Shown: positions 1 through 28,944 of the stretch, piece by piece
How positions within the stretch are numbered: the stretch's first letter is position 1
Layout of the letters: each line of letters begins with the position of its first letter
Virus record (IMG/VR): IMGVR_UViG_3300037427_003848
Coordinates: 1-28,944 of that record
Strand: one strand, 5' to 3'
Source of the DNA: a virus
DNA: 28,944 nt
Notes under the pieces: model-generated
Told to the model about the DNA's origin: nothing
What the model saw: only the letters and a program-made list of their open reading frames with translations
The model's database searches: none
Translations under genes and position numbers: made by a program

Positions 1-97
1 ATAATCCTAAAGCATTTGTATCTATACCAGAGGCTATATTAGCTGGTGATATACATCTGAACGTCTTTTTATTTAAAACAAAAAAATCTTGTTGCAT
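1..97 (-). CDS. Unknown leftward gene, 5' end only
   Basis: An open frame runs from an ATG at 97 leftward off the window edge, giving 32 codons that begin MQQDFFVLNKKTF and contain ISPANIASGIDT. No stop interrupts it. It faces away from the polymerase gene and shares a 33-base divergent promoter region with it. A T4-late-like octamer GATAAATA lies 9 bases before the ATG on the same strand, and there is no Shine-Dalgarno, as for the other genes here. I do not recognise the family, and the fragment is too short for a functional call. The alternative is a chance open frame, but the start context and composition fit a real gene. Confidence 0.5.
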   Translation of the reverse strand, partial: MQQDFFVLNKKTFRCISPANIASGIDTNALGL

Positions 98-106
98 AAT
101 ATAGAA

Positions 107-114
107 TATTTATC
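107..114 (-). promoter_or_regulatory. Late-type promoter octamer for the leftward gene at 97
   Basis: GATAAATA read leftward, followed by 9 bases and the ATG. It differs by one base from the T4 late consensus TATAAATA. The spacing is longer than the 5 bases seen at most other late-type sites here. Confidence 0.35.
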
Positions 115-118
115 ATAA

Positions 119-124
119 TATATA
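119..124 (+). promoter_or_regulatory. Putative -10 element of the polymerase gene
   Basis: TATATA sits 6 bases before the polymerase ATG in an all-AT stretch. No -35 element at 17 bp is evident. The call rests on the recurring rule in this window that a -10-like box abuts the start codon. Confidence 0.3.
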
Positions 125-130
125 TATAAG

Positions 131-2698
131 ATGTATAGAAACGTATATTACGACTCGAGAAGAGAGGTCATGAAGTTATTCGCATGGAATAACTTTGGAG
201 ATAGAGAGGTATTTGAATGTAGCTACTCACCGTATGTGTATACAGAGACTAAGCTAGCTGGAGATAAAACGTCACTATTCGGTACTCAACTTAAGAAGCG
301 ATCCTTTAAGAATCAAGGAGAGCGAAAACAGTGGGTCAACCAAACTGGTACTAGTAGGATATTTGAGAATATACCAGTCGAGCAGCAATTTTTAATTGAT
401 CAGTTCGAAAGTATGTATGATAGTGACGATATGACGAAGCATCCACTTAAAGTTATGTTCTTCGATATCGAGACATATAGCGCGAACGGATTTCCCACGC
501 CAGAAACCGCGAAGGATAGTATCAATGTCATAACTGTATATGATTCATTAAGGGATACCTTTATAACATGGGGATTACACCCGTTAAAGCGAAAGATAGA
601 CAACTGCCGATATACACACTGTCAGAATGAAGTGGAATTACTGGAGAGCTTTATTGAATATATTGAGAGAGATCCGCCAGATATTCTTACAGGGTGGAAT
701 AGCGAGTTCTTTGATATTCCATATATTATAAATAGAGTAACAAGGATACTAGGTGAAGATGCAGTAGAGAGGCTATCACCAGTTGGTAATGTTTTTTCAC
801 TCAATAGACAAGGTACATTCGGTAACTTTCAAACACGATGGTATATTAGTGGAATCTCTAGCATTGACTACCTCGATATATACAAGAAGTTTAGCCTTGA
901 CCTAAAAGAGTCATATAAACTCGATTTTATAGGTCAAATTGAACTAGGTGAGAAGAAGATTGATTATGGTAATCAGCAATTACATGAATTAGCCGATAGG
1001 GATTGGCAAACTTTCGTAGAGTATAACGTACAGGATGTAAATCTACTAGTGAGATTAGAAAATAAATTGAGATATTTAGAGTTATTAAGGATGCTTTCGT
1101 ATATCGGTATGACTACTCTAGAGAAAGCTATGGGCACTGTAGGTATTGTTACAGGCTCTATTGTCATCCAAGCGAGGCAGCAAGGTAAAGTCATACCTAC
1201 TTTCCGTAAGGATAGCGATGCATTAAATGCTAAATATGAAGGTGCATATGTGGGAGAACCGGAGCGAGGCTTTCAGGACGCTATTGTATCCTTTGATGCT
1301 AATAGTCTATATCCGAATACAATGATTTCTTTAAATCTATCCCCAGAGACTAAAGTCGGAACAGTAGTCTCAAAAGACGATACTGGTATATGCATTAGAG
1401 ATGTATCAAATAAAATACATACCTTAACTATATCAGAGTTCACTACATTTATCCAGAAAAATAATATATCACTCAGTAAGGCAAACGTCTTATTCTCACA
1501 AAATAAGATGGGTATAGTACCATATATTGTTGATAGGTTATATAAGCAACGGAAGGATTTAAAGGATGAACTGCTTAGTAGTAAGCTTAAGCTGTCAAAA
1601 AAGCCTTCTCAAGAGGAGGTGAAGATTCTAGAGAGAGATATTACTAGATTAAATGATAAACAAATGTGTTTGAAGATTTATCTAAATAGTATATATGGAT
1701 ACTTCGGTAATAAGCATGCTCCAATGGGTGACCCGGATATAGCTCGGAGTATTACACTAACAGGTCAGGCCGTTATTAAACAATCAAATAAAATACTTCA
1801 AAAGTATGTGAGAGATAGATCGAACAATCCAGATGCTGATCCTATTATTTATAATGATACTGACAGTAGTTATATTACTATACAATCGATCTTAGATGCT
1901 AAAAATCTAGAGATATATAATGGTTCAGAGATACCAGAAGAAGTATATACGGAGGTTCAGCTGCTAGAAGATGATTTAAATATCGAGATTACAAAATGGG
2001 CAAAGAGTGCTCTAAATAGTAGGGATAGTAGATTCGTTTTTAAGCGAGAATGTATGTGTGACGTGGGTATTTTCCTCGAAAAAAAGAGATATGTATTACA
2101 CGTTCTCGATGATGAGGGAATACCTATGAATAAGTTCAAGTATACAGGAGTGGAAGTAGTCCGTAGTACTATCCCGGCGGCTGTAAAGCCATTAATTAAA
2201 GACATTATCGAAACGATGATGTCTACAAAGAGTAAATCAAAAGCTGATGAAGCTTTCATGAATGCATATGATAAATTTAAGCAGTTACCTATTGAAGATG
2301 TCGCGTTTGTTGTAGGGATGCGAGGATATGAGAAATATGCTCCTCAATGTAATGGCTTTAATGCGTGTAAGGGCATGCCGGTTCACGTCAAAGCTGCGTA
2401 CTATCATAACACACTATTATCATCTCTAGAGATTGATCAGCAATATGAAGCTATTAAATCCGGGGAAAAGATGAGATACTTCTATATTGACAAACCTAAT
2501 AAATATAATATTAGTGTTATAGGGTACAAATATTATATTCCAGATGAGTTTAGAGATTTATTTCAGATCGATACGGAAAAAATGTTTGGTAATATTGTGT
2601 ATAGTGTCGTTGAGAGGTTTTTTAATAGCGTAAAGTGGGACTTAAGGTTACCTAATGAACAAATGCAGACAGACTTGTTTGAATTACTAGGGGTATAA
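131..2698 (+). CDS. 43: Family B DNA polymerase with 3'-5' exonuclease (T4 gp43 type)
   Basis: This is the replicative polymerase, 855 aa, close to the usual size for T4-type gp43. Exonuclease motifs are all present: DIETY (D112, E114), Exo II N190 and D195 in GWNSEFFD, and Exo III Y298/D302 in YNVQD. Polymerase motif A is DANSLYP (D389), motif B is KIYLNSIYG (K515 to G523), and motif C is YNDTDS (D576, D578); a KKRY element follows. The last residues contain QTDLFELL, which resembles the clamp-binding peptide of gp43 and implies docking on gp45 (encoded at 12762). The first ATG is preferred because the residues before Met14 align in style with gp43 N-termini and a -10-like box lies just upstream. 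No Shine-Dalgarno is present. There is no intein or split, unlike some phage polymerases. Confidence 0.97.
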   Translation: MYRNVYYDSRREVMKLFAWNNFGDREVFECSYSPYVYTETKLAGDKTSLFGTQLKKRSFKNQGERKQWVNQTGTSRIFENIPVEQQFLIDQFESMYDSDDMTKHPLKVMFFDIETYSANGFPTPETAKDSINVITVYDSLRDTFITWGLHPLKRKIDNCRYTHCQNEVELLESFIEYIERDPPDILTGWNSEFFDIPYIINRVTRILGEDAVERLSPVGNVFSLNRQGTFGNFQTRWYISGISSIDYLDIYKKFSLDLKESYKLDFIGQIELGEKKIDYGNQQLHELADRDWQTFVEYNVQDVNLLVRLENKLRYLELLRMLSYIGMTTLEKAMGTVGIVTGSIVIQARQQGKVIPTFRKDSDALNAKYEGAYVGEPERGFQDAIVSFDANSLYPNTMISLNLSPETKVGTVVSKDDTGICIRDVSNKIHTLTISEFTTFIQKNNISLSKANVLFSQNKMGIVPYIVDRLYKQRKDLKDELLSSKLKLSKKPSQEEVKILERDITRLNDKQMCLKIYLNSIYGYFGNKHAPMGDPDIARSITLTGQAVIKQSNKILQKYVRDRSNNPDADPIIYNDTDSSYITIQSILDAKNLEIYNGSEIPEEVYTEVQLLEDDLNIEITKWAKSALNSRDSRFVFKRECMCDVGIFLEKKRYVLHVLDDEGIPMNKFKYTGVEVVRSTIPAAVKPLIKDIIETMMSTKSKSKADEAFMNAYDKFKQLPIEDVAFVVGMRGYEKYAPQCNGFNACKGMPVHVKAAYYHNTLLSSLEIDQQYEAIKSGEKMRYFYIDKPNKYNISVIGYKYYIPDEFRDLFQIDTEKMFGNIVYSVVERFFNSVKWDLRLPNEQMQTDLFELLGV

Positions 2699-2704
2699 TA
2701 AATA
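2697..2704 (+). promoter_or_regulatory. Late-type promoter octamer before the 65-aa gene
   Basis: AATAAATA overlaps the polymerase stop codon and is followed by exactly 5 bases and the next ATG at 2710. This spacing matches the clearest late-type sites elsewhere in the window. Confidence 0.4.
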
Positions 2705-2709
2705 ATATT

Positions 2710-2907
2710 ATGTTAGTACCATTTAATATATTTTATGAAGAGTCTTCATACTCTTTTGAGGAGCTCAAAGATAATATTACAGACATTGAAGAGGAACTTA
2801 AGTCACCGTGCCCTGTTCGTGCAAAAGAATACGGTAGTATGTCAGAATATGTACAGATGTTAAATCATAAGCTTAAAAAATATAGAAATTTATTAAAAGC
2901 GAGTTGA
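2710..2907 (+). CDS. Small acidic unknown protein, 65 aa
   Basis: A short gene 11 bases after the polymerase stop. The product is charged, with an acidic helical first half (EELKDNITDIEEELKS) and a basic, probably helical second half (MLNHKLKKYRNLLKAS), so a small helical-hairpin or coiled-coil protein is likely. There is no membrane segment, Cys pair or known motif. A late-type octamer AATAAATA lies 5 bases before the ATG, so it may be transcribed separately from the polymerase late in infection. Family not recognised. Evidence that it is real is its tight packing, start context and the lack of any competing frame. Confidence 0.6.
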   Translation: MLVPFNIFYEESSYSFEELKDNITDIEEELKSPCPVRAKEYGSMSEYVQMLNHKLKKYRNLLKAS

Positions 2908-2932
2908 TTTATAGTTAATCTTATCATATAAT
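2904..2932 (+). promoter_or_regulatory. Sigma70-like promoter abutting the 137-aa gene
   Basis: TTGATT (2904-2909), a 17-base spacer and TATAAT (2927-2932). The start codon is only 9 bases after the -10 box, so the predicted transcript has almost no leader. Confidence 0.65.
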
Positions 2933-2941
2933 ATTAGAGAT

Positions 2942-3355
2942 ATGAATAATATTATTGTTTTTGTAGACGGGATTGGAAGAGCTATTATCGGCTCCGAGCA
3001 ATCGGAATTATCAACAGATACTCAGGTCGCGGTTAAGAACCCGAGTATTATTAACGTCAACGTAGGTGAAAACGGTCAAATTTCCGTGCAGTTATTCCCG
3101 TTCGTATTCAGAGAATTGCTAGTAGGTGATTCAAGAGAGAATGGAGTAGTATGGAAGTATAATCGCTCCAGTATTACGGAAAATACAGGAGTTGAACTGG
3201 ATGAGAGATTAACTACACAGTATGAAAATCTGTTTTTAAATCCTCCTCCGGAAGCACCGCTAGTTGAAGCAGCGGATACTAGCGAACCTGAGGTTGTTCA
3301 GCTTTTCGACGACGAGAAGGAGGATGAAACCACCACATCAGAGGCTGAATCCTAA
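2942..3355 (+). CDS. Conserved-looking unknown protein with beta-rich head and acidic tail
   Basis: 137 aa. The first about 80 residues look beta-rich (IIVFVDGIGRAIIG, then AVKNPSIINVNVGENGQ, then ISVQLFPFVFREL), suggesting a small compact barrel or sandwich. The last about 40 residues are Pro/Glu/Asp/Thr-rich and probably disordered. From memory, marine T4-like phages encode proteins of this kind next to replication genes, but I cannot assign a function. It has its own sigma70-like promoter and is followed by a strong terminator, so it may be a one-gene transcription unit. The acidic tail could be a protein-interaction tail like that of gp32, which is inference only. Confidence 0.7.
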   Translation: MNNIIVFVDGIGRAIIGSEQSELSTDTQVAVKNPSIINVNVGENGQISVQLFPFVFRELLVGDSRENGVVWKYNRSSITENTGVELDERLTTQYENLFLNPPPEAPLVEAADTSEPEVVQLFDDEKEDETTTSEAES

Positions 3356-3373
3356 ATATTCATATTATAACAC

Positions 3374-3404
3374 AAAAAACCCGGGAATATTCCCGGGTTT
3401 TTTT
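3374..3404 (+). terminator. Perfectly palindromic intrinsic terminator
   Basis: A6, CCCGGG, AATATT, CCCGGG, T7: the 30 bases 3374-3403 are their own reverse complement. The GC-rich stem plus the T run makes a strong Rho-independent terminator after the 137-aa gene. Because A6 mirrors the T run it could also stop leftward transcription. It separates the polymerase group from uvsX. Confidence 0.9.
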
Positions 3405-3424
3405 ATCTTTAAAATTAGAGAACG

Positions 3425-3435
3425 TATACTATAAT
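3425..3435 (+). promoter_or_regulatory. Putative uvsX promoter -10 region
   Basis: Two overlapping candidate -10 boxes, TATACT (3425-3430) and TATAAT (3430-3435); the second is 7 bases before the uvsX ATG. The 12-mer AACGTATACTAT beginning at 3421 recurs before the gp41 helicase gene. The -35 region is poor. Confidence 0.45.
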
Positions 3436-3442
3436 ATTAACT

Positions 3443-4534
3443 ATGAAGATCGATAAAAGTGTCCTAAAAGTATTTGATAATCTCGATAAGTTAAATCCGG
3501 AAGCAAAGTTCCTATCAGAAAGTGCTCTATCATCAGTAAATGAATGGCATGACACCGGATGTATGGTATTAAATGCAATGATCTCTGGTAGCTTATATGG
3601 CGGAGTACCTAAAGGTCGAATAACAGGCTTTGCCGGTCCGTCACAAACAGGTAAAACCTTTATTCTCAACAAGATCCTTGCAAAGGCTCAAAAAGCCGGG
3701 ATGATCCCGGTTATTTTTGATACTGAAGCTGCGATTGATGAAAGCTCTACCCGTGGTGTAGGTCTAGACCCGGAATCTGTTAAATATGTACCAGTTCAGA
3801 CTGTCGAGGAGTGTAGAAATCAACTATCCGCCTTTCTAGATAGTATAATTGAAGCGAAGATGGAGGGTAAATTTATAGTTTCTATCGATTCTCTAGGAAA
3901 TCTTGCAAGTCAAAAGGAACTAGCTGATGCAGAGAAGGGAAAAACTGCAATGGACATGGGTACTAGAGCAAAAGGCCTCAAGAGTATGATGAGGCTACTT
4001 ACTTTTAAAGCTGCTCAAGCGCAAACCACAATTATGTTTAGTAATCATACGTATGATGACCCAGCGGCTATGTTCCCTACGTTAGTTAAAAATCAATCCG
4101 GTGGTAAAGGTCCAGTATATCTTGCGAGTGTTTTAGTTCAACTTGCTAAGCGTGATGAAAAGCACGATAAGGCTAATGAAACTGATGTAAAGCTTCCAGA
4201 AGCGAACAAGTATAGTGGTACAACACTACGAGCCTTAACTATAAAAAACAGATTTGTACCACCATTTCTAGAAGGTGAAATGTATCTCAACTATAAGGCC
4301 GGCCTCGATAAGTATTCCGGCTTAAAAGAGATGGCTGTTAACCATGGGGTTATTGTACAGACGGGTAGCACGTTCCAGTTACCGGATGGTACGAAGCTAG
4401 GATACTATAAAAACTGGAAGGATAAGGTAGAGTTATGGGATGAAACTATTTTACCGGGGCTAGAGGAAAAGCTTCAAAGCGCATATAGTTACGGCGATGC
4501 AAGTGTCAGTAATGATGATATTGTTACTGCTTAG
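3443..4534 (+). CDS. uvsX: UvsX-type RecA-family recombinase
   Basis: 363 aa (T4 UvsX is about 390). It is the strand-exchange ATPase that drives recombination-dependent replication and repair, loading on gp32-coated single strands. The Walker A motif is GPSQTGKT at residues 65-72. A Walker B-like strand ends in FIVSIDSLGNL. The later segment SNHTYDDPAAMFP through NQSGGKGPVYLAS corresponds to the region of the DNA-binding loop of RecA-type proteins. The N-terminal start MKIDKSVLKVFDNLDKLNP has no competing upstream start. It lies immediately downstream of a strong terminator and has its own -10 box 7 bases before the ATG. Its 3' end overlaps the convergent small gene at 4524 by 11 bases. UvsY is not recognised in this window. 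Confidence 0.95.
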   Translation: MKIDKSVLKVFDNLDKLNPEAKFLSESALSSVNEWHDTGCMVLNAMISGSLYGGVPKGRITGFAGPSQTGKTFILNKILAKAQKAGMIPVIFDTEAAIDESSTRGVGLDPESVKYVPVQTVEECRNQLSAFLDSIIEAKMEGKFIVSIDSLGNLASQKELADAEKGKTAMDMGTRAKGLKSMMRLLTFKAAQAQTTIMFSNHTYDDPAAMFPTLVKNQSGGKGPVYLASVLVQLAKRDEKHDKANETDVKLPEANKYSGTTLRALTIKNRFVPPFLEGEMYLNYKAGLDKYSGLKEMAVNHGVIVQTGSTFQLPDGTKLGYYKNWKDKVELWDETILPGLEEKLQSAYSYGDASVSNDDIVTA

Positions 4535-4757
4535 GAGGTGTAATATCTTCAACACTTACAATTCCCTTCTTAATAAAGTTACCGGAAGAAGGACATGTCC
4601 ATTGAGCTTCAGTATATCTCTTATTCTTATAAGAGTCATCATATGTCCTTAATTTAGGCTGTATATATTCTCCAGTATATGGAGATTGTATAACACGTGG
4701 CTGTATGAGAGGTATGTTATTCATTAAAGTACTTACATAAATTTCACTAAAAATCAT
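4524..4757 (-). CDS. Small unknown protein, 77 aa, convergent with uvsX
   Basis: A leftward frame of 77 codons, or 66 if the second Met (MNNIPLIQPRV) is used. The product has no membrane segment. It contains SPYTGEYIQPKL and WTCPSSGNFIKKG, a repeated P-x-x-G pattern resembling small phage proteins with a single exposed domain; I cannot name a family. The 5' start at 4757 is preferred because a leftward TATAAT lies 10 bases before it in the spacer shared with queC. Its 3' end overlaps the uvsX 3' end by 11 bases. It is the only leftward gene in the first 16 kb apart from the one at the left edge. Coding-like composition and the compact intergenic fit support it. Confidence 0.6.
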   Translation of the reverse strand: MIFSEIYVSTLMNNIPLIQPRVIQSPYTGEYIQPKLRTYDDSYKNKRYTEAQWTCPSSGNFIKKGIVSVEDITPPKQ

Positions 4758-4794
4758 TGTTTTTGATATTATATATACTATAATATATACAGAT
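4758..4794. promoter_or_regulatory. Divergent promoter spacer between the 77-aa gene and queC
   Basis: A 37-base AT-rich spacer with TATAAT at 4779-4784 rightward (10 bases before the queC ATG) and a leftward TATAAT ending 10 bases before the ATG at 4757. There is no Shine-Dalgarno on either side. Assignment of the -35 elements is uncertain. Confidence 0.45.
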
Positions 4795-5511
4795 ATGAAT
4801 AAATGCGTGATACCAATCTCAGGAGGACTGGATAGTACTGTAATATTACATGATATTACAAATAGTAAATTATATGACGAGGTCCATGCGATTACCTTTG
4901 ATTACGGTCAACGGCATAAACGAGAAATCGACTGCGCTAAGTGGCAAGCACAGCGAGCAAATGTTACGTCTCATAAAATACTAGATATATCCTTCTTTAA
5001 GGAGCTGTCAAATATAAGCTCCTTGACAAATAGTAGCATCGATGTTGCAAATACGAGAGATATTCTAGGAGATCCTCAGACCGTTAATTACGTACCTTTC
5101 AGGAATCAGCTACTATTAACAATATGCTGTTCGTATGCTGAATCGATCGGTGCGAGTACTGTATATCACGGCGCGGCTATGGTTGATAGCCAGGCTGGAT
5201 ACTGGGACGGTAGTGAGGAGTTCCTAGATAGCATGAATTCCTTGCTCCTTCTCAACAGGCGACATACCATAAAAATAGAAGCACCGTTAATATGTAAAGA
5301 CAAGTCAGATATTATAAGATTAGGAGTAAAGCATCGCGTCGATTTTAAAAATACATACACCTGTTACTCTGGAGAAGAGTTATCAGATGCAGAGAATCCA
5401 GCATCATCCTCGAGAATACATGGATTCTTACAAGCCGGGTACATAGACCCTATACCCTATAAGCAAGATATACCATGGTCCCAATGGAATTGTAAACCGA
5501 TTAAAACATGA
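4795..5511 (+). CDS. queC: QueC-like PP-loop enzyme (7-cyano-7-deazaguanine synthase family)
   Basis: 238 aa, the usual QueC size. QueC converts 7-carboxy-7-deazaguanine to preQ0 using ATP and ammonia. The PP-loop ATP motif SGGLDST is at residues 9-15, followed by FDYGQRH and YVPFRNQLLL, typical of the family. The C-terminal part is odd: canonical QueC has one Cys then a CxxCxxC cluster binding zinc, but here only the first (C190 in TYTCYSG) remains, and the cluster region reads DAENPASSS. The usual GYPDCR element reads GYWDGS. It may therefore be a divergent QueC or a PP-loop paralogue with a changed substrate. It shares an ATGA overlap with GMP reductase, so the two are translationally coupled. 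No FolE, QueD or QueE gene is seen in this window. Confidence 0.8.
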   Translation: MNKCVIPISGGLDSTVILHDITNSKLYDEVHAITFDYGQRHKREIDCAKWQAQRANVTSHKILDISFFKELSNISSLTNSSIDVANTRDILGDPQTVNYVPFRNQLLLTICCSYAESIGASTVYHGAAMVDSQAGYWDGSEEFLDSMNSLLLLNRRHTIKIEAPLICKDKSDIIRLGVKHRVDFKNTYTCYSGEELSDAENPASSSRIHGFLQAGYIDPIPYKQDIPWSQWNCKPIKT

Positions 5512-6485
5512 ATACATCCCCAGCACTCAAATACAGCGATATATGCCTGGTTCCAAAGTATAGTACTTTACGTTCGCGCGCAGAAGCTGACGTATCTACT
5601 TATATAGGTAGTAATCCCTTCAGGTTACCTGTAATTCCAGCGAATATGAAAACGGTCATGACGCCGAAGATCGCGGAAACGCTCTCTGAAAATGATTACT
5701 TCTATATCATGCATCGGTTTGATCTTGATGTAGTAGGGTTCGTACGAGTCGCGAATGAGAAAAAGTGGAAGACTGTATCTATTAGTGTAGGGGTTCAAGC
5801 TAATGACTTTGAGATTATCAACACTATATCAACCACCGGTCTTAAAGTCGATTATATTACAATTGATATTGCTCACGGTCACTGTATCATGATGAAAGAA
5901 ATGATATCTCACATTAGGTCAAAACTACCTGACGTGTTTATTATAGCGGGTAATGTAGCTACACCTTGTTCGTGCGCGGATCTTGCCCTATGGGGCGCTG
6001 ACATGATTAAAGTAGGTATAGGTCAGGGTAACGTATGCACTACTAAGGATAAGACAGGGTTTACTATGTCTATGTTTACATGTGTTCAAGCCTGCGCTAA
6101 AGAGCTTAATGGAGATAATAAATGGAAATCAATTCCTATTATTGCTGACGGTGGGATTGAATGTAACGGGGATATTTCAAAGGCAATATCAGCCGGCGCA
6201 AACGGGGTTATGATAGGCTCTATGTTTAGTTCTTGTTCAGATAGCCCTGCTGTAACTACAACTGTTAATGGTGCTAAATATAAACAGTATTACGGATCTG
6301 CTTCAAAGCATAATAAAGGGCATACGCGTAATATTGAAGGCATGATGAAAGAACTACTCGTTACTGAAATGACCTACCTTCAAAAGCTGGAGGAGATCGA
6401 ACAAGATTTGCAGAGCGCTGTAAGTTATGCAGGTGGTGAGAGCCTGCATGACCTTAAAACAGTTGAATATACTATTATTAATTAA
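5508..6485 (+). CDS. guaC: GMP reductase (GuaC, IMPDH/GMPR family)
   Basis: 325 aa, the length of the bacterial GuaC type found in Firmicutes. The enzyme reduces GMP to IMP and ammonia with NADPH. Family signatures run in order: YSDICLVPKYSTLRSRAE at the N-terminus, VIPANMKTVM, FYIMHRFD, ISVGVQ, ITIDIAHGH, IAGNVATP, then the catalytic loop GIGQGNVCTTKDKTGF with C177 as the expected nucleophile. ADGGIECNGD and VMIGSMF form the phosphate-binding region, and EQDLQSAVSYAGG closes the domain. There is no CBS domain, which, together with FYIMHRFD and the length, favours GMPR over IMP dehydrogenase. It overlaps queC by ATGA and has no ribosome binding site of its own. GMP reductase is uncommon in phages as far as I know; see findings. 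Confidence 0.9.
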   Translation: MNTSPALKYSDICLVPKYSTLRSRAEADVSTYIGSNPFRLPVIPANMKTVMTPKIAETLSENDYFYIMHRFDLDVVGFVRVANEKKWKTVSISVGVQANDFEIINTISTTGLKVDYITIDIAHGHCIMMKEMISHIRSKLPDVFIIAGNVATPCSCADLALWGADMIKVGIGQGNVCTTKDKTGFTMSMFTCVQACAKELNGDNKWKSIPIIADGGIECNGDISKAISAGANGVMIGSMFSSCSDSPAVTTTVNGAKYKQYYGSASKHNKGHTRNIEGMMKELLVTEMTYLQKLEEIEQDLQSAVSYAGGESLHDLKTVEYTIIN

Positions 6486-6495
6486 ATAGTACTAC

Positions 6496-6503
6496 TATAA
6501 ATA
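6496..6503 (+). promoter_or_regulatory. T4-late-type promoter TATAAATA
   Basis: Exact TATAAATA followed by 5 bases (CTAGT) and the ATG at 6509. It is one of three exact octamers lying 5 bases before an ATG in the window. It predicts a leaderless late transcript. Confidence 0.65.
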
Positions 6504-6508
6504 CTAGT

Positions 6509-7921
6509 ATGAGATCACAACCTAAGAGTTCCGATAATGATAGTCAAATAATTTGGGAAGATTTTAAATCTACTACTAAAATTAGACAGTCTATAGATAT
6601 TGAAGCATTGTTTGAGAGGGATATCGAGTATATTACTAAATTTTTAATAAATGAAGGCCTTCTCGATGTTGTTAAGTCTGGCTTCGGTAAGGTTAAGGAC
6701 TTTGCATCTCAAAAGCTCTTACAGCCAATTGTTAATATGGCGATGGAGGCGCTAGCAAAGATGGATCCGAATTTAGCTCAACAGTTAGCGGCGGCTGCAA
6801 AGACTGGAGATTCTCAACAATTGCAGCAATTACTTGCTCCTGGTCAAAAAGAAGCAGATAATATTACGACACAAGCAAATCAACAACCGGCGGTAGAGTC
6901 ATATTATCCTGAAGCTGAACTTAATGGTATCATATGTAACGCTCTTGTCGAGAGTGGTATAATTACGACTGGTAAATCTCAGCTGATCCAAGAAAAATAC
7001 ATCCTTAATAACGCGAGAGTAATCTTCAATTCCATACTCGAAGAATCTCGCATGCGGTCTTACTTTGAGGGCTCAATAATCTATCCCTTGATTGAGCAGT
7101 ACACTGGTACTGTCAGGAAAGATGTAAGTATTCTAAAGCAAAATATTAAAGCTTTTCTAGCTGCAAACCCGAAAATGCAAAAGGACGGTAGATTTTCACA
7201 AATTGATCAACTACTTTCCGGGATGGATAGAGACGGTAAAATAAATCAACAATCTCAATCTACAAATACTCCCTCATCTGAAGTACCACCAGAAACATCG
7301 GAACCAGCAGTACCAACTACAGCTCCTGCGCCAGGGGAACAAACTACAGCTTCTGATCCGGAGGTACCAACTACAGCTCCTGTGCCAGGGGAACAAACTA
7401 CAGCTTCTGATCCGGAGGTACCAACTACAGCTCCTGCGCCAGAAGGGTCTCAGCAAAAAGGTATACTTTCGAAAGTATGGAATTATGTTAGTAAGAATAA
7501 AATCACAACTGCACTCGGCGCTCTTGGTCTTATTTCAATTGCCGCAGCCGCGCTTCCGGTCGGTGGTGCGTTAGCACCGATAATCGCGGGTGCTGCAGCA
7601 TCCGCTAAGATAGGTGCAGCAGTTGGAGGAACTATCGGCGCAGCAAAGGGAGCGGTGGATGATCTCCGGAACCCTGTACAGGATGGAGACACTGGTCTAA
7701 GTCGATTAAAATCGGCCGCGAAGGCAGGATTTAAAGGAGGTCTTAAAGGTGCAGCTAAAGGCTCTGGAGTCGGTGCTATTGGTGGCGCGATCGGTGCTCA
7801 AGCGACTGCCACGGATGCAAATCCTCAAACACAGATCGACTATACCGCTGATGATACCGGTGATGATAACGTATACGATTTCCGCAAGCATTTCCCTGAT
7901 AACGACGAAGATGATTTTTAA
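6509..7921 (+). CDS. Putative late/virion protein with 18-aa repeats and Gly/Ala hydrophobic domain
   Basis: 470 aa, family not recognised. Order of regions: a charged N-terminus; a helical Gln/Ala-rich segment (about residues 50-125); a folded-looking middle (about 130-245); a Pro/Thr/Ser/Glu low-complexity linker with 2.4 copies of an 18-residue unit (VPTTAPAPGEQTTASDPE); then a strongly hydrophobic Ala/Gly stretch (about 333-385, with LGALGLISIAAAALPVGG and AAVGGTIGAAKGAV) resembling glycine-zipper membrane segments; and an acidic C-terminus. An exact late-type octamer lies 5 bases before the ATG, so late expression is expected. Candidates are an ejected internal protein, a membrane-active lysis or entry protein, or a capsid-associated protein. 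The N-terminal INE-G site fits the prohead protease pattern (I/L-x-E then small residue). It sits among early-type metabolic genes. Confidence 0.75.
   Translation: MRSQPKSSDNDSQIIWEDFKSTTKIRQSIDIEALFERDIEYITKFLINEGLLDVVKSGFGKVKDFASQKLLQPIVNMAMEALAKMDPNLAQQLAAAAKTGDSQQLQQLLAPGQKEADNITTQANQQPAVESYYPEAELNGIICNALVESGIITTGKSQLIQEKYILNNARVIFNSILEESRMRSYFEGSIIYPLIEQYTGTVRKDVSILKQNIKAFLAANPKMQKDGRFSQIDQLLSGMDRDGKINQQSQSTNTPSSEVPPETSEPAVPTTAPAPGEQTTASDPEVPTTAPVPGEQTTASDPEVPTTAPAPEGSQQKGILSKVWNYVSKNKITTALGALGLISIAAAALPVGGALAPIIAGAAASAKIGAAVGGTIGAAKGAVDDLRNPVQDGDTGLSRLKSAAKAGFKGGLKGAAKGSGVGAIGGAIGAQATATDANPQTQIDYTADDTGDDNVYDFRKHFPDNDEDDF
7311..7442 (+). repeat. 54-bp tandem repeat, about 2.4 copies
   Basis: Copies at 7311-7364 and 7365-7418 differ by one base (gcgcc versus gtgcc), and a partial third copy runs 7419-7442. 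The unit is in frame and encodes the 18-residue Pro/Thr-rich linker of the 470-aa protein. Near-identity implies recent duplication. Confidence 0.95.
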
Positions 7922-7930
7922 TTATATTGA

Positions 7931-7958
7931 TTGATATCTTGAATTTACATCATATAAT
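7931..7958 (+). promoter_or_regulatory. Sigma70-like promoter of the amidotransferase gene
   Basis: TTGATA (7931-7936), a 16-base spacer and TATAAT (7953-7958). The ATG at 7966 follows after 7 bases, so the transcript should be leaderless. Confidence 0.6.
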
Positions 7959-7965
7959 ATGATAT

Positions 7966-8637
7966 ATGTGTGGTATATTTGGTGCAGAGAATTCTTCAAA
8001 ATTTGAAACTCTCTATGATATAAATAAAGTGAGGGGAACCTTCGCGTTTGGTAGTGTCACCGTCACACCTAGTGAGCACTACTTGATCCATAAGCAAGAA
8101 GGTATAGTTAATTTCAATGAATTTAGTATGGATTATGATACAAGGTATATTACTGGGCATACTCAAGCTCCTACTTCATGTGAGCGTAAATACGCTGATC
8201 ATACATCTCATCCATTTGAAGCGGGTGAATGGATGGTCGCGCATAATGGTATAATTAGTAACTTCTCAGATCTCAAAAAAGAGCACGCCCCATGGCATAG
8301 TAACAAGGTGGATAGCTCAATTATACCTACCCTTTTAAATGAATTTTATAGTAATTCACCAGACATGGAACCATTACAGATAACCTCGGTTATCTCGAAG
8401 GTATTAAGTATGTTAAAGGGAACGTTTGCGGTATGGATACTCAACAGAGAGACATCTAACATATATATTGCGAGGAGTGGAAGCACTTTATTCTTTGATA
8501 AAGATAGAGTAGCATTTTCGTCTATTGAATGTATGGATTGGGAACCGGTTCAAGAAGGTATAATATATCAATATACAATTGAAGGTTTCACCCAGGTCGG
8601 TACATTCGATTGCGATCATCCGTTTTTCATACTGTGA
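7966..8637 (+). CDS. Stand-alone class II glutamine amidotransferase (Ntn glutaminase domain)
   Basis: 223 aa, starting MCGIFG, so Cys2 becomes the N-terminal nucleophile after Met removal. This domain hydrolyses glutamine and delivers ammonia to a synthase. HTQAPTS (65-71) occupies the place of GlmS HTRWATHG. VAHNGIISNF (H93, N94, G95) is the oxyanion/glutamine motif, and D116-S-S matches the GlmS acidic substrate-binding segment. GTFAVWIL and IARSG follow as in GlmS-type glutaminases. No synthase, isomerase or PurF phosphoribosyl domain is fused, so it must act with a separate partner or alone. The QueC-like enzyme about 2.5 kb upstream uses ammonia and is a possible partner, since fused GAT-QueC proteins are known in archaea and phages. 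That link is inference. Confidence 0.88.
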   Translation: MCGIFGAENSSKFETLYDINKVRGTFAFGSVTVTPSEHYLIHKQEGIVNFNEFSMDYDTRYITGHTQAPTSCERKYADHTSHPFEAGEWMVAHNGIISNFSDLKKEHAPWHSNKVDSSIIPTLLNEFYSNSPDMEPLQITSVISKVLSMLKGTFAVWILNRETSNIYIARSGSTLFFDKDRVAFSSIECMDWEPVQEGIIYQYTIEGFTQVGTFDCDHPFFIL

Positions 8638-8655
8638 AATTTCTCAAAAAAAGTG

Positions 8656-8684
8656 TTGAATAATTTGTCAAATCAACGTATACT
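8656..8684 (+). promoter_or_regulatory. Sigma70-like promoter of the helicase gene
   Basis: TTGAAT (8656-8661), a 17-base spacer and TATACT (8679-8684), then 7 bases to the ATG. The -10 lies in AACGTATACTAT, a 12-mer shared with the uvsX upstream region. Confidence 0.7.
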
Positions 8685-8691
8685 ATTTTAG

Positions 8692-10032
8692 ATGACTAAG
8701 CAAATAGATCATGATTTTTACGAGAAGGTAGTTGCATATCACATGCTCACAGATGAGTCGTACCTCTCCACTATAGTAGAGCATATTAAACCGGAGTACT
8801 TTAAGAATACTAATCTAAAATTTATTGCAAATCTAATCTCGGAGTTTCATTTATCTAGGAACGATATACCGTCAATAACCGAGCTTAAGGCGTATCTCTT
8901 AACAGATGATGATAGGGACAAATTCCGCGCGGCTGTGACTCTCTTCCAAGACTTTGATAAGAATTTTAATAAAGATGAGCTATATGAAAATACTGAAAGA
9001 TTTATTAAAGAGAAGGCAGTTTATGGAGCTCTCCTAGATGTAGTTGAGAATAAGGATGATTATAGTGATACCGGTAAAATTCTAAGCACGTTTGAAACTG
9101 CATGTAATATATCTTTGGATATAGATACGGGATTTGACTATCTTAATGACATAGACACTCACATTAAAGATCTAACCACAGTAGACGTTACAATATCATC
9201 TAGATGGTCTTGGCTAGATGATAAAATAGGAGGTGGTTTCCTTGAGAATGGTAGATCAATATATGTATTTGCAGGTGAGACTAATATTGGTAAATCCATA
9301 TTTCTAGGTAATATAGCTACAAATATAGCCTCTCAAAATAAGACTGTATTGGTCATTAGTTTGGAAATGCCAGAGTTGCTATATGCAAAGCGATTTAGCT
9401 CAAATATTACACAGATTCCAATTGGTGATCTACAAGATAATATTGAAGAGCTGGAGACTGAGCTTAAGAAATATAAGTCGTCACATTCACAAAGTAGAAT
9501 ATTAATTAAGGAATTTCCACCGAATACTGTTACATGCAGGCAAATTAAAGGGTTTATAGATAAGCTACAGCAACGAGGTATTGATTTAGATGCAATCGTA
9601 GTAGATTATGTTAATCTTCTAAAAAGTAATGAAGGTAATAATTCATACGAAAGAGTCAAGTATGCAACTGAACAGTTACGTGCTCTGAGTTATCATTTTA
9701 ACTGCCCTGTTATAACAGCAACTCAGTTAAACCGGCAAGGTTATAACGAATCAAATCCGAGTCTTGATACTGTTAGTGAAAGTATAGGTCTCGCCGCTAC
9801 AGCCGATTGTATTTTCGGTATATGGCAAGAAGATGAGGATAGAGAACTAGGTATAATTCATCTAGGGCTGATGAAAAATAGGTTCGGTGTTAATTTTGGA
9901 TCCTGTAACATGCAGATAAACTACTCGACATTAACTATTGAAGAGTTAGCTGAGGAATCTCCTGTAGCTCATGCTGTTCCGGATAATGATCTAAATAACG
10001 CTCTAAGCGACTTGGATTTCATATCAACCTGA
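8692..10032 (+). CDS. 41: Replicative DnaB-type helicase (T4 gp41)
   Basis: 446 aa, similar to T4 gp41 (475). It is the hexameric 5'-3' helicase that works with primase gp61 to form the primosome. The N-terminal about 150 residues form the helical DnaB-like domain. The RecA-like motor has Walker A GETNIGKS at 195-202 (K201), VISLEMPE downstream, Walker B IVVDYVN (D305), motif H3 TATQLNR, and the C-terminal MKNRFG with the expected arginine finger region. The last about 30 residues are acidic. A strong sigma70-like promoter lies directly upstream and the ATG is 7 bases beyond its -10 box. No gp59 helicase loader was recognised near it. Confidence 0.95.
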   Translation: MTKQIDHDFYEKVVAYHMLTDESYLSTIVEHIKPEYFKNTNLKFIANLISEFHLSRNDIPSITELKAYLLTDDDRDKFRAAVTLFQDFDKNFNKDELYENTERFIKEKAVYGALLDVVENKDDYSDTGKILSTFETACNISLDIDTGFDYLNDIDTHIKDLTTVDVTISSRWSWLDDKIGGGFLENGRSIYVFAGETNIGKSIFLGNIATNIASQNKTVLVISLEMPELLYAKRFSSNITQIPIGDLQDNIEELETELKKYKSSHSQSRILIKEFPPNTVTCRQIKGFIDKLQQRGIDLDAIVVDYVNLLKSNEGNNSYERVKYATEQLRALSYHFNCPVITATQLNRQGYNESNPSLDTVSESIGLAATADCIFGIWQEDEDRELGIIHLGLMKNRFGVNFGSCNMQINYSTLTIEELAEESPVAHAVPDNDLNNALSDLDFIST

Positions 10033-10035
10033 TAT

Positions 10036-10064
10036 TTGATTATTTCTTACTGACTGTATATATA
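10036..10064 (+). promoter_or_regulatory. Sigma70-like promoter of the DHH gene
   Basis: TTGATT (10036-10041), a 17-base spacer and TATATA (10059-10064), then 5 bases to the ATG at 10070. Confidence 0.55.
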
Positions 10065-10069
10065 TTATT

Positions 10070-10975
10070 ATGTCAGTGACTAATACAGATGTCTTTATCT
10101 TTACAGATTGCGATCTAGATGGAGCCATGTGTCATACTATACTCCAGTGGTGTACAAACTCTGATATAAAATATAAAGTCACGCGAGTGGATGACTTCAA
10201 GTCTACATGGGAAGCCTGGGCTCCTGCTAATCTCAGTAAATATGAAACAGTATATATTCTTGACTTAGACGTATCCTTACATGCTGAATTAGTTGATAAG
10301 CCTAATGTAACAATTATCGATCATCACGACTCTCATGTAGCTCATGCTGATAGATATAAGACTGCTAAGACTTATATCGAGAAAGAAACTTCATGCGCAA
10401 AATTATTATATAGAATATGCCGAAGCGCAAATAATGTAGAGCTTACCCCTAATCAAAAGCTCCTTATAGGTCTCGTTGACGATTATGATTCTTACACCTT
10501 AAAAACTAAATCTTCAAAAGATCTAAATACTATATTCTGGTCATATCAAGGCGATAGGGTTCAGAAGTTTATATCTGATTTTTCATCCGGATTTCACGGC
10601 TTCAACGACCGGCAAAAGAGATTACTAGAATTTAAAGCTAAGGCACTCAAGTCGATTATTAGAGATTTAGAAATATTTAAACTAGATAAGTTCGAATTCG
10701 ATGGAGATACATACAATGTTATTTCCACTGTCGCTACTAGTGATATAAATGAAGTAGCTCATCATATTATTCATGAATATTCATGCGATATATCCATTAT
10801 CGTGAATACTAATAGTAAGAAAGTCAGCTTCCGGAAGTCCGCGACTGTAGGTAACCTTAATCTAGCTCACCTAGCAAAGAATATATGCGGCGGAGCGGGA
10901 CATATTAACGCCGCCGGCGGCACCTTTAATGAAAGGTTCCTGGAATTTTCAAAACTTTTTGAACGTATAAAATGA
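10070..10975 (+). CDS. DHH/DHHA1 family phosphoesterase (RecJ/NrnA-like)
   Basis: 301 aa. The DHH domain has motif I TDCDLDG (D13, D15, D17), LDLDVS as a second acidic site, and the signature IDHHDS (D84, H85, H86). The linker is followed by a DHHA1 domain with GGAGHINAAGG (from about residue 274), the substrate-binding GGGH-like motif with one Gly replaced by Ala. These are manganese-dependent enzymes that act as 5'-3' exonucleases (RecJ), oligoribonucleases (NrnA) or cyclic-dinucleotide phosphodiesterases. The size fits the short NrnA class better than full RecJ, which carries an OB domain. Its place between helicase and gp32 suggests DNA processing or nano-RNA turnover; degrading a defence signal is a further possibility. 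It overlaps the next gene by ATGA. Confidence 0.88.
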   Translation: MSVTNTDVFIFTDCDLDGAMCHTILQWCTNSDIKYKVTRVDDFKSTWEAWAPANLSKYETVYILDLDVSLHAELVDKPNVTIIDHHDSHVAHADRYKTAKTYIEKETSCAKLLYRICRSANNVELTPNQKLLIGLVDDYDSYTLKTKSSKDLNTIFWSYQGDRVQKFISDFSSGFHGFNDRQKRLLEFKAKALKSIIRDLEIFKLDKFEFDGDTYNVISTVATSDINEVAHHIIHEYSCDISIIVNTNSKKVSFRKSATVGNLNLAHLAKNICGGAGHINAAGGTFNERFLEFSKLFERIK

Positions 10976-11253
10976 CCGATCCAATAAGAGATATATATGA
11001 TACCGAGATCAGCGAAATTATTGTTAGCTTTTGCTCATACGTATGCATTAGTTTTAATAAGAAGCTGAATTTACCTAATATATTTATTATGTTGTTAAGA
11101 GATGAAAGATATCTTAATTGCTTTAAGACGTTAGCAGATATTGATAGTAACTTTGAGGCATTAAAGTACTTTCTCGATGTTGACCCATCCCTGCATAAAT
11201 CGAAGTATATCAAAAAGTTTTTATCCACAAATAATATTGATATAAAATTCTAG
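10972..11253 (+). CDS. Small unknown protein, 93 aa, coupled to the DHH gene
   Basis: Starts in an ATGA overlap with the DHH phosphoesterase and so is probably translated by coupling. The product is mostly helical with no clear transmembrane segment, although IIVSFCSYVCISF is hydrophobic. The last residues (TNNIDIKF) do not match a convincing clamp-binding motif. Position before gp32 in a replication operon suggests an accessory replication factor; the length is near that of gp33 (late co-activator), but I see no sequence match to gp33 or gp59. Function unassigned. Confidence 0.7.
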   Translation: MTDPIRDIYDTEISEIIVSFCSYVCISFNKKLNLPNIFIMLLRDERYLNCFKTLADIDSNFEALKYFLDVDPSLHKSKYIKKFLSTNNIDIKF

Positions 11254-11282
11254 TTGATTCTCAATAAAACTTATTATATAAT
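11254..11282 (+). promoter_or_regulatory. Sigma70-like promoter of gp32
   Basis: TTGATT (11254-11259), a 17-base spacer and TATAAT (11277-11282), then 6 bases to the ATG. This is the best match to consensus in the window, placed before what should be a highly expressed gene, and there is no room for a ribosome binding site. Confidence 0.75.
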
Positions 11283-11288
11283 ACTTGT

Positions 11289-12182
11289 ATGAGTATATTT
11301 AATTCATCTATGTTCGATAGCATCAAGGATGCACTTACCAAAGACACAACTTCAAATAAGTATGAAAATATTATGAGGTTCCAACCGGGTAATTCTTACA
11401 CTGTAAGATTATTACCTAATATTGCAGACCCGGCACAAACGTTTTTTCACTACTATAGCCATGCTTGGGAAAGCTTTAGCACTGGTCAATTTATGAACTA
11501 TTTAAGCCCTACAACTTGGGGGGAGAAGGATCCGATTGCTGAAATGCGTTTCCGGATTTACCATCACGGAACCGAAGCAGAGAAGGAACGGTCTAAGGCT
11601 ATTATCCGTAGAGAAAACTGGTTAGTTAATGCATATGTTGTTAACGATCCTATCAAGCCGGATAATAATGGAACTATCAAAATAATTCGTTTCGGTAGGC
11701 AGCTTCATAAAATTATCATGGAAGCAATTCAAGGTGAAGATGCAGAGCAATTCGGATCTAAAATCTTCGACTTGAGCCCGGATGGTTGTAACTTCCGGAT
11801 CAAGGTTGATAAGCAATCTAACTTCCCAACATATGTTTCATCTAAATTCTTAATGCCTAGTGAAATTAAAGGCCTAGCAGAAGATCAGTATGATACAATT
11901 TATAAAGGATGTCATAAGCTTGATGATATTTTTAAGGTTCGTTCATATGAAGAGCTCGAGACCGCGCTTCATGAACACTATCTATTGACTGATGCAACTC
12001 AATCAACTACAGACTCTGTCGAATCTACGGTCGAGGAGCCCGCTTCTTCGAGTAATAGTAGTGATGATGATGTACCTTATACTTTTGATAGTAATAGCAG
12101 TGTACAGGATAAGGAAACAGCGGCTGCTGGGGATGTATCAGATGATAAAATCAACGAGCTCCTCAAGGGCCTAGACGCGTAA
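11289..12182 (+). CDS. 32: Single-stranded DNA-binding protein (T4 gp32 type)
   Basis: 297 aa, near T4 gp32 (301). It coats single-stranded DNA during replication and recombination. The N-terminal segment with basic residues is followed by the OB-fold core, with FRIYHHGTEAEKE, RRENWLVNAYVVNDP and IKIIRFGRQLHKIIM, closely similar in style to marine T4-like gp32. The C-terminal about 60 residues are Ser/Asp/Glu-rich and end in KINELLKGLDA, the expected acidic protein-interaction tail. Unlike T4 gp32 it has no His/Cys zinc cluster: the corresponding region (YYSHAWESFSTGQFMNY) lacks Cys. A strong promoter abuts the start codon. Confidence 0.93.
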   Translation: MSIFNSSMFDSIKDALTKDTTSNKYENIMRFQPGNSYTVRLLPNIADPAQTFFHYYSHAWESFSTGQFMNYLSPTTWGEKDPIAEMRFRIYHHGTEAEKERSKAIIRRENWLVNAYVVNDPIKPDNNGTIKIIRFGRQLHKIIMEAIQGEDAEQFGSKIFDLSPDGCNFRIKVDKQSNFPTYVSSKFLMPSEIKGLAEDQYDTIYKGCHKLDDIFKVRSYEELETALHEHYLLTDATQSTTDSVESTVEEPASSSNSSDDDVPYTFDSNSSVQDKETAAAGDVSDDKINELLKGLDA

Positions 12183-12201
12183 TATAATTAGCTTAAGCTC
12201 T

Positions 12202-12765
12202 ATGAGTGACGAAAAGCAAGCTCGACCATCTAATCTTGAAAAGGCAGCTGACGGAGTACCTACCGATCCTAGATCATTAGCTGCATTAGCTGGTATGGTG
12301 AACGGTGAAATCGGTCAGTTAAATGCAAATATTATCGGATCAGGCTCATTGAATGCAGATAAGATTACACCGGAGGTGATATCAAAAGCAACAGGACATC
12401 CAGTGAGATCCTCACAACCGAATACCGCTCCGGGAGCAGGTAGCTATTCTCACCAACCGGTCGCAGAGGCGCATAATATAGTAACGTCAGCTCCTGGACC
12501 GTCAATTCGAGTTGATCTTACTGATATTGAAAAGTTCAAAACTAGAACGAGCAAGTCACTTGCGACGGTTAAGCGGAAGCTTACTAAGCTCGAGAAAGAT
12601 ATTAGTAGTCTTAACGATATAGTATCGTTTAACCATAAAAATCTCAAATATAAGATTACAACAAACAATATTGATAGTATCTGTAATAATACTGATGCGC
12701 TTCTAAAGATATTTCTTAATGAGTTGCAATCCGGATCAAAAGATATTACAATAGCTCGAGTATGA
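12202..12765 (+). CDS. Unknown protein, 187 aa, between gp32 and gp45
   Basis: The first about 110 residues are low in hydrophobics and rich in Ala/Ser/Pro/Gly (probably disordered, with PNTAPGAGSYSHQP). The second part has a heptad-like basic/acidic helix (SLATVKRKLTKLEKDISSL), a likely coiled coil, then an Asn-rich helix. No catalytic motif is seen. It ends in an ATGA overlap with the clamp gene, so the two are co-translated. TATAAT lies 13 bases before the ATG, leaving only a short leader. Family not recognised; a structural or scaffolding role is as likely as a replication role. Confidence 0.7.
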   Translation: MSDEKQARPSNLEKAADGVPTDPRSLAALAGMVNGEIGQLNANIIGSGSLNADKITPEVISKATGHPVRSSQPNTAPGAGSYSHQPVAEAHNIVTSAPGPSIRVDLTDIEKFKTRTSKSLATVKRKLTKLEKDISSLNDIVSFNHKNLKYKITTNNIDSICNNTDALLKIFLNELQSGSKDITIARV

Positions 12766-13499
12766 TACTCGATATACATAACGTAACCTCATTTGTGAGC
12801 GATTTCTTAACACCTATTAGTAAGGTTAACGATTGCTGTATACTTAAAGTTGATGACTCTGGATATAAATCCATCGTCACATCAATTGATAATTCGCTGG
12901 TGTTATACGCGACATACGATCAGCCTAATACGGATATCTCGGAAAAGTTATCGTTAAATATCAGCGATATAAGTAAATTAATAAAGATATTAAATTGCTT
13001 AGACCATGATAATATTAAGCTAGAATTCTCTGGTAATAATATTAAATACGCGTCAGTTGACATAAACTTTACATTTCATTTACTGGCTGATAATATCCTG
13101 CAAGAGCCTGGCATCGATATAACAAAAGTACATTCGCTAGAATTTGATTTTAAATTCAGTATTGAGAGTAGTAGTATACTCAACCTTATTAAGGGTAGTA
13201 CGTTCGCTACAGATTCGAATAAAATATACTTTTCAACTTCCGATGGATTTGTATATGGTGAATTAACTGATCAGCAAAAGCAGAATATCGATACGTATCG
13301 GCAGAAGGTATCTGAGGAGTATATAGGTACTCCACCGGTTGAATCGATCCCGGTTAGCTTTGAGTTAATACGTAACATATCATCAATTAGAGCTGAAAAC
13401 ATTAACGTACATTTATGTAGTGAGAATAAAGTATTCTTATTTAATGCTAATAAGGATAGCTCTCACGTTACATACATTGCATCTGCCTTTATTAATTAG
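12762..13499 (+). CDS. 45: Sliding clamp (T4 gp45 type)
   Basis: 245 aa (T4 gp45 is 228). It is the processivity ring for gp43, and in T4 also the mobile activator of late transcription. Sequence identity to T4 is low, but the clamp layout is visible: LNISDISKLIKILN matches the first-domain helix region, and SSSILNLIKGSTFATDSNKIYFSTSDGFVYGEL matches the second-domain helix plus the paired strands that follow it. The order after gp32 and the polymerase's C-terminal clamp-like peptide support the call. Clamp loader genes 44 and 62, which follow 45 in T4, are absent here; small unknown genes follow instead. The start is fixed by the ATGA overlap with the upstream gene. Confidence 0.8.
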   Translation: MILDIHNVTSFVSDFLTPISKVNDCCILKVDDSGYKSIVTSIDNSLVLYATYDQPNTDISEKLSLNISDISKLIKILNCLDHDNIKLEFSGNNIKYASVDINFTFHLLADNILQEPGIDITKVHSLEFDFKFSIESSSILNLIKGSTFATDSNKIYFSTSDGFVYGELTDQQKQNIDTYRQKVSEEYIGTPPVESIPVSFELIRNISSIRAENINVHLCSENKVFLFNANKDSSHVTYIASAFIN

Positions 13500-13517
13500 T
13501 AACTACCATTACATTAT

Positions 13518-13847
13518 ATGAAAAATAAAATATCAAATCTGTCCTACTTTACAAAGCGCGTTAAAGATAACGGCTTCGTAGCTTGGAAAATATTTAATAA
13601 CTATAGCGAGATGGACTCGAGATTGTGGACAGTATTGCTTAATCCAGGTGCAGAGTCAATCTATATTACATGTAGAAAGATAATGGATGAGGGTAAGAAC
13701 TCCTTACCGGAATTTGAAATCAATCATGACTTCATGAAGCTTCATAAAAATCTCAAAATACGTACTCTTAGTATGGAGGTCGTAATTAGCGCTCTAATAA
13801 AATCCGGAGCAAGATGTGATAGTGAACTTTACAGAGAACAGGTGTAA
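13518..13847 (+). CDS. Unknown protein, 109 aa, after the clamp
   Basis: A basic N-terminus (MKNKISNLSYFTKRVKDNGF) precedes an apparent alpha/beta domain (VAWKIFNNYSEMDSRLWTVLLNPGAESIYITCRK). It sits where T4 has clamp-loader or regA genes, but it lacks the regA signature and is too short for gp44 or gp62. The last about 30 residues form a helix (LSMEVVISALIKSG). No Shine-Dalgarno and no clear promoter: probably read through from gp45. Function not assigned. Confidence 0.7.
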   Translation: MKNKISNLSYFTKRVKDNGFVAWKIFNNYSEMDSRLWTVLLNPGAESIYITCRKIMDEGKNSLPEFEINHDFMKLHKNLKIRTLSMEVVISALIKSGARCDSELYREQV

Positions 13848-13855
13848 GTATCTGT

Positions 13856-14203
13856 ATGAGGCCCCGAAAATCAAACAAATCTAAGAAAGAGTCAGGAGAG
13901 CCCCTAGAGGAATCACTTATCAGTAGTGATATAGACGTTGAGGATATATCGAGAGATCTCCTCCCGGAGTTGATGCAAGCGGAACTCGAGAGCTATATAA
14001 CTAAAAAGAAGCTAAGTAAAGAGACTGCTCACCTGCTGACTGATATGCTTAATGAATACCTGTCGTGTTTTCTGATTATTGGATATGACTATAAGGGAGG
14101 TTCGGTCACGATTCAGAATAGTGTGACTCAGAAGGATGCGGATTCAATCAACACGCTAATTCATAAATATATATTCAATCATGCGAATTTGGGAAAGCCT
14201 TAA
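13856..14203 (+). CDS. Unknown protein, 115 aa
   Basis: A highly charged, Lys/Ser/Glu-rich disordered N-terminus (about 30 residues) is followed by a compact helical region with LLPELMQAELESYI and TAHLLTDMLNEYLSCFLIIGYDYKGG. The LIIGYD segment followed by a short strand suggests a small alpha/beta fold. It begins 8 bases after the previous gene and overlaps the next by 23 bases. I do not recognise a family. It is a likely small replication-cluster accessory protein by position only. Confidence 0.65.
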   Translation: MRPRKSNKSKKESGEPLEESLISSDIDVEDISRDLLPELMQAELESYITKKKLSKETAHLLTDMLNEYLSCFLIIGYDYKGGSVTIQNSVTQKDADSINTLIHKYIFNHANLGKP

Positions 14204-14492
14204 GGCTTTATTTTACCGGAAGGATTCTACTGCTCAATGCACGGTAGGTAATATATACCATATCCATACTGGTACACATCGTAATAAATTTATTATACTA
14301 GTTAATACATCTGAAAAAAAGCTAAGTTTTTTATTGCTTCCGGAAGGTAAAAACCTTATTATAGAATATAAAGATTATAATATTGGGATAGAGTCAAAGA
14401 TAATTGAATATGTAGAAACTCTTCCGCGGAAAATATCTAAAGTATGTAAAATGCAATATGAAAAAAATGAATACGTTGATTGTAGACGGTAA
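14181..14492 (+). CDS. Unknown basic protein, 103 aa, probable small beta-barrel
   Basis: The segments CTVGNIYHIHTGTHRNKFIILVN, LSFLLLPEGKNLIIEYKDYN and SKIIEYVETLPRKISKV alternate like the strands of an SH3-like or Sm-like barrel. The protein is basic (many Lys/Arg). It overlaps both neighbours (23 bases upstream, 35 bases into the RNase H gene), typical of a translationally coupled operon. No catalytic motif; function unassigned, possibly nucleic-acid binding. Confidence 0.6.
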   Translation: MRIWESLKALFYRKDSTAQCTVGNIYHIHTGTHRNKFIILVNTSEKKLSFLLLPEGKNLIIEYKDYNIGIESKIIEYVETLPRKISKVCKMQYEKNEYVDCRR

Positions 14493-15366
14493 TAATCTCC
14501 TCCATCGGACGTTTTGGGTAGCGTCGATGAAGCATAATAAATCTATTGTAAGTCCAATATATCTATTTCTCATCTCTCTTAAAAAGCTAGTAAAAGATCT
14601 AAGTGCAGATGATATTATTATCACGTGGGATCATAAGCTTATTAAAGATCAAGTTAATTATCGTAGATTGCTATGTGTAGATTATAAAGGAAACCGTGAT
14701 CGTACAGGTCGAGACGATATGTATAAGCAAGAGAAGCATATTAGAGATATAGTTGAGACATTAGGAGTTCGTAACATACTACCTGGAGTCTTAGAGGCCG
14801 ATGATATTATATATTGGCTATGTAAGAAAGTAGTAGGTAATAAAATAATCGCATCTGCGGACAGCGACCTACATCAATTAATTGATAGTAACACGTCAGT
14901 GTATGATTTTAATAAAAAGCTGGAGATTACACCAAGTAACTTTAAGGATGTAACAGGGTATGAATCAGTCGATGAATATATGCAAATAAAATCGCTAGTC
15001 GGTGATAAGTCAGATAATATTTCTGGATTACCTCGAGTGGGCGTTAAGACCGCGAGGAAGATACTATCCGATGGTATATCTACATTAACAGAAGAACAGA
15101 AAGAAATTTACAATAGAAATACAAAGCTAATTAACCTTAGTACGGGCTTAGACGTACATCCGGATGAGATACCGCTATATGAGAGTCAGTTTAACAAGAC
15201 AAATAAAGGATGTATATCAACATTTAAAACTGCATGTACAAAATTCAACATGCCTAAAATTTCTAATAAACTAGTGGAGTGGGAAGAGGTATTTTTTAAT
15301 ACAACTATCGAAAACGCCGCGGCTAGTTGTATTCACACACTATTTAAGACCGATGGTAATACCTGA
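14458..15366 (+). CDS. rnh: RNase H / 5'-3' flap exonuclease (T4 rnh, FEN-1 family)
   Basis: 302 aa (T4 RNase H is 305). It removes RNA primers from Okazaki fragments and acts as a 5' nuclease with gp32. Metal-binding acidic residues fit the PIN/FEN pattern: D10 in LIVDGNN, E113-A-D115-D116, D135 and D137 in SADSDLHQL, and D183/D186 in LVGDKSDN. The helix-turn-helix pair SGLPRVGVKTARKIL binds the duplex. The start is either the first Met (14458) or Met4 (14467); both overlap the upstream gene and neither has a ribosome binding site. The C-terminus overlaps the primase start by 14 bases, so lagging-strand functions are grouped. Confidence 0.92.
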   Translation: MKKMNTLIVDGNNLLHRTFWVASMKHNKSIVSPIYLFLISLKKLVKDLSADDIIITWDHKLIKDQVNYRRLLCVDYKGNRDRTGRDDMYKQEKHIRDIVETLGVRNILPGVLEADDIIYWLCKKVVGNKIIASADSDLHQLIDSNTSVYDFNKKLEITPSNFKDVTGYESVDEYMQIKSLVGDKSDNISGLPRVGVKTARKILSDGISTLTEEQKEIYNRNTKLINLSTGLDVHPDEIPLYESQFNKTNKGCISTFKTACTKFNMPKISNKLVEWEEVFFNTTIENAAASCIHTLFKTDGNT

Positions 15367-16381
15367 AGAGTATATTATCCAGAAATTTTATCAATTCTCC
15401 GGAAATCCTACTTATAATAAATTTACAAATGTATATAATGGGAGCTGCCCTTCATGCCGAGAAGGTAAGAGCTGGGGAAGAAAGCGAAGATTATTCTTCC
15501 TCCCTAAAGATAATATAATATGCTGTCATAATTGTGGATGGTATGGTGATCCTATTAAATGGGTATGTGAAGTTAATGGATGTACGTTCCGTGATATAGT
15601 CCTAGAGGTAAAGCGGGGTGCATATGGTGCCGATTTTATAGAAAATTACCTAAGTAAGAGCTCGTCAGTAGCATCACAACCGGTAGACGTCCCAGATATA
15701 CCAAAGGATAGTATTAATCTATTTGATGATACACAGGTTGAATACTATAAGGATAATGTACACGTTCAGAATGCTTTAAGTATAGTTAAATCTAGGCGTT
15801 TACGTGAAGCGGTTAACAAGCCAAAAACGTTATGGTTTACGTTAAATGATAGAGTACATAAGAATAGAATCATATTACCATTCTATCATAACAATAAAAT
15901 ATCACACTACCAGTCTAGAAGTATATACGATACGCAGACTCCTAAATATCTCTCTAAGCAGTCTAGTGATAAATTATTATTCAATATTGATAATGTTATT
16001 AGTAGTATATCGACTATCTTCATAACAGAAGGTCCTATTGATAGCTTTTTTATTGAGAATGGCATTGCAGTTGCCGGAATTCAGGAGAACTCTAAAACTG
16101 CATTTACTGTAAAGCAAAAAGAGCAATTAAACCGGTATATGCTACATGAAAAGATATGGGTATTAGATTCTCAATGGTGCGATGCGGCTAGCTTGTCTAA
16201 GTCTAATATACTGTGCGAAGAAGGTGCACGAGTGTTTATCTGGCCTGAAAATATAGGTACAAAATATAAGGACGTTAATGACTTATGTGTAGGTGCGAGT
16301 ATTGATAGGGTACCTCATAAATTCATTAAAGAGAATACATATACCGGTCTGAAAGGTAAGGTGCTACTTAGTAGAATCTAG
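15353..16381 (+). CDS. 61: DNA primase (T4 gp61 type)
   Basis: 342 aa, exactly the size class of T4 gp61. It makes RNA primers with gp41. The N-terminal zinc-binding domain has C32-x2-C35 and C58-x2-C61 (CPSC and CCHNCGW). The catalytic half has NRIILPFYHNNKISHYQSR, the strand pair typical of DnaG-like cores, then TOPRIM with TEGPIDS (E226) and VLDSQW (D272). The second acidic motif reads D-S-Q where DxD is usual for TOPRIM proteins, although KDVND downstream is kept. It overlaps rnh by 14 bases and its stop codon shares two bases with the stop of the convergent gene at 16378. No late promoter is seen; it is probably the last gene of the operon. Confidence 0.92.
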   Translation: MVIPEEYIIQKFYQFSGNPTYNKFTNVYNGSCPSCREGKSWGRKRRLFFLPKDNIICCHNCGWYGDPIKWVCEVNGCTFRDIVLEVKRGAYGADFIENYLSKSSSVASQPVDVPDIPKDSINLFDDTQVEYYKDNVHVQNALSIVKSRRLREAVNKPKTLWFTLNDRVHKNRIILPFYHNNKISHYQSRSIYDTQTPKYLSKQSSDKLLFNIDNVISSISTIFITEGPIDSFFIENGIAVAGIQENSKTAFTVKQKEQLNRYMLHEKIWVLDSQWCDAASLSKSNILCEEGARVFIWPENIGTKYKDVNDLCVGASIDRVPHKFIKENTYTGLKGKVLLSRI

Positions 16382-16815
16382 GAATTATCATTATCAGCAC
16401 TTAATAGATACTGCTTAAGTGCCTCGCTGAGACTTGACAGATCTTGCGCTAAACGGGATACTTTTTTCGACTCACTTCGCCGAACATCAGCCATTATACT
16501 ATCACAATCAGCCTTATTGAGATGATAATTCACAGAACCTTCATCTAACCCATTTAGAAAAGCAATAAAGCCTTCGACTTCTGTAATCCAGTTTTGTAAG
16601 ACTCCTATACTGCTAGCCAATTGCTGCTGCTTGAGGTCATGTTCCGGGTTAGGAGCTATATCATCAAATGTCGCCGCTGGAGTACCTTGATCTAGACTCT
16701 TATCAAAAGCCTCTGCATCTGAAAGATCTTCCTCAGGAGCTGGTACATTATCTACTGCTGATATATCAGCCTCTTTAATAAGAGATTTTAGAAATTTTTG
16801 TTGAAACCCTATCAT
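16378..16815 (-). CDS. Unknown leftward protein, 145 aa, possible prohead/virion component
   Basis: N-terminal MIGFQQKFLKSLIKEADIS is an amphipathic basic segment followed by an acidic, Pro-rich disordered region to about residue 60. The C-terminal half is helical (LQNWITEVEGFIAFLNGL, then VRRSESKKVSRLAQDLSSLSEAL). IKE-A matches the T4 prohead protease pattern (I/L-x-E then small residue), and marine T4-like phages have similar proteins by memory, so a capsid-internal role is plausible but unproven. It lies 26 bases downstream of the tubulin-like gene and has a possible octamer AATAAATA 8 bases before its ATG, so late expression is likely. Confidence 0.68.
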   Translation of the reverse strand: MIGFQQKFLKSLIKEADISAVDNVPAPEEDLSDAEAFDKSLDQGTPAATFDDIAPNPEHDLKQQQLASSIGVLQNWITEVEGFIAFLNGLDEGSVNYHLNKADCDSIMADVRRSESKKVSRLAQDLSSLSEALKQYLLSADNDNS

Positions 16816-16823
16816 TATAATAT

Positions 16824-16831
16824 TATTTATT
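16824..16831 (-). promoter_or_regulatory. Weak late-type octamer for the 145-aa gene
   Basis: AATAAATA leftward, 8 bases before the ATG at 16815, in the 26-base gap after the tubulin-like gene. Spacing and sequence are both off the best pattern. Confidence 0.3.
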
Positions 16832-16841
16832 TATTTGAAGC

Positions 16842-18041
16842 TTAATTATCACTTAAATTTTTAAGATCTTCCAGTTTAGTAGTAGGCCTAGCTAACCCAC
16901 CAATAGCTGTAAATACATTTAGTCCAGGTTTATTACCTCTATATATACCACGATGTACGGTACTATCAGCCTTAAGGGTTCTAGTTAGTTGCTCAAATGC
17001 ATAATCTAGATGCGCTTCTGGGATTGTTGCTAGAGCGTCTTGCTTACCTATAACAACAGCCGCGGCCACTGTCCCGGTACCGATATCAAATCCACCTGAT
17101 AGTATATTCTGCTTTAAATTCTCTCTAATTGCGTAGCTGATTTTCGTTTCATCGCTATAGTCATTAACGTTTGTAGCTCCGAAGACGATAGTACCGGAAT
17201 CGAGAATGGTTGAATAATCGTTCGGGTCGAAGGTTGAGTAATGGCTATTCCGTGTAATAATTGTATTAAATAAGTGAAATAGAGTACATATACTCATATT
17301 AGCAGTATGCCAGAATCTATCAATTGAAAGATTTGGATATATGTGACCTATCTTCTCATTGTCTAAGACAATAAATGGAGATACAATCCCTTGATCTACT
17401 AAATCTAATGCTTCCGTAAGAGTTTTACAAGCGTTTTCGTTTACCTTCTTACCTTCAGAATACTTAGGTAAGGCTAATATCACTCCGACTTTATCACTAG
17501 AGCATTTATTAGAGATTTGTAAGTCTCTTGCGACTTTAACTATGCTAGATAGAGTACCTGCACCGGTTCCACCACCTGCACCGGCACATACTATAGTCCG
17601 GTCGTATTTTTTACCAAACACTCGCTTAGTGAAATCCAGACAATCCTCCTGCTTACCTTTGAACAAGTTCTTTGCTAACCCGCGGTCCTTTCCAGCTCCA
17701 CCCTGCCCGAAACAAAACTTATTACTGGGTGGTAAGTCAATGGTTGCGAGATCCTGCTCTGCAGTATTCACTACACCTACGCGTCTGTAACCTATCTTAT
17801 AAAATGTTTCGGCTAGCCGAGACCCTCCTTGACCGGTGCCGATAAAGGAAAACTTAAATCCGGAATCGAATTTATCCTTTATTTCCTCCTCCTTATACTC
17901 TACAGCCTGAGGTATCATAATATCGTTAATATCTATATCATAGTCACCAAATACGTCTGTAGGTACATCGGTTGTAGCGTCATCTAAGTCACTACTCGGT
18001 GTATTTTCTAAATCATCACTAGAGTTAATCTGTTCGTTCAT
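16842..18041 (-). CDS. FtsZ/tubulin-superfamily GTPase
   Basis: 399 aa from the ATG at 18041; a longer frame back to 18098 exists, but the late promoter lies inside it, so the shorter start is chosen. An acidic N-terminal extension (about 60 residues) precedes the GTPase fold: GTGQGGSRLA (T1, about 68-77), VVNTAEQDL (T2), GQGGAGKDRG (T3), the tubulin signature GAGGGTGAG (154-162), LPKYSEGKK (T5), LDNEK with N228 for guanine contact (T6), and the T7 loop FDPNDY (D272, D275) that completes the neighbour's active site. All catalytic elements are kept, so filament formation is likely. Phage tubulins known to me (PhuZ of jumbo phages, TubZ of c-st) position DNA or the replication nucleus. An exact TATAAATA 5 bases upstream predicts late expression. 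Confidence 0.88.
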   Translation of the reverse strand: MNEQINSSDDLENTPSSDLDDATTDVPTDVFGDYDIDINDIMIPQAVEYKEEEIKDKFDSGFKFSFIGTGQGGSRLAETFYKIGYRRVGVVNTAEQDLATIDLPPSNKFCFGQGGAGKDRGLAKNLFKGKQEDCLDFTKRVFGKKYDRTIVCAGAGGGTGAGTLSSIVKVARDLQISNKCSSDKVGVILALPKYSEGKKVNENACKTLTEALDLVDQGIVSPFIVLDNEKIGHIYPNLSIDRFWHTANMSICTLFHLFNTIITRNSHYSTFDPNDYSTILDSGTIVFGATNVNDYSDETKISYAIRENLKQNILSGGFDIGTGTVAAAVVIGKQDALATIPEAHLDYAFEQLTRTLKADSTVHRGIYRGNKPGLNVFTAIGGLARPTTKLEDLKNLSDN

Positions 18042-18046
18042 ATAAA

Positions 18047-18054
18047 TATTTATA
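18047..18054 (-). promoter_or_regulatory. T4-late-type promoter of the tubulin-like gene
   Basis: Exact TATAAATA leftward, 5 bases (TTTAT) before the ATG at 18041. It sits back to back with the rightward -10 box at 18056-18061. Confidence 0.7.
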
Positions 18055-18055
18055 G

Positions 18056-18061
18056 TATAAT
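18056..18061 (+). promoter_or_regulatory. -10 element for the 130-aa gene
   Basis: TATAAT 5 bases before the ATG at 18067. No clear -35. It overlaps the divergent late promoter region of the tubulin-like gene, so the two may compete. Confidence 0.45.
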
Positions 18062-18066
18062 ATATC

Positions 18067-18459
18067 ATGAAAGATGCCCCTAGTAAGTTTAATACCATAT
18101 GTGAAGATATTATGATGATGTCCGCGAAGCGTAATCATGGAATGGGAACAAGTGAGTTGAATCCGACAAAGGTTAACCTGTTAGATATTCTAAGCTCGCA
18201 TAAAAAATCAAAAAAGGAGCAGGAGCAATCTGGAAATGTAAGTCCATATCCTCTACAGGTTGATCCAATGATTCAACATTTAGGTGATCTCTATCTTGCT
18301 GCTCATCAGATCGGCGCCAAGATTAACAACGCTGGTACAAATCCATTAATTAGTGATCATGAAGATTATTTAGATACTATAAAAAAATGTACTGGTAAGA
18401 TTGTAGCCATTAAAAAAGCTATTAAAGCTATTGCAGCTGACTTAGGTAGCATACAGTAG
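18067..18459 (+). CDS. Unknown protein, 130 aa, divergent from the tubulin-like gene
   Basis: The N-terminal half is Met/Lys/Ser-rich and polar (EDIMMMSAKRNHGMGTSE). The C-terminal half looks like a three-helix bundle (MIQHLGDLYLAAHQIGAKI, then DYLDTIKKCTGKIVAIKKAIKAIAADLG). No catalytic or membrane motif is seen. It starts 25 bases from the tubulin-like gene's ATG on the other strand, so it could be a regulator or partner by position, but nothing in it resembles a TubR helix-turn-helix. Function not assigned. Confidence 0.7.
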   Translation: MKDAPSKFNTICEDIMMMSAKRNHGMGTSELNPTKVNLLDILSSHKKSKKEQEQSGNVSPYPLQVDPMIQHLGDLYLAAHQIGAKINNAGTNPLISDHEDYLDTIKKCTGKIVAIKKAIKAIAADLGSIQ

Positions 18460-18460
18460 C

Positions 18461-18489
18461 TTGATATTTAGATACAATTGTATCAATAT
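18461..18489 (+). promoter_or_regulatory. Promoter with a palindrome in the spacer
   Basis: TTGATA (18461-18466), a 17-base spacer and a weak -10 CAATAT (18484-18489), then 5 bases to the ATG at 18495. The perfect 14-bp palindrome GATACAATTGTATC (18471-18484) fills the spacer and could be an operator. Confidence 0.45.
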
Positions 18490-18494
18490 TATAT

Positions 18495-18941
18495 ATGATC
18501 AATATAATAAAGTCTTTGATTATAGTGATCGCTATAGCGGGCACTGTAGCTGCTATTATTGACCTTAAATATAATAATTTCTTACAAGCATTTACAGTTA
18601 CTATCGCTGTGCAAATTATAGGATACAATCTCCTGAAAAAGCTTCAATCGGTCCATTTAAATATTAAAAATAAAGAGCTGCAGATATTAGAGGCAGAAAC
18701 TCTTAAAGATGTAGGAGTTAATGTTCAGTGCGCTTATTGTGGTAGTAGTAATCTAATACCAGTCACGTTCCAGGGTGATAATAGTTTCAGTTGCGTTGGC
18801 TGTGAAAAGGTAAACGCAGTCTATATAAATATAACCTCTGCGCAAAAGACTGACAGTACCATTAACTCATCCGTTAATGTAAATGTATTTGATGATAATA
18901 TAGAGATGGTAAAAAGTAAAATAAAAAATAATGATGAGTGA
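18495..18941 (+). CDS. Predicted membrane-anchored zinc-ribbon protein
   Basis: 148 aa. Two hydrophobic helices (about 4-23 and 29-47) are separated by a short polar turn, so both termini are expected on the same side; LKKL and Lys-rich flanks after the second helix suggest the cytoplasmic side. A charged helical linker (about 48-73) leads to a four-Cys zinc ribbon (C79-x2-C82 and C100-x2-C103), then a Ser/Asn-rich tail. I do not recognise the family. Membrane tethering of a nucleic-acid- or protein-binding ribbon close to a tubulin-like gene is notable. It overlaps the next gene by 11 bases. Confidence 0.75.
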   Translation: MINIIKSLIIVIAIAGTVAAIIDLKYNNFLQAFTVTIAVQIIGYNLLKKLQSVHLNIKNKELQILEAETLKDVGVNVQCAYCGSSNLIPVTFQGDNSFSCVGCEKVNAVYINITSAQKTDSTINSSVNVNVFDDNIEMVKSKIKNNDE

Positions 18942-19392
18942 TGATTCGTTAATATATACTGAAGTCCCTAGCTCCTCCATCTCAGCATCTAAGGCTTTGC
19001 CTTCATTAATAGATATAGATACTATCATAGATATTATCTCTAAGGATCTTAAGAGTATTGATAGCTCGCACGTAACTGCATTTAAGCAAGGTATGATGAC
19101 TCGGTTGAACGAAACATACAACAATAAGCTTAAACAATATCTGTATAACCTCAATTTATTTATTGAAGACTTTATTAGATCTTCAATCGAAAAGACATCT
19201 AGAAAAAGCTTGCTATATACGAGTATTTTTAATATTATTAATACAACATATCAATTAATTGACTTAATTGATGAGGAAGATGATACAACTGAAATAGTAG
19301 AAAAACTAAACAGCGCCATCCTAGGCCTCACTATTAATAATACAAAAAATACATATGAAGCATACAACAACAAGCACAAGCAAGGTAACTAA
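18931..19392 (+). CDS. Unknown helical protein, 153 aa
   Basis: Begins inside the 3' end of the zinc-ribbon gene, at either of two adjacent ATGs (18931 or 18934). The product is Ser/Asp/Ile-rich and almost entirely helical (IDIDTIIDIISKDLKSID, then NNKLKQYLYNLNLFIEDFI, then TTEIVEKLNSAI). No Cys pairs, membrane segments or catalytic motifs. It overlaps the next gene by 38 bases. The context is a four-gene run of small coupled genes; function not assigned. Confidence 0.7.
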   Translation: MMSDDSLIYTEVPSSSISASKALPSLIDIDTIIDIISKDLKSIDSSHVTAFKQGMMTRLNETYNNKLKQYLYNLNLFIEDFIRSSIEKTSRKSLLYTSIFNIINTTYQLIDLIDEEDDTTEIVEKLNSAILGLTINNTKNTYEAYNNKHKQGN

Positions 19393-19681
19393 ACGAGGTT
19401 CTGATATTAACGATATTATCGAGCAATATAAAGATAAGGTTATTCCCTTAGAAGATTGCGAGACAGTCGATAGCATGACAGTCTATGAGATGGCAAGATG
19501 GTGTTCACTGCTCGAAGCAGTTGAAGTTGTAGATGCAAAATGTAAATCTCTTAAGTTACCAGTAAAAGATAATTCGTGGATAAAGCCTATAGCATTTCAA
19601 AAGTTTGTTGATGAACGGACAAATTCAATGATGTTTGAGATTATCAATGAAATTGAAGAGGGTAAGGTCCCACAATATTAA
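19355..19681 (+). CDS. Unknown protein, 108 aa
   Basis: A polar N-terminus (MKHTTTSTSKVTKRGSDI), then a helical region with MTVYEMARWCSLLEAVEVVDAKC and a C-terminal helix. The start at 19355 gives a 38-base overlap with the preceding gene; a later start would be MTVYEMARW. It converges on the neck-protein gene with only 10 bases between stops. The size is below that of known small terminase subunits (gp16) and I see no match to gp33. Function not assigned. Confidence 0.65.
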   Translation: MKHTTTSTSKVTKRGSDINDIIEQYKDKVIPLEDCETVDSMTVYEMARWCSLLEAVEVVDAKCKSLKLPVKDNSWIKPIAFQKFVDERTNSMMFEIINEIEEGKVPQY

Positions 19682-19691
19682 TTTATAGCGA

Positions 19692-20405
19692 TTAGTAATC
19701 GCCATATATTGTATCGTCAGAATCGATATATATTCTATAGTCGAATACTTTCTTACTCTCATCGTCGATCTCGTCAGTATATACCTTATCGGGTGACTTT
19801 ACATCAGTATCACCTAATCTACCGCTAAATATATCATCTTGAACTTGATCTATCTTACCTTCAAGAGGTAGCACCGGTTCGAAGCTATTGTCGAATCTCT
19901 TAGCTTTTATTGACCAGATATAATGACCCATAATAGGGTTTATCTCGCTTATATCTTGATCTAGACGCTCTGTAATCTCGAACATCTTACTAGTACGACC
20001 ACCTACTCTATCATGCCGAGCGTATTCCTCTAATTCAAATACATCTCCAGCCTTAGGTTCACTACCATCGCCAAATATACTGTAAAAAGCATCTATATGT
20101 ATAAATGCACCTACTTCGTCATCAGATACAATACCAAATTGTTGTAAAGAGATAGCAGATTCATTTAAAGTTGTTGCTAATACTACTTTGACTGGCGAAC
20201 TATATCTCTGTAGAGGCTCTTCTCCGTATATTGAGTCATGACCGGATAGGCTATAATTATTTGAATAGTAATTTACTTCAATTCCGTACTGATATAGCTG
20301 TTCTTTATACCACCCGGAGAATAAATTACGCTCATTATCATTTCTATCCTTATCTAAGTATCGAAGATCGTTACTATGTACAAAAATATCGAGTATATTA
20401 CTCAT
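19692..20405 (-). CDS. Probable neck protein (T4 gp14-like)
   Basis: 237 aa (T4 gp14 is 256). In T4, gp13 and gp14 form the neck that joins the DNA-filled head to the tail. Features resembling gp14: an N-terminal YQYGIEVNYYS, SIYGEEPLQRYSSPVKV, QQFGIVSDDEVGAFIHIDAFYSIFG, then a beta-rich part with PKAGDVFEL, SKMFEITERL and GHYIWSIKAKRFDNSFEP. The acidic C-terminus ends DDTIYGDY. The match is by pattern, not a computed alignment. It lies on the strand opposite to the terminase and tail genes, and overlaps its upstream partner by 8 bases, so it is probably co-expressed from the late-type promoter at 20763. Confidence 0.65.
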   Translation of the reverse strand: MSNILDIFVHSNDLRYLDKDRNDNERNLFSGWYKEQLYQYGIEVNYYSNNYSLSGHDSIYGEEPLQRYSSPVKVVLATTLNESAISLQQFGIVSDDEVGAFIHIDAFYSIFGDGSEPKAGDVFELEEYARHDRVGGRTSKMFEITERLDQDISEINPIMGHYIWSIKAKRFDNSFEPVLPLEGKIDQVQDDIFSGRLGDTDVKSPDKVYTDEIDDESKKVFDYRIYIDSDDTIYGDY

Positions 20406-20757
20406 CAGTTACCCTTTTCAGCATGAATGAATTCGTATTTATATTAAGGTATAACTTAATACCAGTGGTTCCGAGCTCGCGACCTGCGTCATTATTAATA
20501 TTTTTTATATTATATTTGCTCATGATCTGCCGGGCTTCGATATGACTAACAGGAACCTCTCTAGTAGAATTGCTACCTCTAAGAGCTTCGACCTTAGATA
20601 CATTAGACATATCCTCTCTGGCTGAATCCGGAACTAAGCGCTGATTTAATCTACCTATTCCAACTGCTCCTCGTTGGATTTTAGTCTGGCTAGGTCCAGT
20701 CGAAGAGGTTACCCTCCGGTCCATAGCTCTATTGAAGTAGTCCTTGAAGTCCTCCAT
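20398..20757 (-). CDS. Unknown late protein, 119 aa, upstream of the gp14-like gene
   Basis: N-terminal basic segment (MEDFKDYFNRAMDRRVTSS), then a Ser/Arg/Gly-rich likely disordered middle, then a C-terminal alpha/beta part (ARQIMSKYNIKNINNDAGRELG and IKLYLNINTNSFMLKR). A T4-late octamer TATAAATA is 5 bases before the ATG, and the 3' end overlaps the neck-protein gene by 8 bases. A virion or assembly role is likely from promoter and operon partner, with no family recognised. Confidence 0.7.
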   Translation of the reverse strand: MEDFKDYFNRAMDRRVTSSTGPSQTKIQRGAVGIGRLNQRLVPDSAREDMSNVSKVEALRGSNSTREVPVSHIEARQIMSKYNIKNINNDAGRELGTTGIKLYLNINTNSFMLKRVTDE

Positions 20758-20762
20758 ATTAG

Positions 20763-20770
20763 TATTTATA
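20763..20770 (-). promoter_or_regulatory. T4-late-type promoter of the 119-aa gene
   Basis: Exact TATAAATA leftward, 5 bases (CTAAT) before the ATG at 20757. It overlaps by one base the U-run of the terminator that closes the upstream gene. Confidence 0.7.
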
Positions 20771-20796
20771 AAAAAACGCGAAGGTTACCCTCCGCG
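20770..20796 (-). terminator. Intrinsic terminator with GUAA tetraloop
   Basis: Read leftward: CGCGGAGG, loop GUAA, CCTTCGCG, then T7. The stem has 8 pairs with one G-U, and the loop is a GNRA tetraloop. It ends the acidic-protein transcript. In the rightward direction the G-U pair becomes an A-C mismatch, so it is oriented leftward. Confidence 0.8.
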
Positions 20797-20833
20797 TTTT
20801 TTAAAACCGTATTAATATTCTTTTTTTTTTGTA

Positions 20834-21580
20834 TTACTTGAGCGCGTCACCTGGCGTTACAGTAGAACCAGCCGGTTTGTCATTTTTCGGATTTTGAAGG
20901 GCCTTGCCTCCAGCATCACTAAGTTCTTTAGGTTCTGGCTCATTCTTTGGGTCACCTTTACTGGCTTTCCCTCCCTTACCCTTCACTTTACCGACTTTAT
21001 TATTAGTACCTTGTAAGGATTTACCCTTACTGTCTGAAACTGTTTCAGCATCGACTGCTTCTCCAAATGGATCCTCTTCATCGTCACCATCTTCTCCATC
21101 GACCAGATCTTCAATATCTAAATCTCCATCTTCTTCATCGTCTCCGTCAAGCTGTGCTAAAATATCTCTTAAAGCGTCGACTTGATCACCGGATAACGTA
21201 ACTGTTACCTCACCTTCTGTGTCAGAATCCGCTTCAGGCTCTCCACCATCAGCATCTTCTCCGGTATCGTCAAGAGGAGGGAATTCATCATCAAAATCAA
21301 ATCCATCCTCCATGATAGTTGAGTAGAGTTTATCAAAAATATTAATATCTGTCTTTTTCATGGGTTGTATACTAGTATTTATAGTCTCTTTTATGTTTTT
21401 TCCCGATTTTTTTGGTTTTTCGGATACTTTTTTTGAATATAATGTAGATCTCTCATTAGAGTCCTTAGGATCAACTACTGATTGCACTTCATCATCTAGT
21501 TCTAATGTTGAAATATCATCACTTGATTTATATTCTTTCTCTAATTCTGCTGCACCTGTATTGTTATTAGATTTACTCAT
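20834..21580 (-). CDS. Acidic, low-complexity protein, possible prohead core/scaffold
   Basis: 248 aa, family not firmly recognised. The first about 80 residues are polar and Ser/Lys/Glu-rich. A short ordered element FDKLYSTIMEDGFDFDDEF precedes a long Asp/Glu/Gly run and VTVTLSGDQVDALRDILAQL, the only clearly structured segment. A second acidic run ends FGEAVDAE. The C-terminal part is basic and Gly/Lys-rich (NKVGKVKGKGGKASKGD) and closes with Lys/Asn/Pro. Marine T4-like phages have similar proteins by memory. The charge pattern fits a scaffolding or internal head protein. The late-type octamer overlaps the terminase start, and a strong terminator follows. Confidence 0.7.
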   Translation of the reverse strand: MSKSNNNTGAAELEKEYKSSDDISTLELDDEVQSVVDPKDSNERSTLYSKKVSEKPKKSGKNIKETINTSIQPMKKTDINIFDKLYSTIMEDGFDFDDEFPPLDDTGEDADGGEPEADSDTEGEVTVTLSGDQVDALRDILAQLDGDDEEDGDLDIEDLVDGEDGDDEEDPFGEAVDAETVSDSKGKSLQGTNNKVGKVKGKGGKASKGDPKNEPEPKELSDAGGKALQNPKNDKPAGSTVTPGDALK

Positions 21581-21581
21581 A

Positions 21582-21589
21582 TATAAATA
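21582..21589 (+). promoter_or_regulatory. T4-late-type promoter of the terminase gene
   Basis: Exact TATAAATA rightward, 5 bases before an ATT codon at 21595. This is the same distance that separates the octamer from ATG at 6496, 18047 and 20763, and it marks the probable terminase start. Confidence 0.65.
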
Positions 21590-21597
21590 TATTTATT
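21590..21597 (-). promoter_or_regulatory. Late-type octamer for the acidic-protein gene
   Basis: AATAAATA leftward, 9 bases before the ATG at 21580. It overlaps the first codon of the proposed terminase start, so the two divergent promoters are interleaved. Confidence 0.45.
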
Positions 21598-23319
21598 AAA
21601 AATAATAAACAACTCAACGATCAAGTTACCGGGAATGAAGGCTTTTATTTAGGTAATACAAAGCTACCGACTGACAAGACTCAATACTCATGGGATGCAT
21701 CCATGGTTAAAACGCTTAAGAAGTGTACTCGTAATATATTGTATTTTGCAGAGAACTTCTTTTATATAGTAAATCTTGACCGTGGTAGAGATAAAATCCA
21801 TTTATATTCATGTCAAAAGACAGTCTTGAGACGTCTCCGGGATGATAGGTTTAATATAGTTCTAAGTTCCCGGCAGTCAGGTAAGACTACGATGATGACG
21901 ATATACGCGCTTTGGATTTGCTGCTTTTACGACGATCAGAGAATTTTATTAGTAGCCAATAAGGAACAAACTGCTGGTAATATATTTAAAAGAATTAGAT
22001 TAGCGTACGAGCTGCTACCTAACTATCTTAAACCGGGTGTAACAGAATATGGTAAGACGTCAATGGCTCTAACGAACGGAAGTAGTATAGGTATTAGCAC
22101 AACAAGTAGTGATGCGGGTAGAGGTGATAGTTGTAATGTACTCATACTTGATGAGCTAGCCTTTATACCTAATAATCTTGTAGAGGATTTTTGGCGATCT
22201 GTTTATCCTATTGTTTCTTCTTCGAAGAAATCTAAAATATTCATAGCTAGTACACCTAATGGAACTGGTAATTTATTTCACTCGCTATATAGTAACGCTA
22301 TTAATGGTAAAAATAACTGGACGGCCTCACGGATAGACTGGTGGGAAATACCTGGTCGTGATGAAGAATGGAAAAAGTCTACCATCCAGTCTCTAGGTTC
22401 CCGAGAAGCGTTCGCGCAAGAATTCGAAAATGAATTCATTGAAGGTGGAGAGGCAGTACTAAATGATGATGTATTAAATAAGCTCCTAATAGGTATTAAG
22501 CCTCCGGAATTTATATTTGATGGCGGATCTTATAATATATGGGTCGAGCCTGATCCTGAATCTAGGACCTATGTTGCAGGAGTAGATATAAGTGAAGGTG
22601 TAGGTAAGGACGCGAGTGTTATTCAAATCCTAGATATTACAGACCCTACAACAATTGAACAAGTAGCAATATACCATAATAGGGAAATAAATCCTTATAA
22701 CTTCACTAGTAAGTTATATGAGATATTACAGAACTGGGGTTCTCCGCTAGCGTTAATTGAGAGGAACAGTTGCGGTATCCAAGTTGTTGATAATTTACAT
22801 AATATACACGGCTATCAGAATATTATAACCTATAACGAGAGTGCATCGAGGATGAAATATGAGAGAAAGGGAGTCGTCGCGCATACCAACTCAAAGTATA
22901 AAGGCGTTACAAATATGAGATATTGGATATCTGAGGTATGCGCTGTTGTCCTTCATGATAAGGAAACTGTTACTGAGCTTCGTAATTTTGTCCGGTATCC
23001 AAATGGCCGGTGGGCCGCAAAGCGAGGAGATGGTATGCATGATGATAGAGTGATGTCACTTGTATGGGCTTTATTTATATTAGAACAGTCTATACTAGAG
23101 AAGTACTTTGAAGTGATTGAGTATGACTCAAACAATAAGCCACGAATTATTGCGCCGATGGATTTTGGAATACAACAGTTCACTAATCCTCTATCTCTAT
23201 ATAATGATGAATCACCCGCGAGTGAAAGTAATGCAACACCTTTACTATTTAATGATGATATGGAAAATGATGATATATCATATATGATGCAGCAGGGATG
23301 GGAGTTCCCGAATAAGTAA
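21595..23319 (+). CDS. 17: Terminase large subunit (T4 gp17), probable ATT start
   Basis: The packaging ATPase/nuclease: 574 aa from ATT at 21595, or 538 aa from the first ATG at 21703. The 36 residues before that ATG include GFYLGNTKLPTDKTQYSW, which looks like the conserved gp17 N-terminus, and the frame from the stop at 21568 contains no ATG, GTG or TTG before 21703. Numbering from ATT: Walker A SSRQSGKT (K97), Walker B LILDELAF (D186, E187), coupling motif ASTPNGTGN, and the nuclease acidic triad D331 (GVDISEG), E389 (LIERNSCG) and D483/D484 (HDDRVM). All motor and nuclease residues are present. A late-type promoter lies 5 bases upstream of ATT. The next gene starts 7 bases after the stop. 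Confidence 0.93.
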   Translation: MKNNKQLNDQVTGNEGFYLGNTKLPTDKTQYSWDASMVKTLKKCTRNILYFAENFFYIVNLDRGRDKIHLYSCQKTVLRRLRDDRFNIVLSSRQSGKTTMMTIYALWICCFYDDQRILLVANKEQTAGNIFKRIRLAYELLPNYLKPGVTEYGKTSMALTNGSSIGISTTSSDAGRGDSCNVLILDELAFIPNNLVEDFWRSVYPIVSSSKKSKIFIASTPNGTGNLFHSLYSNAINGKNNWTASRIDWWEIPGRDEEWKKSTIQSLGSREAFAQEFENEFIEGGEAVLNDDVLNKLLIGIKPPEFIFDGGSYNIWVEPDPESRTYVAGVDISEGVGKDASVIQILDITDPTTIEQVAIYHNREINPYNFTSKLYEILQNWGSPLALIERNSCGIQVVDNLHNIHGYQNIITYNESASRMKYERKGVVAHTNSKYKGVTNMRYWISEVCAVVLHDKETVTELRNFVRYPNGRWAAKRGDGMHDDRVMSLVWALFILEQSILEKYFEVIEYDSNNKPRIIAPMDFGIQQFTNPLSLYNDESPASESNATPLLFNDDMENDDISYMMQQGWEFPNK

Positions 23320-23326
23320 TATAGTA

Positions 23327-23920
23327 ATGAGCTCAACAGATATAGGTAGTATTCAGCAGTCCGTTCTCAACAAATCGAGAAAAGATAAATTTATTATGGT
23401 AGTGATGCTACCAAAAGCGTTAAGAGAAATTAACCTATCAGTTTCCCGTGATATTAATCTAGTAAATGAAAATGCATTACAGTTTAGTGTTTACGGGATC
23501 ACAGTACCTTCTGTGATTGTCGATGCAGTTGAGGTACCATATGGCGGTCAGGTATTTAACTTTACAAGTCATAACCGCCCGGATTATGAAACAATTTCGG
23601 TTAATTTTACTGTTGATAATGAATTCAATAATTACTGGGCTATATATAAGTGGATCAATCTTCTTAATAATAATAAAGAGGCATTCTTTTATGCAGAAAA
23701 AATACCGGTGCTTAATAACCCATTCTCTGAATATGCTACAACCATCACAGTATATGGTCTAGATGAATATAATAATAGACGAATCCAATTTGACTATATA
23801 GGAGCTGTTCCGGTTGGGCTCGGGGAGATTAATTATAACTACCGGGATTCAGAAGAAATTGAAACTACATTTCAATTTGCATTCAGCCAGCTACATGTGA
23901 AGCCCTTGCCAGAAGATTAA
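23327..23920 (+). CDS. Tail-tube-fold structural protein, upstream of the sheath
   Basis: 197 aa. The core FSVYGITVPSVIVDAVEVPYGGQVFNF, then YETISVNFTVDNEFNNYWAIYKWINLL and the closing strands GAVPVGLGEINYNYRDSEEIETTFQFAF, follow the layout of gp19-type tail-tube proteins (two-sheet barrel with a helix after the long strand). Length is slightly above T4 gp19 (163). Because another gp19-like gene follows the sheath directly as in T4, this one may be a tube paralogue, a tail-terminator or a tube-initiator type. It is 7 bases after the terminase, without an obvious promoter, so it is probably co-transcribed. Confidence 0.7.
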   Translation: MSSTDIGSIQQSVLNKSRKDKFIMVVMLPKALREINLSVSRDINLVNENALQFSVYGITVPSVIVDAVEVPYGGQVFNFTSHNRPDYETISVNFTVDNEFNNYWAIYKWINLLNNNKEAFFYAEKIPVLNNPFSEYATTITVYGLDEYNNRRIQFDYIGAVPVGLGEINYNYRDSEEIETTFQFAFSQLHVKPLPED

Positions 23921-23949
23921 ATATGGTTTAATTTTCCTATTCTCTGAGA

Positions 23950-23957
23950 GATAAATA
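23950..23957 (+). promoter_or_regulatory. Late-type promoter of the sheath gene
   Basis: GATAAATA followed by 5 bases (ATTGT) and the sheath ATG at 23963. The spacing is identical to the exact octamers, before a gene that must be abundant late. Confidence 0.6.
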
Positions 23958-23962
23958 ATTGT

Positions 23963-26404
23963 ATGGCAAGAACGATACAAAGTCCAGGTGTAGAAATAAA
24001 AGAAGTAGACCTTTCACTAAGACCAGAGCTACCAGCTGGTACAACAGTTTTAATTCCAGGGTTTGCCCATCAAGGGCCAACTGATGAAATTATTCAGGTT
24101 TCAAGTATAAGCGAATTTGAACAGCTCTACGGTGCACCAAGTAATGCAGCAGAACGATATTTATATCATACCACTAAAGCAGCTCTAGGTAGCCCGGCTA
24201 ATGTGAATGTAGTTAGATTATCGTACGGTACCGGGAATGGTGCTGATGTCACTGATCAGTACTCCGCTCTTATTTACCCGACATTTCCGGTTGTTACGGA
24301 TAAAACAAAGTTGTCAGGTCTTGTAGATCTAACGACGTGTACAGCTACCGCATCTGCATATATTGACGGATCCGGTACGCTCGATTCGCTATCCAAAGCA
24401 GACTGGTCATCGATATTCAGCTCAACTACCGCGGTGGTTGATTATAAGGATTCAGATGTATTCTTTATAGGAGAACCTTCTAGCATCACAGTCGATAGTT
24501 CAAAATACCGGCAGCTTATTGAAAATAATCTAGATTGGTCGACTGGAGCAGATATATCCGCATTATCCGGGTCCTCAGCCGGAGGATATACCGACACAAA
24601 TGCATTAAATGGAGCCGGTATTGTAATATTAAATAAAAAGAGAGTAGCGGTTAATGAAAAGTTTGAAGGAAGTTATATTGGATTAATTGATAATGCATCA
24701 ATTAATGCAGGTACTGCATATGACGGAATCCAAAATGTCAAAACAGTTACTGATACTTATAATGGTCAAAATAAATCGTTTAAGAACGTACCGAGTACTC
24801 GCTTTACATTCGATGTTCATGCTGATAATAATGGAGCAGAAGGTTCTGTTAGTGAAGTAATGGAAAATCTAGCCGAATTCAACCTAGCTACAGAAGAATT
24901 TAGCGATGTAATATCAGTAGGGGTATTTAAGATTAGAGGATCTACACTCGATCCGGACACTACTAAACTTGATTACGTATTGCAGGAGAGCTTCACAGGA
25001 TCATTAAATTACTACTCAAAGCAATTCCCGGTAGAAGGTGGAAATCCAGTATCGTTCTACCTTGAAGGTGAATCTCAATCCTCATCTAATATTAAGGTCT
25101 TTATCAATCCAGCGCTCAGTAAAGAAGGTGGTGATTGGACAGACGCTGGTGATGTTAATGCAGTTCCACGTAAAAAGGTACGCCTACTTCCTAATGATTT
25201 AACAGTCGACGCTGAGAGTAATGTATTCTTAAACGATACGGAAGATAGTACGCTAATACAAATAGCTGAAGCTATTAAAGATGATAGCTATATTACAACT
25301 CCTCAAAACTTATATCCAACCGGGGCATTTAAGCAGACTATTGCTTTAGGTGATTCCGTTGCAGTAGGTAATATACCAGGTAAGCTCCGGAGAGTTTTCG
25401 ACTGGGCAGATAATTATGAATTATATGACTTTGATATTATTGCAGAAGCCGGGTTAGGAACTGTTCATGCAGCAACAAAAGAGACTGGTAATACATACTT
25501 TGACGATGAGACATATATTGCATCTGTATCTGCACTTCAAAAGACAAAAGAAATATCATCTCAAACTATTGTAGAGAATTACAAATCTGTTGTTAGTGAA
25601 CTAGATGAATTTTGCTCTACAAGGAGAAAAGATTGTATTTTTATAGCGGACGGGCTTAGACACTCTCTAATTCAAGGAGAAGATAGTAAAGTTCTAGACG
25701 ATGAGTCAAAGACATTCTCTAAAGATGTATACTGGCCTATCCGTCATGCGTTCCAATCCTTTAACACAAGTTATGGTGTTGCATATGCCAATTGGGTTAA
25801 AGCGTATGATACTACTCTCAACAAGAACGTCTGGGTACCATTTAGTGGATTTGCTTCTGCCGCCATGGCTAACACGGATAGTAACTTCCAGCCATGGTCT
25901 GCACCCGCCGGTTTTACAAGAGGTATAGTATCCGGTGCAGTAGATTTAGCGGTATATCCAAAGCAAAAGCACCGTGACGCTTTATATAAGGTTAGCTTAA
26001 ACCCAGTCGCTAATTTTCCAAATGATGGATTTGTAATATTCGGTCAGAAGACTCTCCAAAAGAAGCCTAGTGCATTTGACAGAATTAATGTACGGCGGAT
26101 GTTCCTCTACGCTGAAAAAGCAGTGAGGTCGGTGATGAAGTACTTTGTATTTGAACCTAACACATTAAGGACGAGAACCCAAGTACTTAATGTACTAACT
26201 CCTATATTTGATAATATTAAGAATACGGATGGTCTATATGATTACCTATTAATATGCGATGAGAGGAATAATACTCCCGCGGTTATCGATCAAAACGAAC
26301 TTGTTGTTGATATATATATCAAGCCAGTACGTACAGCTGAATTTATATTAGTTAACTTCTTTGCTACTAGAACAGATCAAAGTTTTAGAGAGATTGTAAC
26401 TTAA
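23963..26404 (+). CDS. 18: Contractile tail sheath protein (T4 gp18)
   Basis: 813 aa, longer than T4 gp18 (659). The sheath surrounds the tube and contracts at infection. The N-terminus MARTIQSPGVEIKEVDLS with AGTTVLIPGFAHQGPTDE is the canonical sheath start. The C-terminal domain (FDRINVRRMFLYAEKAVRSVMKYFVFEPN through DYLLICDERNNTP and VDIYIKPVRTAEFILVNF) is the conserved core that links subunits. The extra length lies in the middle (about residues 110-500), which in T4 forms the exposed protruding domains, so the surface is probably enlarged. The start follows a late-type octamer by 5 bases with no Shine-Dalgarno. Confidence 0.95.
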   Translation: MARTIQSPGVEIKEVDLSLRPELPAGTTVLIPGFAHQGPTDEIIQVSSISEFEQLYGAPSNAAERYLYHTTKAALGSPANVNVVRLSYGTGNGADVTDQYSALIYPTFPVVTDKTKLSGLVDLTTCTATASAYIDGSGTLDSLSKADWSSIFSSTTAVVDYKDSDVFFIGEPSSITVDSSKYRQLIENNLDWSTGADISALSGSSAGGYTDTNALNGAGIVILNKKRVAVNEKFEGSYIGLIDNASINAGTAYDGIQNVKTVTDTYNGQNKSFKNVPSTRFTFDVHADNNGAEGSVSEVMENLAEFNLATEEFSDVISVGVFKIRGSTLDPDTTKLDYVLQESFTGSLNYYSKQFPVEGGNPVSFYLEGESQSSSNIKVFINPALSKEGGDWTDAGDVNAVPRKKVRLLPNDLTVDAESNVFLNDTEDSTLIQIAEAIKDDSYITTPQNLYPTGAFKQTIALGDSVAVGNIPGKLRRVFDWADNYELYDFDIIAEAGLGTVHAATKETGNTYFDDETYIASVSALQKTKEISSQTIVENYKSVVSELDEFCSTRRKDCIFIADGLRHSLIQGEDSKVLDDESKTFSKDVYWPIRHAFQSFNTSYGVAYANWVKAYDTTLNKNVWVPFSGFASAAMANTDSNFQPWSAPAGFTRGIVSGAVDLAVYPKQKHRDALYKVSLNPVANFPNDGFVIFGQKTLQKKPSAFDRINVRRMFLYAEKAVRSVMKYFVFEPNTLRTRTQVLNVLTPIFDNIKNTDGLYDYLLICDERNNTPAVIDQNELVVDIYIKPVRTAEFILVNFFATRTDQSFREIVT

Positions 26405-26416
26405 TACATACTTTAA

Positions 26417-26424
26417 CCTAAATA
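26417..26424 (+). promoter_or_regulatory. Late-type octamer of the tail tube gene
   Basis: CCTAAATA followed by 5 bases and the ATG at 26430. The first two positions differ from consensus, but the TAAATA core and spacing match. Confidence 0.5.
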
Positions 26425-26429
26425 TTATT

Positions 26430-26963
26430 ATGGCAGACATTAAACAAGCAATTTCGGATTTCTACAGAGTCGCACAAGAGCGAGACTTCGCTAGAGACTT
26501 TCAATATAGAATTATTAATATCTCTAGTGACAACTTTTCAATCACTGAAGAGGATCTAGTTTATGCTAAAGGTGGAGAGGTACCTTCAAGGTCGATCCAA
26601 AACCATACAGCACCTTACATGGGGTTAGATTTTAATGTCCCGGGCGCGGTTTCATATTCCGGAAGCTTTGCTTTAGACTTCTATTGCGATACTCAATCTA
26701 CTTTACGTAGAATGTTTGAAGGATGGTCGTTTAATACTTTTGATGAAGAAACTAGTAGCGGTGATTACTTCGTACCAAAACCATCATCTGTATTAGATAT
26801 GGTGCAAGTAGACTCTCAGTTCCAGCCAGTATCTAGATATCAACTAGTAGGTGTATATCCAACTGAGGTCGGCGCGATGTCATACGATATAACAGGAGCT
26901 GGAGCCCCGATCTCTCTAGGTGTTACATTACAGTATCACTTCTGGAAAAGATTAGCACCATAA
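26430..26963 (+). CDS. 19: Tail tube protein (T4 gp19)
   Basis: 177 aa (T4 gp19 is 163). It forms the hexameric rings inside the sheath. The N-terminus ends in RDFARDFQYRIINIS, comparable to gp19 DFARPNLFQVEIS. The C-terminus LVGVYPTEVGAMSYDITGAGAPISLGVTLQYHFWK parallels gp19 LWPTNVGELQLDWDSN and the final LALDYWE. It directly follows the sheath, as 19 follows 18 in T4. A late-type CCTAAATA lies 5 bases before the ATG. Of the three tube-fold genes here this is the best candidate for the main tube subunit. Confidence 0.85.
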   Translation: MADIKQAISDFYRVAQERDFARDFQYRIINISSDNFSITEEDLVYAKGGEVPSRSIQNHTAPYMGLDFNVPGAVSYSGSFALDFYCDTQSTLRRMFEGWSFNTFDEETSSGDYFVPKPSSVLDMVQVDSQFQPVSRYQLVGVYPTEVGAMSYDITGAGAPISLGVTLQYHFWKRLAP

Positions 26964-26977
26964 TATTGACCGTCTAG

Positions 26978-26985
26978 TGTAAATA
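26978..26985 (+). promoter_or_regulatory. Late-type octamer of the 292-aa tail gene
   Basis: TGTAAATA followed by 6 bases and the ATG at 26992. Confidence 0.4.
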
Positions 26986-26991
26986 TTTTAT

Positions 26992-27870
26992 ATGCTAGAC
27001 AACTTTCTTAAAGGAGCTCAAGAGCTCGGTAAAGGTGTAAATAATCTCTTAGGTTCCGCCGGAGGCCCTACGCTTAAATTATTTGGAACTAATCTGCCAT
27101 TTTCTCCAATCTTAAGCTATAGAGACCACTTCCTTAATATGCTCGAGACCTGGAGTGCTAGCATTCCTAATAAATTCTTATGGCTTGTATGGATTGATGA
27201 TTATCCAGAAATACTAACTAGTGGAATCATCCGCGATTGGGAAAAGAATGGTAAGACAGGAGATGCTTGGAATGTAGCTAAGAATGTTAAAACTTTAACC
27301 TCAATTCACTATCAAACAATCCAGGGCTGCATTTTCGCGACAGGTGTAAATATACCAGGTGAGCAATATAATACAGGGTATGCAGACATACCAAACGCTA
27401 AAGGATTTGTACCGGTTCCTTACGGTGATGTGAGGCAATCACCATCTGAGCTCACAATACAATTCAGAGAGACAAATACTTCTTTTGCGGATTTTCTGAT
27501 TAGACCGTGGGTAATCCTCGCATCTCATCTCGGCCTAGTAGCTAGAAAAGGTGATGAGCCTCAAGCCGGTACAAAGAGCTCGCAGAATATTAAGAGTAGG
27601 ATACGAGTTATACAGCTTGGTAAGACAGTAGCTGGTAGATCATCAATTCAGCGGAAAATATTTACGTTTCACGACTGTACACCAACGAGGATGGAAAATT
27701 CCGACCTATCATATGACGGTGATGAAGTACAAAACTTTAACATTACATGGACGTATAGAAACTATACAGTAGAAGGTCTACCCTGGCTTCCAATTGATAA
27801 AATTGTTAAGGACTTATCTACAGGTAATATATTTAACATTATCAATAGTGTCCAGCAAATAGATTTATAG
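26992..27870 (+). CDS. Tail-tube/baseplate junction protein (gp54- or gp48-like)
   Basis: 292 aa. A Gly-rich N-terminus (LDNFLKGAQELGKGVNNLLG) precedes a tube-type domain: FLWLVWIDDYPEI, GVNIPGEQYNTGYADIPNAKGFVPVPYG, ELTIQFRETNTSFADFLIRPW, and the closing strands with FTFHDCTPTRMENSDLSYDGDEVQNFNITWTYRNYTV. The last pattern is typical of the tube fold. The length is close to T4 gp54 (320), the tube initiator on the baseplate, and its place after gp19 among tail genes fits; gp48 is the alternative. It carries a late-type octamer TGTAAATA 6 bases before the ATG. The assignment is by fold pattern, not by sequence match. Confidence 0.6.
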   Translation: MLDNFLKGAQELGKGVNNLLGSAGGPTLKLFGTNLPFSPILSYRDHFLNMLETWSASIPNKFLWLVWIDDYPEILTSGIIRDWEKNGKTGDAWNVAKNVKTLTSIHYQTIQGCIFATGVNIPGEQYNTGYADIPNAKGFVPVPYGDVRQSPSELTIQFRETNTSFADFLIRPWVILASHLGLVARKGDEPQAGTKSSQNIKSRIRVIQLGKTVAGRSSIQRKIFTFHDCTPTRMENSDLSYDGDEVQNFNITWTYRNYTVEGLPWLPIDKIVKDLSTGNIFNIINSVQQIDL

Positions 27871-27881
27871 GATTTGCAGAT

Positions 27882-27887
27882 TATATA
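27882..27887 (+). promoter_or_regulatory. Putative -10 element before the 292-aa hub-like gene
   Basis: TATATA followed by 5 bases and the ATG at 27893. There is no recognisable -35 or late octamer core. Confidence 0.3.
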
Positions 27888-27892
27888 TTAAT

Positions 27893-28771
27893 ATGCTAAA
27901 ATACTTCACCTACGAGGTATATATACCAAGTATCGACCAAGCCGTACGGTTCCGGGAGATTACTAATAGTCATTATATTGATATATTAAAGTATATTCAG
28001 AATAATGATAATACAGGACTTCTCCAATATATTCAGTTTATAATATCTCAATTGTGTTGTGAGAGTAATATCCGGTTTAATCGAGTAGATGTATTTTGCA
28101 TTATGTCTACCATCCGGATGGTATGCGTAGGTGATGTTATGGAGCTTAATATTAAATCTGAAGATTCTCCAGCGATTACTAATAAGCTATCTGTTCATAG
28201 TATTATATCTAAAATTGCAAACGAGGTAGATATTGTCAGAGACCGTAATGTTCAAATCCGGGACAATATAACTGTAACCATTAACCTACCATATCATCTA
28301 TATTATGATATTCAGGAAGAATTTATATTAGATTGTATAACGGGTATTAATGTTAATGGTGAATTCTCTGATCTTAGGCACGCGACTTCCGATCAAAGAA
28401 AAGAAATATTCAAGAATCTGACAGGTGATGCGCTTAACTGTATTATATCATATCTAGATGATCTCCACTCTAAAATAGATGATATTCAGATTATTAATAG
28501 TACTAGTGATGATACTGAAGCAGTAAAGGTTAATATATTTGATAACTCTCTTTTTGAGGTGTTAAAGTTCTTATATAGAGACAATCTTTTAAATGTATAT
28601 GAGAAGCAGTATGTACTAGGAGGTAAGATTGGAATGGGTATTGATGCGTATATGTCTCTATCTCCCGCGGAGATAGACCTGCACCTAAATACATATGCTC
28701 GTGAGAAGAAACAGCAGGAGAAATCTAATAGAGCATCTAGTGATATACCTACTATTGGTGGTGGATTTTAG
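27893..28771 (+). CDS. Putative baseplate hub protein (gp26/gp51-like)
   Basis: 292 aa. The start FTYEVYIPSIDQAVRFREITNSHYIDILKYIQ resembles the opening of the T4-type baseplate hub family (a strand, then V/I-x-FRP-like residues and a helix). A middle part (NITVTINLPYHLYYDIQEEFILDCITGI) and a helical C-terminal half follow, ending in a polar Ser/Gly tail. The partial gene after it starts with a similar strand pattern, so the two may be paralogues. It follows the tube-initiator-like gene, where baseplate genes are expected. Confidence in the exact name is low; a tail or baseplate role by position is more secure. Confidence 0.55.
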   Translation: MLKYFTYEVYIPSIDQAVRFREITNSHYIDILKYIQNNDNTGLLQYIQFIISQLCCESNIRFNRVDVFCIMSTIRMVCVGDVMELNIKSEDSPAITNKLSVHSIISKIANEVDIVRDRNVQIRDNITVTINLPYHLYYDIQEEFILDCITGINVNGEFSDLRHATSDQRKEIFKNLTGDALNCIISYLDDLHSKIDDIQIINSTSDDTEAVKVNIFDNSLFEVLKFLYRDNLLNVYEKQYVLGGKIGMGIDAYMSLSPAEIDLHLNTYAREKKQQEKSNRASSDIPTIGGGF

Positions 28772-28781
28772 ATATATATTA

Positions 28782-28787
28782 TATAAT
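28782..28787 (+). promoter_or_regulatory. -10 element before the last gene
   Basis: TATAAT, 7 bases before the ATG at 28795, with no convincing -35. Confidence 0.4.
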
Positions 28788-28794
28788 TATTAGT

Positions 28795-28944
28795 ATGCTC
28801 GAGCAGACTAAATATAGCAATCTACTAAACACTCTACAGACTATTCAAGATGAAGATGTAGTAGATATTAAGCTACCCACTACTGGTCAAAAAGCTCAAT
28901 TTCGTAAGTTTACGGTAAGTCAACAAAAGGACGTCCTTAAGTCC
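28795..28944 (+). CDS. Baseplate hub-type protein, 5' end only
   Basis: Fifty codons to the window edge, beginning MLEQTKYSNLLNTLQTIQDE, with IKLPTTGQKAQFRKFTVSQQKDVLK. The strand followed by a Phe-Arg pair and a helix is typical of the T4 baseplate protein family that includes gp26 (family attribution from memory). No stop is reached. The ATG follows a TATAAT by 7 bases. Its neighbour upstream has a related start. Confidence 0.5.
   Translation, partial: MLEQTKYSNLLNTLQTIQDEDVVDIKLPTTGQKAQFRKFTVSQQKDVLKS

Follow-up and report, generated by a model that had tools for sequence, protein, structure and literature searches.

A possible AUU start codon for the terminase gene of an uncultured T4-like phage whose late genes apparently lack leaders

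In a clade of T4-like phages (the virus record analysed here and related loci L002-L239), late genes apparently give mRNAs that are leaderless or nearly so, as judged from their promoter positions, and they show no enrichment of Shine-Dalgarno (SD) sites. The window, by which we mean the whole 28,944-base virus record, comes from an uncultured T4-like phage. Its terminase gene probably starts at position 21595, where an ATT occupies the place of the start codon. We tentatively propose a natural leaderless late mRNA in which translation of an essential packaging protein begins at a 5'-terminal AUU, within a clade that mostly dispenses with leaders and SD sites. The leaderless, SD-free late genes of the clade are the firmer and broader result.

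Results and discussion

The terminase reading frame and its conserved N-terminus

The following features, all on the plus strand, define the gene.

21595 to 23319, plus strand: T4 gp17-like large subunit of the terminase (574 residues with the ATT as first codon)
21598 to 21642, plus strand: variable N-terminal extension KNNKQLNDQVTGNEG, of a length in keeping with the longest N-termini among relatives (15-18)
21643 to 21702, plus strand: N-terminal segment FYLGNTKLPTDKTQYSWDAS, conserved and found in 126 of 126 relatives, ahead of the first ATG
21703 to 21705, plus strand: first in-frame ATG, inside the conserved protein and an unlikely start
21635 to 21637, plus strand: out-of-frame ATG in the +1 frame, which needs an indel or a frameshift

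By sequence, the gene product is a T4-type terminase large subunit of the ordinary kind. Its ATPase and RNase H-like nuclease domains match family profiles (Pfam Terminase_6N, 2.1e-17, and Terminase_6C, 1e-5; phrog_5989, 2.9e-53, and phrog_2, 5.1e-48), and Walker A (SRQSGKTT) and Walker B (VLILDELAF) motifs are present. Relatives in viral contigs match it at 55-65%. The frame follows a TAG at 21568-21570 and is open from 21571 until the stop ending at 23319. A frame scan from 21571 found the ATG at 21703 to be its first ATG, GTG or TTG, as an initial sequence-only reading of this DNA had stated.

Relatives were gathered from viral contigs by using three queries, and 126 distinct terminase start regions were kept. 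Y, L and P residues in the segment encoded by 21643-21702 are invariant across them. A start codon lies ahead of the segment in every case, either ATG (109 relatives) or only GTG or TTG (17 relatives, comprising 16 GTG and 1 TTG), so the window is the exception. Differences between the window and its relatives within this segment peak at third codon positions (0.60, versus 0.42 and 0.41 at the others), and the next 20 codons downstream follow the same pattern (0.64 versus 0.39 and 0.41). Since all 126 relatives retain the segment and have a start codon ahead of it, the alignment indicates that translation must begin upstream of 21703 and that the DNA is coding at least from 21643. Initiation at the ATG at 21703, with the preceding segment untranslated, would use the first RTG codon of the frame. 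It is nevertheless extremely unlikely, given that the 20 residues before this ATG are conserved throughout the relatives and that the third-position excess upstream of it resembles that of the coding region just downstream.

The sequence-only reading had taken the residues before 21703 for the translated, conserved gp17 N-terminus, and the relatives bear this out; homologues that begin at the residue of the 21703 ATG, with nothing conserved upstream, were not seen among the 126. That reading had proposed alignment of the whole of 21595-21702 with related gp17 proteins. Conservation holds for 21643-21702, whereas similarity across 21598-21642 is not significant. In particular, the KNNKQ of the extension resembles MSEKNNKQ of locus L005 no better than shuffled sequences do (755 of 1000 and 431 of 1000); because shuffles do as well, homology of the extension was left out of the evidence.

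Among the terminases that lack an ATG are those of L051, L055-L058 and L060, in which a GTG or TTG lies 6 codons ahead of the conserved motif and ATA stands where L016 carries ATG.

Late promoter octamers set at a fixed distance from start codons

The sequence that matches the T4 late promoter lies immediately upstream of the ATT, and copies at the same distance from an ATG occur elsewhere in the window.

21582 to 21589, plus strand: TATAAATA, an exact match to the T4-type late promoter octamer, assigned to the terminase gene and predicted to span -13 to -6
21595 to 21597, plus strand: ATT, predicted +1 and probable terminase start codon, 5 bases past the octamer
6496 to 6503, plus strand: comparison site TATAAATA, 5 bases from the ATG at 6509
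18047 to 18054, minus strand: comparison site TATAAATA, 5 bases from the ATG at 18041
20763 to 20770, minus strand: comparison site TATAAATA, 5 bases from the ATG at 20757

Both the exact octamer 5 bases ahead of the ATT and the repetition of this spacing at the three comparison sites had been pointed out earlier, and both are confirmed. The minus-strand gene at 16842-18098 was called from its longest frame, and its start at 18098 is probably wrong; 18041 is more plausible (399 aa), because it lies 5 bases past the octamer at 18054-18047.

Given the AT-richness of the window, the octamer alone is no rarity: 13 copies were found, 7.8 were expected, and 9 of 100 shuffles reached 13. The distance from octamer to start codon, by contrast, departs strongly from chance across related contigs. 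An octamer was counted when an ATG or GTG frame of at least 60 codons begins within 120 bases, which is true of 248 of the 317 distinct exact octamers in these contigs. The start lies 5 bases away in 104 of them, 6 in 32 and 7 in 20, with few at 0-4. Spacings of 5-7 thus account for 156 of 248; related contigs are among those counted, and the cases are not independent. The reverse octamer was uninformative as a control because ATAAATAT overlaps the same sites, and T4 and cyanophage S-RSM4 were used as spacing controls in its place. Their octamers stand 14-73 bases (in a 49-kb stretch of T4) and 22-40 bases from the start, respectively.

SD cores are likewise not enriched ahead of the clade's start codons (96 of 951, versus 73 of 951 at a control position) or in the window (1 of 27 at both positions), whereas they precede 31 of 43 starts in T4 (control, 1 of 43). 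The spacing of 5-7 and the lack of SD enrichment together underlie the leaderless reading of the clade's late genes. The T4 late octamer occupies -13 to -6 [PMC1524935], so a spacing of 5 bases would place the start codon at +1 and leave the mRNA leaderless. For the terminase gene, the predicted +1 is the A of the ATT at 21595. The octamer and the clade-wide spacing identify the element as a T4-type late promoter, and the RNA start is predicted from it. No matches to the gp45, gp55 or gp33 families were found among the window proteins scanned, the window being a fragment of a genome. A literature search that covered few subscription journals turned up no account of T4-like phages with leaderless late genes.

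Many genes of the clade have GTG, but not TTG, at spacing 5-6 (L164, L203, L208, L214, L235 and others). In the window, early-type genes (2942, 3443, 4795, 7966, 11289) lack an SD site and have TATAAT-like boxes only about 5-10 bases ahead of the ATG, so that their mRNAs, too, may have little or no leader.

The intergenic promoter region is shared with a divergent gene, and this arrangement recurs in relatives.

20834 to 21580, minus strand: divergent late gene, 248 aa, very acidic, no family match
21591 to 21598, minus strand: AATAAATA, a site resembling the late octamer and assigned to the divergent gene, whose ATG is about 9 bases away

In relatives, the divergent gene likewise shares a near-palindromic TAAATATTTA promoter region.

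It is improbable that a real ATT is used within a leadered RNA, that is, that transcription begins upstream or the 5' end otherwise differs and AUU or another near-cognate codon is used internally. An ATT preceded by a leader can start translation in mycobacteria [PMC4633059], and 20-35 bases separate promoter from terminase ATG in L002, L004, L013 and L162. However, no SD motif occurs upstream of 21595, the DNA upstream lies antisense to three genes on the minus strand, and an exact late octamer already stands at the spacing that the clade prefers.

Position and identity of the start codon

The 16 codons between the predicted +1 and the conserved segment (21595-21642) are ATT AAA AAT AAT AAA CAA CTC AAC GAT CAA GTT ACC GGG AAT GAA GGC, and the ATT is the only one a single base away from ATG. 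Initiation here would give an N-terminus of KNNKQLNDQVTGNEGFYLGNTK, with 16 residues ahead of FYLGN. Start-to-motif distances in relatives are typically 6-18 codons, and N-termini of 15-18 residues (L195, L197, L176, L086, L165) bracket the 16 of the window.

The ATG at 21635 is the only other ATG between the promoter and the conserved segment, 8 bases ahead of the latter, and a missing or extra base in the assembly, or a ribosomal frameshift, could join it to the frame (MKAFYLGN...). This explanation is very unlikely: it leaves 3 residues ahead of FYLGN versus 6-18 in relatives, the run involved comprises only four T residues, and the ATG is 45 bases from the octamer.

If initiation does occur at 21595, either the phage uses an unusual start codon there, or a single base in the assembly is an error or a rare variant. 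Start codons at spacing 5-6 after the octamer in related contigs number 209 ATG, 75 GTG and 0 TTG, and ATT occurs there 5 times. Four of these five ATT codons have an ATG or GTG within 12 codons; only that at 21595 has no alternative, and it is the sole non-RTG case with a recognisable gene. GTG starts of some related terminase genes have a near-leaderless spacing of 6 (L164 group).

Leaderless initiation elsewhere is restricted in a similar way. In mycobacteria, it occurs at ATG or GTG only, and ATT works only with a leader [PMC4633059]; in E. coli, leaderless mRNAs require AUG [PMC4611024, PMC5622118]. IF3 acts against AUU and against leaderless mRNAs alike, and AUU starts depend on IF3 and IF2 [PMC4611024, and work cited therein]. 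These restrictions, with the ATG and GTG starts of the clade, make a consensus error or a rare allele a serious rival. Under this explanation, the start is still at 21595, the codon in the population is a normal ATG or GTG, and the ATT is an error or a rare, perhaps defective, allele. A single substitution in the ATT would restore the octamer, 5 bases and RTG found throughout the related contigs. Each of the 34 other window genes examined has an ATG start, and switches from ATG to ATT at bacterial start codons are very rare (1 of 61,358 [PMC5622118]). Against an error, there is no sign of poor assembly, and the terminase and other long frames are intact. Nor was a second copy of the locus that might show another base found in viral contigs, either with an exact pattern or with the third codon base left open, in a search that may omit records very near the window. 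No terminase relatives were found among bacterial genome contigs, and no named phage close to the window was found at the DNA level.

We place genuine use of AUU at 21595 just short of an even chance and consider an erroneous or rare base a real but somewhat smaller possibility. The two are put close as a matter of judgement rather than computation, because a miscalled consensus base somewhere among about 100 start-codon bases and a natural AUU start have rough priors of similar magnitude. Thus, the earlier proposal of a leaderless late mRNA with ATT as its first codon stands as to the upstream start, the late promoter (by context) and the expected 5' end at 21595, and AUU as the working codon is less secure.

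A model for terminase expression

In the proposed model, the late sigma factor and RNA polymerase would use the TATAAATA at 21582-21589, and RNA would begin at 21595, to yield a leaderless mRNA, 5'-AUUAAAAAUAAU... The ribosome would be placed on the 5' end, as it seems to be for most late genes of the clade. About the first 28 bases of the predicted RNA are unpaired, and this unstructured, AU-rich end would probably be bound by a 70S ribosome, as in known leaderless systems. Initiator tRNA would then decode the 5'-terminal AUU, probably weakly, to begin fMet-KNNKQLNDQVTGNEG-FYLGN... Such weak initiation would be in keeping with the GTG and TTG starts of related terminase genes. The start upstream of 21703, the rule for octamer-to-start spacing and the lack of an available RTG start come from comparison; we infer the exact +1, leaderless translation, AUU use and low expression.

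Relation to known systems

The infC gene of E. coli has a rare AUU initiation codon, against which IF3 discriminates, and its mRNA is leadered. The window terminase would share the AUU and differs in that it is predicted to lack both leader and SD site. As a leaderless phage mRNA, the cI mRNA of phage lambda resembles those predicted for the clade, but it starts with AUG and represents one gene, not an entire late programme.

T4 shares the gp17 terminase family and the same octamer, TATAAATA. However, its late genes have leaders, with at least 14 bases from octamer to ATG, and SD sites (31/43). The promoter of the clade is T4-like in sequence but apparently used without leaders. In addition, T4 gene 17 overlaps the end of gene 16, whereas the window terminase gene diverges from a minus-strand gene. 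The nearest named terminase (38%) is that of Sinorhizobium phage phiM9 (Pootjesviridae), which differs in having no exact TATAAATA in the 41 kb examined and some SD usage (15 of 36).

Mycobacterial leaderless translation [PMC4633059] has a promoter-set, 5'-terminal start codon without an SD site, as late genes of the phage clade apparently do, and both use ATG and GTG and not TTG. ATT fails at the 5' end in mycobacteria, whereas it is the only candidate for the window terminase, and the window represents a phage with a T4-type late promoter that is known from sequence only. By analogy, the terminase would fit leaderless translation of the mycobacterial kind and, having ATT in place of a 5'-terminal AUG or GUG, would fall outside the RUG leaderless class on its codon.

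Use of AUU would violate the rule that only AUG or GUG can serve as a 5'-terminal start, and would provide a natural test of start-codon choice in the absence of a leader. Apart from AUU, the late promoter of a widespread, uncultured T4-like group appears to set the start of translation. Gene callers that look for ATG, GTG or TTG together with an SD site will put these starts in the wrong place. The pattern also hints at hosts with robust leaderless translation.

Other features of the window

Three separate genes (23327-23920, 26430-26963 and 26992-27870) match the tail tube family phrog_45. The replication region includes QueC-like, IMP dehydrogenase/GMP reductase-like and glutamine amidotransferase-like genes (4795-5511, 5508-6485 and 7966-8637, respectively). 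Within the gene at 6509-7921, near-perfect direct repeats are visible by eye at 7310-7450.
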